Of a stretch of 64,000 bases of DNA, positions 1 through 64,000 are shown piece by piece. Each line of letters begins with the position of its first letter. Position 1 is the stretch's first letter. Under the pieces are notes generated by a model. That model searched no databases. It was not told the DNA's origin and worked only from the letters and a program-made list of their open reading frames with translations. The translations under genes were made by a program, and so were the position numbers. Source of the DNA: Spirochaetae bacterium HGW-Spirochaetae-2 (lineage in GTDB: Bacteria; Spirochaetota; Spirochaetia; Sphaerochaetales; Sphaerochaetaceae); NCBI GenBank assembly GCA_002839355.1, contig PGXW01000001.1:124001-188000 (forward strand). Reading direction: 5' to 3'.

Positions 1-1
1 G

Positions 2-232
2 GGCAGTGTCGCCGGTTTCCTCCATTTTTTGAAGGAATTGAAGATGAAAGGAAAAAAGGCGGCGACATTCGGTTGTTACGGGTGGACCGGGGAAGCTCCG
101 AAGAAAATGGCCGAATACTTGGAGAAAGCAGGATTCTCCCTGGTTGACGAGCCGTTGCGGAACAATTGGAATCCCGACGGCGATGCCTGCGAGTCGGCAC
201 GGGAGTTCGGTAGGCGTTTGGCCAAGGCGTAA
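2..232 (+). CDS. A-type flavoprotein (FprA-like), C-terminal end only
   Basis: This is the last 76 codons of a gene whose 5' part lies before the window; the frame is open from base 2, so no internal start is needed. The residues just before the first possible start read GSVAGFLHFLKELK, and the following KGKKAATFGCYGWTGEA is the FMN-binding loop of the C-terminal flavodoxin domain of A-type flavoproteins. Family members join an N-terminal di-iron metallo-beta-lactamase domain to flavodoxin and reduce O2 or NO to water or N2O, protecting anaerobes. The N-terminal domain cannot be checked here. The gene converges on the uridine phosphorylase gene with only 9 bases between stops. Confidence 0.8.
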   Translation, partial: GSVAGFLHFLKELKMKGKKAATFGCYGWTGEAPKKMAEYLEKAGFSLVDEPLRNNWNPDGDACESAREFGRRLAKA

Positions 233-241
233 GCTGCAGTC

Positions 242-1030
242 TCAGCCCTTTTGTTTTTGTTTGTCTGCGGCGATCAGGTTGCGTATTCCTTGAATAACGA
301 CCTCGATCGCCGTTTCCGTATCATGTAGAATCGGGTTTTCCATACCCAGCTTCTCCCGTTCCTGGTTTCCCACCACAAGGAACTCGCTGCCACAACGGAC
401 CCCAAGATAGCTGGCAACGACGAACAAAGCCGCAGACTCCATCTCGCTGGCCAAGGTGCCCAAGCGTTTCCATGCCTCCCACTTCTGCTCAAGTTCGTAG
501 GAAACGGGTTTGGTGGAGGGTTCGTGTTGTCCATAGAAGGAATCCTTGCATTGCACCACGCCGATATGGTGGCGCTTGCCAAGTTGGGAAGCTGCCAACG
601 CCAACGCGTTCACAATCTCAAAGTCGGCAACCGCGGGGAACTCTATCGGAGCATATTCCCGACTGGTACCCTCGTTTCGGATAGCTCCTGTCGCAATCAC
701 AACATCGCCTCCCATCACCGGCAACGCAATCCCACCGCAGGTACCCATGCGGATAAACGTATCGGCACCACATTGGTACAGTTCCTCCATGGCGATCGAT
801 GCCGACGGTCCACCGATACCCGTACTGGTGACACTGACCTTCTCCCCATCCAGATATCCCGTATAGGTAACATATTCCCGGCTATCGGCTATGAACTGGG
901 GATTGTCGAAATACCGGGCGATCTTCTCGCACCTTTTCGGATCCCCGGGCAGAATCACGTATCGTCCGACATCACCCTGCTGTATGTGCAAATGGTATTG
1001 GACACCGGTTCCATGCATGTAATCTGTCAT
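242..1030 (-). CDS. udp: Uridine phosphorylase
   Basis: A 262-residue nucleoside phosphorylase of the PNP/UDP family. It splits uridine to uracil and ribose-1-phosphate in cytosolic pyrimidine salvage. Visible signatures are ILPGDPKR near the N-terminus (phosphate binding), GTCGG in the middle and SEMESAALF toward the C-terminus (ribose-binding Met-Glu). The frame is open 17 codons further upstream, but ATG at 1030 has AGGAG eight bases before it and begins just before the family homology, so it was chosen. It is the last gene of a probable rsgA-mutS2-udp transcript, 72 bases after mutS2. The uridine-specific subtype, rather than another PNP-family nucleoside, is an inference. Confidence 0.85.
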
Positions 1031-1102
1031 TTTCGTGCTCCTTTCCAGCCAATCACGGGATACGGGTCTCAAGACTACCATCGACTCCAGCGGTCTGTAA
1101 AG

Positions 1103-3487
1103 CTAAAACTCGACGTAGGTCTTCCCATACCCACCATCCTCAGGCCGGGCGAAATAATAGTTGGTCACCTGGGAAACTGTCCTGAGGTATTCGTGGATTC
1201 CTCTGGCGAGAATGCCATCCCCCATGCCATGGATAATCGAGAAACTGCCTACAGAATGGACCAAAGCCCCCTCGATCTGCATCACCACCACCTCGATCGC
1301 CTGGTCCAGGGTCATACCACGCACGTCTATTGTCGGACGTGGTGCCACAGAACGGGACTCGTACGAAATCGAGACTTTCTTCCTATCTTTTGTCACCTTG
1401 GAGGAAACCGGACGCAAATCCTTTTCATGCAAGGGGAACTTCATCGGTCCGATCGCAACTATCCATTTCCCGTTCTTCTCTTTCCTGACGATTCGACCTT
1501 CACGTTTGTGCGGTCCCGCGATGACATCCATACCGATCGAATACGTGATATTCTCCGAATCCCCTCGTGTTGTCTCCGCTTCGACAGCTTGTGCGACTTC
1601 ATGTGCCTTCCGCTCGCTATCTGCCTGCTGCCTTTCCATGGAAGCGATGAAATCCTTTACCCTCAGTGTCTTTTCCCTGGTGATTTCCCCTTCACGCAAT
1701 TCGGCGACCAGATTCTCGAGTTCGCTCCGCTTTTCCGAGATGAACCGCGATAGGTCTCCGATCTGCTCTTTCCTGAGCAGTTGCTCCTGTTGCTTCAGCT
1801 TGAGCTGCTGCAAATCCAAATGCCGCACCTGTTCCTGTATTTTTTTCGCCCTGGCGTCCAATGCCGCCTCACGGGCCTCCGCTTCCCGTCTCTTTTCCTC
1901 CAAGCCACGGATAATGGTCGAAATCTCAACCAGTTCAGAACCTATATACTTGGTTGCATGTTCCAAAACTATTTCCGGAAGATGCATGCGCCGGGCTGTG
2001 TCCAAGGCATGGCTTTCGCCCGGCAACCCGCTGATGATCCTGAATGTCGGTTCATGGGTCTCCCCGTTGAATTCCATGGATGCGTTCAACAGGTTCTCAT
2101 GTGCATAGGCATATTGCTTCAACACACTGTGGTGGCTTGTGACCAGGGTCAATGCCGCCTTGTGCACGCAATATTCGAGTATCGCCCGGGCCAAGGCGGA
2201 CCCTTCGACCGGATCCGTTCCACTTCCCAATTCATCGAAGATCACCAACGAGTGGGAATCGCAAGCATGGAGGACCGCCCCGATATTGCGCATATGCCCG
2301 CTGAACGTGGAGAGCGACTCCTCGATGGACTGTTCGTCCCCAATATCGGTATATACGGCATGGAATATGGGCATGACCGTACCTTCGGCTGCGGGCACGA
2401 AATAGAAGAATTGATGCATGAGGGCAAACAGTCCCACGGTTTTTATCGTAACGGTCTTTCCACCGGCATTCGGTCCGCTTATCACCACGGCCTTGATGCT
2501 TGGATCAAGATCGATAGAGATCGGTACCGCCTTGTCCTTGAGCAACGGATGCCGTGCTTGGATCAGCGAAAGGGTGCCATCCTTGCTCGGTATCGGACGG
2601 ACACAGGCTCGCTTCGAAGCATACCGCCCCCTTGCATACAGACTGTCGGCATAGCCGATCCGCAGGGAAAGATCCTCGATCACAGCCAGCTGGCCGGCGA
2701 CTTCCTGGGACAACTGGGCGAGTATCCGGGCGATTTCCATCTGTATCTGCTGCTGCGCCATCACAACCTGGTTGTTGAGTTCGACCAGCTTGTACGGCTC
2801 CATGAAGACTGTCGCTCCGGAACTGCTCGAACTGTGGATAATTCCCTCGGTGCCCGAACGTTGGTCGTTGCGTACCGGAAGCACTACCCTGCCGTCCCTG
2901 AATACCGGCTGTATATTCATGGATGCATCGTTTTGGCGCTTCAGGAAATCCAAACTGTAGCTCTGCCGTTCGGCACGCCGCCGTTCGACTTCCTTCACCA
3001 ATCGTGCGATCGCGGGATGGGAGGCCTTCACTTCACCCGGAGCATCGAGCGTATCGTCCAGATGCTTGTACAACGTATGCAAGGCGCTATCGAAAGGTGT
3101 GAACAGATCGGTAGCCGGCTTCAATACCATATCGCCGGGAGCCTCTCCGGGCAATTTCCTCTGCATCCTGCAGAAATCCGTGAAAATTCTGGCGGCATCC
3201 AGATACCGAGCCATGTTGTACAGCTGCTCTCCGTCGAGGCGGCCACCGGGAATCTTCAATTCGGCTATGCTGTCCCGAATCGAGGGAAAGGATACGGGAG
3301 CGCTGTTCCCATAGGTACCCAAAGCCATGAGATCCTCGACAATATCCTGACGTTGGGCCAGCTTGTCCACATCGGTGATGAATTCGAGATCCTGAAGTGT
3401 TTCCCGCCCCTCCTCGGAGAGGCACATGTTGCACAATTCCTCCAAGACTGTGGGAAATCCCAAGTCCTGTATAGTCCGTTTATCCAT
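1103..3487 (-). CDS. mutS2: MutS2 family ATPase/endonuclease with Smr domain
   Basis: 794 residues, the usual MutS2 length. The protein lacks the mismatch-recognition domain of MutS. It has the core and clamp helices, then an ABC-type ATPase with Walker A GPNAGGKT and Walker B VIFDELGSGTDP, a long charged coiled coil (about residues 500-640), and a C-terminal Smr nuclease-like domain with IDVRGMTLDQA and HGMGDGIL. MutS2 proteins act on branched DNA and suppress recombination; in Bacillus the family also splits collided ribosomes. It starts 9 bases after the rsgA stop. That pairing with a ribosome-assembly GTPase is compatible with a ribosome role, but this is inference. Confidence 0.93.
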   Translation of the reverse strand: MDKRTIQDLGFPTVLEELCNMCLSEEGRETLQDLEFITDVDKLAQRQDIVEDLMALGTYGNSAPVSFPSIRDSIAELKIPGGRLDGEQLYNMARYLDAARIFTDFCRMQRKLPGEAPGDMVLKPATDLFTPFDSALHTLYKHLDDTLDAPGEVKASHPAIARLVKEVERRRAERQSYSLDFLKRQNDASMNIQPVFRDGRVVLPVRNDQRSGTEGIIHSSSSSGATVFMEPYKLVELNNQVVMAQQQIQMEIARILAQLSQEVAGQLAVIEDLSLRIGYADSLYARGRYASKRACVRPIPSKDGTLSLIQARHPLLKDKAVPISIDLDPSIKAVVISGPNAGGKTVTIKTVGLFALMHQFFYFVPAAEGTVMPIFHAVYTDIGDEQSIEESLSTFSGHMRNIGAVLHACDSHSLVIFDELGSGTDPVEGSALARAILEYCVHKAALTLVTSHHSVLKQYAYAHENLLNASMEFNGETHEPTFRIISGLPGESHALDTARRMHLPEIVLEHATKYIGSELVEISTIIRGLEEKRREAEAREAALDARAKKIQEQVRHLDLQQLKLKQQEQLLRKEQIGDLSRFISEKRSELENLVAELREGEITREKTLRVKDFIASMERQQADSERKAHEVAQAVEAETTRGDSENITYSIGMDVIAGPHKREGRIVRKEKNGKWIVAIGPMKFPLHEKDLRPVSSKVTKDRKKVSISYESRSVAPRPTIDVRGMTLDQAIEVVVMQIEGALVHSVGSFSIIHGMGDGILARGIHEYLRTVSQVTNYYFARPEDGGYGKTYVEF

Positions 3488-3496
3488 AGCGGTTCC

Positions 3497-4450
3497 TTAC
3501 CGTCGATCACTCTCCCAACTCTCCGGACGGTCTTCGACCGAAGCGATCATTCTCAGATAGCTTTCATACCGATCGGGATGGATCGACCCTGCCTCGACCT
3601 GTTCCTTGACGGAACAGCCAGGCTCATGATCATGTAGACATGGCTGATAAGAGCATTTATCAGCATATTTTCTAAATTCAGGAAAAGTTTCTGCGATAAG
3701 ATGGGGATCTTCATGCGGTATGAGCAATTCCCGCATTCCCGGTGTGTCCACGATATTGAAACCATCCGCCGGCAACATGAGGGCATGGTTGGTCGTGTGC
3801 CGCCCCCTATGGAACTTGTTGGAGATATCACCGGTTTTCTGCACATCCGGCCCCCCGAGCAGGGCATTCACCAATGTGGATTTGCCGACTCCGGATTGCC
3901 CGATCATGGCAACCGTCTTGCCGCGCAACAAGGCATGCAACGCTTCGATCCCCTTTCCGTCGAACGCCGACATCGCAAACGTATCGTAGCCAAGCGAGGC
4001 GTAGAGTTGGAAGCGCTCGTTTTGTTCTTCGGTCAACATGAGGTCACATTTGTTCAGCACGATCATGAGCGGCATATCGTGGGCGCATACGATGGCACGA
4101 TCGATGAATCGGGGCCTGAAGGGCGGATCGTCGGTGGAGGTCACGCAAATCGCAAGATCCATATTGGCCACCAACGTCTGGTTGGTCCCCCGTTTGGCAT
4201 TCCAGCGTTCGAAACTGTTCCTTCGTTCCAACCGTTTGAGGATCATACCCTCGTCACCTTGATGGACGTTGAAAAGGACCTGATCCCCGACAGCCAAAGG
4301 ATTGTAGACATCGTCGACATCCTGCAGGACCTTGCCCTTGATCCGGCAGGAATAGGTTCTGGCCGTTGCCAGTCGAGATACATCATCCAAGGGCACAACG
4401 GCATAAATGTTGTTTATACCGCGCGTAACAATACCGATCTGTTCATCCAT
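3497..4450 (-). CDS. rsgA: Small ribosomal subunit biogenesis GTPase RsgA
   Basis: 317 residues with the three domains of RsgA: an N-terminal OB-fold, a circularly permuted GTPase and a C-terminal zinc knuckle. The permuted order is visible: NKCD (G4) comes before GQSGVGKSTLV (G1), followed by DTPGMREL (G3). The zinc site is the C-x4-C-x-H-x5-C pattern in CSYQPCLHDHEPGC. The protein checks late 30S maturation and releases assembly factors. ATG at 4450 has a weak GAG-type ribosome site. First gene of the rsgA-mutS2-udp group, divergent from the pentapeptide-repeat gene. Confidence 0.95.
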   Translation of the reverse strand: MDEQIGIVTRGINNIYAVVPLDDVSRLATARTYSCRIKGKVLQDVDDVYNPLAVGDQVLFNVHQGDEGMILKRLERRNSFERWNAKRGTNQTLVANMDLAICVTSTDDPPFRPRFIDRAIVCAHDMPLMIVLNKCDLMLTEEQNERFQLYASLGYDTFAMSAFDGKGIEALHALLRGKTVAMIGQSGVGKSTLVNALLGGPDVQKTGDISNKFHRGRHTTNHALMLPADGFNIVDTPGMRELLIPHEDPHLIAETFPEFRKYADKCSYQPCLHDHEPGCSVKEQVEAGSIHPDRYESYLRMIASVEDRPESWESDRR

Positions 4451-4529
4451 GGTATCACTCTAACGACATTCACCTCAGTGTGCAAGCAATTGTCTTTACA
4501 TGCGGCATTCCATTTGATAGGCTCATTGC

Positions 4530-5111
4530 ATGTTCAAATGTGTACCCTGTGCAGTGGAAGGTTGTCGCCGTTATGCGTTGGAAGACATGTATACGTGCCT
4601 CCAACATGCCGAGAACAGCGACGAGGTCTTGCAATCGCTTATCGCATCCCTTTCCGATTCCCACAGGCACCGGGATGTGGTGATGACCGACGTCAGGCTG
4701 AAGGACATCGATTTTTCGAACGTACATCTGACCACCTGCGACTTCGCCCGTTGCGTATTCGAGAATGTCGATTTCTCACAATCGAAGATCCAAGCCTGCT
4801 TTTTCGATTTTTGCCTGTTCGAAAATTGCAATTTCGACGGCAGCGATGCGCGACACTCGGTGGTGGCGGGTTCCAAAATCATGGGAAGTTCATTCACGGA
4901 CACATTGCTGATCCATACGAATTTCATGGGTATCGATGCACGCGATTGTGATTTCAGTTCGTCAGACCTATACTATTCAAACTTCTGCTCGTCGCATCTG
5001 GTCAATGTCCAGTTTGTAGACTGCAATTTGAAAAACGCCGATTTCCGCTATACGGACCGGCAGAACGTCTCCTTCAAATATTCAAATTTCGAGGAGGCGA
5101 GTTTCTCGTAG
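4530..5111 (+). CDS. Pentapeptide-repeat protein with N-terminal Cys/His knuckle
   Basis: 193 residues. Residues 1-30 carry Cys4, Cys7, Cys12, Cys23 and His26, spaced like a small zinc knuckle. From about residue 55 to the end the sequence is a run of A(D/N)LXX-type pentapeptides with F or L at the centre (CDFAR, CVFEN, VDFSQ, ADFRY and others), predicted to form a right-handed quadrilateral beta-helix. Some pentapeptide proteins mimic DNA and shield gyrase; most have no known role, and none can be assigned here. The gene is 6 bases ahead of the metallo-beta-lactamase-fold gene and probably shares its transcript. Confidence 0.8.
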   Translation: MFKCVPCAVEGCRRYALEDMYTCLQHAENSDEVLQSLIASLSDSHRHRDVVMTDVRLKDIDFSNVHLTTCDFARCVFENVDFSQSKIQACFFDFCLFENCNFDGSDARHSVVAGSKIMGSSFTDTLLIHTNFMGIDARDCDFSSSDLYYSNFCSSHLVNVQFVDCNLKNADFRYTDRQNVSFKYSNFEEASFS

Positions 5112-5117
5112 ATACCC

Positions 5118-5732
5118 ATGAAAGTATTCTTCCATTTCTCCTTGAATGAATTTTCGAACACCTACCTGGTCGGTCCCGAGGATGGCGGGGATGCGATTCT
5201 CATCGATCCCGGGCATATCGACCTGGAGCTCATCGAACGGATCGAGAACAACCGCTTCACTATAGCGCATGTACTGTTGACGCATCGCCATCCTTCGCAT
5301 ACGGCAGGCTTGGGCACGTTGGTCAAGATCTACGATCCGATCGTATATGCCGGATCGCCCAGCATGTACGAGAGCCCGGTCAAGGAGGTTCGCGACCGCG
5401 CGATCCTCGATTTGTCGGGAATCACCGTCGAAGCCATCCAAGTACCCGGGCATACGATCGATTCTTTCGTCTATAAGATCGGAAATGCCCTATTCACCGG
5501 CGATGTACTGTATGCCGGCCGGGTCGGGGCGACCACCGGGGTTCTGGAGAAAGCCTTGCTGTTGAAGGGAATAAAGAACCGTCTGCTCACATTGGACGAA
5601 CGGTTTCTCATTTTCCCGGGACATGGGACGATCTCCGCATTGAAGATCGAGAAGATGTTCAACCGTGAACTTATCGACGCCATGGCAATCGACGATCTTG
5701 CACAGTTGAGCCACCCGAGCATCATGACCTAA
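5118..5732 (+). CDS. Metallo-beta-lactamase-fold hydrolase, altered metal motif
   Basis: 204 residues, a small glyoxalase II-like MBL protein. Metal ligands seen: His56 and His58 in THRHPSH, His61, His112 (PGHT), Asp129 (FTGD) and His169 (PGHG). The canonical HxHxDH motif reads HRHPSH, so the aspartate at position 60 that binds the second metal is a serine. That predicts one metal ion or altered activity. Substrate unknown; hydroxyacyl-glutathione-like thioesters are the default for this size class. Ends 8 bases from the convergent rluD stop. Confidence 0.75.
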   Translation: MKVFFHFSLNEFSNTYLVGPEDGGDAILIDPGHIDLELIERIENNRFTIAHVLLTHRHPSHTAGLGTLVKIYDPIVYAGSPSMYESPVKEVRDRAILDLSGITVEAIQVPGHTIDSFVYKIGNALFTGDVLYAGRVGATTGVLEKALLLKGIKNRLLTLDERFLIFPGHGTISALKIEKMFNRELIDAMAIDDLAQLSHPSIMT

Positions 5733-5740
5733 AGGCGACC

Positions 5741-6718
5741 CTACCGCTTTCGCAGCAGGGAGCGCAAGACGACCTTGAACCGGTTTGGCATCGGTGCCGT
5801 GAAACGCATCCTCCGGGCGGTTACGGGGTGTTCAAGCTCCAGACACAATGCATGCAGCATCATCGAAACGTCGGGGAACAGGGCGTTCGTTTTTCCATAC
5901 ACCGGATCGCCCAGTATCGGACAGCCGATATGCTTCATATGCACCCGTAGCTGGTGTGTCCTTCCGGTCAGCAGCCGCAACCGCACCAACGCGAAATTAT
6001 GGAACTGGCGAAGGACCAGGTAATCGGTCTTCGCAACCTTCCCCTCCTGTTCCTTGCCCACACAGAATTTCTTCCTGTCGCGTGGATCGCGCACAATGGT
6101 CGTCTCTATATGACCCCTGCGTTTGGGAAAGTATCCGCAGACAATCGCGATGTAGTATTTCTCGGTGGTCCGTTCCTTGAACTGCGAAGCCACATGTGTA
6201 TGGCTTCCCCTATCGAGGGCAACCACCATCACTCCCGAGGTCTCCTTGTCCAGCCGATGCACGATTCCCGGACGTAGCGGTTGGGCGGTTCCCGCAGGGT
6301 CGTCTTCCTCCACATCGTCATCGGAGGCTTGTGTGGTCGAAAAGAAATTTTCTCCATACCGGTACACCAGGGCATTCACCACCGTATTGTTGGGATTTCC
6401 TGCTCCCGGATGCACGACCAGCGACTGGGGCTTGTCGATCACCAACAGGTGGGAATCCTCATACAATATCTGCAATGGAATATCTTGGCCGACAATCTGG
6501 TCGAACACATCCTCTACCCATGTCACGCGTATGGTGTTGCCACCCTTCACCATCTTGCTTTTCTTGACGATCTTGCCATCGATGGTGAATATCGTCCTGG
6601 AATCGGAAGCGGCCGAGCGCGGAAAACTCTCGTACTGCAGGGAAATCCACGAATCTATCCGGCTGGGAACCGTACCGTGTGGAACAATGCCGTTCAGTTC
6701 ATGTGTGATTGAAGCCAT
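5741..6718 (-). CDS. rluD: RluD-type 23S rRNA pseudouridine synthase
   Basis: 325 residues. An N-terminal S4-like RNA-binding part (about 1-75) precedes the RluA-family catalytic domain with the HRLDKETSG motif, whose aspartate is the nucleophile, followed later by LLTGRTHQLRVH. RluD-type enzymes modify helix 69 of 23S rRNA. An insert rich in Asp and Glu (SDDDVEEDD) lies just before the catalytic motif. The ATG shares one base with the TAA of the upstream small membrane protein gene, so translation is probably coupled. RluC-type specificity cannot be excluded. Confidence 0.88.
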   Translation of the reverse strand: MASITHELNGIVPHGTVPSRIDSWISLQYESFPRSAASDSRTIFTIDGKIVKKSKMVKGGNTIRVTWVEDVFDQIVGQDIPLQILYEDSHLLVIDKPQSLVVHPGAGNPNNTVVNALVYRYGENFFSTTQASDDDVEEDDPAGTAQPLRPGIVHRLDKETSGVMVVALDRGSHTHVASQFKERTTEKYYIAIVCGYFPKRRGHIETTIVRDPRDRKKFCVGKEQEGKVAKTDYLVLRQFHNFALVRLRLLTGRTHQLRVHMKHIGCPILGDPVYGKTNALFPDVSMMLHALCLELEHPVTARRMRFTAPMPNRFKVVLRSLLRKR

Positions 6719-7032
6719 TAGTCTTGCATCTCCCCTATGATGTAATCGGCAATGGCGACAACAAGCGCCAAGGTGCCCGCTATGCCGATCACCGCCATGG
6801 TGTCCTTGAAGGTATCGTCATAAAAGGGAGAGGCACCCAAGGACAAGGCTGCCGCATACGAAAGGCTGGTCATCCCCAGCGTTATCGGGAGGGCTCCGAA
6901 CAGCAAGGTCTCGGCCCTTCGCAACTTGATGCTCCACTGGGGAAATTCGTCTGCAGAATAGGGAACGTAATCGGCGACGAGAGGAGAGGTGCACAGGATC
7001 AGCAACATCACGATCGCCACAATCCTTCTCAC
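6718..7032 (-). CDS. Small exported or membrane protein, unknown function
   Basis: 104 residues, no recognised family. The N-terminus (MRRIVAIVMLLILCTSPLVADYV) looks like a signal peptide with cleavage after about residue 20. Two further hydrophobic stretches (about 42-65 and 78-97) could span the membrane. It overlaps yggS by 4 bases upstream and rluD by 1 base downstream, so it is translated as part of that operon. The tight overlaps on both sides argue for a real gene. Confidence 0.65.
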   Translation of the reverse strand: MRRIVAIVMLLILCTSPLVADYVPYSADEFPQWSIKLRRAETLLFGALPITLGMTSLSYAAALSLGASPFYDDTFKDTMAVIGIAGTLALVVAIADYIIGEMQD

Positions 7033-7724
7033 CGGTAGTCCCTCCCGCCGAAAATCGCGGTGCCGATGCGCACCATGGTGGAACCTTCCTTGATTGCCCA
7101 GAGGAAATCCTGGCTCATTCCCATGGACAAGGTGTCGAATGAAAGTGCGGGATACCGTTCGGAGCAGGTTCGAGCGAGATTGCGCAAATTGGCAAAGGCC
7201 GTTCTGACCATCGTCTCATTGTCGGTCAAAGGACCGATCGTCATAAGTCCGCGGATCTCCACTCCCTGCAACTGTGGTGCCTCATCCAGGACGGAAAAGA
7301 ACTCCTTATCGTTCGTGAATCCCGATTTTGCCGCCTCCCCGGAGGTGTTCCATTCCAGAAGAATGGGGATCCTCTTTTCGAGTTTCAACGCCTCGGCATT
7401 GATCAACCGCACCAACTTAAGCGAATCCACCGAATCTATCGCATCGACCAATCCCACGGCTTTGCGCACCTTGTTCGACTGCAGGTGTCCGATCAGGTGG
7501 ACTTGGTAGGCGTTCCTGGTCTCCGGAAATTTCGTTTGGATCTCCTGGACCCTGTTTTCACCGAACAGCAGTTGTCCGCAATCGACTGCAGCAAGCACAG
7601 CTTCCAGCGGATGGGTCTTCGACACGGCCATGAGTTCGACTGTATCCACCCTGCCACACGACAGCATGGCTTGATGCATCTGTTCGAGAATAGTTCCTAT
7701 CCGATCCGCCATTTCCGTGTCCAC
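7029..7724 (-). CDS. YggS/PLPBP-type pyridoxal phosphate homeostasis protein
   Basis: 231 residues, single-domain fold-type III PLP protein. The PLP lysine is in AVSKTHP near residue 35; FGENRVQE, HLIGHLQSNK and the C-terminal SMGMSQDF phosphate-binding segment are all present. Family members balance vitamin B6 vimers and amino acid pools and have no confirmed enzyme reaction. The start is GTG at 7724, with GAGG about seven bases upstream. Probable promoter at 7766-7794. First gene of the yggS-membrane protein-rluD group. Confidence 0.92.
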   Translation of the reverse strand: MDTEMADRIGTILEQMHQAMLSCGRVDTVELMAVSKTHPLEAVLAAVDCGQLLFGENRVQEIQTKFPETRNAYQVHLIGHLQSNKVRKAVGLVDAIDSVDSLKLVRLINAEALKLEKRIPILLEWNTSGEAAKSGFTNDKEFFSVLDEAPQLQGVEIRGLMTIGPLTDNETMVRTAFANLRNLARTCSERYPALSFDTLSMGMSQDFLWAIKEGSTMVRIGTAIFGGRDYR

Positions 7725-7765
7725 GACCTACTCCTCTGTTAATGGTATCCACCGCTATGGTAAGA

Positions 7766-7794
7766 AGCATACCGGAAGCACCGACTGTCCGCAA
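7766..7794 (-). promoter_or_regulatory. Candidate promoter for yggS
   Basis: Reading the minus strand, TTGCGG (7789-7794) is followed after 17 bases by TATGCT (7766-7771). The -10 box ends about 40 bases before the yggS GTG. Fair match to a sigma-70-type promoter; placement and spacing support it. Confidence 0.45.
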
Positions 7795-7805
7795 CTGCCA
7801 GGACC

Positions 7806-8372
7806 CTAGAACGTGTCGCTGCATGCGACATACATCAAGACATCCTGGTATCCCAGCGCATCGGAACGGTAATAATGGTGCAACGGTCCCGCTTCGAAGC
7901 GCATACCAGCCTTCTCCATGACTTTTCCCGAAGCGGGATTCGCTACGGAATGGCAGGCTTCGATCCTATGGAATCCGGCGATCTGCAAGCCAAAGTCAAG
8001 AACGGCCCGCAACGATTCGGTCGCATATCCCCGGTTCCAAACATGTTTGGCAAGGCAATAGCCTACCTCACCACGGTTGTCGTGGGGGCTTTCAACATCG
8101 ATTCCAATCGATCCCACCACTTCGTTGGTTTCCCGGATAGTGATCGCCCAGTGGAAAAAGGGAGGTTTCATGGCTTCGGATATCCACCGTTCGATAACCC
8201 TCCTCGAATCGCCGATATCCTCATGTGAGGGAAAGCGGAGATACTTGGTGACCTCGGGATCACACGCCCAGGCGAACAACGCCGGGGCATCATCCAAGAC
8301 AAAAGGTCTCAGGACAAGTCGTCCGGTTGTCAAGATTGGTGAAGCGATCCGTTTTATCGTAGTGTCTGGCAT
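7806..8372 (-). CDS. GNAT-family N-acetyltransferase (RimJ/RimL-like)
   Basis: 188 residues of the Acetyltransf_3 type. TGRLVLRPFVLDDAPALF opens the domain, GEVGYCLAKHVWNRGYATE contains the acetyl-CoA pyrophosphate-binding loop, and VANPASGKVMEKAGMRFE is the usual C-terminal helix. Relatives acetylate N-termini of ribosomal proteins or small amines; the substrate is unknown. The frame stays open far upstream into the tRNA gene, but ATG at 8372 with AAGGGG in front fits the family start. It ends 81 bases before yggS. Confidence 0.85.
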   Translation of the reverse strand: MPDTTIKRIASPILTTGRLVLRPFVLDDAPALFAWACDPEVTKYLRFPSHEDIGDSRRVIERWISEAMKPPFFHWAITIRETNEVVGSIGIDVESPHDNRGEVGYCLAKHVWNRGYATESLRAVLDFGLQIAGFHRIEACHSVANPASGKVMEKAGMRFEAGPLHHYYRSDALGYQDVLMYVACSDTF

Positions 8373-8456
8373 ACGAATTCCCCTTTTCCTGTACTCCCCA
8401 ATAATGGGAAAGTGGTGGGTTCCTGTCAACAGATATGGTCGCATGGGGAAGAGCCG

Positions 8457-8490
8457 AAAACAAAACGAGAGAGTGCGGTGACACCCTCTC
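8457..8490 (-). terminator. Intrinsic terminator after tRNA-Val
   Basis: On the minus strand GAGAGGGTG and CACTCTCTC form a 9-bp stem (one G-U pair) around a 6-base loop, followed by GTTTTGTTTT. It lies 15 bases past the tRNA 3' end and upstream of the GNAT gene, so it probably ends the tRNA transcript. Confidence 0.7.
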
Positions 8491-8504
8491 GGACATATGA
8501 TATT

Positions 8505-8576
8505 TGGGGGGTGAGGGATTTGAACCCACGACAGCCTGCTTGTAAGGCAGGAGCTCTCCCACTGAGCTAACCCCCC
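8505..8576 (-). tRNA. tRNA-Val (anticodon TAC)
   Basis: 72 bases folding as a full cloverleaf on the minus strand. The acceptor stem is GGGGGGT with ACCCCCC, the D arm carries TAGCTCAGTGGGAGAGC, the anticodon stem CCTGC/GCAGG encloses loop CTTACAA with anticodon TAC, and the T arm contains GGGTTCAAATCCC. The discriminator is A. CCA is not encoded: the next bases are AAAT, so a CCA-adding enzyme is needed. Confidence 0.95.
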
Positions 8577-8599
8577 GTTTGCCTTGCGTAACGAAAGAG

Positions 8600-8628
8600 A
8601 ACCTACCATGGACACAAACCTTTGTCAA
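8600..8628 (-). promoter_or_regulatory. Promoter of tRNA-Val
   Basis: Minus strand TTGACA (8623-8628), 17-base spacer, TAGGTT (8600-8605). The predicted start is about 15 bases before the mature tRNA. The -35 box is a perfect consensus, and the -10 box resembles TAGGGT upstream of rpsF in the same window. Confidence 0.65.
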
Positions 8629-8706
8629 CATCCTCTTCTGTCGACATTTCCCTTTTTGTGTTATCATGGAGGCCTGTTAACTGTCGTCGAATCGCAGGAG
8701 GAACGT

Positions 8707-9996
8707 ATGGACATATCACTCCAACACCCGGCCGACCAACTGGTCATGATCATGGATAGGATCTACCGTCGGGGCATGACCACGACTAGTGGCGGCAACC
8801 TCTCGATCCGGGACGATTCGGGTATCGTATGGATAACTCCTGCCGGAATTGACAAGGGAACACTTACCCGGGGGGACATCATCCGTGTCAATCCGGACGG
8901 TACGACGGTTGGGGCACACAACCCGTCCTCGGAATTGCCGTTCCATCTGGCCGTATACCGGGCACGTCCCGACCTGCATGCGGTGCTCCATGCGCATCCG
9001 AACGCATTGGTAGCGTTCTCGATAGTTCGGAAGTTGCCCTCGCTGGCGCTGTTCCCCTCTGTCGGACGCACCTGCAAAGGGGTACGCCTTGCTCCATACG
9101 ACTTACCTGGAAGCAAGAAGCTTGGCGACAAGATTGCAGCAGAATTCGCCGAAGGCTCCGATATCGTACTATTGGAGAACCATGGTGTCGTTATCGGTGG
9201 GGAGAGCCTGTTCAGGGCGTTCATGACCTTCGAAACACTGGAATCCAGTGCCCGCTTGGAAACCATCGCGCGTCGGATGGGAAAGGTCCGTGAACTCGAA
9301 CCGGCGCAATTGGCGCTCGCGGAGACCCGGCATCACCTGGTCATGGCTGAAATCGAATTCAACATGCACACCACCGAAGAGCTTGCCGCCAGACGTGACA
9401 TGGTCACACTTATCCAACGTTCCTATACGCAGGGACTGTTCAACGCTACCAACGGCACCTACTCGGTGAAGCTCTCCGACGGCTCCATGCTCATAACCCC
9501 GTACAACAAGGACCGTGCCTATGTACAGGTCGAGGATATCGTCCGTGTGAAGGATGGCATGAAGGAACGGGGAAAGACGCCCTCGCGGGCCGTGTTGCTC
9601 CACGAACGGATATACCAAAAGCATCCCGGGATCACCGCCATACTGGTCGCACACCCGCTGCATCTCATGGCATTCGCCATTACCGATGCGGTATTCGACC
9701 CGAGAACCATACCGGAGAGCTATATCCTGTTGCGTGAAATCGAGAAGTTACCGTTCGAATCGATCTACCGCGACGTCGAGGCGATCGCCGATGCCATCTC
9801 CGAAAGGACTCCCGCGGTCCTGGTGGAGAACGACAGCATAATCACCACCGGGGAATCGCTGCTCAAGGCCTTCGACCGACTCGAAGTCGCCGAAGCCACC
9901 GCAACCAGCCTCTACCTCTCGCAGTCCGTCGGCAAGGTCGTCCATATCGGGAAATCGGACATCGAGGAACTGCACGAAGCCTTCAACCTGCGTTGA
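8707..9996 (+). CDS. Tandem class II aldolase/adducin-domain protein
   Basis: 429 residues made of two class II aldolase domains (about 1-215 and 225-425). Single-domain members (FucA, AraD, MtnB) are about 215-230 residues and use three zinc histidines plus a catalytic acid. Domain 1 keeps them: Glu76, His95 and His97 (LHAHP), His159 (ENHG), with SGGNLS near residue 30. In domain 2 the matching positions are Val314, His316 and Asp376 (VENDS), and the acid is lost, so it should not bind zinc the same way. ATG at 8707 follows AGGAGG. Domain 1 is probably a sugar-phosphate aldolase, epimerase or dehydratase of unknown substrate. Its stop is 1 base from the guaB stop. Confidence 0.85.
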   Translation: MDISLQHPADQLVMIMDRIYRRGMTTTSGGNLSIRDDSGIVWITPAGIDKGTLTRGDIIRVNPDGTTVGAHNPSSELPFHLAVYRARPDLHAVLHAHPNALVAFSIVRKLPSLALFPSVGRTCKGVRLAPYDLPGSKKLGDKIAAEFAEGSDIVLLENHGVVIGGESLFRAFMTFETLESSARLETIARRMGKVRELEPAQLALAETRHHLVMAEIEFNMHTTEELAARRDMVTLIQRSYTQGLFNATNGTYSVKLSDGSMLITPYNKDRAYVQVEDIVRVKDGMKERGKTPSRAVLLHERIYQKHPGITAILVAHPLHLMAFAITDAVFDPRTIPESYILLREIEKLPFESIYRDVEAIADAISERTPAVLVENDSIITTGESLLKAFDRLEVAEATATSLYLSQSVGKVVHIGKSDIEELHEAFNLR

Positions 9997-9997
9997 A

Positions 9998-11509
9998 TTA
10001 TTGTCGGTTCGAGAAGTTCCGGTCGTCCTTCAGCACGACATCGTGGGCTCCTCCTTCCACAATGCTGGTGGAGGAGACTATGGTGAGTTTGGCCTTGTCC
10101 TTCAATTCGGCGATAGCCATGGCACCACAATTGCACATGGTTGATTTTACCTTTGCCAACGACAGCTGCACATTGTCCCGCAGTGGCCCCGCATACGGGA
10201 CATAAGAGTCGACACCTTCCTCAAACGAGAGCTGTTTCGAACCACCCATGTCGTACCGCTGCCAGTTCCGGGCACGATTCGATCCTTCTCCCCAGTATTC
10301 CTTCATGTAGGTTCCGTTGATGAACACCTTGTTCGAGGGACTTTCGTCGAACCGGGCGAAATATCTGCCGAGCATGATGAAATCGGCTCCCATGGCGAGT
10401 GCCAACGTCAGATGGTGGTCGTGCACGATGCCTCCATCGGAACAGATCGGAACGTAGATACCGGTCTCGGCATAATAGGTGTCGCGTTCCTGCGCAACTT
10501 CGATCAAGGCCGAGGCTTGTCCACGACCGATGCCCTTGGTTTCCCGGGTGATACAGATGGAACCGCCACCGATACCGACCTTGACGAAATCGGCGCCATG
10601 GCCGACCAGGAACCTGAATCCCTCGGCGTCGACCACGTTTCCCGCCCCTACCTTCACTTGAGCTCCGTAGGTACTCTTGATATGGGCCAACGTTTGGCTC
10701 TGCCATTCGGAGAAGCCTTCCGAGGAGTCGATACAGAGGATATCGGCTCCCGCCTCGATGAGTGCGGGAACCCGCTCGGCGTAATCGCGGGTATTGATTC
10801 CTGCGCCGACCATGTAGCGCTTGTCGGCATCGAGCAATTCAAGCGGGTGTTCCTTGTGGGTATCGTAGTCCTTTCTGAACACCAGGGAGCACAGACGGCC
10901 CTCGGAATCGATGATCGGCAAGGTGTTGAGCTTGTGGTCCCAGATCATGTCGTTGGCTTCGGAGAGGGTCAATGTGTCGGAACCATACACCATTTGCTGC
11001 AACGGGGTCATGAACGTCGAGACCAGCGTATCGGCACTCATCCGGTGCTCCCGGTAATCCCGGCTGGTCACTATTCCCAACAGTTTGCCGTTCGGTTGGC
11101 CGTCTTCGGTGACGGCTATGGTGGAGTGGCCGGTCCGGTCGCGTATTTCCACCAACTCCGCCAACGTCTGGTCGCCCTTGATGTTCGAATCGCTGGGAAC
11201 GAATCCCGCTTTATGGTTCTTGACCCGTCTGACCATGGCCGCCTGGTTTCCGATGCTTTGTGAACTGTAGATGAAGGAGATGCCCCCCTCCTTGGCAAGA
11301 GCGACAGCCAGCTTGTCATCGCTCACGGCCTGCATGATCGCCGATACCAACGGAATGTTCGCTGTGAGCGAAGGCTCCTCGTCCTTGCCGAACTTGACCA
11401 GGGGCGTTCGCAGGGATACTCCCGAGGGAATGCAAGTAGTCGAGGAATATCCTGGGATCAGCAGGTATTCGTTGAATGTCCTTGATGGTTCGGTGACATA
11501 CATGGCCAT
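9998..11509 (-). CDS. guaB: IMP dehydrogenase, Tritrichomonas-type subclass
   Basis: 503 residues. Oxidises IMP to XMP with NAD, the committed step to GMP. The TIM barrel carries [13 protein letters not shown] with the catalytic cysteine, a CBS pair is inserted at about 100-220, and the flap region reads [13 protein letters not shown] with the Arg-Tyr dyad. The N-terminus [10 protein letters not shown], the flap and the C-terminal STMCNCGA and EGGAHDV closely match my memory of the protozoan Tritrichomonas foetus enzyme, which is also 503 residues. That match supports the first ATG (11509) over the one two codons later. GGAGGAG precedes the start. It lies 43 bases after the GH13 gene on the same strand. 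Confidence 0.95.
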
Positions 11510-11552
11510 AGGCTCCTCCGTGTGGCCATAATGCAGTAGGATGCAATAAATT

Positions 11553-13418
11553 TCAACACGTTGAAGTATACAGCAGGAGCTTGCTCTCCTTCGCCTCCAA
11601 CTCCAATACGATGGTGTCCGATCGCATGGGGATCAGTTCGCCACGTTCCCAATCGGTCGCCTTGCGCAATCCGAGGTGTCCCAGATCGAGCTGCAGTTCC
11701 TTTTCCTCTGTTGCTCGATTCAAGACCATAAGCAATCCGCTCCCGTAGGAAGTGCGCGAGAATACCACGGTCTGTTCATCGGCATATTCGGTTCGCCAAT
11801 TCCCATAAGCCAGCGACGGCTCCTGCTTGCGCAACTCGCCAAGGCGCTTGTACAGGTCGAAGAACCGTGGATCCCATGCCTCGGAGTCCCATTGCATGGG
11901 ATATCGTGCCCCTTCATTGCTTTCGATGGTCCCGGCCAACCCGACTTCATCCCCGTAATAGATGCTGGGAACTCCGGGCATCACATACAGCATCATGACA
12001 ATGCCCCGGTACAAGTCCCAATCGAACAAGCTGCGGTGATTGTGCAATCGCATGGTATCGTGCGAATCGATCAGATTGAACTGTCTGGGGACCAGTTGGT
12101 CGGGAATCGAATACAGGTGCTGCGAAATCGCATCCGACAGCTCCTTTCCAGTCAATGGCCTGCCGCTTTCATCCGAATGGCCCCAATTCGTCATAAGATA
12201 GGTATCCTGTTGACCGTACCACCGGCGCAACAACCGTCCACATCCGAAGTAGTTCATCGCCGAATCCCACTGGTCGCCCTGCACGTAGGCGGAGGCATCC
12301 TCCCAGGCTTCCCCGATGATGTAGGCGTTGGGATTCGCCGCCTTCACCGATTGCCTCACCTCGCGCCAAATCCCATGGCTCATCTGGTCGGCTCCATATC
12401 GCCCGGTATCCACACCGACATCGAAACGCCACGCATCGATGGAGAATGGGGGCTTGAGGAATTTTTGGATTACGGAATCCTCTCCCAGATACATGGTCTC
12501 CCGCAATTTCCGATTCCCATAGTTCAATTGCGGGAGGGTGTTGACATCCTCCCAAAACGCGAAGCTACCGTCAGGTTTCGCATAGTAGAACGCACCCTCA
12601 TCCGATTCGGGATCGGAAAGCGCCTGCTCGTACCACGGGTGACCGATACCGCTGTGGTTGATCGATATGTCGAGCATCAAGGCGATCCCTTCGGTGTGCA
12701 AGGCCTCGCACAGGTGTGCCAATGCGGCATCTCCACCCAGATGCTCGTCCACATGGAAAAAATCGATGCAATCGTAGCGGTGGTTCGTACGTGCCTGGAA
12801 AATCGGATTCAGATACACCGCCCCTATTCCCAGTTCCTTCAAGTGCGGTATCGCATCCACAATCCCCTGAAGGTCCCCATTGTAGAAATCAAGGCAATGC
12901 CCTTCGTCGTAGGCTAGTGGTATTCGGTCGAACGGCAGCACACCGACCGAGTGCCCGTCGAAAGTGTATTCGTTCGGCCGGACCCCTACGGACGGGTCGC
13001 CCTTTCTGAACCTGTCGGGAAATATCTGGTAGAAGGTCGTGGAGGGAACCCAGTCGTCAAGTCGCAGGGAGGTATCCACCACATGCATATCGACTTCGAG
13101 GGGATGGAATGCCTGTACACCCTTTCGTGTGGCGAAGAACCACCCGTCGTCGGCAAGTATCTGGAATGAAAATCGCCAGACATGTTCATGTGATGCCTCA
13201 ACGATCGCCTCCCACCGGTCGAACACGCCGTCCCGACACCGTCGCATCGGAATATATCGTGATTTGCCATCCAATACCGCATGGCAGACAATCTTGTGGA
13301 CCGGAGCTTCGGCCAACACCTTCAACGCTACCGTGCTCGGTACGCCGGCTTCAGGGGGAAACGGTGACAGGAATTCAGGTGCGACTGCCGATACGATGCT
13401 TTTTTTCCAATTTTCCAT
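11553..13418 (-). CDS. GH13 alpha-amylase-family hydrolase (neopullulanase/maltodextrin glucosidase-like)
   Basis: 621 residues. An N-terminal beta-sandwich of about 120 residues, as in CBM34-bearing cyclodextrinases, precedes the GH13 barrel. Conserved regions: DISINHSG (I), DAWRFDVG with the nucleophile (II), IIGEAWED with the acid/base (III) and IDSHDT (IV). No signal peptide is seen, so it likely cleaves imported maltodextrins in the cytosol. AAGGA precedes ATG. It is divergent from the binding-protein gene and shares with it the 174-base region holding a LacI-type palindrome. Exact specificity within GH13_20-like enzymes is unclear. Confidence 0.85.
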
Positions 13419-13461
13419 TTGATATCCTTATATCATGTCTTGAAGAAAGATACTATTTTTG

Positions 13462-13490
13462 TTGACCGGTTTAGAAAACCGGTTTACCAT
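13462..13490 (+). promoter_or_regulatory. Promoter and LacI-type operator of the alpha-glucan operon
   Basis: TTGACC (13462-13467), 17 bases, TACCAT (13485-13490). Inside the spacer and -10 lies the perfect palindrome AAACCGGTTT (13476-13485), and ACCGGTTT (13465-13472) mirrors AAACCGGT (13476-13483). A CG-centred palindrome overlapping the core promoter is typical of LacI-family repressor sites. The obvious candidate regulator is the LacI gene at 18862. The site may also control the divergent GH13 gene. Confidence 0.6.
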
Positions 13491-13592
13491 GAGTATGGAA
13501 GAGTTGTTCCCGTCCGTCAAGTCATCCTTCCGTCTATTCGTTTGGAGGGGGTCCGTTGGAATCCCCGAACATGATTTCTAAAGGAGAATCAT

Positions 13593-15068
13593 ATGAGAAA
13601 ACGTATCGTGGTATTGCTAATCGTCCTTATCACCGTTTCCCTGTCGGCCTTTGCCGGCGCGCAGGCGGAGGCGGACAAGGGGTACGACCTGTACATCTAC
13701 AATTCGAAGGGAGAGAATGCCGCCCAATTCGCCGAGATGGCGAAGGCATATGAGGCGGAGACCGGAGTCCGGGTCCGCACCTTCTCCATAGGCAGTGGCC
13801 AAGACCACATGGAGACCCTGCGGGCAGAGATGAATTCACGCAACAAGCCTTCCATATTCTCTATCCAGGGCGTCAAGGAACTCATCGAATGGTACCAGGG
13901 TGGATTTGTCGTTGACTTCAACTCCATTACAGATGCTTCATTCAAGGCCCTTGCCAACAACATCTCGCCGTCCCTACGGCTGACAAACGATGGCAAGACC
14001 AGCTTCGGAGTCCCCTACAATGTCGAGGGCTACGGGTACATAGTCGATCGCCAGATGATCGCCGACCTGTTTGGTGGGGCCTCGGTCGATGCCTTCATCG
14101 CGGATGCGAAGATCGCGACCTATGCGGAATGGGAAGCGCTGGTAAAGGCACTCGATGCCTATATCAAGCGAAACGTCCAGGCAACGGTAAAACTCAATGG
14201 CAAGGCCTATGTGTTGGCGACAGCGAAGACTGGACTCGCCAAGAACCTCAATGGCGTATTCGCGGTCATGGGTGCCGAGAAATGGACGTATGGAGACCAT
14301 TTCATCAATGTCGCGGTCAACGCCGTGTTTGCCAACCCCAACGCAGCGGCGAACGCCACGGATGCCGATGTCGAGCAATTGCGTGGTGCATTCCTCGCCT
14401 ACGCGAAGGCTCTCGACCTGAAGACCTCGTATCTTGCGGGATTGCGCGGTGCGGCGACCCGTGGTCAGGATTTCGTATCCTCGGCCAATTTCGGGTACGA
14501 CCAGGCCGTCCAGATATTTGCCGACAACAAGGCGGTCTTCTTCAAGCAGGGGAACTGGGCCTATGGAAATATCGCAGGGGTGAATGCGGCACAAGCCGAA
14601 CGGTTGGAATTTCTTCCGGTGAAGATGCCCTTCGAGAGCGCCGATATCAAGGTTGCCGGTCTTACGGTTGCGAAACTGAACAGCTCCATTCCGGTATTCG
14701 TCCCCAACTACTATGCGATCAACAACCAAGTCCCCGCAGCCGAGCAGAAGCTGGCCATGGATTTCCTCGTTTGGTTGAACACGAGTGCCACCGGCAAGAA
14801 GTATATTGTCGAGGAGTTCAACTTCATTCCGTACAATGCGGACCCAGCGACCACCACCTTGCCCAACAGCCTCGGAAACTCGATCCTCGATTATATCAAG
14901 GCCGGAACCATCATCGCCGCCCCATACCATGGCGCTCCAGCCACGTGGTCCGGAGATGTGGTCGGTTTGAGACTCATGGAACGGTATCTCACCAAGCCCA
15001 ATTGGACTGCCCAGGATTACAAGGATATCGTTGACTACGCAGTACAGAACTGGCAGAGTTTAAACTAG
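13593..15068 (+). CDS. ABC transporter sugar-binding protein (family 1, MalE-like)
   Basis: 491 residues with a signal peptide (MRKRIVVLLIVLITVSLSAFAGAQA). There is no lipobox cysteine, so it should be a soluble periplasmic protein rather than a lipoprotein. The rest resembles family 1 extracellular solute-binding proteins (GVPYNVEGYGYIVD, FFKQGNWAYGNI). It should deliver oligosaccharides to the two permeases encoded next. Flanking glucan enzymes point to maltodextrin or a related alpha-glucoside, which is inference. AAGGAG sits nine bases before ATG. Confidence 0.85.
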   Translation: MRKRIVVLLIVLITVSLSAFAGAQAEADKGYDLYIYNSKGENAAQFAEMAKAYEAETGVRVRTFSIGSGQDHMETLRAEMNSRNKPSIFSIQGVKELIEWYQGGFVVDFNSITDASFKALANNISPSLRLTNDGKTSFGVPYNVEGYGYIVDRQMIADLFGGASVDAFIADAKIATYAEWEALVKALDAYIKRNVQATVKLNGKAYVLATAKTGLAKNLNGVFAVMGAEKWTYGDHFINVAVNAVFANPNAAANATDADVEQLRGAFLAYAKALDLKTSYLAGLRGAATRGQDFVSSANFGYDQAVQIFADNKAVFFKQGNWAYGNIAGVNAAQAERLEFLPVKMPFESADIKVAGLTVAKLNSSIPVFVPNYYAINNQVPAAEQKLAMDFLVWLNTSATGKKYIVEEFNFIPYNADPATTTLPNSLGNSILDYIKAGTIIAAPYHGAPATWSGDVVGLRLMERYLTKPNWTAQDYKDIVDYAVQNWQSLN

Positions 15069-15086
15069 TGATCTTTATTGTCCATC

Positions 15087-15114
15087 CCGTAGCCGGAAAC
15101 GTATCCGGCTACGG
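15087..15114 (+). other. Intercistronic stem-loop between binding-protein and permease genes
   Basis: CCGTAGCCGG and CCGGCTACGG form a perfect 10-bp stem around an 8-base loop. No T-run follows, so it is more likely an mRNA-stabilising or partially terminating hairpin than a full terminator. Such hairpins often raise binding-protein levels over permease levels. Confidence 0.6.
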
Positions 15115-15158
15115 TTCATATCCTTATTGACCATACCGGCAAGGAGGGACGAACTATC

Positions 15159-16070
15159 ATGGATTTCTACAAGAAATGGTTCTGGCCGTTGTTGTTGCCA
15201 TCGATACTGCTGTTCGGGTTCGTGATATTGTTTCCGTTTGTCGTAGGAGTCCTGAACTCCTTCCTCGCATGGAGAGGTACCTACTATTTCGATCCGGAAA
15301 CCGGGATTCGGGCAACGAACCTGTTCGCATCGTTCATCGGTTTCGACAACTATGCGAACGCGTTCACCGACGAACGTTTCATCCGGGCCCTTGTGTATAC
15401 TGTCCAATACACCCTTGTCGCTGTGGTCGTCGTGAACCTCGTGGGATTGGGACTCGCCTTGCTTGTCACACGGGCACGAAGAGGTGCAGGACTTTTCAGG
15501 ACGGTTTTTTTTCTCCCGAACATGCTTGGAGGATTGGCCCTGGGGTTCATCTGGCAATTTATTTTCCAAATAGTATTCACCGACATACTGTTCAGTCCCG
15601 AAGGACTCATGCACATCCCGTTCCTGCGGTATATGACCCAGGATTCGACCAAAGCCCTGTTCGCCCTGGTGATCCTGAATGCATGGCAGTATAGCGGGTA
15701 TATGATGATCATCTATATCGCCGGACTGAACAATATCTCGCGTGACTATTATGAGGCTGCCAGTATCGACGGAGCAACTCCACTGAGGACGTTCCGTTCG
15801 ATAACCGTTCCCATGCTCATGCCGTCCTTCACCGTAGTATTCTTCCTCACCCTCTCCAATTCATTCAAGTTGCTGGACCAGAACATTGCGTTGACCGACG
15901 GTGAATTCAACACCCGGTTGCTGGCCATGCAGATACTCCGTACGGTAAAGGATACCGCCCCACCCGATTATGGCAAGGCCCAGGCGCAAGCGGTGATATT
16001 CTTTATCCTCGTCGCATCCATCACCCTCACGCAGGTGTACGTAACCAAAAAGCGTGAATTGGAGTTGTAG
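15159..16070 (+). CDS. ABC sugar permease, MalF-like
   Basis: 303 residues, about six membrane segments beginning near residue 12. The BPD_transp_1 EAA loop is visible as YYEAASIDGATPLRTFRSITVP near residues 195-216. It forms the inner-membrane channel with the next permease. A long first periplasmic loop as in enteric MalF is absent, as in most non-enteric CUT1 systems. GGAGGG lies about 11 bases before ATG. Its stop is 1 base before the next start. Confidence 0.9.
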   Translation: MDFYKKWFWPLLLPSILLFGFVILFPFVVGVLNSFLAWRGTYYFDPETGIRATNLFASFIGFDNYANAFTDERFIRALVYTVQYTLVAVVVVNLVGLGLALLVTRARRGAGLFRTVFFLPNMLGGLALGFIWQFIFQIVFTDILFSPEGLMHIPFLRYMTQDSTKALFALVILNAWQYSGYMMIIYIAGLNNISRDYYEAASIDGATPLRTFRSITVPMLMPSFTVVFFLTLSNSFKLLDQNIALTDGEFNTRLLAMQILRTVKDTAPPDYGKAQAQAVIFFILVASITLTQVYVTKKRELEL

Positions 16071-16071
16071 C

Positions 16072-16956
16072 ATGGCAGTCAAACCACGTGAAAGTGTTGC
16101 GTTACGGGGCGATACGAATTATTTCTTGAAAAAGAGGATCGGATATGTGGCGACCTATGTGGTGTTGGGCATAATCGCCCTGTATACCGTCGCCCCCCTC
16201 TGGTTCCTGGTGACAAACTCCCTCAAGGGTCAGGCCGAGATAATCCGCGATCCGTTGGGCGTCCCCCGAGCAGCCTCGTTCCAGTATATCATCAAGGCAA
16301 CACAAGAGATCCATTTCTTCCGTTCCTTGGGAATAACCTTTTCGATCACGTTCGTCTCCGTTGGACTGATCGTGATAATATCCTCGATCGGAGCATGGAT
16401 GCTGGTTCGGAACCATACGAAATGGTCGCAAGTGATCTTCATGGCTTTTGTCGCCGCCATGCTCATCCCGTTCCAGGCAATCATGTATCCGCTGATCCAA
16501 TTCTTCGATACCTTGGGATTGAAGAATGTCACGGGACTGGTATTCATGTATGGAGGGTTCGGGCTCAGCATGTCCGTGTTCCTGTACCATGGCTTTGTGA
16601 AGGGAGTACCCAAAGGTATCGAGGAAGCCGGAATCATCGATGGATGCAATATTTTCCAACTGTTCTTCACAATCGTGCTTCCCCTGCTCTCGTCCATCAC
16701 GGTGACCGTGATAGTATTGAATTCCATGTGGATATGGAACGACTATCTGCTTCCATTTCTGGTGATCGGGAACTCCACGACCAAAACCCTCGTGCTCGAA
16801 CTCTATTTTGCCCGGATCCTGGCAGGACAGTTCGGCAATCCATGGGAACTCATCTTCCCGGCGGTGTTGATTACTATCATACCTATTGTCATTATCTTCC
16901 TTTTCCTGCAAAAATATATTGTCCAGGGAATTACCGATGGGGCAATCAAATCTTAA
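16072..16956 (+). CDS. ABC sugar permease, MalG-like
   Basis: 294 residues with six predicted membrane segments and the EAA loop EEAGIIDGCNIFQLFFTIVLP near residues 182-202. Starts at ATG 16072, 1 base after the MalF-like stop, with GGAG seven bases upstream; a start further upstream in frame would lie inside the previous gene. The TAA overlaps a possible ATG of the following GH13 gene. No ATPase gene follows, so the pair must borrow a shared MsiK/MalK-type ATPase encoded elsewhere. Confidence 0.9.
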   Translation: MAVKPRESVALRGDTNYFLKKRIGYVATYVVLGIIALYTVAPLWFLVTNSLKGQAEIIRDPLGVPRAASFQYIIKATQEIHFFRSLGITFSITFVSVGLIVIISSIGAWMLVRNHTKWSQVIFMAFVAAMLIPFQAIMYPLIQFFDTLGLKNVTGLVFMYGGFGLSMSVFLYHGFVKGVPKGIEEAGIIDGCNIFQLFFTIVLPLLSSITVTVIVLNSMWIWNDYLLPFLVIGNSTTKTLVLELYFARILAGQFGNPWELIFPAVLITIIPIVIIFLFLQKYIVQGITDGAIKS

Positions 16957-16970
16957 TGGAGTCGCGACGC

Positions 16971-18869
16971 ATGGAAGCCGAAACCACGCAGAAAAAGGAA
17001 TTTCTCGATCGTATGCTTGCATTCGGTCCGGAGCTGCACACCCTGTACCGTTCACTATACGGCGAGAAGGGTTACAAGCGGCTTGAGGACATGTTGCGTC
17101 TCAGATGGTCGGCACGGCCTGACAACATGGTTGAACTGGACGATGCGCGACTCGACGATCCCCTCTGGTACCAGAATTCCTCGATGATCGGCATGATGCT
17201 GTATGTAGACAATTTTTCCGGCACCTTCGCGAGTATGCCCGCTCGGCTCGACTACCTGTGCGAACTGGGCGTGACCTACCTGCACATCATGCCGGTATTC
17301 GACATGCCCACCTCGTTGAACGACGGGGGATACGCGGTGAGCGACTTCACGTCGATCGACAGCCGGTTTGGCACCAACGGGGAGTTCGATGCATTCACCC
17401 GCGCTTGCCATGCCCGTGGAATCAGTGTATGTCTCGATTTCGTCCTGAACCATACCTCGGATGAACATGCGTGGGCAATCGCTGCGAAGGATGGGGATGC
17501 CGCAGGCAAGGCGAAGTATTTTATCTTCGACGACCGAACCATGCCGGATGCCTATGAAAAGCATGTGAACGAAGTGTTCCCCGTATTGGCTCCCGGCAAT
17601 TTCACCTACAATGCCAAAATGGAAAGTTGGGTCCTCACAACCTTCAACCACTTCCAGTGGGACCTGGACTACAGCAACCACGAGGTGTTTGTCGAAATGG
17701 CCTCGGCGTTGCTGCTTATGGCAAACCGGGGTGTGGATATCTTCCGTTTCGATGCGATTCCCTATATCTGGAAAGAATGGGGCACCAACTGCCGCAACCT
17801 TCCCCAAGTGCATACGCTGGTGCGCATGTTCCGCATTATCCTCGAGATAGCGGCTCCAGGGGCTATAATCAAAGGTGAGGTTGTGATGGCACCTCAGGAG
17901 GTTGCCCCCTATTTCGGTACCGAAAAGGCTCCCGAATGCCATCTGTTGTACAACGTGACCTTCATGGTCGAACTATGGAACAGCTTGGCCACACGGGATA
18001 CGAGGATGCTCGCAGCGTTGATACAAGGAATTCCCGACAATATCCCGTCGGGGGCGTGCTGGGTCAACTATGCCCGTTGCCACGATGACATCGGCTGGGG
18101 ATTCAACGAAGAAGTGGCACGGTCCCTCGGGTTCGATCCGTTTCTCCACAAGCGTTTCCTCATCTCCTTCTACCTCGGGGCGTTTCCCGGCAGTTTCAGT
18201 CGTGGCGAGTTGTACGAATCGGATCCCAAGACGATGGATGCCCGCAATTGCGGTACCTGCGCATCCTTGTGCGGATTGGAAAAGGGATTGCACGAGCGTG
18301 ACGAATACCAGCAGGAACTTGCCGTAAAGCGGATTGTCCTGTTGCACGGATTCTGCATGGCTGCGAATGGGATTCCCGTGATCTACAGCGGCGATGAAGT
18401 TGGGCAATTGAACGACTACTCCTATATCTACGATATGCACAAGGCTCGGGACAGCCGCTTTTTGCACCGGCAATCCTTCGATTGGGCAGCGGCAAGCAAA
18501 CGTTCCGACCTGAGCCTTCCCGGTTCACAGGTATTCAGGAGACTGCACAGGTTCATCATGATCAGGAAAGGTCAGGATATGATGGGGTCTGCCAACAAGC
18601 TCAATATTGCCAGAACCGATGATCCCGGGACCATATGCATGCTGGTCGAACCCAGGGATGTCTATGGACAGGACCTGATGATGGTGGTTCTTGCGAATTT
18701 CACCGAATTCCAAAAGAACGTGATGGTGGAGACGACCTCCTCGCCATTGTTGAGGGAAGACGATTGGACCGATCTCGCCCAGGGAAAAACTGTTCGTCTC
18801 GCTGGTGATCCAGTTGTTCTGGGGCCATACGAAATACTGCTGTTGACAAGGAACACAAGGAATGGATGA
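16971..18869 (+). CDS. Amylosucrase-like GH13 enzyme
   Basis: 632 residues from ATG 16971; ATG 16956, overlapping the MalG-like stop, is an in-frame alternative adding five codons. Conserved GH13 regions: DFVLNHTSDEH (I), DIFRFDAIPYIW with the nucleophile (II), IIKGEVV with the acid/base (III) and CHDDIGWG (IV). The last, and the all-alpha N-terminal region, match amylosucrase (GH13_4), which splits sucrose and builds alpha-1,4-glucan or transfers glucose. Sucrose hydrolase is an alternative. No signal peptide. Overlaps the LacI gene by 8 bases. Confidence 0.8.
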   Translation: MEAETTQKKEFLDRMLAFGPELHTLYRSLYGEKGYKRLEDMLRLRWSARPDNMVELDDARLDDPLWYQNSSMIGMMLYVDNFSGTFASMPARLDYLCELGVTYLHIMPVFDMPTSLNDGGYAVSDFTSIDSRFGTNGEFDAFTRACHARGISVCLDFVLNHTSDEHAWAIAAKDGDAAGKAKYFIFDDRTMPDAYEKHVNEVFPVLAPGNFTYNAKMESWVLTTFNHFQWDLDYSNHEVFVEMASALLLMANRGVDIFRFDAIPYIWKEWGTNCRNLPQVHTLVRMFRIILEIAAPGAIIKGEVVMAPQEVAPYFGTEKAPECHLLYNVTFMVELWNSLATRDTRMLAALIQGIPDNIPSGACWVNYARCHDDIGWGFNEEVARSLGFDPFLHKRFLISFYLGAFPGSFSRGELYESDPKTMDARNCGTCASLCGLEKGLHERDEYQQELAVKRIVLLHGFCMAANGIPVIYSGDEVGQLNDYSYIYDMHKARDSRFLHRQSFDWAAASKRSDLSLPGSQVFRRLHRFIMIRKGQDMMGSANKLNIARTDDPGTICMLVEPRDVYGQDLMMVVLANFTEFQKNVMVETTSSPLLREDDWTDLAQGKTVRLAGDPVVLGPYEILLLTRNTRNG

Positions 18870-19923
18870 AAAAAACGAACAGAAGAAGCGGATAACGATA
18901 AACGATATCGCCCGAATCTCGGGATATTCGAAGACTGCGGTATCTTTCGCTTTCAACGACCCTTCTCGGATTTCGGTCAAGGCTTGCCAGACAATACGGA
19001 AAGTGGCCGAGGACCTCGGGTATTATCCCGATCCGCTCGCACGCAACTTTTCCCTCCAGCGTCACGGGAGCATCGGATTCCTACTGCCTCAGGATATCCA
19101 TTATTCGTTCCAGAACCCGTATATCATGCAGGTGGTGGAAGGTATCGGATCGGTTTGCCAGAAATACGGCAACACATTGACTCTGATACCTCCCTTGAAC
19201 GAGAGCGTGGTGGATGCTGTGAGAAGTGCGGCTGTGGACGGATTGATCACCCAGGGCATGGGTGTTGAAATGGAAATCGTTGACTCCATCCGCAAACGCA
19301 AGATACCGTTTGTCACCATCGATGGCATACCCTCACCCGATATGCCTTCGGTGAATATCGATGACCGTCAGGCCGCATTCGAAATCATGGATCTGGTACT
19401 TGCGACCGGACACCGCTCGATCGCTATCGTGGGTTTGTCGAAGGTTTCCTATGAAAAGAATACTACCGACAGCATCCAGAACAAACGTCTGGAAGGGTAT
19501 CTTGCTGCAATGGAACCCTACGGCTTGGACTTTTCCTGCTCGGGTATCGATACCTATACGTGCGAATGCACCATCGATGAGGGAAGACAGATCGCGCGAC
19601 TGCTAATCGGTTCGGGAAACCTCCCGACGTGCGTGGTAACGATGAGCGATATCGTAGCCATAGGGTGCATGCTCGAATTCTCCGACCAGGGTCTGCGGAT
19701 TCCGCAGGATATTTCTGTGGTCGGATTCGACAATATCCAGGAAGCTTCATTCATTATCCCTGCATTGACAACCATCGACCAACCGGCATCGGAAAAGGGG
19801 CGCCGCGCGGCGGAAATGCTGTTCAGCATGATAAAGGGAACCTATGCAGCGGAAAAGCATCTGTTTATCCCCTATCGTCTGGTGAAGAGAGAATCGCTGG
19901 GAGTTCCCAAGGAAACACCATGA
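18862..19923 (+). CDS. LacI-family transcriptional regulator of the glucan locus
   Basis: 353 residues. A LacI helix-turn-helix and hinge occupy about residues 10-60 (ITINDIARISGYSKTAVSFAF, then GYYPDPLARNF), followed by a periplasmic-binding-protein-like sugar sensor domain (GFLLPQD, VVGFDNIQEASF, LTTIDQP). It overlaps the amylosucrase-like gene by 8 bases and the glucanotransferase gene by 4 (ATGA), so it is made from the operon it probably controls. Predicted target is the AAACCGGTTT palindrome at 13476. Its effector is unknown. Confidence 0.88.
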   Translation: MDEKNEQKKRITINDIARISGYSKTAVSFAFNDPSRISVKACQTIRKVAEDLGYYPDPLARNFSLQRHGSIGFLLPQDIHYSFQNPYIMQVVEGIGSVCQKYGNTLTLIPPLNESVVDAVRSAAVDGLITQGMGVEMEIVDSIRKRKIPFVTIDGIPSPDMPSVNIDDRQAAFEIMDLVLATGHRSIAIVGLSKVSYEKNTTDSIQNKRLEGYLAAMEPYGLDFSCSGIDTYTCECTIDEGRQIARLLIGSGNLPTCVVTMSDIVAIGCMLEFSDQGLRIPQDISVVGFDNIQEASFIIPALTTIDQPASEKGRRAAEMLFSMIKGTYAAEKHLFIPYRLVKRESLGVPKETP

Positions 19924-21470
19924 GGTCGAAACTACCACGTCACAGCGGTGTCCTCCTCCATATCAGTTCTCTTCCCACTCCTTTTGGAATCGGTGATTTG
20001 GGAACCGAGGCCTACGCATTTGCCGACAAGCTCGCCTCCAGTGGTTTCGACCACTGGCAAATCCTACCGCTTGGTCCTACCGGGTACGGGAACAGTCCGT
20101 ATGCAAGCCGGTCCACTTTCGCCGGCAATGAACTGTTCATCGATGTGCGGACATTGGTCCAATCGGGGTTGCTGGCCGATGCCGACATTGCCTCCCCTCC
20201 TCCATTTCCCACCGATCGCGTCGACTATGATGCTGTACTGGCATGGAAGCTTCCCTTGGTGAAACGGGCCGCGCTCCGATTCTTGGAACAAACGGACCAC
20301 ACGGATACAACCTACGGCTTCCGGTTGTTCTGCGATTCGGAACGCTACTGGTTGGATGACTACGCGCTCTTCATGACCTTGTACGAGCACTATCAAGATG
20401 CCCGTTGGTTTTCCCACTGGCAACCGGACCATGGCCACCGAACACATGCACAGGGCTCGGCATATGTGGCTGCACATGCACAGGAAGTCGAAGTCTGGAA
20501 AGTCATGCAATTCTTTTTCCACCAGCAGTGGCTGGACTTTCGGCGGCATGTGAACCATCTGGGTATCAAACTGATCGGAGACCTGCCGATATTCGTCGCT
20601 GCGGATAGTGTCGATACGTGGAGCAATCTCGAATTGTTCAAGACCGATGCGGAGGGCAATTTCGCCGCGCAATCGGGTGTGCCTCCGGATTTTTTCAGTG
20701 CGACCGGACAACTGTGGGGAAATCCGGTGTATGATTGGAATGCCTGTGCGCGTACAGGATACCGTTGGTGGATACAACGTATCTCACGTGCCCTACACTA
20801 TACCGATATCCTCCGGATCGACCACTTCAGGGGATTCGACGCCTATTGGGAAGTACCTGCGGGCCAAACGACCGCAGAACACGGCACCTGGATCCAAGCT
20901 CCCGGACAAGATTTTTTCGCAACCCTTCGACGAGTCCTGGGCGAAGTACCGATAATCGCGGAAGACCTTGGCGTCATGACTCCCGCAGTGGAACTGCTCC
21001 GCGATACGAACGGGTTTCCCGGCATGAAGATCTGCCAGTTCGGGTTCTCCTTGGATCCGCTTGGGGATTTGGATTCCCATGACGAGTTTCTTCCGCACAA
21101 TTATGGGTACGGATGTGTCGCGTATACGGGAACACACGACAACGACACTACCTTGGGATGGTTCAAGTCTATCGATCCGCAACTCCAATCCGAAACATGC
21201 CGGTACCTCCACTGCCAGCCTTCGGAAATCGTCGTTTCCATGATTCGTGCGGTAATCGCTTCACACGCCCAATATGTGGTTATCCCGGTACAGGATATCT
21301 TCAACCTGGACAGCAAGGCACGGATGAACACCCCCTCGACCTGTGGTCCGGAAAATTGGATTTGGCGTCTGACGGACACACAGTTCCGTCTGTTTCCATC
21401 TGAAGAGCTGCATGTGCTCCTGAAAACCTATGGCAGGATACCTCCGGTAGTTTTGCCGGTCCATGTATAA
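19920..21470 (+). CDS. malQ: 4-alpha-glucanotransferase (amylomaltase, GH77)
   Basis: 516 residues. Disproportionates malto-oligosaccharides in the cytosol. The start (ATG 19920) overlaps the LacI stop as ATGA. The N-terminus HSGVLLHISSLPTPFGIGDLG is the MalQ signature. Catalytic segments: LRIDHFRGFDAYWEVP with the nucleophile Asp, IIAEDLGVM with the acid/base Glu and TGTHDNDTTLGW with the stabilising Asp. Last gene of the alpha-glucan operon; no clear hairpin terminator follows its stop. Confidence 0.95.
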   Translation: MRSKLPRHSGVLLHISSLPTPFGIGDLGTEAYAFADKLASSGFDHWQILPLGPTGYGNSPYASRSTFAGNELFIDVRTLVQSGLLADADIASPPPFPTDRVDYDAVLAWKLPLVKRAALRFLEQTDHTDTTYGFRLFCDSERYWLDDYALFMTLYEHYQDARWFSHWQPDHGHRTHAQGSAYVAAHAQEVEVWKVMQFFFHQQWLDFRRHVNHLGIKLIGDLPIFVAADSVDTWSNLELFKTDAEGNFAAQSGVPPDFFSATGQLWGNPVYDWNACARTGYRWWIQRISRALHYTDILRIDHFRGFDAYWEVPAGQTTAEHGTWIQAPGQDFFATLRRVLGEVPIIAEDLGVMTPAVELLRDTNGFPGMKICQFGFSLDPLGDLDSHDEFLPHNYGYGCVAYTGTHDNDTTLGWFKSIDPQLQSETCRYLHCQPSEIVVSMIRAVIASHAQYVVIPVQDIFNLDSKARMNTPSTCGPENWIWRLTDTQFRLFPSEELHVLLKTYGRIPPVVLPVHV

Positions 21471-21488
21471 AAAATCATCTTTAGGAAC

Positions 21489-21517
21489 TTGACACGGAAA
21501 GACGATGCGCATATTCT
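21489..21517 (+). promoter_or_regulatory. Promoter of the metal P-type ATPase gene
   Basis: TTGACA (21489-21494), 17-base spacer, TATTCT (21512-21517), ending 44 bases before the ATG. A perfect -35 box and good spacing make it one of the clearest promoters in the window. Confidence 0.7.
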
Positions 21518-21518
21518 T

Positions 21519-21548
21519 TATATGAATATTCAATCATATATGAATATT
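21519..21548 (+). promoter_or_regulatory. Candidate ArsR/SmtB-type metal-responsive operator
   Basis: Two copies of TATATGAATATT (21519-21530 and 21537-21548), 18 bases apart, so on similar faces of the helix. The first also contains the perfect palindrome TGAATATTCA (21523-21532). AT-rich TGAA/TTCA sites just downstream of -10 are typical for ArsR-family metal sensors. No ArsR gene lies next to it, so the regulator would act from elsewhere. Confidence 0.5.
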
Positions 21549-21561
21549 TAAAGGGGAAAGC

Positions 21562-23676
21562 ATGTCCGTGCAACAAAAATACAGGATCAACGGTGTCGAT
21601 TGCTCGGTTTGTGCCGTTCGGATCCAAGATGCGATAGCAGCACTCGATGGAGTCGGATCGGCACAGATAGACCTGTTGAACAACAAGATGGAAATCGTTA
21701 CCGATCATGCGATCGACAGGGACTTGGATGAACTGATAGCCGATACGGTCCGGAAGGCCGAACCGGGGGCAACGCTCCATAGCCTTGATGCATCGATATC
21801 GACCGGCTCCGAGTCGTTGGAGAAGAAGAACCGGCTTCAAGCGCTCATTGTTCCTTCACGCATCGTATTGTCGCTTGCTTCCCTCTTGTCAGCGCTCTCC
21901 ACTTCAAATCCTTTTGCCCTTGGGTTCTTCCTGCTGTCCTATCTGTTCGCCGGATACGACGTCGTGTATCGGGCAATCCGCAATATGGTGCGTGGCAACC
22001 TGTTCGATGAGAACTTCCTCATGACTATCGCGACGGTCGGGGCATTTGCCATAGGTGAATATGCCGAAGCAGTCGCAGTCATGGCTTTTTACCAAGTGGG
22101 TGAATACTTTCAGGATCTTGCGGTCTCACGTTCGCGTGCTTCCATCTCAAAACTGATGGATATCAAACCTGTTTCAGCAACAGTGATTCGAAATGGTGCG
22201 CAATTCACCCTTGCACCGGAGGAACTAGTTGTCGGAGACACATTGTTGGTCCGTCCAGGGGAAAAGATTCCTGTAGATGCGATCGTGCTGTCGGGGTCAT
22301 CGAGTCTCGATACGAAAGCGCTTACCGGAGAATCGCTTCCGCGGAATGTCGGGCCGGGCGATGCCTTGATCAGCGGCTGTGTAAACGGTTCTGGGGTTCT
22401 GCATGCCCGGGCCACCAACAGATACATCGATTCCACTGTCGCAACCATCCTCCGTCTCGTCGAGGAATCCGGATTGCGGAAAGCAAAGACAGAACGGTTC
22501 ATAACACGATTCGCCAAGTACTATACGCCGATCGTCGTACTGCTTGCCGCAATGATAGCGATACTGCCTCCCCTTTTCGGTCCCGATCCCTTCTCGATGT
22601 GGTTGTACCGGGCTCTGGTATTCCTGGTGATCTCATGTCCGTGTGCGTTGGTCATTTCTGTGCCGCTTGGATTCTTTGGTGGTATCGGTGGGCTGGCCAA
22701 AATGGGAGTATTGGTGAAAGGCGGCAACTATATCCAGGCTCTGGCACGTACCGGAACCATCGTATTCGACAAGACCGGCACTCTCACGCATGGTCGCTTC
22801 TCGGTTACGCATGTCGATATCCGCCCAGGGACGTCGTACGATGCACAAGAAATCCTCATGCTTGCATCTGCGGTGGAAACCCATTCGACCCATCCGATCG
22901 CAAAGGCGATTTCTGAAGCGTGTACGGACACTGTCACGGCCGCCGAGAATATCCAGGAGGTTCCCGGTAGGGGAATCAGCGGAAGCAGGCAAGGCAAGAC
23001 CATACGTGTCGGTACCGAAGTCTACCTGCGTGATGTTGTGGCAGATCCGTTCGATTTCCCCACCTCCAGTGCCGGTCCTTCGGTAGTGGTCGCGGTGGAT
23101 GATACGGTGGTCGGGCGCATCCGGTTGGCCGATACGACAAAGCGGGAAGCGATACCTATGGTGGGATCCCTGAAAAAGCTGGGGATTGTAGATCTGGTGA
23201 TGCTTTCCGGTGACACCGACAGTTCTGTCTCGCATACTGCCAACGAGCTGGGAATCGGTGAATTCTACGGCCAGTTGTTGCCACAGGACAAGATAGCCCG
23301 CATGGAACAGCTCCTAGAAAAAAAGCAATCCAACTCCACGGTAGTGTTTGTTGGCGATGGAGTCAACGATGCTCCGGTACTTGCGCGTGCCGATGTCGGC
23401 ATCTCCATGGGGGCTATGGGCAGCGATGCTGCTGTAGAAGCTTCCGATATCGTGATAATGACGGATGACCTCTCCCGCATTCCCGCTGCTATCGGCCATG
23501 CGAGGAAGACGGTTACGATTGTTACGCAAAACATTGTATTCGCCCTAGCGGTAAAAGGTGTGGTGATGGCCCTGGGTGCTGCGGGAATCGCCACCATGTG
23601 GCTAGCGGTTTTCGCCGATACAGGGGTTGCCCTGCTTGCGGTCCTCAACTCCTTGCGTGCATTGAAACACGATTGA
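21562..23676 (+). CDS. Heavy-metal P1B-type ATPase (Zn/Cd/Pb exporter-like)
   Basis: 704 residues. One N-terminal HMA domain with the metal pair Cys14 and Cys17 (GVDCSVC), then the P1B core: actuator loop with LTGESLP, transmembrane CPC motif in ISCPCALVIS, phosphorylation motif DKTGT, HP motif (STHPIAKAI) and hinge VGDGVNDAP. The CPC plus lysine-bearing segment of the ZntA/CadA class fits export of divalent Zn, Cd or Pb rather than copper. Located in the inner membrane. Regulated by the operator at 21519 if that site is real. Confidence 0.9.
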   Translation: MSVQQKYRINGVDCSVCAVRIQDAIAALDGVGSAQIDLLNNKMEIVTDHAIDRDLDELIADTVRKAEPGATLHSLDASISTGSESLEKKNRLQALIVPSRIVLSLASLLSALSTSNPFALGFFLLSYLFAGYDVVYRAIRNMVRGNLFDENFLMTIATVGAFAIGEYAEAVAVMAFYQVGEYFQDLAVSRSRASISKLMDIKPVSATVIRNGAQFTLAPEELVVGDTLLVRPGEKIPVDAIVLSGSSSLDTKALTGESLPRNVGPGDALISGCVNGSGVLHARATNRYIDSTVATILRLVEESGLRKAKTERFITRFAKYYTPIVVLLAAMIAILPPLFGPDPFSMWLYRALVFLVISCPCALVISVPLGFFGGIGGLAKMGVLVKGGNYIQALARTGTIVFDKTGTLTHGRFSVTHVDIRPGTSYDAQEILMLASAVETHSTHPIAKAISEACTDTVTAAENIQEVPGRGISGSRQGKTIRVGTEVYLRDVVADPFDFPTSSAGPSVVVAVDDTVVGRIRLADTTKREAIPMVGSLKKLGIVDLVMLSGDTDSSVSHTANELGIGEFYGQLLPQDKIARMEQLLEKKQSNSTVVFVGDGVNDAPVLARADVGISMGAMGSDAAVEASDIVIMTDDLSRIPAAIGHARKTVTIVTQNIVFALAVKGVVMALGAAGIATMWLAVFADTGVALLAVLNSLRALKHD

Positions 23677-23738
23677 TCGACATCCGTCTTTATTCAATAC
23701 CTCTTTTATGTTACTATTTTTACTAGGAAACTGATATT

Positions 23739-23767
23739 TTGACTCTGAATGAACAAACAAGGATAAT
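23739..23767 (+). promoter_or_regulatory. Possible promoter of the first EF-G gene
   Basis: TTGACT (23739-23744), 17 bases, GATAAT (23762-23767). The -10 box ends only 5 bases before the ATG at 23773, so a start about 7 bases downstream would give a leaderless mRNA. Either this is a leaderless transcript or the match is chance and the true promoter is further upstream. Confidence 0.3.
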
Positions 23768-23772
23768 TAGTA

Positions 23773-25800
23773 ATGGACGACACGCTCATACGAAACATAG
23801 GAATCATGGCCCATATCGATGCTGGAAAGACGACAACCACCGAAAGGATCCTGTTCTATACAGGCGAGAACCATCGGATCGGTGAGGTCGACGATGGCGA
23901 AGCCTCGATGGATTTCATGGAACAGGAGCAGGATCGTGGAATTACCATATCCTCCGCTGCGACCACCTGTTTTTGGAAAGAGCACAAGATCAATATCATC
24001 GATACCCCGGGCCATGTCGACTTTACGGCGGAAGTGGAACGATCGCTACGGGTACTCGATGGTGCGGTTGCCGTTTTGTGTGGAGTCAGTGGTGTTGAGC
24101 CGCAAACCGAAACGGTGTGGCGCCAAGCGGACCATTATAAGGTTCCGCGAATCATATTCGTGAACAAGATGGACAGGCTCGGTGCAGATTTCTATCAGGT
24201 CCTTGAAGAGGTCGAGAAAAAATTCGCAATCCAGACAGTACCGCTGTTCCTTCCTATCGGTGCCGAATCCGATTTTAATGGTATTATCGATATCCTTGGA
24301 AACCGACGTATAGATTTCGAGGTGAACGACAGCGGAAGCAGCATGCTCTTCAGTCCAGTCCCCGCTGAATACGTTGACTTGACCGCCATTTGGTATGAGA
24401 AGGTTATCGACGCGGTGGCTTCCTATTCCGATGAGATCACCGAGAAGTATTTTTCTGGAGAAGTGATTCCACGTGACATGATCATCAAGACACTTCGGAA
24501 AGCGACGATCCAACGGAAACTGATACCGGTATTTGTTGGAGCTTCCCTGAAGAATATCGGAGTGCAGACATTGCTCGATGGGATTGTTGAATTGCTTCCG
24601 TCCCCACTGGATATCCCACCCTTGAAAGGAATCTCGGTCAAACATGGAAATGAAGTGCTGGTGAACCATGATCCCCATGGACAACCGCTGGCTTTGATCT
24701 TCAAGATCCAACATGATCGCGAGGCAGGACCACTTTGTTTTATCCGGGTCTATTCCGGTGTCATCAAGAAAGGCACGGCGATCCTCAATATCACCAAGAA
24801 GAAACGGGAACGTATCAACAGGTTGGTTCGCATGCATGCCAATAGGCCAGAACCGCTCGACCAGCTGGAAGCCGGTGATATTGGAGTGGTAATTGGATTC
24901 AAGAATGCCCAAACCGGAGATACCATCGGTAGTGAGGGTGCTCAGATACTCCTTGAGAACATGGTATTCCCAGAACCTGTCATTTCGGTTGCGATTGAAC
25001 CGAAAACCATGAGCGACCAGGACAAGCTGAAGGCAGCTCTGGGGATATTGACCCAGGAGGACCCGACGTTCACCTGGAAGGAGAATGCGGATACCGGACA
25101 ATTGGTGATTTCGGGGATGGGTGAATTGCATCTCGATGTATTGGTCACCAGATTGACCAAGGAGATGAAGGTTGAAGCCAGGGTCGGGCACCCGCAGGTG
25201 ACGTACCGTGAATCCATCGTACAGGAAGTCACCAAGACCGAAGTGTTCAACAAGATACTGGCAGGGAAGGAACATGCGGCAACCGTAACGTTGACCATTC
25301 GCCCACTGTCCACCGGCAGCGGAGTAAAGTTCACTTCCAAGGTTTCTCCTAAGAATCTTCCCACCGAGATGTTCGAAGCAATCCAACGTGGTATCGAGAA
25401 TTCCATCAAATCGGGTATCCGGTTCGGGTATGAGGTTGTCGATGTTGAAACGGTGCTCGAGTCCGTCACATACAATATCTTGACCGCCTCCACCTTTGCG
25501 TTCGAGGCCGCCGCGGCGCTTTGTTTCGAGTCTGCGGGACGCGACGCTGAACCGGTGTTGTTGGAACCGATCATGCGTGTCGATATCGTGGTACCTTCCC
25601 AGTATGTTGGGGAAGTCATGGGCAGTCTTACAGCCAGGGGAGGCTTGATCAACAGTATGGAAAGCCGATCGACGGCAGACCATATCATTGCCAAAGCCCC
25701 GTTGTCGCAACTGTTCGGTTACTCGACTGTCTTGCGCAGCTCAACCCAGGGAAGAGGAACCTTCACCATGGAATTCTCCCATTTCGCCAGAAAATCGTAA
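23773..25800 (+). CDS. fusA: Translation elongation factor G (spirochaete-type paralogue)
   Basis: 675 residues, all five EF-G domains. GTPase motifs: [11 protein letters not shown] (G1), RGITI (G2), DTPGHVD (G3), NKMD (G4). Domain III/IV marker [11 protein letters not shown] is intact. EF-G moves tRNA-mRNA through the ribosome; in spirochaetes two paralogues split translocation and ribosome recycling (spdEFG1/spdEFG2). This copy is at the short end, which recalls the recycling paralogue, but I cannot decide from sequence alone. A second, more divergent EF-G-like gene follows after 231 bases. Weak AAGG ribosome site. Confidence 0.88.
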
Positions 25801-25851
25801 TCTGGGACAAATCGCAACCGTATTGACAGATGATCCACACCACTTCGTCCG

Positions 25852-25869
25852 CGGCCGGAATTCCGGCCG
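25852..25869. repeat. Perfect 18-bp palindrome between the EF-G genes
   Basis: CGGCCGGAATTCCGGCCG is a perfect inverted repeat and could form a 7-bp GC-rich hairpin with AATT loop. It starts 52 bases after the first EF-G stop. No T-run follows directly, so it may be a weak terminator or a protein site. Confidence 0.5.
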
Positions 25870-25962
25870 TCGGTTATGTTCCCCGTATCAACCACTTCGA
25901 TATTCCACACACCAAGAATCCCGACAATCACTGCCGAAAAGCCACTACTGTCCACAAATTGT

Positions 25963-25991
25963 TTGACAGATGACCAGTATGGATTTACCAT
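25963..25991 (+). promoter_or_regulatory. Promoter of the second EF-G-like gene
   Basis: TTGACA (25963-25968), 17 bases, TACCAT (25986-25991), 40 bases before the ATG at 26032. The same -10 hexamer appears in the alpha-glucan promoter. It gives the second EF-G gene its own transcription start. Confidence 0.6.
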
Positions 25992-26031
25992 GTTCTTTGA
26001 GTATCTACTGATGCTCTCCATAGGAGGAAAT

Positions 26032-28113
26032 ATGAGCGTATCCAGTACTGACGTAAGGAACATTGCCATCGTAGGCCACAACGGTACCGGGAAAACCTCA
26101 TTATTGGAACAGATGCTGTTTCATAGTGGTGTGATTTCCCGGTCAGAAACAATCGAGTCAGGTAAAACCACGAGCGACTACACCGAGGAAGAGGTTTCCC
26201 GACAAATGTCTGTCCACACCGCAATGGCGAACATTCCGTTTGAAGGCAAGTCGTTGACCTTCCTTGATACCCCTGGGACCGCAGACTTCATCGGAGAAGT
26301 CATCAGCGCATTCCGTTCTTGCGAATCGGCTCTCGTAACCGTAGACGCTCGTGACGGTGCACAGATCGAAACCATAAAGCTGTGGAAGCGGTTGAATGAC
26401 CGCAACAAGCCACGTGCTGTATTCATCAATAAAATAGATCGTGAACGGGCAGACTTCTTTACCACATTCAATAATTTGAAAGAGCAACTTTCCGCTACCT
26501 ATGTACCTATCACCATTCCTATGGGAAGTGGCGAGGACTTCAAGGGAGTGATCAACCTTATAGAGAAAAAGGCATATTTCCATGCGGCGAACAGCAAGGA
26601 GACCGTCGGCGAAATTCCGGAAGAATATTCGTCACTGATGGATGAATACGAATTGCTATTGATCGAGGCGGCGGCAGAAGGAGCCGACGACCTCATTGAA
26701 AAATATTTCGATGTCGGAACATTGGAACCTGACGAAATCCGTCGGGGACTTCGGGAAGGGCTCAACGACAATCGGGTCGTCCCGGTTTTTGCCGGCAGTT
26801 CACTGCTTGGTTCGGGTATTTCCAGTCTTCTGACCTTTATCAAAAACAATTTCCCCAAACCTGTTGGAAAATTGGACTTTATTGTGAAAGCCGACGAGGA
26901 ATCAACCATTGCGATCAGCAACGAAGGCTCGGCATCCGCGTATGTATTCAAGACCACCATCGACCAGTTTTCTGGAAAATTGGGGTATATCAAAGTCGTA
27001 CAGGGCACAATAGCCGGAGATACCGATCTCACAAACCCAGAATTGGGGAAAAAGGAACGACCGGGAAAGATCTACCGCATGGTTGGCAAGAAACTCGTCG
27101 AAGTGGATGCCCTCCAGGCTGGAGATATCGGTGTCATCGCAAAGAGCAGCATTACCTATACGAATGCAACGTTGGTCGGCACCGATTCAGGATATCGTTT
27201 CCTACCATTGAGGTTTCCCCACCCCATCTATTCATTGGCAATCCATGCGGGTGACAAGAAATCCGAAGACAAGATGAACGAATCCTTGCATCGCATCACG
27301 GAAGAAGACCTCACATTCCGCATCGCTTTCAATGAAGAGACGAAGGAATCGACCGTAAGCGGTATGGGTGAACTGCACTTGAACATGATATTGGACAAGG
27401 TGAAGGAAAAACAGAAGATAACGATCCTGACCAAATTGCCTAGGATCGCGTACCGTGAGACCATAACCAAGAAATCGGGAATCGTTGAATATGCGCACAA
27501 GAAGCAATCCGGTGGTCATGGGCAATACGGAAAGGTCCTCATAGAGATCGAACCGCTCGAACGAGGACAGTACTATTCATTCACCAATGCGATCAAGGGC
27601 GGATCGGTCTCCAAAGGATACATGCCGGGTATTGAAAAAGGATTGCAGGATGCGATGCACGAAGGCTTTTTGGCCGATTACCCTTTGGTTGACATTGGAA
27701 TCACCATTGTCGATGGTAAGGAACATCCGGTCGACTCGTCGGAAATGGCATTTAGACTTGCTGCCAAGGGAGCAATGCGCTCTGCAATCGAGAAAGCCGG
27801 GCCCCTCCTTCTCGAACCGTTCATGAAATTGTCCGTATATGTCGAGGACAAGTACCTTGGCGATATCCTCAGCGATTTGAGTGGAAAGCGCGGTCGTGTA
27901 TTGGGCCAGGACGATATGGGAAGTGGTATCCAGATGGTGAAGGCGGAAGTCCCGCAGGCTGAGATGCTCAACTACGCCATCGATCTCAAGTCGATGACCA
28001 GTGGTACCGGTTCCTTCGAAATTGAATTCGACCACTATGAAACGGTCAGCGGCAAGATCGCCGACGATGTCATCAAGGCATCCAAGGCTGCCCGTGAGGA
28101 AGAAAGCAAATGA
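26032..28113 (+). CDS. EF-G-like GTPase with atypical G1 and G2 motifs
   Basis: 693 residues from ATG 26032, which follows AGGAGG; the open frame upstream has no ribosome site. Overall EF-G architecture is kept ([12 protein letters not shown]-terminal KGYMPGIEKGL and the domain V region). G1 reads GHNGTGKTSL instead of AHIDAGKTT, and the switch I signature RGITI is replaced by RQMSVHTAM. G3 DTPGTADF and G4 NKID remain. This matches the EF-G-2 subfamily known from Thermus and mycobacteria, whose job is not settled. It is not the classical translocase. Confidence 0.85.
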   Translation: MSVSSTDVRNIAIVGHNGTGKTSLLEQMLFHSGVISRSETIESGKTTSDYTEEEVSRQMSVHTAMANIPFEGKSLTFLDTPGTADFIGEVISAFRSCESALVTVDARDGAQIETIKLWKRLNDRNKPRAVFINKIDRERADFFTTFNNLKEQLSATYVPITIPMGSGEDFKGVINLIEKKAYFHAANSKETVGEIPEEYSSLMDEYELLLIEAAAEGADDLIEKYFDVGTLEPDEIRRGLREGLNDNRVVPVFAGSSLLGSGISSLLTFIKNNFPKPVGKLDFIVKADEESTIAISNEGSASAYVFKTTIDQFSGKLGYIKVVQGTIAGDTDLTNPELGKKERPGKIYRMVGKKLVEVDALQAGDIGVIAKSSITYTNATLVGTDSGYRFLPLRFPHPIYSLAIHAGDKKSEDKMNESLHRITEEDLTFRIAFNEETKESTVSGMGELHLNMILDKVKEKQKITILTKLPRIAYRETITKKSGIVEYAHKKQSGGHGQYGKVLIEIEPLERGQYYSFTNAIKGGSVSKGYMPGIEKGLQDAMHEGFLADYPLVDIGITIVDGKEHPVDSSEMAFRLAAKGAMRSAIEKAGPLLLEPFMKLSVYVEDKYLGDILSDLSGKRGRVLGQDDMGSGIQMVKAEVPQAEMLNYAIDLKSMTSGTGSFEIEFDHYETVSGKIADDVIKASKAAREEESK

Positions 28114-28116
28114 GAG

Positions 28117-28158
28117 GTATCAATACCCCCCAGGGCAAACCCTGCCAAGCGGGGGATT
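28117..28158 (+). repeat. GTATCAATACCC repeat copy 1 with nested hairpin
   Basis: Beginning 3 bases after the EF-G-like stop, GTATCAATACCC is followed by a nested stem: CAGGG/CCCTG with loop CAAA, enclosed by CCCCC/GGGGG with a CCAAGC bulge, then ATTGAATCA. The same 12-mer recurs at 59135, again just after a stop codon. It resembles the imperfect hairpin ends of IS200/IS605-type elements, but no transposase is near. Confidence 0.45.
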
Positions 28159-28163
28159 GAATC

Positions 28164-28195
28164 AGAGAAGCCGAGGTCACCCTCGGCTTTTCTCT
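28164..28195. terminator. Bidirectional terminator between EF-G-like gene and trmB
   Basis: AGAGAAGCCGAGG pairs with CCTCGGC(TTTT)CTCT around loop TCAC; the GCCGAGG/CCTCGGC core is perfect and is followed by TTTTCTCT. The trmB stop lies inside the right arm, so it can end both convergent transcripts. Confidence 0.75.
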
Positions 28196-28890
28196 ACCCA
28201 TATCTCATTGATCACGTGGCTCTTCCGCAAGCCCTTCTCCTCAAATCCTGTGGTCGGTCTCCACGAGTGCGGTGGCGAGAACCCTCCATGGGGGTTGAAC
28301 AGCGATTCTACGGAGTTGAACACCTCGATCATTTGGTAGGCATACTCTTCCCAATCGGTTACACAATAGATGTATCCTCCTGGAGCGAGTTTCTTTGCCA
28401 ACAGCTCGGCGAACGGCAACTGGACAAGTCTACGTTTATGATGCTTCTTCTTAGGCCAGGGATCGGGAAAGAATATGTGGAATCCGGAGATACTTCCATC
28501 CGGTATCATGGTCTTCAACACTTCGACAGCGTCGAAACGCATCAATTTCAGGTTGGAAATCTGCTGCTTTCCAACCGCCGACAACAATTTGGAGAACCCG
28601 TTGAGAAAAACTTCTATCGCAAGAAAATTCGACAAGGGCATTTGCGTGGCGATGCGTTCTGTTGTATGACCCATACCGAACCCAATTTCAAGGATCACCG
28701 GATTGGAGTTCCCGAATACCTCGGAAAAATCAAGTTGTCGATCCTGGAATGGAACAACATACTGTTCCGAATAGGTTTCCAGAGCTTCCTTTTGATACGG
28801 GGCGAGTCTTGATCCACGCAAGACAAAACTCTTGATACTCCGTTTTCCATCCTCCGACGGGCTCTCTACCCGTCCAGTCCCAACTTCCAT
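28177..28890 (-). CDS. trmB: tRNA (guanine-N7-)-methyltransferase
   Basis: 237 residues. Methylates G46 of tRNA with S-adenosylmethionine. SAM site ILEIGFGMGHTTE, then the family hallmark FFPDPWPKKKHHKRRL and the C-terminal TGFEEKG segment. An extra 25-30 residues precede the usual start. GGAGG sits five bases before ATG. It follows mfd by 13 bases and is probably cotranscribed with it. Confidence 0.93.
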   Translation of the reverse strand: MEVGTGRVESPSEDGKRSIKSFVLRGSRLAPYQKEALETYSEQYVVPFQDRQLDFSEVFGNSNPVILEIGFGMGHTTERIATQMPLSNFLAIEVFLNGFSKLLSAVGKQQISNLKLMRFDAVEVLKTMIPDGSISGFHIFFPDPWPKKKHHKRRLVQLPFAELLAKKLAPGGYIYCVTDWEEYAYQMIEVFNSVESLFNPHGGFSPPHSWRPTTGFEEKGLRKSHVINEIWVEKSRG

Positions 28891-28903
28891 GCAATCCTCC
28901 GAA

Positions 28904-31900
28904 TCATGCCAATCTTTGTAGAGTTTCCAATATGAACAACGACTTGTCCTTCAACGAGACAGCATCGGTACGCAACGTAAGCACATTCATTCTCCGTTGG
29001 TCAATCCCTACTTTTCCGTTACCCAATCGTAGGAGTTCCATGACTTTATCGATAGCGATATCCTTCACCTTCGCAAATTCCACAGTGACCACTCCATTTC
29101 GTTCCTTCAGGTGGTGTATCGACAATTTGCGGCAGATGATCTTCAATTCTGCGATATACAGAAGGTTGACCACCACTTCAGGCATCGTACCGAACCGATC
29201 TTCCATCTCGGCAGTCAATGCCTGCAACTGTACATCACTGGAGATCGAGGCGATCTTTTTGTAGATATCGAATTTGATCGAGGGCTCGCTGATGTACGTA
29301 TCGGGAATAAATCCGGAATAATCGAGCTCAAGGAACACTTCCTTGCTCTCTTCGGCCGATCCGTCCTTCAACAATTCGGCGATCGCCTCATCGAGGATGC
29401 GCAAGTACATATCCAATCCGACCGAAGCCAGCTGTCCGCTTTGCTCACGTCCCAACAGATTTCCTGTCCCACGTATCTCCATATCCTTCATGGCTATCTT
29501 GAAACCACTTCCCAGTTCGGTATGTTCCGAAATGACCTTCAGACGCTTGACCGCGATTTCACTGATAGCACTCAATTCGGGGTAGAACAGATAGGCGTAG
29601 GCCTCCTGGTCACTCCGACCTACCCGCCCGCGCAACTGGTACAATTGAGACACCCCATAGCGGTCGGCCCGGTCGATTATGATGGTATTCACATTCGGAA
29701 TATCGATCCCGTTCTCTATTAACGTTGTGGATACCAACACCTGGATTCCCTGATGGATGAACCGTCGCATGATATCCTCGATCTCCTCGGGGTCCATCTG
29801 GCCATGGATCGCTTCAATCACAACTTCAGGCATATGCTTGGAAAGCATATGAACAACTTCCACGAGTGTATTGATGCGGTTGTGCAAGAAGAACACCTGA
29901 CCGCCACGGTTCAATTCGTACCTGATCGCATTGACAATGGTAGGAATATCGAATTCCTTGATGACGGTCTTGATCGGCCGCCGTTGGATCGGGGGTGTAG
30001 TCAAAAGGGACATGTCCCGGATTTTCAACAGTGACATGTAGAGAGTCCTCGGAATCGGTGTGGCCGACAGTGCGATCGAATCGATATTCGCCTTCAGCTC
30101 CTTCACCTTCTCCTTGTCCTTGACTCCAAACCGCTGTTCCTCATCGATGATAAGCAATCCCAGGTCCTTGAAGACCACATCCTTTTGGAGCAACCGATGT
30201 GTTCCCACCAGGATATCCACTTGCCCTTCCTTCAGCCTGTTCAAGATCTCCTTCTGGTGCTTTTTCACGATAATTCTGGAAATAACTTCAGCTTTGACTG
30301 GGAACTGGCCCAACCGCTGCAGCAATGTCTCGTAATGTTGTTCAGCTAGAATGGTCGTCGGGGCTAGGATCGCAACCTGCTTGCCCGCCATGACCGCCTT
30401 GAATGCGGCCCGAAGCGCTATTTCAGTCTTGCCGTATCCGACATCTCCACAAATGAGCCTGTCCATTACAATTGGACTTTCCATATCGTGCTTGATATCC
30501 TCGATACAGGTGAGCTGGTCCTCGGTTTCCTCGAATGGGAAGGAAGCTTCGAATTCGAGCTGCCAATCGGTGTCCTTGGGGTATGGATATCCCTTGCTGC
30601 TTTTCCTTCTCGCATACAGTTGGATCAATCTTCCGGCCAATTCCTCTGCGGACTTCCTGGCCTTGGCCTTTTTGTTTTCCCAACCTTGGCCGCCCAATTT
30701 GTCGAGCCTGGGTGTCCCACCCTCGCTTCCGATGTACCGTTGGATCAAGTTGGCCTGTTCAATGGGGACAAAAAGCGTTTCGTTGTCCGCATAGGCAATC
30801 TTGATATAATCCCGCTCTTTTCCCGACATGGTGATCCGATCGATCTTAAGGAATTTTCCGACACCATAGTTCATATGCACGACATGGTCGCCTTCGTTGA
30901 GGTCGACAAACGAATCGAGTGGAGAGGATTGTACCTTGTGCAGTGTCTTCACAACCTGCTTGCGCCTTCCGAATATCTCATGGTCGCAAATTGCCACCAA
31001 TTTCTGGCTGCTGATCGAAAATCCGCCACTGATCTCAAGGTCCAACACCTGCAGAGAGGCAAATTGACTGAGCATGTTGTTCAAACGTTTGCGCTGAAGG
31101 TCGGATCCTGCGAATATCACAACCTTGTACCCATTCCCCATCAATTGGGACAACTCTTCCTTCAACATCACAAAATTGCCGAAGAATGACCGGGGTCCAT
31201 CGACATCGAAAGCAAAGACGCCCTTTTGTTGCCCCCTCACCTCGATCAGTACTGTGGAACGCAGCCAAGTTTCGAAGAATTTCGGGTAATCGAACAGCAA
31301 TTCGGCCGGCTTTGGCGACATGCGGTCAATAAGGAACGCATCCCGATACAACGCCTTGGCTTCGACCATGAGGGAATGGAAAGAAGTCTCCAGACGTTCC
31401 ATCCCAAGAAAGAACACATAATCCTTTTCATGCAGGTAGGAGGAAATGGTGGAGGTCTCGATCTTCTGCTGTTCCTTCAGTATCGTTACATTGATATGCC
31501 CGAGTGTTTTGATCGTGTCCTGTGTCAATGGATCGAAGGAGGTTATCCTCTCGATGCGGTCCCAATCGGCATATATCCTTACCGGGTATGGGCTGTCATA
31601 GGGAAAAAAATCGACGACCTCACCGTGTATGGAGAATTCTCCCGGAACCGCGGTACTTGGGCTGCGGTAATATCCTCCGGCAGACAACGTGTTTGCGATT
31701 TTTGTCGAATCGAAGGTATCGCTTACCCGCAAATGCATCTCGGATGCTTGCAGGGACTCGAGGGAAACCACCGGCGAGACGAAAGCCCGCAGATGGGTCA
31801 CGACCATGCGTGTCGGATGCTCGATACAGGCTGCAAATGCCTTCAATTGCGAATATTCCCTGTCTGTTCCTTCCCAAGGACTATACAACAGCTTTCCATT

Positions 31901-32152
31901 GGAAGGAAGATAGATATGGGGAACTCCCGCAGTCTGCAAATCCTTGCACAATTGCATCGCAGAGACTTCGGTCGGGCAGAGGGCCCAAATACGTCGATCC
32001 AGCGAACGGGCATAAACCGACAGGGCCTCGGCAAGGGGATACCCCTCCAGACCTTCGATGAACTGACGAATGGAGCAATCCTGTTTGAACGACTTGTACG
32101 CGTCGGTACTTTTGATATAGGATTGCACGAGCGGACCGATATGTTGTTGCAT
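28904..32152 (-). CDS. mfd: Transcription-repair coupling factor Mfd
   Basis: 1082 residues, slightly shorter than E. coli Mfd (1148). N-terminal UvrB-like region (with GEFSIHGEVVDFFPYD), the RNA polymerase-interacting CarD-like domain around GDHVVHMNYGVGKF, the RecG-like SF2 translocase (ICGDVGYGKTE Walker A, LLIIDEEQRFG Walker B, TGNLLGREQSG later) and the C-terminal TRCF domain. It removes stalled RNA polymerase and recruits UvrA. ATG 32152 was chosen over open frame further upstream because homology begins there; the ribosome site is weak. Divergent from the phosphatase-family gene, with 38 bases between starts. Confidence 0.95.
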   Translation of the reverse strand: MQQHIGPLVQSYIKSTDAYKSFKQDCSIRQFIEGLEGYPLAEALSVYARSLDRRIWALCPTEVSAMQLCKDLQTAGVPHIYLPSNGKLLYSPWEGTDREYSQLKAFAACIEHPTRMVVTHLRAFVSPVVSLESLQASEMHLRVSDTFDSTKIANTLSAGGYYRSPSTAVPGEFSIHGEVVDFFPYDSPYPVRIYADWDRIERITSFDPLTQDTIKTLGHINVTILKEQQKIETSTISSYLHEKDYVFFLGMERLETSFHSLMVEAKALYRDAFLIDRMSPKPAELLFDYPKFFETWLRSTVLIEVRGQQKGVFAFDVDGPRSFFGNFVMLKEELSQLMGNGYKVVIFAGSDLQRKRLNNMLSQFASLQVLDLEISGGFSISSQKLVAICDHEIFGRRKQVVKTLHKVQSSPLDSFVDLNEGDHVVHMNYGVGKFLKIDRITMSGKERDYIKIAYADNETLFVPIEQANLIQRYIGSEGGTPRLDKLGGQGWENKKAKARKSAEELAGRLIQLYARRKSSKGYPYPKDTDWQLEFEASFPFEETEDQLTCIEDIKHDMESPIVMDRLICGDVGYGKTEIALRAAFKAVMAGKQVAILAPTTILAEQHYETLLQRLGQFPVKAEVISRIIVKKHQKEILNRLKEGQVDILVGTHRLLQKDVVFKDLGLLIIDEEQRFGVKDKEKVKELKANIDSIALSATPIPRTLYMSLLKIRDMSLLTTPPIQRRPIKTVIKEFDIPTIVNAIRYELNRGGQVFFLHNRINTLVEVVHMLSKHMPEVVIEAIHGQMDPEEIEDIMRRFIHQGIQVLVSTTLIENGIDIPNVNTIIIDRADRYGVSQLYQLRGRVGRSDQEAYAYLFYPELSAISEIAVKRLKVISEHTELGSGFKIAMKDMEIRGTGNLLGREQSGQLASVGLDMYLRILDEAIAELLKDGSAEESKEVFLELDYSGFIPDTYISEPSIKFDIYKKIASISSDVQLQALTAEMEDRFGTMPEVVVNLLYIAELKIICRKLSIHHLKERNGVVTVEFAKVKDIAIDKVMELLRLGNGKVGIDQRRMNVLTLRTDAVSLKDKSLFILETLQRLA

Positions 32153-32190
32153 AACCGCACATACCCTAGCACAGAGAGGAAAGGTATTCA

Positions 32191-32976
32191 ATGGATGCGT
32201 ATGATCATATAGCCCAGTTGTTGACTGAAATGGGAGACTATGCTTGTATCGCTCAAGCTGACATATCACGGGATTACAAGGATGACGGATCCGTTCTTAC
32301 AAAGACAGACACAACGATAAACGAGCGGGTCGGCAATGCGCTTGCCGAACTTTTCCCCGAAGCCAATGTCGTTACGGAAGAAGCGGTACGGCCGTTCGAC
32401 CCCAATGCTCCGCTGACATTCATTCTGGATCCGATAGACGGTACCGACGTATATAGCCAGGGCCTCCCCGGCTGGTGCATATCGCTGGGCATACTCGACG
32501 TGAACCGCCGGTGCATAGGCGGCATGGTGTACGCACCACGTTGGGGGTTGAGTCGGGATGAGGACATGTTCCTCCGATTGGATCCCGGAAAGGAATTGTT
32601 GCTGAATGGAAAACCCTTGAAGCCCCGTCTCACACACACCGCACTGGAACAAATCGCAATGGCTTCACATGCCCCAAGATATATTTCGATCAAGCGGTTC
32701 GACGGAAAGATCAGGTGTTATGGCTCGAATATCCTGCACATGATATCACCGTTGATCCATCCACATATCCAGGGAGCTGTCTCGGTACCTTGTTTCGCTT
32801 GGGATATCGCAGGTGCCCACGCATTGCTCGAGTCGCAGGGAATGACAGTGCAATATGCCGACGGCTCCCCTTTCCTCTATACCGACGCCTTGTTGTTCGA
32901 ACGGAAGGCTTTTGAGGGAATAGTCCTCTCTGGAACAGCCGAAGCGGTATCGACCATGGCTACTCTCTTTAGTTGA
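32191..32976 (+). CDS. Inositol monophosphatase-family phosphatase
   Basis: 261 residues. Metal-binding motifs: TEEAVRPF (Glu), DPIDGTDVYSQG (the WDPIDGT-like core) and WDIAGAHALLE near the C-terminus. Members hydrolyse inositol-1-phosphate, fructose-1,6-bisphosphate or 3'-phosphoadenosine 5'-phosphate with Mg. DVYSQG in place of the usual TNF(V/A)HG departs from typical SuhB, so a CysQ-like or other sugar-phosphate role is possible. Good GAGG ribosome site. Ends 7 bases from the convergent transporter gene. Confidence 0.8.
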   Translation: MDAYDHIAQLLTEMGDYACIAQADISRDYKDDGSVLTKTDTTINERVGNALAELFPEANVVTEEAVRPFDPNAPLTFILDPIDGTDVYSQGLPGWCISLGILDVNRRCIGGMVYAPRWGLSRDEDMFLRLDPGKELLLNGKPLKPRLTHTALEQIAMASHAPRYISIKRFDGKIRCYGSNILHMISPLIHPHIQGAVSVPCFAWDIAGAHALLESQGMTVQYADGSPFLYTDALLFERKAFEGIVLSGTAEAVSTMATLFS

Positions 32977-32983
32977 AGACAGG

Positions 32984-33670
32984 TCAATTCGCTATGATTC
33001 CCCTCTCGTGCCATCGTCGGGCCAGGTACATGAAGGGAGTATCCAACGCGGAGACCAACCATTTCAACAGGTAGGTGGTCACCATGATCTGCCAGAGGAT
33101 ATCCCACCCATAGACACCATAGAAGGCGATCACTGTGAACAACAGCGTGTCGATCAATTGACTTACCATCGTGCTTGCATTGTTTCTCAGCCAGAGCCAT
33201 TTTGCCTCTGGCTTTTTTCTTTTCCAATAATCGAAGGCATTGATATCGTGAAGTTGCGACACCAGGTAGGCGACCAGACTTCCCAATGCGATTCGCGGCA
33301 TCAGGCCGAATATCGTCACCATGCTTTCCTGTACGAAATCGGAGGCCGCCGGGTGGAACAACAATGCGACATTCATGAACAAAGTCATCACAACCAACGA
33401 AAAGAATCCGATACCGACGGCTTTTGCGGCATCCTTCTTCCCGAAGCACTCGCTCAAGATATCGGTAGCCAGGAAACTGGTGGCATAGACGATGTTTCCC
33501 AGTGTAGCTTCAAGCCCAAAGAGTACGACAGTCTTGGTTACCTGGATATTTGCGAGTATCACAGAGACAGGTATCCAAATAAACAATCCTGTTCGACCCC
33601 ACAATCGGAATGCAATCATGATTGCGATGAAATTCAACACCAGCATGAGGACCCAAAATAATTCATTCAC
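32984..33670 (-). CDS. Queuosine-precursor transporter family (YhhQ/VUT) membrane protein
   Basis: 228 residues from GTG 33670, which overlaps the previous stop as GTGA. About six membrane segments. Family signatures: ANIQVTKTV, ATSFLATDILSE, LVSQLHDINAFDYWKRK and NNASTMVSQLIDT. YhhQ-type proteins import queuosine precursors (preQ0/preQ1). The operon partners (THEP1-like NTPase and an ACT regulator) are not standard queuosine genes, so the cargo is uncertain. Third gene of that operon. Confidence 0.88.
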   Translation of the reverse strand: MNELFWVLMLVLNFIAIMIAFRLWGRTGLFIWIPVSVILANIQVTKTVVLFGLEATLGNIVYATSFLATDILSECFGKKDAAKAVGIGFFSLVVMTLFMNVALLFHPAASDFVQESMVTIFGLMPRIALGSLVAYLVSQLHDINAFDYWKRKKPEAKWLWLRNNASTMVSQLIDTLLFTVIAFYGVYGWDILWQIMVTTYLLKWLVSALDTPFMYLARRWHERGIIAN

Positions 33671-34191
33671 TTTACAATCTTCTCCAACTGTACTTCCCAA
33701 GGTTTGTCGGCATGCAATATAACCACATTGTCCCCGGATATTCCATACGTTTCCATCACACGTTCGAGCAACGGCTTGCGGACCACCGCTATGACCGTAC
33801 CGCCATATGATTCCAAAACGGACTTGAAAGTTGCGTGCAAGGCCTTCCCTTCCAGCTCCATGGGCCCGATTTCGTCGAACGTCATATAGTCGGTACTGTC
33901 GTGCATTGCCATGACTCGTTCATGCGCCCAGGTGAAAGTCTGCGTATCGACCCAAAAACGACCATATCGTTCCCACCCGGAGTGTTCTTCCGTCGACAAC
34001 AACAAACGGAGATCGCCGCTTCCCTGATCACTCCACACCCAATCCTTCTTCTGTTGGTTCGGTAGCGGTGCAACTTGGATAACACCTCCAAACCTATATC
34101 CGGCCGAATCGAGTCTTGAACAAAGCGTATACAACAAGGTGGTTTTCCCACTATTGACCGGACCTGTAACCACTATCGGGGTATGTTGCAT
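33667..34191 (-). CDS. THEP1-like nucleoside-triphosphatase (P-loop NTPase)
   Basis: 174 residues from ATG 34191; the ATG overlaps the previous TGA (TGATG) and has GGAGG upstream. Walker A GPVNSGKTTLL and Walker B TFDEIGPMELEG match the NTPase_1/THEP1 family, small enzymes that hydrolyse NTPs slowly and look kinase-like; some bacterial members sit beside transporters or cofactor genes. The substrate is unknown. Overlaps with both neighbours imply fixed co-expression with the transporter. Confidence 0.75.
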   Translation of the reverse strand: MQHTPIVVTGPVNSGKTTLLYTLCSRLDSAGYRFGGVIQVAPLPNQQKKDWVWSDQGSGDLRLLLSTEEHSGWERYGRFWVDTQTFTWAHERVMAMHDSTDYMTFDEIGPMELEGKALHATFKSVLESYGGTVIAVVRKPLLERVMETYGISGDNVVILHADKPWEVQLEKIVK

Positions 34192-34847
34192 CAAGCGCCT
34201 CCGAGAAAGCTTTGCAAAACGGTAAAGGCATCCATGGAATCCTCACGTCGAATGACGAATGTCAGTTCGTTCATGGTGGAGATTATCTCATTCACATTGA
34301 TTTCCTCCCATGCAAGTTTCCGTACCGCTTCGTATACTATCCCTGGGGTAGACATGAAATCACCGGAGAAAACCAATGAGAGCGCCACAAGGTCTCCCAT
34401 CCTATGCAAGACAGTCTCGCCGGTGGTCAGTGCGGTAACGGTATCAAGATATTTTTCGCTGAACGAGAGACTGACTTCGTGGCTACCCATGGTTACATTC
34501 AGGAAGTCTCCCGACGATGGTGTAACCAGATTGTACAACTCCCCCAGTTTCGCCATTATGGTTTCGCTTCGTACCAGGTTGATGTCGTATATATTGGTCT
34601 TCATCATGATTTCATAGCGCAAATCGTAATGCTTCTGTTCAGTGTCCTTCTTTCGCAATTCCTCTGCGTAGCGCCGGATTGCCATGACAATCGCAGAATT
34701 CTTCACTTCCTTCCCATGCAATTCCTCTACGGTCGGTTGGATCGAAGATGCATAATTGCTGTAACTCAAGATACCTTGGATGAGCATTTCATACAGAAAT
34801 GGCGTTCGATCGATAATTCGTTTTACAGATGTACTGACAGATTCCAT
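34191..34847 (-). CDS. Predicted regulator with N-terminal winged helix and C-terminal ACT domain
   Basis: 218 residues, function not recognised. Residues 1-65 (RTPFLYEMLIQGILSYSNYA, then a helix-rich stretch ending MAIRRYAEEL) look like a winged-helix DNA-binding part. The C-terminal 70 residues (LVFSGDFMSTPGIVYEAVRKL, INVNEIISTMNELTFVI) follow the ACT-domain pattern of aspartate kinases, which bind amino acids. ATG 34847 has GAGG upstream. A perfect inverted repeat overlaps its own -10 box, consistent with autoregulation. First gene of the operon with the NTPase and transporter. Confidence 0.6.
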   Translation of the reverse strand: MESVSTSVKRIIDRTPFLYEMLIQGILSYSNYASSIQPTVEELHGKEVKNSAIVMAIRRYAEELRKKDTEQKHYDLRYEIMMKTNIYDINLVRSETIMAKLGELYNLVTPSSGDFLNVTMGSHEVSLSFSEKYLDTVTALTTGETVLHRMGDLVALSLVFSGDFMSTPGIVYEAVRKLAWEEINVNEIISTMNELTFVIRREDSMDAFTVLQSFLGGA

Positions 34848-34868
34848 AGTCACCTCGATTGTTCCCGA

Positions 34869-34909
34869 TTGCTTGTGTTATTATTATCACAAGCAACTCC
34901 CACTTTCAA
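34869..34909 (-). promoter_or_regulatory. Promoter with overlapping 9+9 bp inverted-repeat operator
   Basis: TTGCTTGTG (34869-34877) and CACAAGCAA (34888-34896) form a perfect 9+9 inverted repeat with a 10-base ATT-repeat spacer. On the minus strand TTGAAA (34904-34909) and, after 17 bases, TAATAA (34881-34886) make a promoter whose -10 box lies in that spacer. A bound protein would block RNA polymerase. Likely target of the ACT-domain regulator encoded 22 bases downstream. Confidence 0.6.
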
Positions 34910-35008
34910 TATATAAATAACATTTTGCAGAATATATTTACAAATAGACTCGTTTCACTGGTGGATACAACCAAGTATCCAATTTTCAGAAAATCGTTGG
35001 AAGACAAT

Positions 35009-35036
35009 TTGCACAATTTCAATTGTATGCTATAGT
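35009..35036 (+). promoter_or_regulatory. Promoter of nrdR
   Basis: TTGCAC (35009-35014), 16 bases, TATAGT (35031-35036), followed by GTG. GCTATAGTGTG resembles one half of an NrdR box (ACACTATATATAGTGT-like), so NrdR might bind its own promoter, but no clear second box is visible. Confidence 0.5.
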
Positions 35037-35068
35037 GTGATTTATCTTTTCAAAAGGAGCTATCCATC

Positions 35069-35533
35069 ATGTTATGCCCTCATTGCGGTCATATGGATGA
35101 CAAAGTGCTTGAATCGCGGCAAAACAGTAGTGGTTCCACCATTCGTCGAAGAAGGGAATGCCTTGCGTGTGGGTACCGTTTTACTTCCTACGAACGCATT
35201 GAGGAAAAACCATTGATGGTTGTGAAGCGTGATGGCCGCCGTGAACCGTTCGATATCAAGAAAGTCGAGCGGGGCCTCAGGATAACTACCGAGAAACGCC
35301 ATATTGGACAAGAAACGATCGAGCAGGTATTGCAGGACATCGAGGACGAGGTTGTGCTCAAGGCAGGAGCCAAGCGCGAGATATCCTCGAGAAGTATTGG
35401 TGAAGTGGCTTTGAAAAAATTATACACCATAGACACCGTGGCCTATATCCGGTTTGCTTCGGTGTATAGGGCTTTCGACAATGTCGACCAGTTCATTGAG
35501 GAAATCGAAAGTATTACACACAAACTGAAATAG
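35069..35533 (+). CDS. nrdR: Transcriptional repressor NrdR
   Basis: 154 residues, the usual length. The N-terminal zinc ribbon has CPHCGH and CLACGYRF, followed by the ATP-cone domain beginning VVKRDGRREPFD. NrdR senses ATP/dATP and represses ribonucleotide reductase genes. AAGGAGC precedes ATG. It converges on the dGTPase gene with 6 bases between stops, pairing two dNTP-pool genes. Confidence 0.96.
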   Translation: MLCPHCGHMDDKVLESRQNSSGSTIRRRRECLACGYRFTSYERIEEKPLMVVKRDGRREPFDIKKVERGLRITTEKRHIGQETIEQVLQDIEDEVVLKAGAKREISSRSIGEVALKKLYTIDTVAYIRFASVYRAFDNVDQFIEEIESITHKLK

Positions 35534-35539
35534 ATCCGT

Positions 35540-36703
35540 TTACTTTACATCAAACCATTTTCCAGTAATCGATTGCTCGATCCTTTCGTTCAAATGGTCG
35601 GGCTTCAGTATTTCATTCGCACAGTCTAGACAAAAATTGTCGCTCATCCCAGCGACATAATCGAAGATCAACCTGTCTATGGAACCATCATGCTGCAGAT
35701 ATGGCTGGTGCATCTCCTTCAGATGCAATGCGAATCCACCAGCCAGCATGTTCTTTTCCTCCATATAGGACTTTTCATCAAATCCATACATATCGAACAA
35801 GCCCTGCAGATAATCCACTATCAATGTCAGCAGTCTTGAGAAATACTTGCTGTACCCTTCCAACATGGGAGACAGGTATATCGAACGATAATTGAAATCC
35901 TTCATCGCCAGTACGGCCTCGAAGATCGAATCCGAGAACGATATGCCCGTTTCGGGTCGTGAGGTGTCGATGATATCATTCACCAGGGTATTGATGATAC
36001 TGGCATTGGTTGTCCCCAACCTGGCGACAACTATCTCGGGTATCGAAGCGGGATCAATAATCGACAATCGGCAGGCATCCTCGTAATCCCTGCCAAGGTA
36101 TGCGATCTGGTCGGAGAACCGAACTACCGCAGCTTCCCAGGTCGCCGGAATTGCCTCGGCACGACTGGTCATTGACGAAAGGTCCTTCTCGATGAACCGG
36201 GGCATAACCGATTGTTCGAATCGTTCTCCATTATGGCATGCGATTCCATCGCGCACGGCATAGGTAAGATTCATTCCCTTGCCATGTTCCGCAAGAAAAT
36301 CGACAATCCTCAAGGAATTCAATTCGTGCTCGAAACCACTGAAACCTTTGCTTTTCATCAGGGAAGCCAATATCCGCTCACCGACATGACCGAATGGGGT
36401 ATGGCCCAAGTCGTGTCCCATTCCGATTGCCCACGCCAATTCGGTATCCAGCCCCAAGCCCCTGCAGATAGCCGAGGCTATAGAAGCCACATGCAGCACA
36501 TGCTCCATGCGGGTGCAAATATGGTCGTTGCTTGGTGCGAAGAACACTTGGGTCTTATGCTTCAGTCTCCTGAAAGGCGAGCTGTGGATAATAGCGGTGG
36601 TATCCCGGTAGAATTCGCCGCGCACATCGGTTGTCCTGCTATGTAGGCGATGCTGGAGGACTTCCGCTGACAATCCATTCTCGAATACTCGTTTTCTATC
36701 CAT
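35540..36703 (-). CDS. dgt: dGTP triphosphohydrolase (HD family)
   Basis: 387 residues. Cuts dNTPs, typically dGTP, to the nucleoside and triphosphate. HD motif in GMGHDLGHTPFGHVGE, preceded by the RRLKHKTQVF and RMEHVLHVA segments. The start at ATG 36703 has GGAGGGG upstream; the frame is open a further 56 codons without homology. Divergent from a small membrane protein gene with 55 bases between. Confidence 0.93.
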   Translation of the reverse strand: MDRKRVFENGLSAEVLQHRLHSRTTDVRGEFYRDTTAIIHSSPFRRLKHKTQVFFAPSNDHICTRMEHVLHVASIASAICRGLGLDTELAWAIGMGHDLGHTPFGHVGERILASLMKSKGFSGFEHELNSLRIVDFLAEHGKGMNLTYAVRDGIACHNGERFEQSVMPRFIEKDLSSMTSRAEAIPATWEAAVVRFSDQIAYLGRDYEDACRLSIIDPASIPEIVVARLGTTNASIINTLVNDIIDTSRPETGISFSDSIFEAVLAMKDFNYRSIYLSPMLEGYSKYFSRLLTLIVDYLQGLFDMYGFDEKSYMEEKNMLAGGFALHLKEMHQPYLQHDGSIDRLIFDYVAGMSDNFCLDCANEILKPDHLNERIEQSITGKWFDVK

Positions 36704-36758
36704 TTCATCCCCTCCAAACCAACGGCAATACTTCCCTATCGGCACCCTCCATGGTATC

Positions 36759-37256
36759 ATGTTCCATATGCTGATGCTACTGGTAGCTGTTTTCACCACA
36801 TTGCTCTGCTTCCTCTCCGCTGTCGCTTGTCTTCGGTTCATCGTGTCGAGACAGGGGTGGTTCTGGGTCATTCCCTTGGTGATATCCCTGACTTTCCTCT
36901 ATATCAGTATTAATCCCCTCTATCAGATAGCTACAGGTATGGTTTCGGGGACCTATCAAGTGGAGATAAGTCCAGACCGCAATATACGCGAGATCGTCCC
37001 ACTCGTGATCGTACTGTTATGGTACACCATGATCATCACATTTCGGTATGCCCTGAAAATGGTTGTCCCCGACAACAAGCACCTTATCGACACCATGAAG
37101 AACCTGAAGGAATCCGAATATATGCAACGCATTGAATTGAGGAAATTCCATAAGGCCTCGCGACGTCAAAGAAGACGTGAGATCAAAATAAAGCGTGAGC
37201 ATGCAGGCACCCGATATCCACAGAAATGGGTAGCATTGTTTGACGAAAACAGTTGA
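36759..37256 (+). CDS. Membrane protein of unknown function upstream of aroKC
   Basis: 165 residues. Three hydrophobic segments (about 3-25, 34-58 and 75-95) are followed by a basic cytoplasmic tail of about 65 residues with RRQRRREIKIKRE. No family recognised. The ribosome site is weak; an ATG three codons later is possible. Eight bases separate its stop from the aroKC start, so the two are probably cotranscribed. Confidence 0.6.
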   Translation: MFHMLMLLVAVFTTLLCFLSAVACLRFIVSRQGWFWVIPLVISLTFLYISINPLYQIATGMVSGTYQVEISPDRNIREIVPLVIVLLWYTMIITFRYALKMVVPDNKHLIDTMKNLKESEYMQRIELRKFHKASRRQRRREIKIKREHAGTRYPQKWVALFDENS

Positions 37257-37264
37257 GGAACTGC

Positions 37265-38794
37265 ATGGATATCTTGTTTTTGACAGGAATAAAACATTCG
37301 GGTAAAAGCAATGTAGGCCGCTCGGCCGTCGATTTGCTCAAAAGCTCGTTTGAAATAGATTTCACCGATGCCGATGATCTTGTCCAGGCATTGCTACCTT
37401 CGCAAACAGGCACACTTCGCGAATTCTATGCCCGTTGTGGGAAGACCGCCTTTATGGATCTTGAATTCCAGGCTGTTGAAAGATTCACGAGCAACTGTTC
37501 GGATACTTGGCATGTCTTGGCTACCGGTGGAGGAGTCTGTGACAACGAACCGGTTGTACAACTCATGAAAACAGCGGGAAAAATCATATATCTCGCGGTA
37601 GATGAACATGTCTTGTTCCGAAGGATCATGCGTGGAGGAATCCCTCCTTTCCTCTCTTCCGAGAACCCCGAACAATCCTTTCACACGCTGTTTGTTGAAA
37701 GGAATGCGCGATATAGGCAGGTTGCCGATTTTATGGTATCATTGTCCGATTGCCGATCTATTCAAGAAAATGCAGAAATCACCACGTTCGGCGAATCTCA
37801 TGGAGATGCGCTTGGTGTAGTAATCGATGGTCTCGAAAGCGGCTTCCCTATAGATATGGATCATCTTTCCCGACAAATGCAGCGGCGCCGTCCTGGGGGA
37901 AATCCCTTGGGCACCAAGCGTCAGGAACCTGATGCGATCGAGATAGTGTCAGGAATCTTTCAAGGCAAGACTACCGGTACCCCTATCGCGATTTTAATTC
38001 GAAACACCAACCAACGCTCGGGGGATTACGACGATATCTCGCGGTTGTATCGACCGGGACATGCGGACCATACATGGCAACAGAAATTCGGAATCCGGGA
38101 TTGGCGAGGTGGTGGACGTTCCAGTGGCAGGGAGACCGCGGCACGACTGGCAGCCGGGGCTATTGCGATGCAAGTCCTTTCACAGAAGGGAATCCATATC
38201 CAGGCATACACTATCCAAATCGGTACTGTGGTGGCCGAGGCAAGGGACTACTCCCTCATCGGCACAAACCGAGTGAGTGCACCCGATGCCGCTGCCGCGG
38301 TACGGATGGAAGAGCTGATAGAGAAGGTCCGCGAGGACAACGATAGTGTCGGTGGTATCATCGAATGTAGGATAACCGGGTTACCGGCAGGATTGGGTGA
38401 GCCTGTATTCGATAAAGTCGAGGCTCTTCTTGGTCATGCGATACTCTCCATCGGCGCGACAAAGGGTATTGAATTCGGCGATGGATTCTCCGTCGCCTCC
38501 CGTCTGGGTTCCGAAAACAACGACCAAATGGATTCCAATGGGTTTCTCTCCAACCATGCAGGTGGCATGAATGGAGGAATAACCAACGGAGACACCCTGC
38601 TTTTCCGGACTGCCGTCAAACCGACGGCCTCGATCGGCAAACCACAAAAGACCGTCGATATTGGAGGCGATGAGCGGACAATTGTCGTCGAAGGACGTCA
38701 TGATCCCTGTATCTGTGTCCGCGTTATTCCTGTGGTCGAGGCAATGGCTGCAATTACACTGTTGTCCTTATGGTATGAACAATATGGACGATAA
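37265..38794 (+). CDS. Shikimate kinase-chorismate synthase fusion
   Basis: 509 residues. Residues 1-170: shikimate kinase, with P-loop GIKHSGKS, FTDADD (shikimate-binding Asp), LATGGGV and the C-terminal ERNARYRQVADF. The usual FR of GExxFR reads FM (GKTAFMDLE), so one shikimate-contact arginine is absent. From about residue 177: chorismate synthase, with ITTFGESHG (active His), RPGHADHTW (second His), RDWRGGGRSSGRETA. The first ten or so residues of a normal chorismate synthase (GNTxGxLF) are missing and no such module is visible in other frames. ATG 37265 has GAGG upstream. The 3' end overlaps the XPB gene. Confidence 0.88.
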   Translation: MDILFLTGIKHSGKSNVGRSAVDLLKSSFEIDFTDADDLVQALLPSQTGTLREFYARCGKTAFMDLEFQAVERFTSNCSDTWHVLATGGGVCDNEPVVQLMKTAGKIIYLAVDEHVLFRRIMRGGIPPFLSSENPEQSFHTLFVERNARYRQVADFMVSLSDCRSIQENAEITTFGESHGDALGVVIDGLESGFPIDMDHLSRQMQRRRPGGNPLGTKRQEPDAIEIVSGIFQGKTTGTPIAILIRNTNQRSGDYDDISRLYRPGHADHTWQQKFGIRDWRGGGRSSGRETAARLAAGAIAMQVLSQKGIHIQAYTIQIGTVVAEARDYSLIGTNRVSAPDAAAAVRMEELIEKVREDNDSVGGIIECRITGLPAGLGEPVFDKVEALLGHAILSIGATKGIEFGDGFSVASRLGSENNDQMDSNGFLSNHAGGMNGGITNGDTLLFRTAVKPTASIGKPQKTVDIGGDERTIVVEGRHDPCICVRVIPVVEAMAAITLLSLWYEQYGR

Positions 38795-40442
38795 GCCCCT
38801 TATTATCCAAAGCGATCTCAGCATGATGCTTGACGTCCACTCTCCTGCGGCAGAAGATGCCCGCAACGACCTCATAGCCTTTGCCGAACTGGTCAAGTCC
38901 CCCGAACACGTGCACACCTATGCCATCTCGGCAATCAGTCTTTGGAATGCAGCTTCTGCCGGAATCAGTGTCGAGGAAGTACTCGGCCGTTTGGAAAAAT
39001 GGTCGCGGTACGCTTTGCCGGAGCCGGTGGTATTCCATATACGGGAAATCGGTGGCCGTTTCGGTTGTATCCAACTTTTACCGTATCCCGAAAATGACGA
39101 TGTCTACCTGTTGAAGATTTTCCATGATCGCTTTGTGCGGGAAATCATGGCTCGGAAGCAAATTGCAGCCATGCTTACACCCGTTCAAGAGGGATTTCTC
39201 ATCCCGCGGTACCAACGGGGCGAGTTGAAATTGCAGCTGATAAAGCTTAGGTTCCCTGTTGATGATCGGATTCCCTTGGAACACGGGGAGCCGGTTCCTG
39301 TAGCATTCCGCGAGACCTCTTCCAGAGGCGTTGACTTCGTGCTGCGGGATTATCAGAAGTTTGCCGCGGATTCGGTTCTCGGAAACGGAGGACCAGGTAC
39401 CGGTTACGGAACCATTGTCCTTCCTTGCGGCTCTGGCAAGACAATTGTAGGTATGGAAATCCTTACCCGTCTGTCAACGCGGACTTTGATTCTTACCACC
39501 AATGTCGCCGCAGTCCACCAATGGATCGCGGAAATCTCCGACAAATTGGATATCGATGCCTCGCAGATTGGAGAATACTCGGGTGTACGAAAGGAGATCA
39601 GACCGATCACTGTCTGCACGTACCAAGTTTTGACTTGGCGTCCGGACAAGGATGCCGACTTCCCCCATATGCGTGTGCTCAAGGAAGGTAATTGGGGTCT
39701 TATCATCTATGATGAAGTACATATGTTGCCTGCTCCCGTTTTCAAGATAACCGCCGAACTCCAGGCGGTCCACCGTGTTGGGCTCACTGCCACTCTCATA
39801 CGGGAAGACCACAGGGAAGATGAAGTCTTCTCACTGGTCGGTCCGAAGCGCTACGATGTTCCATGGAGCGAACTGGAGAGCCAAGGGTGGATAGCGGAGG
39901 CGGAATGCACTGAGATCCGCGTACCGTTGCCACGAAATCTGGAGATCTCATATGCTATTGGTAGCAAACGGGAAAAGTACCGTATTGCGAGTGAAAATCC
40001 AGAGAAGATGCAAATTGTCAAGGATCTCATCGACAACCATCCCGAGGACTTCATCCTGGTCATTGGACAATACCTGGACCAATTGAAGATCATATCCAAG
40101 GAGTTGGGTGCACCGCTTATCACCGGTGCGACGGGAAATGCGCGCCGTGATGAACTATATCGACTGTTCAGGGAAGGTAAGGAACGGATTCTGGTTGTAT
40201 CGAAGGTAGCGAACTTCGCAATCGATCTTCCAGACGCTTCTGTTGCGATCCAGGTGTCGGGCACCTTCGGATCCAGACAGGAGGAAGCCCAAAGGCTTGG
40301 TCGTATCCTTAGACCCAAAAAGCAAAGTTCACATTTCTATTCGTTGGTTACACGTTATTCTTCCGAAGAGGAGTTCAGTGCAAATCGTCAAAAATTCTTG
40401 ACCGAACAAGGATACAATTATCATGTGGAGGTTTGGGAATGA
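38784..40442 (+). CDS. XPB/ERCC3-type SF2 DNA helicase
   Basis: 552 residues. It closely resembles mycobacterial XPB as I recall it: N-terminus PLIIQSD, APEHVHTY-like damage-recognition region, Walker A LPCGSGKT near residue 214-221, DEVH box near 307, the RED motif in TATLIRED, and FGSRQEEAQRLGRILRP in the second RecA domain. XPB helicases unwind DNA in repair and, in eukaryotes, transcription initiation. ATG 38784 aligns with the homologue start and overlaps aroKC by 11 bases; ATG 38775 is an alternative. Its stop overlaps the next start (ATGA). Confidence 0.92.
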   Translation: MDDKPLIIQSDLSMMLDVHSPAAEDARNDLIAFAELVKSPEHVHTYAISAISLWNAASAGISVEEVLGRLEKWSRYALPEPVVFHIREIGGRFGCIQLLPYPENDDVYLLKIFHDRFVREIMARKQIAAMLTPVQEGFLIPRYQRGELKLQLIKLRFPVDDRIPLEHGEPVPVAFRETSSRGVDFVLRDYQKFAADSVLGNGGPGTGYGTIVLPCGSGKTIVGMEILTRLSTRTLILTTNVAAVHQWIAEISDKLDIDASQIGEYSGVRKEIRPITVCTYQVLTWRPDKDADFPHMRVLKEGNWGLIIYDEVHMLPAPVFKITAELQAVHRVGLTATLIREDHREDEVFSLVGPKRYDVPWSELESQGWIAEAECTEIRVPLPRNLEISYAIGSKREKYRIASENPEKMQIVKDLIDNHPEDFILVIGQYLDQLKIISKELGAPLITGATGNARRDELYRLFREGKERILVVSKVANFAIDLPDASVAIQVSGTFGSRQEEAQRLGRILRPKKQSSHFYSLVTRYSSEEEFSANRQKFLTEQGYNYHVEVWE

Positions 40443-42460
40443 AAGACATGCGCTCACAGGTGTATATATGGGAACGCTCGTTGGCAATCTTGCCCGACAC
40501 GATATTCCTGGACATCGTAAGGAATTTTATCGGTAAGGTTCCTACACCCTTCCACAAGCCGTTGCTCACCAAAAAGTTGACTACGCTCTTCTCGACCGAC
40601 GAATTCCTTGCCCGAGTCGAAGCAAGCCTTTCTCCAACCGACAGACAGTTGTTGAGCGGCGCCTATGTATTGGGCTCACCTACCCAAGACGAACTATGTT
40701 CCATCTTCAGCGATTCGATATCCTATGCTACATTGCAGCAGAGTGTGGTGAATCTTGAGGAACGACTGTTGCTGGTTCCGAATCCGGATACATTCGAACA
40801 CTCTGCCGGATTGATGATCAATCCCCTTGTTGTCGACAGGCTCCTTGCATCCTCGTTGTCGCTGGAAGATATATTTGTCCCCTCATCGGATGTGGATACA
40901 CCGCACTACCGGTTCCTGGGGGGTGATCCCCGAATCGTACGGGCATTGCTGAGTCTCCATATCCATACGATGCTCGGGTCGAGGGAAAAAAGCGAAAAGG
41001 CTCTGACCACCAAACACATCCAGAATGTATTCGGTCAGGACGATACTCCATTCATTGAACGGGTGCTGTTGTACAACCGCATGCTTTTTGGAGAAAAGGT
41101 ACTCATAGAGCAAGGCCGGTCAACCCGTATCGATATCAATCGGGCACAACTAGTGCTATCCAAGGATCCTCAGGAATTGCAGTTGTTGCTGTTCCAGACC
41201 GCATTCGCTTCCATGCAACCCCAAACTCCCAAGATTGCCAAAGACCTACCCTTTCGCGCATTCTTCACCATATTGTCAACGTTGCTCGATACCGTACCGG
41301 TCCATCATCACAAAGGGTTGAAAACAGCCTGTCTGATGGCGTCCTATAGGAGCAGGCTTCCCATTGCCGACATGGAGGAATTCCTTGCCCTCCTTTCTAC
41401 CGTAGGGCTCGCACCGATGCAGAAACCCAAAGGCAATCACACGAACCAGACCCATCTGCAACCTACAATCGATAGCGACCTCACCATTTCTTTCACCGAA
41501 GATGTCCCGGTGATCGAAAACAAGGATTTGCTGCATTGTCTTGCGTTTGTGCGAAAAGTGGATGTCGTCACTTCATACGAAGTCAATAAAGCCACGATCA
41601 TGCGTGCTTTTGACCTTGGACTCACTGTCGAGGAGATACTCGAATATCTTGAAGGTCTTACCCAATCGATTCCTCAAGGACTTCAAAACCTTATTGGACA
41701 TTGGAAAGATGAATTCTCATCGATCGTCATCTATGATGGTATCCTGGTGAAGGCAAATGAACGTCTCAGCCGAATAATCGAGGCTCTTCCCACCTTGCAA
41801 CCTTTCCTGATTTCAAGGATTGCCGATGGCATGTATCTGTTTTCCAGGAGTTCGGAAGCGCAATGGCGAGAAATCCTATCGGCTACTGGAATCGGACTGT
41901 TGCCGAGAAGTATCACCGATGCGGCGCACCACTCGACCTCCTCCATCGAATCGTCGACTGTACATACCGATATGGAAATGCTTCGTCCAATACAGGAACC
42001 GATTCGGCTGTTGGCGGTAAGACGCCCCGGGAAAGACAATCCCACAGCGTTGGAATTCCAAAAGGAATTGAAGAAAGCCATCCTAGCCAAAGCCTCCAAC
42101 AAGGGGGAACAAGAGGAAATGCTGGCCCGATTGGAACGAAAATTGATCCTGGTACCCTCACAAATCAGCGCGGTCCAAGGACGGACCCAGACGATGCAAG
42201 CGAGCGGTTTCGATTTTCAGGGAAAAATCAATTTATGCAAGGCGGCAGTGAATTCGACCGTAGAGCTTCTGGAACTGCACATTTTGGATAATGACGGCAA
42301 CTCACAGATTTTACTTACAGAAGCCAAGGAGTTGATCAACTCGACCAAAGATGCATCGATACGTGTTCTGGTTCTTCCCGATGGCGAGGAAAAAGTCCTC
42401 CCAATCGAGAAGATATTCAAGGTCAGAAAGCTCCGTCGTTCAATCTTCTTCCAAATGTAG
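40439..42460 (+). CDS. Helicase-associated (Helicase_C_3-like) partner of XPB
   Basis: 673 residues, no Walker motifs, so not a helicase itself. Residues about 345-425 (TISFTEDVPVIENKDLLHCL to EYLEGLTQSIPQGLQNL) match the 'XPB/Ssl2-like N-terminal'/Helicase_C_3 domain. The last 85 residues form a beta-rich segment with a WYL-like look, ending LPIEKIFKVRKL. The first half is helical with repeated winged-helix-like units. GGAGG precedes ATG 40439, which overlaps the XPB stop as ATGA, so the proteins are made together and likely form a complex. Ends 21 bases inside the convergent aroDE gene. Confidence 0.75.
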   Translation: MKDMRSQVYIWERSLAILPDTIFLDIVRNFIGKVPTPFHKPLLTKKLTTLFSTDEFLARVEASLSPTDRQLLSGAYVLGSPTQDELCSIFSDSISYATLQQSVVNLEERLLLVPNPDTFEHSAGLMINPLVVDRLLASSLSLEDIFVPSSDVDTPHYRFLGGDPRIVRALLSLHIHTMLGSREKSEKALTTKHIQNVFGQDDTPFIERVLLYNRMLFGEKVLIEQGRSTRIDINRAQLVLSKDPQELQLLLFQTAFASMQPQTPKIAKDLPFRAFFTILSTLLDTVPVHHHKGLKTACLMASYRSRLPIADMEEFLALLSTVGLAPMQKPKGNHTNQTHLQPTIDSDLTISFTEDVPVIENKDLLHCLAFVRKVDVVTSYEVNKATIMRAFDLGLTVEEILEYLEGLTQSIPQGLQNLIGHWKDEFSSIVIYDGILVKANERLSRIIEALPTLQPFLISRIADGMYLFSRSSEAQWREILSATGIGLLPRSITDAAHHSTSSIESSTVHTDMEMLRPIQEPIRLLAVRRPGKDNPTALEFQKELKKAILAKASNKGEQEEMLARLERKLILVPSQISAVQGRTQTMQASGFDFQGKINLCKAAVNSTVELLELHILDNDGNSQILLTEAKELINSTKDASIRVLVLPDGEEKVLPIEKIFKVRKLRRSIFFQM

Positions 42461-43897
42461 GGTCTGTTCCAACCGTTTGGGATAATGGTATCCGGTGAAC
42501 GATTCGAATTGGAGCTTGCCTTGACGGATAAGCATATCGATGCCAAACAGTAGCTTGCACCCCGATTCCCGGGCCCGTGCCAGCATTTTCGTATACTTGG
42601 GCCGATACACCAGTTCGTACACTGTCTGTTGCTTGTTGAACTTAAAATCGGGAATCGGATCGTTATCGGAATCTGGAACCATTCCCACCGAGGTCGTCTG
42701 TACGATCAAGTCCACATGCTCATATTTCGTCGCATTGTCCAGACTATCGAAAGCCGCCATGGTCTCGAGGGCAAGGTTCCTCGCCCGATCGAGATTCCTG
42801 TTGATTATCGTTACTTTACAACCGTGGTTGCGCAGTGCCCATACGACCGAGCGGGCTGCACCTCCGGCCCCGATAACCAGGGCACTTTGAATATTCTTGT
42901 TGTCGATTTCCACCAACAAGGGATCCACAAACCCATAATAATCGGTATTCGTACCCATCCAGAGGTTTTTAGCCCTTACAACCGTATTGCAGCTGCCTAT
43001 CTGCTTCACCTCGCGGGTGATCTTGCCAAGATATGGAAGGACATTCTGCTTGTGGGGTACGGTAACCGAAACACCTGAAATCTTGATCATTTCAGCCAGG
43101 ATAAAAAAGGAACGTACCGAATCCACGTGGAACGGCACATAGATGGCATTGAAATTTATCCCCTTGAAACCAGGGTTCTGGATTTCAGGGGAGAAGGAAT
43201 GCAATACCGGATTCCCAATGACACCGAAGATATGGGTCCGGTCGTCAACCGTATCGGCACGGTACAGTTCCTTCATTTTCTGTGCTGAGATTTGACCGGG
43301 TGCAACCGGGGTGTCGGCACAGTAGGTGAGCATGGACCCTACCCTTTTGTAAAGAATGCGTGACGGAAAACCGAAATCACCCATACCAAGCACAATCTTT
43401 TCCCCAACAGCAGCCAGTTCGGTCTTCACCCGGAACAACGTGATCAAATCGAGCACGGATTGTGGAGTGACCGCCATTTTCGGAATATCACCCTTGGCTG
43501 CGATCTTGGAAATCCTATGGAAAATATCGGAGGGCATACCAGTAAAATCATGCCTCGAACGTATGATCCTGACCTTACGTTCCCGAGCCTTCAGTTCCGC
43601 TGCGGAACGTTTGACATCGTCCTCTATATCCACATACGCGAAATTGCCGTCCAAGCAGGATTCCAGAAGCGCTCCCCGTGATTTTTCCGAACCGACGTAC
43701 TTCCCACCATCGGATTGCCTTCTACAGGTGAGAATTACGGGCAGATCAACCATGTCGGGAAATTTGGACGCAAGACTCCGGGAGGATTCATGCAACAGGT
43801 CGATACGCAATTCAACCAAATCCACATATTCACGATTGCGCTTGAACTGGGATATATTCTCTTCGATTGTACTACCAGAAAGAACCAAACAAATCAC
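42440..43897 (-). CDS. 3-Dehydroquinate dehydratase (type I)-shikimate dehydrogenase fusion
   Basis: 485 residues. Residues 1-220: type I dehydroquinase with IIRSRHDF (catalytic His) and DIPKMAV (Schiff-base Lys). Residues 225-485: AroE with GNPVLHSFSPE, TVPHK (catalytic Lys), NTDYYGF (Asp) and the NADP loop VIGAGGAARS. It converts dehydroquinate to shikimate in one polypeptide, as in plants. GTG 43897 gives the typical MICLVL start with GGAGG upstream, preferred over ATG seven codons earlier. Convergent 21-base overlap with the XPB partner gene. Confidence 0.92.
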   Translation of the reverse strand: MICLVLSGSTIEENISQFKRNREYVDLVELRIDLLHESSRSLASKFPDMVDLPVILTCRRQSDGGKYVGSEKSRGALLESCLDGNFAYVDIEDDVKRSAAELKARERKVRIIRSRHDFTGMPSDIFHRISKIAAKGDIPKMAVTPQSVLDLITLFRVKTELAAVGEKIVLGMGDFGFPSRILYKRVGSMLTYCADTPVAPGQISAQKMKELYRADTVDDRTHIFGVIGNPVLHSFSPEIQNPGFKGINFNAIYVPFHVDSVRSFFILAEMIKISGVSVTVPHKQNVLPYLGKITREVKQIGSCNTVVRAKNLWMGTNTDYYGFVDPLLVEIDNKNIQSALVIGAGGAARSVVWALRNHGCKVTIINRNLDRARNLALETMAAFDSLDNATKYEHVDLIVQTTSVGMVPDSDNDPIPDFKFNKQQTVYELVYRPKYTKMLARARESGCKLLFGIDMLIRQGKLQFESFTGYHYPKRLEQTLHLEED

Positions 43898-44032
43898 CGG
43901 AGAGCCTCCATACCCCATTCAAAGTATTGACGCCAAGAAGGACTCCTTGCATCCCGATGCGCCGTTATGGTAACTTTCATAATACTCGTAACAACACGAA
44001 TCTGCAACACCTTACGATTATATGGGGAGTAC

Positions 44033-46006
44033 ATGGGCACACTTCAAGTACAAAATATCAATCTTGCTTTCGGTGACAGGGATTTGCTCAAGGATGTATC
44101 CTTCACACTCTCCGACAATGCGCGCGCCGCATTGACCGGTGGCAACGGTTCGGGCAAATCGACCCTTCTACGCATAATCAGCGGACAGGTCGGAAGCGAC
44201 CACGGGACGACCGCCATGGGCCGGAACATGCGTGTATCCTACCTGCCCCAGTCGGATATCGTACACGAAGCGAATACAGTATACGTGGAGGTGGAAAAGG
44301 GATACCACCGTTTCAAGACATACCTCGAACGTCAACGCGAAATAGAGGCGAAACTCTCCACCTGTACCGAAGACCGCGACTCCATTCCCTACTTGGAGGA
44401 GTTGCACGACTTGCAGGAGTTTTTGCTCCACAGCTCATACTATCGTCGACAGGCAGTCATCGAGCAGATTCTCAAAGGCCTTGGGTTTACCCGGGAGGAT
44501 ACCCTGAGACAATGCGACGAGTTCAGTGGCGGTTGGCAGATGCGTATAGCTTTGGCAAAAGTCCTAGTCGAGGATCCGGATGTGATGTTGCTCGACGAAC
44601 CGACGAACTATCTCGATATCGAGGCCAGGATATGGCTTCGGAATTACCTGAGACAATATCGGGGAGCTGTCATGATCGTCTCGCACGACCAGGACTTTCT
44701 CGATGATACGGTGAACGAGGTATATGAATTGTTCAATGGAAAGCTGACCCGGTACAGCGGCAATTACTCTTCCTATCAGATCCAACGTGAACAGGAATTG
44801 GCCCAAATGGAGAAAGCCTTCAAGAACCAACGCAAGGAGTTGGAGAAGACCGAACAATTCATCGAACGGTTCCGCTACAAGGCCTCGAAGGCACGGCAGG
44901 TGCAAAGTCGTGAGAAACAACTCGAGAAAGTGGATATCATACAAATTCCACAACATCTTCGAAAGCTTTCTTTCTCGTTTCCACTTCCACCCCATTGTGG
45001 AAACGATATCGTCACTGTGGACGATTTGTCCAAGAGCTATGGCAGCCTGCAGATATTCAAAGACTTGTCCCTCATGGTGAACAGAGGGGACCGTTTGGCT
45101 GTTACCGGCCGAAATGGCGCAGGCAAATCGACTTTGTTGCGTATGCTGGCACAGATCGACAGTGAATACTCCGGGACGATCAGCCTGGGTTCGGGGGTGC
45201 AGGTCGGATATTTTGCACAGGATACCGAACATACCCTCAATTATGGCAATACGATCCTTGAAGAGGTTGAGACGATTTCCGATACATCGGATATTCCCCG
45301 ACTCAGATCGTTGCTTGGGTCGTTTCTCTTCAGTGACGACGATGTGGACAAGAAGGTTTCGGTACTCAGCGGCGGGGAACGCAGCAGGCTGGCACTTCTG
45401 AAGATCCTGTTGCACCCTGCCAACCTGCTTATTCTCGACGAACCCACAAACCATCTCGACATCAATGCGAAACAGATGCTCCTGCAGGCACTCCGCCAAT
45501 ACAAGGGGACCGTGGTGTTCGTTTCGCATGATACGCATTTCATCAAGAATATCGCCAACCGCATACTTTATTTGAGTGAGGATGCCCCCGAATTCTTTGA
45601 AGGCGACTACGATTACTTCTCATGGAAACTCGAACAGAAGGAAGCCATCGAACAACTGTCCTCCGATGATCGGACCGCCGGGGAGACAGTGAAATCCCAA
45701 GCTAAGGAAACGGCCTCGCTTTCTTGGAAAGAAACCAACCGTATGAAGAACCGGTTGAGGAACATGCATGTCGAGGCCGAGGAACTGTTGGGAGCCATAG
45801 CCGATAAGGAACGGGATAAGAACAAGATACTCGAGGACATGTCTTTGGAAAAGAATTATTCCGACAGCGAATCCATAACCAAGCTCTTGCGACAAAAGGA
45901 GACGCTTGAAGTCGAACATGGGCACATGGAGGAACAATGGTTGATGTTGCATCAACAGATAGACGAAATGGAGGCACTCCTTGGCATTCATGATTCCGGA
46001 CATTGA
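44033..46006 (+). CDS. ABC-F family ATPase (translation-associated)
   Basis: 657 residues with two ABC domains and no membrane segments: GGNGSGKST / LLDEPTNYLD and GRNGAGKST / SGGERSRLALL / LILDEPTNHLD. The linker between them (about 230-310) is charged and helical, as in ribosome-binding ABC-F proteins, and a coiled-coil C-terminal extension (about 570-650) resembles Uup or YdiF types. ABC-F proteins act in the ribosomal E site; subtype not certain. GGGGAG precedes ATG 44033. Overlaps the maf start by 26 bases. Confidence 0.9.
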   Translation: MGTLQVQNINLAFGDRDLLKDVSFTLSDNARAALTGGNGSGKSTLLRIISGQVGSDHGTTAMGRNMRVSYLPQSDIVHEANTVYVEVEKGYHRFKTYLERQREIEAKLSTCTEDRDSIPYLEELHDLQEFLLHSSYYRRQAVIEQILKGLGFTREDTLRQCDEFSGGWQMRIALAKVLVEDPDVMLLDEPTNYLDIEARIWLRNYLRQYRGAVMIVSHDQDFLDDTVNEVYELFNGKLTRYSGNYSSYQIQREQELAQMEKAFKNQRKELEKTEQFIERFRYKASKARQVQSREKQLEKVDIIQIPQHLRKLSFSFPLPPHCGNDIVTVDDLSKSYGSLQIFKDLSLMVNRGDRLAVTGRNGAGKSTLLRMLAQIDSEYSGTISLGSGVQVGYFAQDTEHTLNYGNTILEEVETISDTSDIPRLRSLLGSFLFSDDDVDKKVSVLSGGERSRLALLKILLHPANLLILDEPTNHLDINAKQMLLQALRQYKGTVVFVSHDTHFIKNIANRILYLSEDAPEFFEGDYDYFSWKLEQKEAIEQLSSDDRTAGETVKSQAKETASLSWKETNRMKNRLRNMHVEAEELLGAIADKERDKNKILEDMSLEKNYSDSESITKLLRQKETLEVEHGHMEEQWLMLHQQIDEMEALLGIHDSGH

Positions 46007-46595
46007 TAGCGATTTCTCCACATTGCTCCCCTCGGTAGTCCTGGCATCGCAGTCCCCGGGTCGCAAAGCATTGTTGGAACGACTTGGTTGCAAGGTACTG
46101 GTGATTCCGACAGACAGCGACGAATACCATGGAGGGACAGTTGGCAAAGAGGTGGTAGAGCACCTGGCCATACGAAAAATGGATAATTTCAAGCGCATGC
46201 ATGGAAGCCAATCCATCCCTGTACTCACCGCGGATACCCTTGTGGGTTGCAATGGCCTGCTTATCGGGAAAGCACAAGATCGCGAGGAAGCGAAATACCA
46301 CATGGAACTGTTTTCCGGAAAAACCCATTCGGTATATTCGGGCTTCTCCTTGTGGTTGCCCGCCGAATACGATAGCCCCCCAAAGGTTGTCAATGGCAGC
46401 GACGAGGCCTTGGTGACTTTCAGATCCATAGGGCAAGATGAACTGGATTCCTATCTCGCCTCCGATGATTGGAGGGGAGCCGCCGGGTCTTACCGCATCC
46501 AAGGTTTGGCAAATATGTTCATCGCCTCGGTTTTGGGCGATTATGCTACCGTCGTGGGCTTGCCAATAAAGGCGATTTCTGCCATATTGTCTTAA
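45981..46595 (+). CDS. maf: Maf-family nucleoside triphosphate pyrophosphatase
   Basis: 204 residues. ASQSPGRKALLERLG is the Maf P-loop-like signature; TADTLVG and IGKAQDREEA follow in order, ending with the VVGLPI segment. Maf enzymes hydrolyse non-canonical or damaged NTPs (dTTP/UTP type or m7GTP type). The start is uncertain: TTG 45981 has GGAGG six bases upstream, ATG 45990 lacks a good site. Either start lies within the ABC-F gene. The N-terminus is about 15 residues longer than usual. Confidence 0.88.
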   Translation: MAFMIPDIDSDFSTLLPSVVLASQSPGRKALLERLGCKVLVIPTDSDEYHGGTVGKEVVEHLAIRKMDNFKRMHGSQSIPVLTADTLVGCNGLLIGKAQDREEAKYHMELFSGKTHSVYSGFSLWLPAEYDSPPKVVNGSDEALVTFRSIGQDELDSYLASDDWRGAAGSYRIQGLANMFIASVLGDYATVVGLPIKAISAILS

Positions 46596-46621
46596 CCGAG
46601 CTGTCTTTGACGGAGCGGAAT

Positions 46622-46641
46622 ATCCGGGACGGGATTTTTTT
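46622..46641 (+). terminator. Weak terminator or leader hairpin before rpsB
   Basis: ATCCG/CGGGAT with one bulged base and loop GGA, followed by seven T residues. It lies between maf and rpsB. The stem is short, so read-through into the rpsB cluster is likely; it may be part of an rpsB leader. Confidence 0.35.
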
Positions 46642-46683
46642 ATGCCCTAAGGGTATTCAACAAAACCCGTCACAGGAGGAACT

Positions 46684-47613
46684 GTGTCCGTAGTCACCAT
46701 GAAAAGCCTGCTTGAATCAGGCGTACATTTTGGTCACCAGACCAAAAGATGGAATCCAAAAATGGCCCGCTTCATTTTTTCCGAGAGAAACGGGATCCAT
46801 ATCATTGACCTGCAGAAGACAAGCACTTGTATCGTTGATGCCTATGAGGCAGTACGCTCACAAGTCAAGCAGGGCAAATCAATTCTGTTCATCGGAACGA
46901 AGAAACAAGCCCAACAAACTATCGAAAGTGAAGCGAAACGTTGTGGCATGCCCTATGTAAACAACCGCTGGCTCGGTGGTATGCTTACAAACTTCACCAC
47001 AATCAAGAAGTCCATCAACCGTCTCAAGAAGCTTGAGAAGGAAGAAGTCGATGGTACCTTCGCGAGTTATACAAAAAAAGAAATTGCCCTTCACCTCAAG
47101 GAGAAGGCCAAACTGGAGAAGAACCTTGGTGGAATCAAGGAAATGAAGGACCTGCCCGGTGCGATCTTCATTATTGATACCAAAAAGGAAGCTATTGCTG
47201 TATCGGAGGCAAAACGTCTCGGAATCCCAGTAATTGCTGTTGTAGATACCAACTGTGACCCTACCAACATCGATTACCCGATTCCGGGCAATGATGATGC
47301 TATCCGCGCGATTTCACTGTTCGTCGAGATCATCGCGAATGCAGTGCTTGATGCAGATAAGGAAGTTGGAATCGAAATTATCGAAACCCTGCCTGAAATC
47401 GAATCCACGGAATCCGAAGTAGAGAAAGAGGAAGTGGTTGAAGATGAGGAAGAGGTGGTCTTTGCCACAGATGATGAGGATACCGATTTCACCAAATTCG
47501 AAGTTGTGGAAGAAAAGTCCAAGGATGCCGACGAAGAAGTCCCCAAAGTAAAGAGTGTAAAAGTTACCGAGGGTGGCATTGAAGTCGATGAAGAAATTCT
47601 GTACAAGGACTAA
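46684..47613 (+). CDS. rpsB: 30S ribosomal protein S2 with acidic C-terminal tail
   Basis: 309 residues against about 230-260 in most bacteria. The S2 core is complete: [20 protein letters not shown] at the start, [12 protein letters not shown], and [13 protein letters not shown]. From about residue 238 the protein continues with a tail of some 70 residues rich in Glu, Asp and Val ([14 protein letters not shown] and similar). Start is GTG 46684 after a strong AGGAGG. First gene of the rpsB-tsf-frr-uppS-cdsA-dxr-rseP cluster. Confidence 0.96.
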
Positions 47614-47636
47614 TACCTGCAAGTAAGGAGAAAAAC

Positions 47637-48479
47637 GTGGAAATTACCGCTGAGATTGTAAAAAAATTACGCGACGCCACTGGCGCCGGAATGATGGATT
47701 GTAAGAAGGCTTTGGTACAGGCTGAAGGTGATTTTGCCAAAGCAGAAAAGATCCTCAAGGAAATGGGATTGGCTGCCGTTGCCAAACGAGCCGGTCGTGC
47801 GACCAACAATGGCCGTACGTTCACATTGGTTCAAGATGGCAAGGCTGTCATACTGGAAATGGCTTGTGAGACCGACTTCGTTGCACGCAATACAGATTTT
47901 GTCGCACTTGGTGAGGAACTCTGCAAGGATGTTGTCGCCAACGGCTATACCACCATTGTCCCTGAGATGGAAGCCAAGGTTCAGGAACTGATCACCAAAA
48001 TCAAGGAGAACATGTCTCTCAAGAGATTTGAACTCACCGATGTTGCTGAAAACCAGTTCGTTTCGCAGTATGTGCATGGCGAGGGTTCGTTGGCCGTACT
48101 CGTGAAGTTCGAATCGGATAAAAGTGAAGCATTTGCACAGGATTCGGTCAAAGAATTCGCATTCGATTGCGCTTTGCATGTCGCGGCATTCTCACCCCGT
48201 TTCCTTGATAGCTCGGAGGCCGATGAAGCCTACATGAAGGAACAGACAGAGATTTTCACGAATCAGACCCTTGCCTTGGGCAAGCCCGAGAAAGTGGTCG
48301 CTGGTATCGTACAGGGCAAGTTGAACAAACACTTCAGTGAAGTCTGTTTCTTGCAACAGCCGTTTGTCAAAGACGACAGCCAATCTGTCGAGAAGGTTCT
48401 CGCCGCTCTTTCAAAAGAAGTCGGGGCTAAACTTTCGATTACCGGATTCACGTATTATCGTGTTGGGGTCGAAGAGTAG
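47637..48479 (+). CDS. tsf: Elongation factor Ts
   Basis: 280 residues. N-terminal UBA-like domain with KKLRDATGAGMMDCKKAL, followed by the EF-Tu-contact segment ETDFVARN. Exchanges GDP for GTP on EF-Tu. Start is GTG 47637 with AAGGAG upstream, 23 bases after rpsB. A hairpin with a T-run follows its stop. Confidence 0.97.
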   Translation: MEITAEIVKKLRDATGAGMMDCKKALVQAEGDFAKAEKILKEMGLAAVAKRAGRATNNGRTFTLVQDGKAVILEMACETDFVARNTDFVALGEELCKDVVANGYTTIVPEMEAKVQELITKIKENMSLKRFELTDVAENQFVSQYVHGEGSLAVLVKFESDKSEAFAQDSVKEFAFDCALHVAAFSPRFLDSSEADEAYMKEQTEIFTNQTLALGKPEKVVAGIVQGKLNKHFSEVCFLQQPFVKDDSQSVEKVLAALSKEVGAKLSITGFTYYRVGVEE

Positions 48480-48493
48480 TTTGTGTATTACGA

Positions 48494-48527
48494 CCGCTCG
48501 GAATTCATTTCCGAGCGGCCTGTTTTT
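48494..48527 (+). terminator. Terminator-like hairpin between tsf and frr
   Basis: CCGCTCGGAA and TTCCGAGCGG form a perfect 10-bp stem with loop TTCAT, followed by CCTGTTTTT. The frr ribosome site GGAGG begins one base later. frr must be expressed by read-through, or from a promoter not seen, so this is probably an attenuator that lowers expression of the downstream genes. Confidence 0.7.
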
Positions 48528-48538
48528 GGAGGTTGTAT

Positions 48539-49093
48539 ATGCAATCGGTATTGGAAACGTGTGAAGCGAAAATGAAGAAAAGTGTAGCCGCACTCGCACA
48601 AGAGTATAGTGCACTCCGAACAGGGCGTGCCACGGCTGCTTTGTTCGACAAAATCAAAGTCGATTATTATGGTCAGGAAACTCCGCTGTCTCAAGTGGCG
48701 AGCGTATCCATTCCTGAAGCACGGCTTGTGGTTATCCAACCCTGGGACAAGACACTGTTGGCTCCGATCGAACGTGCCATCTTGAAATCCGAACTCTCTT
48801 TGAACCCGAACAATGACGGAAAATTGTTACGCATCAATTTCCCTCCCTTGACTGAGGATCGTCGCAAGGAACTCGCCAAGAGCTCGAAGAATACAGCCGA
48901 ACAAAGCAGGGTTGCTATCCGCAATATCCGACGCGAGGCGATCGACGAGATAAAGAAATTGCAGAAGTCCGGCGAAATATCTGAAGATGAGCAGAAGGAC
49001 CTTGAAAATAAGACCCAGAAAATGACCGACTCCTATATCGCCCAGATCAACGACCTGGCAACCGATAAGGAGAAAGAGATATTGGAAATCTGA
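48539..49093 (+). CDS. frr: Ribosome recycling factor
   Basis: 184 residues, normal length. RTGRATAALFDKIKVDYYG and the C-terminal helix with DEQKDLENKTQKMTD are typical. Splits post-termination ribosomes together with EF-G. GGAGG lies six bases before ATG 48539. Two bases separate its stop from the uppS start. Confidence 0.97.
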   Translation: MQSVLETCEAKMKKSVAALAQEYSALRTGRATAALFDKIKVDYYGQETPLSQVASVSIPEARLVVIQPWDKTLLAPIERAILKSELSLNPNNDGKLLRINFPPLTEDRRKELAKSSKNTAEQSRVAIRNIRREAIDEIKKLQKSGEISEDEQKDLENKTQKMTDSYIAQINDLATDKEKEILEI

Positions 49094-49095
49094 AC

Positions 49096-49818
49096 GTGGG
49101 CAACCTCGAATTGGATGTACTCCCCGACATGTACCCCAAGCATGTTGGGGTGATCATGGACGGCAATGGGCGTTGGGCTACAAAACGGGGCTTGCCTCGC
49201 ACAGCCGGCCACTACGAGGGAGTAAAAGCCGCAAAACGGGTCACTACAGAAGCGTCTCGTCTCGGCATCCCCTATATCACCTATTATGTTTTTTCCACGG
49301 AAAACTGGAGTAGACCGAAAAAAGAGGTTGCATACCTCATGGATCTTCTCGCCAGCCGACTGTACAGTGAGATCGACTTCTACAAACGCGTTGGCGCACG
49401 CGTCTTGATCCGTGGAGATATTTCGGCTTTGACCGATGCTGCCCGTGATGCGGTGATTGCTACACAAGAAGCCACCGCACATCTGGATCACCTAACCGTT
49501 TCGTTGGCTATCAACCATGGCGGGCATGATGAAATCGTACGTTCCGTTAACCGATGGTTGGAAAAGCGATCAGACAATTCTCCCATTACGACAACAGACA
49601 TCCGTTCGAATATTGACTTGGCCTTCATACCTCCTGTCGACCTGATAATCCGATCCGGCGGTGAAAAGCGATTGAGCAACTTCATGCTCTGGGATGCCGC
49701 CTATGCCGAATTTGCATTTTATGATACACTCTGGCCCGATTGGGGAGCTAAAGAATTGCAATCGGCATGTGACGACTTCGCGCACCGTGCCAGAAGGTTT
49801 GGAGGGGTTCCGACATGA
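49096..49818 (+). CDS. uppS: Isoprenyl transferase (undecaprenyl diphosphate synthase)
   Basis: 240 residues. VIMDGNGRWATKRGLPR carries the catalytic Asp, FSTENWSRP and the C-terminal DLIIRSGGEKRLSNFMLW are all present. Makes the long-chain lipid carrier for envelope glycan synthesis. Start is GTG 49096. Its end overlaps cdsA by 4 bases (ATGA). Confidence 0.95.
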   Translation: MGNLELDVLPDMYPKHVGVIMDGNGRWATKRGLPRTAGHYEGVKAAKRVTTEASRLGIPYITYYVFSTENWSRPKKEVAYLMDLLASRLYSEIDFYKRVGARVLIRGDISALTDAARDAVIATQEATAHLDHLTVSLAINHGGHDEIVRSVNRWLEKRSDNSPITTTDIRSNIDLAFIPPVDLIIRSGGEKRLSNFMLWDAAYAEFAFYDTLWPDWGAKELQSACDDFAHRARRFGGVPT

Positions 49819-50654
49819 CCAGTCTCGGCAAGCGATTGATACTTACGTTTACCAGCGTCCCTGCCCTCTTCAGCCTCATCTATTTCCTACCCCAACACCA
49901 CCATTTGGGATTTGCGATTCTCACTGTCCTGGCAGTATTCAGCGGTAGTTATGAAATGCGGGGCATGTTGTTCAGTTCCGATGAAAAGCCACTGGTACCC
50001 TATTGGACACCGATCCTTCTTCCAGCTATGCAATTTGTCGAGTCGGTGTATATGCCCACTATTCCAATCCTGGATATCACCTTCGTATTGTTGCTGATCG
50101 CCGGTTTTTCCAAGGAAATCTTCGTTGGAGCCAAAGACGACTTCTCCACTACAATCGATCGTGTCGGTCGAACCGTATTCCTTCTGATCTATCCTGGTTA
50201 TTTCTCCATTTTCCTTATCCGTATCCTGCTGCATCAACAAAGTACCAATCTGCTGCTTATGTTGTTCCTACTGGTGTTCGGCAACGATACCTTCGCCTAT
50301 ATTTTCGGCATGTGGTTAGGGAAAAAGAATCGGAATATTGTCGCCGTCAGTCCAAACAAGAGTATTGCCGGTTTTGTTGGCGGTATCCTCTCCACCATGC
50401 TCTTGAGTCTCCTTTGGGTTCGCTTCATTCCTTCGATGCGTTCCATGTTTTCGCTGGGCGAGGCCTTGTTGATCGGATTCCTTTTGGCCATTGTCAGCGA
50501 TATCGGTGATCTGGTCGAATCCGCATTCAAACGGGGAGCCAAAGTGAAGGACTCCGGTACCATAATTTTTGGAAGGGGTGGAATATTGGATTCCATCGAC
50601 TCGCTCCTTGCGAGTGCTCCATTCTTTATCGTACTGGTTGCCCTTTTGTCCTGA
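49815..50654 (+). CDS. cdsA: Phosphatidate cytidylyltransferase
   Basis: 279 residues, about eight membrane segments. Makes CDP-diacylglycerol from phosphatidate and CTP. The C-terminal signature reads KDSGTIIFGRGGILDSIDSL; the usual GHGGxxDR is GRGGILDS here, a variation at His and Arg positions. Also present: SPNKSIAGFVGG. Overlaps uppS by ATGA. Confidence 0.9.
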   Translation: MTSLGKRLILTFTSVPALFSLIYFLPQHHHLGFAILTVLAVFSGSYEMRGMLFSSDEKPLVPYWTPILLPAMQFVESVYMPTIPILDITFVLLLIAGFSKEIFVGAKDDFSTTIDRVGRTVFLLIYPGYFSIFLIRILLHQQSTNLLLMLFLLVFGNDTFAYIFGMWLGKKNRNIVAVSPNKSIAGFVGGILSTMLLSLLWVRFIPSMRSMFSLGEALLIGFLLAIVSDIGDLVESAFKRGAKVKDSGTIIFGRGGILDSIDSLLASAPFFIVLVALLS

Positions 50655-50666
50655 TTGGAAGGCGAA

Positions 50667-51836
50667 ATGCAAAATCGAACCAAGCGATCCGTCATCATTC
50701 TCGGTTGTACCGGCAGTATCGGGACAACCGCATTGCGGGCTCTCGAATCGTTGACCGACTCCTTTGACGTGGTTGGACTCAGTGCCCATTCGGCGGTAGG
50801 TGAACTCAATCGAATCGCTCAGACCTGGAAATGTAGGAATGTATGTATCTCCGGTTCTCCAAGAAAGCTCCCGGAACATGATGAATTTGCCAAAGGCACT
50901 TCGTTGTATTTCGGCGACCAAGGTATACTGGAACTTATTCGAAATACCGAGGCGGATATTGTCCTCAATGCCATAGCAGGTTCCAGTGGGCTTCCGGCAA
51001 CGTTCGCTGCCATTGAGAACCATATGGATGTCGCACTCTCCAACAAGGAGAGTATTGTCATGGCCGGCAACTTGTTGTTCGAATACGCAGAAAGCAAGGG
51101 AGTCAGGATTATTCCGGTCGATAGTGAACATAGTACCTTATATGCACTCTTGGAGGCCTTTGGATCTTCGGCGGTGCATTCATTGGTACTCACTGCTTCC
51201 GGCGGTCCATTTCGGAATTATCCTCTGGACAAGATGTCTGGAATCACTGTTGGCATGGCAATGGCCCATCCGACATGGAAAATGGGAGCGAAGATCTCGA
51301 TCGACTCGGCAACATTGGCAAACAAGGGATTGGAAGTTATCGAGGCTTCCTTCCTATTTGGATTCAGCCATGAATCCATCGAGGTTGTGATTCACCCGCA
51401 AAGCGTGGTCCATTCATTGATCAGAATGCACAATGGTGCCTTGTATGCACAACTTTCACCACCTGATATGGCATTGCCCATCATTTCGGCACTCTCCGAC
51501 AAACAGGTCGAGCTGCATGATATTGTACACCCCTTGGATTTCACCGACCTGAACCTGGGATTCCAAAAGCCGGATTATGCCCGTTTCCCCTTATTGCCCC
51601 TCGCTTTCGATTGTGCCAGGGAACAGATGGGATACCCAATCGCCTATAATGCGGCAAATGAAATCGCAGTCCAGGCATTTGTCAAAGGTGAACTACCCTT
51701 CGACAGGATCAATCGGATAGTAGGCGATACGCTCGCACACGATTGGCATATCGGGTTCTCCTCGATGGAAGACATCTTGGGAATCGATTCGCAAGCCCGT
51801 TCACTCGCTGCACAGGCTGTAGGAAGTATGGTCTGA
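50667..51836 (+). CDS. dxr: 1-Deoxy-D-xylulose 5-phosphate reductoisomerase
   Basis: 389 residues. NADPH site GCTGSIGTTALR, metal/substrate segment PVDSEHSTLYALLE, and SGGPFR plus HPTWKMGAKISIDSATLANKG. Second step of the MEP isoprenoid pathway, feeding UppS upstream. Start ATG 50667 has GGAAGG in front. The stop shares one base with the rseP start. Confidence 0.96.
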   Translation: MQNRTKRSVIILGCTGSIGTTALRALESLTDSFDVVGLSAHSAVGELNRIAQTWKCRNVCISGSPRKLPEHDEFAKGTSLYFGDQGILELIRNTEADIVLNAIAGSSGLPATFAAIENHMDVALSNKESIVMAGNLLFEYAESKGVRIIPVDSEHSTLYALLEAFGSSAVHSLVLTASGGPFRNYPLDKMSGITVGMAMAHPTWKMGAKISIDSATLANKGLEVIEASFLFGFSHESIEVVIHPQSVVHSLIRMHNGALYAQLSPPDMALPIISALSDKQVELHDIVHPLDFTDLNLGFQKPDYARFPLLPLAFDCAREQMGYPIAYNAANEIAVQAFVKGELPFDRINRIVGDTLAHDWHIGFSSMEDILGIDSQARSLAAQAVGSMV

Positions 51837-53206
51837 TGGATGGATTGGTCTCATTCCTTATCGGTTTTCTCAGCATTGCACTGATGGTCACAATCCATGA
51901 GACCGGCCATTTCGTGTTCGCCCGGCTCTCTGGGATTACCGTCGAAGTGTTTGCGATCGGTTGGGGAAAAGCGATCAAACGTTGGACAGTCCGGGGTGTC
52001 GAATATAGGATCAATATATTTCCATTGGGTGGATACTGCAAATTGAAAGGTACCGACGACCTGCAACGGTCACTGCATTCTGGTGGCAAGTCCTTTACTT
52101 CCATGGAAGAAGGGTCGCTATTCGCCGTTTCTCCGATTCGCAGGATCATGACTTATCTGGGTGGACCACTTTTCAATCTCCTGTTTGCGATCGTCATTTT
52201 CATTCCATTCTTTTCCATTGGATACGATGCGATCAGCAATCCGAATAGGATTGTGGTTACCAGCGACTATCCAAAGACTTTTGCGATAGAAGCAGGAAGT
52301 CCCCACGCGGCCGAATTCGCAGGATTGGAGACTGGAGATGTGGTTATAGGAATCGAAAACGAATCCATTGGGAATTTTTCCAGTCTGCAAGCGGTGTTGG
52401 CCCGCCAAAAGGCCGGAAACCCAACAACGTTTACCATAGACAGGGCTGGAGATATCCTCACCATCGACGTCACTGGAACAGTCGATGAAAAGACCGATAG
52501 GCTCCTATTCGGGATAAGCACCTTCATAGAACCGAAGATTGATTCGATTTCCCCCCTGTCACCCGAATCCATGACAGCGCTTGCCGAAGGAGACGTGATC
52601 ATACGTGCACAGGGACACGAAGTCAAGAACACATTCGATTTGCTGGAAATTTTATCCGACAATCCATCCTGGGTCGAATTGCAGGTCCAACATGCCGATG
52701 GTTCTTATGACACCATCCAGTATAGTCCTACGCGAACCATCGAAGGTAAGATTTCCTTCGGGTTCAACTTCGAGAGGACTCTCGAACATGTTTCGGGTCA
52801 GCCTGTCGGTGAGGCGCTCTGGTCGGCAATCTCCCAGACCGGCACATCGATGATCGACACGTTTCTTCTGATCCCAAAATTGTTCAGTGGAGCTTTTGCC
52901 ATGGATGAGGTCGTTGCCGGACCGCTGAGGATATCCTACGTGATTGGAGAAATGCGGAATGCAGGAATCAGGGCGATCCTCCACCTGTTGGCAATGGTCA
53001 GCATTTCATTGGCTGCAGCGAACCTGCTCCCTATTCCCGGGTTGGATGGTGGATCGATCCTACTGAGCTTGGTTGAAATACTCAGGAGAAAAGCCGTATC
53101 GCCCCGCATGTATGTGCGGTTCCAATCTGTGGGACTTCTGTTTCTGTTCCTATTGATGTTGTTTGTGGTGGCCGGTGATTTGCGGTTCTTCTTCCTAGGA
53201 TCCTGA
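51836..53206 (+). CDS. rseP: Site-2 membrane protease RseP
   Basis: 456 residues. Zinc protease motif HETGH (HExxH) in the first membrane segment, a PDZ region (about 150-330) and the second metal motif NLLPIPGLDGG near the C-terminus. It cuts membrane-embedded regulators such as anti-sigma factors. ATG 51836 overlaps the dxr stop by one base. Last gene of the cluster; overlaps the convergent dnaB end by 12 bases. Confidence 0.94.
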   Translation: MDGLVSFLIGFLSIALMVTIHETGHFVFARLSGITVEVFAIGWGKAIKRWTVRGVEYRINIFPLGGYCKLKGTDDLQRSLHSGGKSFTSMEEGSLFAVSPIRRIMTYLGGPLFNLLFAIVIFIPFFSIGYDAISNPNRIVVTSDYPKTFAIEAGSPHAAEFAGLETGDVVIGIENESIGNFSSLQAVLARQKAGNPTTFTIDRAGDILTIDVTGTVDEKTDRLLFGISTFIEPKIDSISPLSPESMTALAEGDVIIRAQGHEVKNTFDLLEILSDNPSWVELQVQHADGSYDTIQYSPTRTIEGKISFGFNFERTLEHVSGQPVGEALWSAISQTGTSMIDTFLLIPKLFSGAFAMDEVVAGPLRISYVIGEMRNAGIRAILHLLAMVSISLAAANLLPIPGLDGGSILLSLVEILRRKAVSPRMYVRFQSVGLLFLFLLMLFVVAGDLRFFFLGS

Positions 53207-54592
53207 GGACCGTTCCAATTCCACGAATCTTACCAGCTGATTCTGGAATCCCATGGTGATGATACCGGTTTCTCCGTTCCTCTGCTTCGCCAAGATAACT
53301 TTCGTCTCCTGTACCGGATACCCGTGGATAATCTGGGGAGAGGGTTCGTTACCGTTTTTCCCTTCCCTGGTATTGCTGAGGTCCGCAAGCCTATCGCGAT
53401 GCAACAGGATAACAACGTCCGCATCTTGCTCGACCGAACCTGAGTCCCGAAGATTCGCCAGGTTCGGTTCCTTTCCTTCGGCATCACGCGAAACCTGTGA
53501 GAGGGCGACAATCGGAATCTGCAATTCCCTTGACAAGGCTTTCAGCGACCGGGAGATTTCCGCAACCTGCTCATGCCGGGGAACATTCGGATTCGCCTCG
53601 GGATTGATCAAACCGATATAGTCGATGAACAGGATCTTGATATCACGTTCCCGCTTCATGCGTCTTGCCTGGCTGCGCAAATCGAGCAATTTGATGTTTG
53701 GTGTATCTTGGATATAGAGTTTTCCCTCATATATCCGTCCCGCAGCATCGACAATGCTCACCATGTCCTGGCTTCGCAGGATAGCCGAACGGATCCTCTT
53801 CGAATCGACACGTGCTTCGGCCGACAGGATACGTTCCATAATCGCCATGCTGGTCATTTCCGCTGAAAAGAATCCTACGGGGACTTTCCGGTGGATCGCC
53901 ATATCCATGGCCATGGATATGGCGAATGCCGTCTTGCCAACCGATGGTCGTGCACCGATTACGATGAATTCTGAAGGCTGGAATCCTCCGGTCATTTCAT
54001 CGAGTTGCTGGAATCCGGACTTCACGCCATCCTTGTTGCCATGTTTGGCCCGCTCCATCAACCGGTCTACGGTCTTGTTGACAAGAATCGAACTTTCCTG
54101 GTACTTGTCGGTGAATGTCCCGCTGGAAGATTGGAGTTCACTCATCTTCCTTTCGCTTTCATCCAAGACGCTCGCGATATCCTGGGATTCGTCGAACACA
54201 TCCTCACGGATCTTCCCGCTCAGTTCAAGCAGAACCCTGCGTAGGCTATGTGAACGCACAATATTGGCATAATAGATGGCATTTGCGGTAGTAGGGACAT
54301 CGCTGGTCAAAGACACCACATATGCCATACCACCACACAAGTCAAGCTGGTTCTTCGAACGCAAGTATTCGGTGATGGTGATCAGGTCTATGGTTTGGGA
54401 ACTATGTTCCTGATGGAAAGAGAGGATGGCATCGAACAATGCCTGATGACCGGGTTTGTAGAAATCCTCCTTACGAAGGACTTCCGTCACCTCGCTGAAG
54501 GCAGTACTGCTGAGCATCACTGCTCCCAGCACCGCACGTTCAGCATCATCATTATGTGGGGGAATACGTCCAGCCGACAGGTTCGATGCCAT
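53195..54592 (-). CDS. dnaB: Replicative DNA helicase DnaB
   Basis: 465 residues. N-terminal DnaB domain (PPHNDDAERAVLGAVML), linker helix, then the RecA-like helicase with Walker A GARPSVGKTAFA, ILFIDYIGLI and SVEQDADVVILLHRD. The start is either ATG 54592 or GTG 54601, the latter overlapping the rplI stop (TAGTG) with GAGG four bases upstream. Last gene of the rpsF cluster, as in many bacteria. Confidence 0.96.
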   Translation of the reverse strand: MASNLSAGRIPPHNDDAERAVLGAVMLSSTAFSEVTEVLRKEDFYKPGHQALFDAILSFHQEHSSQTIDLITITEYLRSKNQLDLCGGMAYVVSLTSDVPTTANAIYYANIVRSHSLRRVLLELSGKIREDVFDESQDIASVLDESERKMSELQSSSGTFTDKYQESSILVNKTVDRLMERAKHGNKDGVKSGFQQLDEMTGGFQPSEFIVIGARPSVGKTAFAISMAMDMAIHRKVPVGFFSAEMTSMAIMERILSAEARVDSKRIRSAILRSQDMVSIVDAAGRIYEGKLYIQDTPNIKLLDLRSQARRMKRERDIKILFIDYIGLINPEANPNVPRHEQVAEISRSLKALSRELQIPIVALSQVSRDAEGKEPNLANLRDSGSVEQDADVVILLHRDRLADLSNTREGKNGNEPSPQIIHGYPVQETKVILAKQRNGETGIITMGFQNQLVRFVELERSSGS

Positions 54593-54600
54593 TATAGCCA

Positions 54601-55227
54601 CTATTCCTCGTCGTCTTCAGTTTCTTCCTCATCGACACCTTCGGCGCCGTAGGCTTCTTCCTCGACTTCTTCTACGATCTCTTCCTCAGCCTCAACCGCT
54701 TGCTTCTTTGCTTCGGCGGCAGCTGCCTTCGCCGCAGCCTTGGCCACCGCAGCCTTTTCAGCCTCTTCCTTCTTCACGATAGATTCACTGATGACTTCTA
54801 TCTTGACCTGTGCACTCTCGCCTTCGTACAAGCGAACCTTCACAGAATAGGAACCGACCATCTTGATCGAATGGGTAGCAACTTCAATACGTTTCCGTTC
54901 GACTTCAATACCGTTTTTCGCAAGCGCTTCCTGTACCATCGCATTGGTGACGGAACCGAACAATTTGCCGGATTCGCCTGCGGATACAACGAGCGTCAAA
55001 TTCATCGAATCCAACTGGTCCTTGACACTTGCGGCGGCCTTGCGTTTCTCTTCCTTGCGTTTTTCAATAGCTGCAGTCCTGCTGGCAAACAACGATTGGT
55101 TCGCCTTGTTGAACAAAACAGCATACCCTTTGGGAAGCAGGAAGTTACGTGCGTATCCGTCCTTGACGACTACCACGTCCCCTTCTTCACCGAGATTGTG
55201 AACATCCTGGTTCAATATGATTTTCAT
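54601..55227 (-). CDS. rplI: 50S ribosomal protein L9 with acidic/alanine-rich tail
   Basis: 208 residues against about 148 for standard L9. The N-terminal domain (MKIILNQDVHNLGEEGDVVVVKDGYARNF), connecting helix and C-terminal domain are normal. An extension of about 58 residues follows, Ala/Lys-rich and then strongly acidic (EEEIVEEVEEEAYGAEGVDEEE). ATG 55227 was chosen as the canonical MKIIL start; GGAG is upstream. Overlap of 1 base with the possible dnaB GTG. Confidence 0.95.
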   Translation of the reverse strand: MKIILNQDVHNLGEEGDVVVVKDGYARNFLLPKGYAVLFNKANQSLFASRTAAIEKRKEEKRKAAASVKDQLDSMNLTLVVSAGESGKLFGSVTNAMVQEALAKNGIEVERKRIEVATHSIKMVGSYSVKVRLYEGESAQVKIEVISESIVKKEEAEKAAVAKAAAKAAAAEAKKQAVEAEEEIVEEVEEEAYGAEGVDEEETEDDEE

Positions 55228-55240
55228 AGAATGTATCTCC

Positions 55241-56191
55241 TTATGCTTTCTTTCTATACCCGATCCACGTCTCCGACACACCCAATAGCGGCAATGCCAA
55301 CAACGGAATCACATTCACACCTGGCAACAGGACCAATAGGAACGAGAGGACGAATATCCTCGTTGCGGTCGCTCCAGGATTTCTCCTGCGGACCAGAGCC
55401 GCCAAAATCGAGATACCTTGCACCATATAGAGCAACGTACACGACAGGGCTATGTTCCAAGCAACACTTTCCACAATCGTCATGTCAACCAACAAGGTCA
55501 CCAATACTATAGTCCAACTTCCCAAGAAAACCCAAACGGAATTTTCAGGGAGAGTCCATTGTGTCATCCGGTCCTGGAATGACCATTCGGCCCGATGTAT
55601 CAGCAATTCGCTTATCATAACCGATAAACCGAATTGGCCGATAAAAATCGGAAGGAATCCCAATTTCAGAACAGTAACCACCGTCTCGAATAGCATTGTT
55701 TCGTCCATTCCCAACGGAAGTTGTCCTTCCAGCAACGACGGAACCATCACACGTACCATCTGTCGATACAAATCTTCAGTGGCAAGAGCCGATTGCGATC
55801 CACCTGACAACCACAGTACCAGACCCATTCCAAACAGAGCCGCGAACAAGGAGCCGGCAAGCAATTTTACCAACATCCCCCTACCCTGCAGCCCGATCCA
55901 GATTCCAGCTCCGGCAAGCAATGAAATCGGCATAAATAATCCGACCGTCAAAGCTCCGATAACCGAACCATCTATCAGTACTCCTCCGAATCCGATCATC
56001 TGGTAACCCGTCAAGAGCAAGGCTACAGCACCGACAGGCAACAAAGCCCATCTGGTAGATTGGAAACGGGGGGCGAAGAACAGCAACGGGACAATGAACA
56101 GTGTCGAGGAAGCGGCTATCCAATACATGATAAAGGAGAGTCCGACAGCCAAAACACCTGAACGTACCATTATCATGGTTTGCCGTTCCAT
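55241..56191 (-). CDS. DUF2232/YybS-like membrane protein
   Basis: 316 residues with about eight membrane segments and no catalytic motif. Its position between rpsR and rplI is where YybS (DUF2232) proteins sit in many bacteria, and its size and hydrophobic pattern agree. Function unknown. Gaps of 11 and 13 bases to rpsR and rplI show it is in the same transcript. Confidence 0.7.
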   Translation of the reverse strand: MERQTMIMVRSGVLAVGLSFIMYWIAASSTLFIVPLLFFAPRFQSTRWALLPVGAVALLLTGYQMIGFGGVLIDGSVIGALTVGLFMPISLLAGAGIWIGLQGRGMLVKLLAGSLFAALFGMGLVLWLSGGSQSALATEDLYRQMVRVMVPSLLEGQLPLGMDETMLFETVVTVLKLGFLPIFIGQFGLSVMISELLIHRAEWSFQDRMTQWTLPENSVWVFLGSWTIVLVTLLVDMTIVESVAWNIALSCTLLYMVQGISILAALVRRRNPGATATRIFVLSFLLVLLPGVNVIPLLALPLLGVSETWIGYRKKA

Positions 56192-56202
56192 ACAATCTCC
56201 GA

Positions 56203-56505
56203 CTATTTTCGATCGAACGGAAGGTAAGCCAATACTCTTGCCCGCTTGATCTCGGTTGTGAGCGCACGCTGGTGCTTTGCACAGTTGCCGGTGATACGGC
56301 TTGGCAAGATTTTTCCACGTTCAGTCACATATCTTCTGAGCAAATCGGGGTTCTTATAGTCGGCGACCAAATTCTGGGTACAGAACTTGCAGACCTTCTT
56401 CTTGAAAGGTCCTCTTTTGCCACCTCCAAAACGACGGTCCCTGAAGTTTCCTCCACGACTGTCGTTGGAGTCGTTGTTATTCATAGAATCTTTATCATCA
56501 CGCAT
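56203..56505 (-). CDS. rpsR: 30S ribosomal protein S18 (zinc-type)
   Basis: 100 residues. A Gly/Arg/Asn-rich head of about 35 residues precedes the S18 core ([25 protein letters not shown], then [13 protein letters not shown]). Cys pair KVCKFC and a third Cys in GNCAKHQ indicate the zinc-binding form. GGAG lies nine bases before ATG. Confidence 0.95.
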
Positions 56506-56528
56506 GTTTCTTTACTCCTATCCATCAC

Positions 56529-57017
56529 CTAGAATGGAATGTCATCATCGAACTGTTCAGGTCCTGGAAATCCGTTCGGTGCCGACGGCATCCGAGAATT
56601 TCCCTTTGGTTCAAAGCCACCCGTTCTCCGGTTTCCCTGATCGTTGGAAGAGGAATAATCGGCAGTGGAACTAGTGGAATTGTTACCTGAGGAGCCCCCC
56701 AGCAACTGAATGTTGTTGGCAACGACCTCTATCCGACTTCTGCTCTGTCCATCCTGCTCCCAGCGGTTTTGACGCAACTCTCCATTGATACAGACCTGAC
56801 GTCCTTTGGTTAGATATGGGTTCAGTACTTCGGCTTGTTTGCCCCACACGACGATATCGAAGAAACTCACCTCTTCTTCCCGCTGTTCCCCAGACCTCTT
56901 CATGCGGTTCACAGCAAGGGAAAACCTACCGACGGCAGTGCCGTTGTTGGTGAATTTCAATTCGCTCTCACGAGTGAGACGACCGACGAGCACTACGATA
57001 TTGGTGTCATTAGCCAT
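56529..57017 (-). CDS. ssb: Single-stranded DNA-binding protein
   Basis: 162 residues. OB-fold (NIVVLVGRLTRESELKFTNNG to NGELRQNRWEQDGQ), a Gly/Ser/Asn linker and the acidic protein-interaction tip FDDDIPF. Lies between rpsF and rpsR as in many bacteria; 18 bases after rpsF and 23 before rpsR. Confidence 0.97.
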   Translation of the reverse strand: MANDTNIVVLVGRLTRESELKFTNNGTAVGRFSLAVNRMKRSGEQREEEVSFFDIVVWGKQAEVLNPYLTKGRQVCINGELRQNRWEQDGQSRSRIEVVANNIQLLGGSSGNNSTSSTADYSSSNDQGNRRTGGFEPKGNSRMPSAPNGFPGPEQFDDDIPF

Positions 57018-57035
57018 AATTTCGCGCTCCAGTCG

Positions 57036-57323
57036 TTAGACTTGGGTGTCTTTGTTAACGAACAAGAATTTCAATAGGGGTGTCATGAGCTTGAAAGTAT
57101 TGTTGAACCCATTGATTACAGAGGGATCGGCCTTCAGCTCAAAGAAATAATAATGGCCCTTGTCCTGTTTTTTGATAGGATACGCGAGGTTTTTCACTCC
57201 CATATCTTCCTGCTTGGTGATCTCGACTTGTGCGGTGGTGAACTCCGCGAGAACAAGTTCAAGACCCTTGGCCGTCTGATCTTCATTTGCGTCGAAGATG
57301 ACGGTGAATTCGTAATTTCTCAT
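57036..57323 (-). CDS. rpsF: 30S ribosomal protein S6
   Basis: 95 residues, normal length. NYEFTVIFDANEDQ at the start and KNLAYPIKKQDKGHYYFFE in the middle are typical. First gene of the rpsF-ssb-rpsR-DUF2232-rplI-dnaB transcript. AGGAGG precedes ATG and may be paired within the leader hairpin described at 57328-57370. Confidence 0.96.
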   Translation of the reverse strand: MRNYEFTVIFDANEDQTAKGLELVLAEFTTAQVEITKQEDMGVKNLAYPIKKQDKGHYYFFELKADPSVINGFNNTFKLMTPLLKFLFVNKDTQV

Positions 57324-57327
57324 AGTT

Positions 57328-57370
57328 CCTCCTTACGGACTATATGATCCACTTTCTGTGGATAAAGAGG
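57328..57370 (-). promoter_or_regulatory. Candidate S6:S18-binding leader of rpsF
   Basis: On the minus strand CCTC (57367-57370) can pair with GAGG of the ribosome site (within 57328-57333), enclosing the hairpin ATCCAC/GTGGAT (57347-57363, loop AGAAA) and an unpaired stretch with CCG (57336-57338). A hairpin with CCG in an asymmetric internal loop is the hallmark of the rpsF autoregulatory motif bound by the S6:S18 dimer. Here binding would hide the ribosome site. Confidence 0.45.
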
Positions 57371-57377
57371 TCAAAGT

Positions 57378-57407
57378 ACCCTAACACAAGTAATTCCCGC
57401 ATGTCAA
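57378..57407 (-). promoter_or_regulatory. Promoter of the rpsF operon
   Basis: Minus strand TTGACA (57402-57407), 18-base spacer, TAGGGT (57378-57383), about 55 bases before the rpsF ATG. Perfect -35 box; leaves a leader of about 48 bases that contains the candidate S6:S18 motif. Confidence 0.65.
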
Positions 57408-57429
57408 GGAGACCGGGGAAACCAAATGG

Positions 57430-57457
57430 AAAAACCGCCGGAGCGACCGGCGGTTTT
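57430..57457. terminator. Terminator after the COX24-like gene
   Basis: CCGCCGG and CCGGCGG make a perfect 7-bp GC stem with a 5-base loop. On the minus strand TTTTT follows. On the plus strand TTTT follows too, so it may work both ways. It isolates the small gene at 57480 from the rpsF promoter. Confidence 0.8.
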
Positions 57458-57479
57458 GTTTGAAGATTGCGAGACACGA

Positions 57480-57572
57480 CTACTTCTTGTTCTTGTGTCT
57501 GTTCTTTCTGAGTTTCTTCTTCCTCTTATGAGTAGCAATCTTATGCTTCTTTCTTTTTCTTCCACAAGGCAC
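57480..57572 (-). CDS. COX24/AURKAIP1-domain mini ribosomal protein (bS22/mS38-like), 30 aa
   Basis: A 30-residue, extremely basic protein starting MPCGRKRKKHKIATHKRKK and ending LRKNRHKNKK. This is the short bacterial COX24/AURKAIP1 family, related to mitochondrial mS38 and mycobacterial bS22, which sit on the small subunit near the decoding region. Start is GTG with AAGGAG seven bases upstream. It has its own promoter (57627-57655) and terminator (57430-57457), strong evidence that such a tiny frame is a real gene. Ribosome association is inferred from the family. Confidence 0.85.
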   Translation of the reverse strand: MPCGRKRKKHKIATHKRKKKLRKNRHKNKK

Positions 57573-57626
57573 GATAGAGCTCCTTATCCGTTAAGATATC
57601 CAATTGGAATTTGTAATTACCGTGCC

Positions 57627-57655
57627 ATTATGCGATGTTACACAAATAACGTCAA
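57627..57655 (-). promoter_or_regulatory. Promoter of the COX24-like gene
   Basis: Minus strand TTGACG (57650-57655), 17 bases, CATAAT (57627-57632), about 55 bases before the GTG at 57572. Confidence 0.55.
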
Positions 57656-57718
57656 GAGGCATAACCACAAGAGGTGGCAAGTGCCTGTTTTACGGTATCC
57701 GCTTGGCAACCACCACCG

Positions 57719-57736
57719 ATAGCGACTGATCGCTAT
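57719..57736. repeat. Inverted repeat upstream of the MurD-like gene
   Basis: ATAGCGA and TCGCTAT form a perfect 7-bp stem with loop CTGA; flanking ACC/GGT extends it with one unpaired G. No T-run follows. Lying 37 bases before the start of the MurD-like gene, it may be an operator or leader hairpin. Confidence 0.4.
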
Positions 57737-57773
57737 GGTACGATGATTTGAACGCATAGATGGGACAGTCGGG

Positions 57774-59132
57774 ATGAAATCACTTGTCGTTATCAAACCA
57801 GATGATTACAATGCATATATCATGCGGATTTTGATTTTCGGTCTAGGGATTTTGGGTGGGGGATTTGCATCGGCGAATTATTTTCTCGATCGCGGACACG
57901 AGGTACGGATCACCGATCTGAGAAGTGAAGAAGCCTTGGGTGGCTCCTTGGAGCTTCTGAAGAAACGGGGAGCAACCGTGGTCTGCACGGAACATCGGGT
58001 AGAGGATTTCGTTTGGGCGGATATCGTCATCAAGAATCCTGCGGTTTCTCCAGATAGTCCATTCCTCACATACGCCAAGCGGATAGAATCCGATATCTCT
58101 TTCGTGTTCGCATCCCCAATCACCAATTCGATCAAGATCATCGCAGTCACCGGGACGAAGGGAAAGACCACAACGGTAGCTGCCACCACCCATATATTGA
58201 ATACATTGGGACATGAAGCCATTCAATTCGGCAACATGGGCATAAGTGGATTCTCCATCCTCGCGAATCTGGAATCCCGCCTCCATAAAGGCAAGGCTCT
58301 TCCCGAATACCTCGTCTGCGAGCTCTCTTCATGGCAGATACGTGATCTCTACGCAATACTTGGGAAAGCCGTTCCCAGGTTCAAGATTGCGGCGCTCACC
58401 TCGATATTCCATGACCATCTGAACCGATATCCTGACTTCCAATCGTATAAGGATGACAAATGGCTATTGTTCGGAGCGCAGAATACACGGTTGCTCGTGC
58501 CGCAATCGGTCTATGAGGAAATATCAAGCGTAGCCGGAATCCGCCAAAGGAATATCACCATAATCGAGAATATTGCCGGGGCAACCCAGCAGGACGTTCG
58601 CACCAGGGTAGCATGGTCGATCTGCCGCAGCCTCCGGTTCGGAACAAAACAGATCGGAAAGGCCTTGGAAACTTTTCGCGGAGTACCGCATCGCCAGGAA
58701 CAGGTGGGAATCAAGAACCATGTGGTCTTCATAAACGACTCGTCCGCGACCATACCCGAAGCAGTTGCATTCTCCTGTGCCTCCTGCCCATGGAACTACC
58801 AACTCATTTGCGGTGGAACCGATAAGAACCTGCAGGCAGATGGAATGCTGCAAGCGTTGAAAGAGGCAAAGGGAATTCATGTGTTGGCGGGAAGTTTCAC
58901 TGAGGACAAGTTGCTCCCACTATTGGAAAAGGAGCATCTTGCATTTTCAGGACCATTCGATTCGATGCAAACGGTGTTCGATTCGGCCTATGCTGCGGCA
59001 CTTGAGGATTTGGCCCTACAAGACAACGTCGCCGTAATCCTCTCTCCCGGGGCAGCCTCCTTCGGAATGTTCCGGCATGAATTCGACAGGGGGGACCAAT
59101 TCAGGGCCTTGGTCGACAATCTGGAGGAATGA
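57774..59132 (+). CDS. murD: UDP-N-acetylmuramoyl-L-alanine-D-glutamate ligase
   Basis: 452 residues. N-terminal nucleotide-sugar-binding Rossmann part (ILIFGLGILGGG), Mur ligase P-loop VTGTKGKTTT, FGNMGISGF, then FRGVPHRQEQV and a C-terminal ligase domain with LSPGAASFGMFRHEFDRG. Adds D-glutamate to UDP-MurNAc-L-Ala in peptidoglycan synthesis. The start is unclear: ATG 57774 and ATG 57822 both lack a good ribosome site, and 57822 fits the family start better. No other mur genes are adjacent. Confidence 0.88.
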   Translation: MKSLVVIKPDDYNAYIMRILIFGLGILGGGFASANYFLDRGHEVRITDLRSEEALGGSLELLKKRGATVVCTEHRVEDFVWADIVIKNPAVSPDSPFLTYAKRIESDISFVFASPITNSIKIIAVTGTKGKTTTVAATTHILNTLGHEAIQFGNMGISGFSILANLESRLHKGKALPEYLVCELSSWQIRDLYAILGKAVPRFKIAALTSIFHDHLNRYPDFQSYKDDKWLLFGAQNTRLLVPQSVYEEISSVAGIRQRNITIIENIAGATQQDVRTRVAWSICRSLRFGTKQIGKALETFRGVPHRQEQVGIKNHVVFINDSSATIPEAVAFSCASCPWNYQLICGGTDKNLQADGMLQALKEAKGIHVLAGSFTEDKLLPLLEKEHLAFSGPFDSMQTVFDSAYAAALEDLALQDNVAVILSPGAASFGMFRHEFDRGDQFRALVDNLEE

Positions 59133-59134
59133 AA

Positions 59135-59160
59135 GTATCAATACCCGCCCTAAGGGGCGA
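59135..59160 (+). repeat. GTATCAATACCC repeat copy 2 with hairpin
   Basis: Starts 2 bases after the MurD-like stop: GTATCAATACCC, then CGCCC/GGGCG with a TAAG loop. Same 12-mer and same placement after a stop as the copy at 28117. The rest of this 124-base gap (59133-59256) also holds the hairpin GGACCAT/ATGGTCC with a TGC loop, near 59203-59219. Confidence 0.45.
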
Positions 59161-59256
59161 GGCATGGATCCTTACGTTGCCTGCACTCGCTCGGGAGAGT
59201 GGACCATTGCATGGTCCCTTTCCGCTCGCTTCGTTTGGCAATGAAAGGTAGCGGGT

Positions 59257-60336
59257 CTATTCTTCGGTAGAAATCGAATATTGTTGGGACATGCGCTTGG
59301 GGTGACGTTTCCGATGAATCTTGAAACGTATATTTTCAAAATTGGCGTATAGGAATCTGGTAAGGTGCCTGTACACATAATCGAATGATTGGGGGCGATA
59401 GCATACATACCCACCGAAAGCCCGCTTGAAAAGCCGCAATCCTTCCAAGTGCGAACCCCGTTGCTGTGGGCCGCTGATACCATAGAGATCGTACACCTTG
59501 CACCCATGTGAACAGGCCTCCCGTATCGCATAGTCCTGCAGAAGATACGAAGGGGAACATCCGTCCACCCTAAGCGAGGCTCCATACAGGTATAACGCGA
59601 CAGCTGGACTTTCCAGGATAATCGCACCTCCCAATATTGCACTTCCATAGCGGGCCACATAGAGAATCGAGCGAACATCACTGGCACCAATATCAAGAAA
59701 ATTGCGAATATAGGACGCCGACCTGGCGGTAAAACCATCACGTTTCGCAGTATCGACATACACCGAATACCACGCTTCGAATGTCCGCGGATCCCCATTC
59801 CATGTTTCGATCCGAATGGATTTGGCCTGTGCCTTGCGGACATTGCGTCTTGCCCGCTCACGATATCGGATTCGTACCGCATCGTAGCCATCGGACAGGT
59901 CTATCCGTGCAGTCGCTTCAGGTTGGACCGATTCATTGCAGGTACGGAGATTCTTGCCTAAGACAGGAGCAACCTGTTCGTTATCCGGCTCTCCCCACGG
60001 TAAATCGAACCGGATGAAGGCGGTTCCCTTTGGAAGCAAAGGGCGTACCAAACGGGCGAAATCCCTCGTCAAATCAGCCGGATCACACCGATATGCACTA
60101 TGATCGGGACCAAACGGCACATAGGCTATCCTTAGTCGGAAAACCAATCTTCGAACCAACACCATGACCACGGTCGATTCCGATTCACTTCCATCATCCG
60201 AAGAATAGGTGAAACGAAACGCAAAGGCACGCCAGGATGCAACCCGTTTCGCTTTAGCCCAGAATTGGCTCTGAAACGGATTCCAAGTGGCATCGAGTCG
60301 ATCAAGACCTACCCGTTCAACGGTGGGGTGCAACAT
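59257..60336 (-). CDS. FemX/FemAB-like aminoacyltransferase
   Basis: 359 residues with the twin GNAT-like fold of FemAB proteins. Features: FQSQFWAKAKR at the start, YRERARRNVRKAQ in the first domain and the C-terminal LRLFKRAFGG, the usual end of the second domain. Such enzymes use aminoacyl-tRNA to add amino acids to peptidoglycan precursors. It begins 5 bases after the methionyl-tRNA synthetase gene, so aminoacyl-tRNA supply and use may be coupled; that is inference. Start has only a distant GAGG. Confidence 0.75.
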   Translation of the reverse strand: MLHPTVERVGLDRLDATWNPFQSQFWAKAKRVASWRAFAFRFTYSSDDGSESESTVVMVLVRRLVFRLRIAYVPFGPDHSAYRCDPADLTRDFARLVRPLLPKGTAFIRFDLPWGEPDNEQVAPVLGKNLRTCNESVQPEATARIDLSDGYDAVRIRYRERARRNVRKAQAKSIRIETWNGDPRTFEAWYSVYVDTAKRDGFTARSASYIRNFLDIGASDVRSILYVARYGSAILGGAIILESPAVALYLYGASLRVDGCSPSYLLQDYAIREACSHGCKVYDLYGISGPQQRGSHLEGLRLFKRAFGGYVCYRPQSFDYVYRHLTRFLYANFENIRFKIHRKRHPKRMSQQYSISTEE

Positions 60337-60341
60337 AGGGG

Positions 60342-62558
60342 TCAGCCGACCTCGCCATCGAGGTATCGGGTGACGGACAGCATAGCGCCTTGCGCTCCAA
60401 TAGGACGACCATCAATCTTTACCACACCACATTCGGTGTATAGGGGCAATGCAAAGAATTGGTCTGCCTTAACCTGGCTCCTTGGCTCTTGTGGTACGTC
60501 GGTACCCTCTGGATTCAATTCGGTTCCAACAGCGAATTGGTCGGCGAATATGACTTCACAGGTGGTATGCGGTTCGGCCTTGGGATCGCTTGCCGCCAAA
60601 AGCATGCCGCGGCTTTTCACTCCCCGGAAATTCGCCGGCTTCAGGTTTTGTACCAATACGATATTCCTGTTGAGCAACGCATCCTTTTCGTAATAGGGAA
60701 CTATACTCGACACAATGGTGGTCGGCTCTTCGCTTCCGGTATCGACTTGGATGATATACAACTTGTCTCCGCCCGGGTGTTGCTGGACATCGACTATCTT
60801 GCTTACCTTCAATGTCACCTTTTTGGCAAACAACTCTGAAAGAGCCTCTTGCCGCACCTGCTCAACCGCTTCCTGCTGTTGTGTTTCCATTCGTTGCTTC
60901 TCCTCGTTTCTCGAATCCTGATCACCTGCGTATCGAACCCTCAGCGTCTCGATCAAGTCATCCTCCAATTTCGTGAATAGGTAATCCGGCTTTCCAACGG
61001 TTTCTACGCCAGAAAAACTACCCAGGTGGCTCCAACGGGCTTCTTGGTTCCCCAGGTAGCCAAGGAGTTGCCGTGAAGCCGATGGCATGTAGGGAGCTAT
61101 AAGAATTCCAAGATCCCTGATCAGATACACCAGAGTTCGCAACAATGTGGCGGTAGCGGCAGGATTTTCCTTGCGCTGCTTCCAAGGTTCACCATCCTGG
61201 AAGGCTTTGTTGCCGACCGAGGAAAGGGCGAATATCCTGCGTAGCGCTTCCCTGAGTTCCGCGTGTTCGAACAGATCGTCTATCTCGGACTCCCTGTCCA
61301 TGATTTCACGTGCCAATTGGGTGTCGATTACTCCCTCAGGGACTTTTCCGTCATAGAATCTGCTGATAAACGTCAGTGTCCTATGCACCAGATTGGACAA
61401 GTTTCCGATCAATTCCCCGTTGACCTTTTCCTGGAAATCCTTCCAGGTAAACAGGACATCGGATTTCTCCGGTCGATTGTAGTACAGGTAGAATCGCCAT
61501 ACATCCGCAGGAATACCTGTCTCCTGAACGTCATTGCCGAACACACCGGTTCCCTTGCTCTTGGAAAACTTGCCGCCTTCATAGTTCAGGTATTCACTTG
61601 AGGACATGTGGTGCAACATTGTCCAAGGATCTCCGGAGGCCAGAAGTGTTGTCGGGAATATGACGGTATGGAACGGAATGTTGTCCTTTCCGATGAATTG
61701 GTACAACTCGACATTGTCGTCGTCCTGCCACCAGGAACGCCAATCGGTAGTATATGCGGCGGTTATGGAAATGTAACCGATAGGTGCATCGAACCACACG
61801 TAGAACACCTTGTCCTCGAATCCTTCCTTGGGTACAGGAATACCCCATCTCAGATCCCGCGTGATCGCCCGCTCCTTCAATCCGTCACGGATCCAGGAAC
61901 GTGTGGTCATAATCGCATTTTTTGCCCAGAATCCTTCGACCGATGCTGTGTCGAGCCACTTCTCCAGCAAGGGCAAGGCCTTGGGCAGATCAATATACAA
62001 ATGCTTCGTGCTACGCAGCACCGGGGTGGAACCACAGACTCCACATTTCGGATCGACCAGTTCGGTCGGGTCAAGCAACGAACCGCACGAGTCGCATTGG
62101 TCGCCACGGGCACCGGCGGAACCACATTTGGGACAGACACCTTCCACAAAACGATCGGCCAAGAACCTCTGGTCATGTTCACAGAACAGTTGCTCGATCT
62201 CTGATTCCCTGATATATCCTGCTGCATCAACCTTCTTGAAGATATCCTGGACGATCGCAGTCTGCATGGGGCTGCTTGTCCTACCGAATGAATCGAAATC
62301 AATTTCGAACCATTGGTAGATATCCCTATGGACAATATGGTAGCGGTCGCACAACTCGCGGGGTTCGACTCCTTCCTGCAAGGCACGTGTCTCGCTGGCG
62401 GTTCCGTACTCATCCGTTCCGCAGACATACAACGTTTCGTAGCCTTTCGAACGGCAGAACCTGGCGAAACAATCCGCGGACAGGACCTGGATAAGGTTTC
62501 CAAGATGGGGAATATTGTTCACATATGGAAGAGCTGAGGTAATCAATCGTTTTTTCAT
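60342..62558 (-). CDS. metG: Methionyl-tRNA synthetase with C-terminal tRNA-binding domain
   Basis: 738 residues. Class I synthetase: PYVNNIPHLGN (HIGH-type), CPKC/CDSC/CGVC zinc cysteines, KFSKSKG (KMSKS-type), then the anticodon domain. The last 110 residues form an EMAP/Trbp111-type domain (VTLKVSKIVDVQQHPGGDKLYIIQVD). ATG 62558 matches the MKKRLITSALPY family start; the frame is open 19 codons further up. Divergent from hflK. Confidence 0.96.
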   Translation of the reverse strand: MKKRLITSALPYVNNIPHLGNLIQVLSADCFARFCRSKGYETLYVCGTDEYGTASETRALQEGVEPRELCDRYHIVHRDIYQWFEIDFDSFGRTSSPMQTAIVQDIFKKVDAAGYIRESEIEQLFCEHDQRFLADRFVEGVCPKCGSAGARGDQCDSCGSLLDPTELVDPKCGVCGSTPVLRSTKHLYIDLPKALPLLEKWLDTASVEGFWAKNAIMTTRSWIRDGLKERAITRDLRWGIPVPKEGFEDKVFYVWFDAPIGYISITAAYTTDWRSWWQDDDNVELYQFIGKDNIPFHTVIFPTTLLASGDPWTMLHHMSSSEYLNYEGGKFSKSKGTGVFGNDVQETGIPADVWRFYLYYNRPEKSDVLFTWKDFQEKVNGELIGNLSNLVHRTLTFISRFYDGKVPEGVIDTQLAREIMDRESEIDDLFEHAELREALRRIFALSSVGNKAFQDGEPWKQRKENPAATATLLRTLVYLIRDLGILIAPYMPSASRQLLGYLGNQEARWSHLGSFSGVETVGKPDYLFTKLEDDLIETLRVRYAGDQDSRNEEKQRMETQQQEAVEQVRQEALSELFAKKVTLKVSKIVDVQQHPGGDKLYIIQVDTGSEEPTTIVSSIVPYYEKDALLNRNIVLVQNLKPANFRGVKSRGMLLAASDPKAEPHTTCEVIFADQFAVGTELNPEGTDVPQEPRSQVKADQFFALPLYTECGVVKIDGRPIGAQGAMLSVTRYLDGEVG

Positions 62559-62642
62559 GATGACCACTATACTCTTCACAGCTCCTTTTTTCAATCGGAA
62601 ACGGCTTATGTCCAACTTGTGGCAAAGGTTTTGCCCAGTTCA

Positions 62643-62671
62643 TTGACGATAGCTGACAACTAGGCTACATT
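62643..62671 (+). promoter_or_regulatory. Promoter of hflK-hflC
   Basis: TTGACG (62643-62648), 17 bases, TACATT (62666-62671), 44 bases before the hflK ATG. Between them CCGGGT/ACCCGG (62680-62694, loop TTG) could form a small leader hairpin. Confidence 0.6.
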
Positions 62672-62715
62672 TGTAGATACCGGGTTTGACCCGGAGATAG
62701 CAAGGAGGAGATGCA

Positions 62716-63711
62716 ATGAACAGTTCGGGCGCTTCGTCCCGTAATCCTTTCCACCTCAGTCCGAAGTTGATCATAGCCGCGGTAGGGATAGTAATCCTTT
62801 TCATCTTGGTTATGAGCAGTTTCTTTGTGGTGGACCAGACAGAACAGGCAGTCGTGCTCAGGTTCGGGAAATACAATAGGATTGTAGGACCCGGCTTGCA
62901 GACCAAGCTGCCTCTCGGAATCGATCGCAACTTCAATATTCCGACCAGGGTTGTGCAGACCATGACATTTGGTCAGGCAAGCGTAAGTCAGAATTACAGC
63001 AGCATGTTCATGAACACACCTTCCGGCTCCTCGGCGGGCGAGTCGATCATGCTTACAGGTGACCTGAATATTGTCGATGTGCAATGGATCATCCAGTACC
63101 GTATCGAGGATCCTGCAAAATGGTTGTTCAACGTGCAGGAACGAGATAAGACCATACGGGATATCAGCCAAAGCGTCATAAACCAACTGGTAGGCGACTT
63201 GCCCATCCTTGCGATCATGTCGAGTGAACGGACCTCGATTGAGATCGAGTCCCAGGAACGGATGCAAAAGGCTTTCGATTCCTACAATCTCGGTGTTCGG
63301 GTAGTGACCGTAAAGCTACAGAACATTGTCCCACCGGTCGGTGAAGTTCAGGATGCCTTCGAGGATGTCAACAAATCGATCCAGGATATGAACCGTCTTA
63401 TCAATGAAGGTAAGGAACAGTACAACCGGGAAATCCCACGCGCACAAGGCGAAGCCTCGCAGATGATCCAAGTTGCACAAGGATATGCTGCGGAACGTGT
63501 CAACAATGCACAAGGTGATGTCGCAAGATTCTCCTCGGTCCTCGAAGCCTATTCATTGAGCAAGGATATCACCGCGAGACGGTTGTATATCGAAACCATG
63601 GAAGAGATTCTCAACAAGGCCGATGCGGGAACACTGACATTGATCGATAGGGAATTGGACAATTTCCTGCCGATCAGCAACTTGACCGGTAGCCAGGGAG
63701 GTGTGAAATGA
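62716..63711 (+). CDS. hflK: HflK, membrane protease modulator (SPFH/prohibitin)
   Basis: 331 residues. A short cytoplasmic head, one membrane segment (about 18-40) and the SPFH domain starting VVDQTEQAVVLRFGKYNR, followed by a coiled coil rich in Glu, Ala and Gln. With HflC it cages FtsH and tunes its proteolysis. AGGAG precedes ATG. Its stop overlaps the hflC start as ATGA. Confidence 0.94.
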   Translation: MNSSGASSRNPFHLSPKLIIAAVGIVILFILVMSSFFVVDQTEQAVVLRFGKYNRIVGPGLQTKLPLGIDRNFNIPTRVVQTMTFGQASVSQNYSSMFMNTPSGSSAGESIMLTGDLNIVDVQWIIQYRIEDPAKWLFNVQERDKTIRDISQSVINQLVGDLPILAIMSSERTSIEIESQERMQKAFDSYNLGVRVVTVKLQNIVPPVGEVQDAFEDVNKSIQDMNRLINEGKEQYNREIPRAQGEASQMIQVAQGYAAERVNNAQGDVARFSSVLEAYSLSKDITARRLYIETMEEILNKADAGTLTLIDRELDNFLPISNLTGSQGGVK

Positions 63712-64000
63712 AGAAATTGATAACCACTCTGGTCATTGTATTCGTCCTGTTGATAATCTTCCTTCTTCTCGGACCGTTCTTTGTGGTACAGGAAGGTGAG
63801 GTTGCCGTTATCACCAGATTCGGAAAAATCGAGAATACCCATGTGGAGGCAGGTCTTAAGATCAAAGTCCCCTTGGTGGATACGGTAGTCAAATATCCCA
63901 AGAAGATCATGAGCTGGGACGGCGATGCCCAACGTATTCCCACGAAAGAGAACCAATTCATTTGGGTTGACACGACCGCTCGTTGGAGAATCGTTGACCC
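63708..64000 (+). CDS. hflC: HflC, membrane protease modulator (5' part)
   Basis: The first 97 codons; the gene runs off the window. One N-terminal membrane segment (about 5-25), then VVQEGEVAVITRFGKIENTH, the start of the SPFH domain as in HflC. ATG overlaps the hflK TGA, so the two are translated together. Confidence 0.9.
   Translation, partial: MKKLITTLVIVFVLLIIFLLLGPFFVVQEGEVAVITRFGKIENTHVEAGLKIKVPLVDTVVKYPKKIMSWDGDAQRIPTKENQFIWVDTTARWRIVD

Follow-up and report, generated by a model that had tools for sequence, protein, structure and literature searches.

The locus described here raises the question of what a bacterial XPB helicase does with the non-catalytic protein that is encoded directly after it. 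In human TFIIH the N-terminal domain (NTD) of XPB binds the clutch domain of p52 (PMC6422496), which recruits and stimulates the helicase (PMC6422496, PMC7708078); the XPB substitution F99S weakens this binding, and the XPB-p52 unit is affected in human disease (PMC7708078). For bacteria, a 2012 paper on XPB stated that no p52 had been found (PMC3353954), and a 2026 review still describes the function of the bacterial enzyme as elusive (PMC13024598). From analysis of a window of 64,000 nucleotides (the whole stretch of spirochaetal DNA that was studied) and of homologous loci, we consider it likely that the two genes encode a pared-down prokaryotic equivalent of the XPB-p52 module in TFIIH, with a partner that is p52/Tfb2-like. 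No earlier report linking this partner family to p52 was found in the open-access papers searched.

The two reading frames overlap as ATGA, as the initial annotation had proposed (Table 1), and this arrangement is likely to couple translation of the partner to that of XPB; in homologous loci the overlaps or gaps between the two genes are likewise short. The helicase passes the NCBIfam equivalog for 'DNA repair helicase XPB', and human TFIIH XPB aligns with it from end to end (4-548), NTD included (E 1e-75), whereas for archaeal XPBs of the Bax1-associated type the alignment is confined to the helicase core. The sole significant Pfam match of the partner is Helicase_C_3 at residues 344-460 (E 4.9e-10), which confirms the predicted XPB/Ssl2 N-terminal-like domain; the Pfam search identified no helicase core, consistent with a non-catalytic protein, and no NCBIfam model matched. 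The archaeal XPB-Bax1 pair is similar in that XPB has a dedicated partner (PMC13024598), but the partner there is a nuclease, bound to the thumb and HD2, and no nuclease family of the kind that would mark a Bax1-type partner was found here in Pfam, NCBIfam or PADLOC, so that the suggestion of a partner other than Bax1 also holds.

Table 1. Positions, within the window, of the XPB gene, the partner gene and their domains.
Feature	Coordinates	Strand	Evidence
XPB/ERCC3-type SF2 helicase, 552 aa	38784..40442	+	NF045503, 798.7 bits vs cut-off 610
XPB N-terminal domain (Helicase_C_3), XPB residues 6-131	38799..39176	+	Pfam PF13625, E 1.7e-26
XPB RecA1 and RecA2 motor domains, residues 185-339 and 364-548	39336..40427	+	ResIII, ERCC3_RAD25_C
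ATGA overlap of XPB stop (TGA) and partner start (ATG)	40439..40442	+	Sequence
p52/Tfb2-like XPB partner, 673 aa, with C-terminal WYL domain	40439..42460	+	PDB profile search, AlphaFold2 and fold search, hhalign
N-terminal body of the partner (residues 1-335), helical and winged-helix-like, with a match to the N-terminal region of p52	40439..41443	+	Structural alignment, hhalign
Partner clutch domain, residues 338-429	41450..41725	+	Structural alignment, Helicase_C_3
Partner residues 430-487, aligned with the C-terminal domain (CTD) of p52, which binds p8	41726..41899	+	Structural alignment
Partner C-terminal WYL domain, residues 591-668, not in p52	42209..42442	+	Structural alignment

A family profile of 45 prokaryotic partners, containing no eukaryotic sequence, was searched against all PDB sequences. 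Tfb2/p52 chains ranked first (E 9.9e-11 to 2.7e-7; yeast 9.9e-11, 6trs 1.8e-8, human 2.5e-7), ahead of the XPB NTD (E 7e-4), and a spirochaete-only profile again placed p52/Tfb2 before the XPB NTD. The p52 match covers profile positions 208-420 and thus extends N-terminal of the clutch (E 1e-10), and comparison by hhalign with human and yeast p52, using sequences taken from PDB chains, gave E 1.5e-10 and 3e-11 over about 350 columns, beginning at p52 column 17 or 47 (alignments A3 and A1, respectively), at an identity of only 13-14%. A P412-x9-W422 motif, present family-wide, has the spacing of LPPT..QIRLW in p52. When a profile of two eukaryotic p52 sequences was in turn searched against the 4,922 ORFs from the loci, all seven matches were partners and none was XPB, at weak E-values of 5e-4 to 0.06; two of the seven fall in the p52 N-terminal region. 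Five of the 45 family members match Pfam Tfb2 (PF03849) at E <= 0.01 (best 6e-4) and the window partner does not match it; since the curated cut-off was passed by no member examined (L111 scored 19.1 bits against the 34.5 required), we name the partner p52-like and not a member of Tfb2. Across 197 family rows the mean occupancy is 97% for clutch columns and 92% for CTD columns, whereas the N-terminal and WYL parts are covered in only about half, which identifies the clutch-CTD unit as the core of the family. Pfam WYL was detected in three of the 45 members (best E 4.6e-4). The profile also matches, at about residues 583-657 of the partner, the C-terminus of two solved chains described as 'AAA ATPase' (8bns, E 5e-4; 8bnv, 4e-3), which is perhaps another WYL-like end.

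The AlphaFold2 model of the partner (pLDDT 85.7, pTM 0.82) extends this comparison to the fold. All 17 Foldseek matches under E 0.001 are p52/Tfb2 chains, and they span nearly all of p52. In the model the clutch superposes on the human XPB NTD with Z 11.9 (rmsd 2.2 A, 87 residues), and the clutch and CTD together (338-483) on p52 303-458 with Z 10.7 (rmsd 7.1); a similar stretch (337-486) aligns with p52 332-492 of 6trs (Z 10.0, rmsd 8.4). Over residues 20-487 the model matches human p52 17-462 with Z 11.3, at an rmsd of about 21 A over 253 residues that arises because the domains are shifted relative to each other, so that a p52-like arrangement of the N-terminal domains is only a possibility. 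The C-terminal segment 591-668 superposes on the WYL domain of PafBC (Z 11.2, rmsd 2.0 A, 77 residues) and also resembles those of BrxR, ssDNA-bound DriD and ssDNA-bound CapW, with Z of about 10-11 for this group. As modelled, winged helices, XPB-NTD-like clutch and p52-type CTD follow one another in the order found in p52/Tfb2 (GTF2H4), which likewise accompanies an XPB/Ssl2 with an NTD, and the bacterial protein differs in the WYL domain then added. Two features that had been read from the sequence, winged-helix-like repeats towards the N-terminus and a WYL-like look of the C-terminus, are confirmed by the model and the fold search.

These data would also fit a more limited relationship, in which partner and p52 have only the clutch in common, each having copied it separately from the XPB NTD, and the remainder of the partner is an unrelated helical protein that would still bind XPB through its clutch. 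The clutch is indeed the strongest local match and is itself matched by the XPB NTD, the superposition of the whole body is poor, and the hhalign identity is low. A direct origin from XPB, however, predicts XPB as the best match, and p52 is far better (1e-10 vs 7e-4); in addition, the sequence match reaches N-terminal of the clutch in both profile search and hhalign, the segment that follows the clutch is p52-like as well, and the N-terminal region of p52 is represented in the reverse search. We accordingly regard a clutch-only resemblance as unlikely, and favour relationship to p52 over most of the length of the protein.

The distribution of the two genes bears on whether they share a function. 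Within a sample of 61 genomes of close relatives, XPB scored above the cut-off in 50 and was absent from 11; the partner is present in all 50 (48 by single-sequence search, the other two, in which it lies beside XPB, by profile) and in none of the 11. In 46 of the 50 it adjoins XPB on the same strand and in the same order, the two genes overlapping slightly or standing a short distance apart; in G046, G047, G057 and G059 it is found elsewhere in the genome. In a broader draw of 256 Spirochaetota genomes, 198 of which contain XPB, the partner is not beside the helicase in 72 of the 100 XPB stretches fetched, mostly from other classes, and for this reason we use co-occurrence, and do not rely on adjacency as the sole argument. 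Where genomes have no neighbouring partner in the XPB stretch, the partner was located elsewhere, nearly always unlinked, in 38 of 40, and it is absent from 26 of 27 genomes without XPB, the remaining one having a partner truncated by the end of its contig. The two exceptions among the 40 (G188 and G093; family f38, genus g78) contain XPB and gave only the match to its own NTD, so that this genus may have lost the partner. Rare adjacency of homologues had been named in advance as evidence against a complex; the genes are indeed usually unlinked in other Spirochaetota classes, but co-occurrence holds there nonetheless, and a partner that is kept or lost with XPB even when unlinked is stronger evidence for a shared job than adjacency alone. 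The proposal of a distinct bacterial XPB complex is partly supported: the functional tie stands, a physical complex is a prediction, and the partner is no unrelated novelty, being p52/Tfb2-like over most of its length.

Co-occurrence also bears on an alternative that we consider improbable, namely that the partner regulates transcription as a damage-sensing WYL protein and has nothing more than an operon in common with XPB. The ATGA coupling would be compatible with such a role, as would the combination of winged-helix-like regions with a real WYL domain like those of PafBC, DriD and BrxR. Against it, the partner accompanies XPB one-to-one also where the genes are unlinked and is lost with it, and distant members of the family keep clutch and CTD without clear WYL coverage. 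PafBC, DriD, CapW and BrxR resemble the partner in bearing the WYL fold at the C-terminus, and differ in that here it ends an XPB-partner protein.

Gene order has been rearranged more than once, as the partner lies upstream of XPB, or divergent from it, in L099, L102, L114, L131 and L132. Two partner-like proteins occur in one genome or side by side in L120 and in the genomes G062, G063 and G076, suggesting paralogues. No natural fusion of XPB and partner was seen among the loci, which contain only in-frame neighbours split by a stop.

In the window the pair lies inside an aro gene neighbourhood, as fusion genes of this pathway flank it on both sides: a 513-aa ORF (37253-38794, +) joins shikimate kinase (16-164) to chorismate synthase (175-506), and a convergent gene (42440-43918, -) that overlaps the partner 3' end by ~20 bases joins type I 3-dehydroquinase to shikimate dehydrogenase. 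Because the first 11 bases of XPB lie within the kinase-synthase ORF, the pair is probably co-transcribed with it; promoter-like sites are not commoner in the region than expected by chance. Further upstream (35069-36871), NrdR (+) stands beside an HD-domain dNTPase-like gene (-), both pointing to nucleotide pool control. An anti-phage defence module, a role that had also been suggested, is very improbable and gained no support, since WYL domains in the defence regulators BrxR and CapW and a weak PADLOC match of the partner to mad4 (E 0.0038; the partner's best PADLOC match stands at E 0.004) are set against a core chromosomal position between aro genes, the wide presence of XPB in Spirochaetota, the lack of any defence neighbours seen and best PADLOC matches of XPB that are partial and lie in helicase regions. 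The gene for the transcription-repair coupling factor Mfd lies in the same window (about 29105-31456, -), and UvrB, like Mfd, is encoded in the same genome as the pair, indicating that the pair adds to bacterial excision repair and does not replace it. Of the other TFIIH core subunits, p8 (PF06331) and p34 (PF03850) were searched for, and neither has a match in the genome at E <= 1, which indicates a two-protein module and not TFIIH; the module further differs from TFIIH in that the partner stands below the Pfam Tfb2 cut-off and that its binding to XPB is a prediction.

With respect to mechanism, the partner probably works like p52. The XPB NTD and the partner clutch are homologous by profile comparison (E 9.8e-9) and both halves of the TFIIH dimer are present, so that the same dimer is the simplest inference; the clutch, with its XPB NTD fold, would most likely form a pseudo-symmetric dimer with the XPB NTD, on the pattern of p52 in TFIIH. 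Such pairing would anchor XPB, keep hold of its second motor domain and act on the ATPase as a switch or a limiter. The N-terminal winged helices could form an arm that docks on DNA or on another protein, and the WYL domain, judging from its predicted fold, may sense a nucleic-acid ligand and signal to the motor that DNA is open or damaged; ssDNA is the probable ligand and our leading guess, because solved structures of DriD and CapW are bound to ssDNA. The pair would then open DNA for repair beside UvrABC and Mfd. To examine the interface, the in-frame XPB and partner genes of a Treponema locus (L077), split by a stop, were co-folded as a read-through, yielding pTM 0.54 with a poorly folded RecA1, owing to the shallow alignment. 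Coevolution was analysed by DCA on 144 XPB-partner pairs (Meff 133), a data set that is underpowered and in which the intra-protein signal is weak. On three measures, true pairing scored above every one of 18 full scrambles and, with small margins, above each of 18 near-neighbour scrambles; against near-neighbour swaps, z on the top-50 mean was 4.1 for NTD x clutch and 5.6 for NTD x CTD, compared with 2.6 for RecA2 x clutch, 1.9 for RecA1 x clutch and 1.5 for NTD x 190-330 as control blocks. Given the few permutations and the shared phylogeny, this moderate excess of the NTD blocks is suggestive only.

A scan of 84,980 species for XPB returned 80 loci, and the partner is present in 51 of these stretches, from Spirochaetota, Deltaproteobacteria, Gemmatimonadota, Latescibacterota, Clostridia, Chloroflexota, Planctomycetota, SAR324, Holophagae, Thorarchaeota and one methanosarcinal archaeon; at least 20 of 25 genomes whose XPB locus showed none contain a separate partner. 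The neighbours of XPB annotated as 'helicase-associated domain-containing protein' (Helicase_C_3, PF13625) in Actinomyces, Deinococcus and Paenibacillus plasmid records belong to the same family as the partner (profile E 7.6e-19, 1.7e-24 and 3e-33); the literature searched assigns the protein so named no function and no link to p52. Overall, the range of the family includes Actinomycetota, Deinococcota, Bacillota and Thorarchaeota. Mycobacterial Rv0861c/Rv0862c is a candidate homologous pair. XPB was not found in viral contigs.

A p52-like partner this widespread would explain why bacterial XPB has retained its NTD. It predicts that XPB measured alone is without its regulator, makes the puzzling role of the bacterial enzyme directly testable, and, for the XPB-p52 unit that human disease affects, provides a model made of two proteins. 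It also bears on the origin of TFIIH: tentatively, and with somewhat more doubt than confidence, we suggest that bacteria and some archaea, Thorarchaeota included, carry a two-protein DNA-opening motor, that the XPB-p52 core predates eukaryotes, that TFIIH was built from this motor or its ancestor, and that the WYL domain senses ssDNA in the version described here. Among Asgard archaea the partner occurs in nine of 59 genomes, a patchy distribution that may reflect transfer, and all nine carriers contain a second, weaker match of the XPB-NTD kind, in most cases on the same strand at a distance of a few kb. In the Thorarchaeota locus L117 (5986-11126), a putative clamp-loader-like AAA gene, as read from its sequence, lies antisense between XPB and the p52-like gene.
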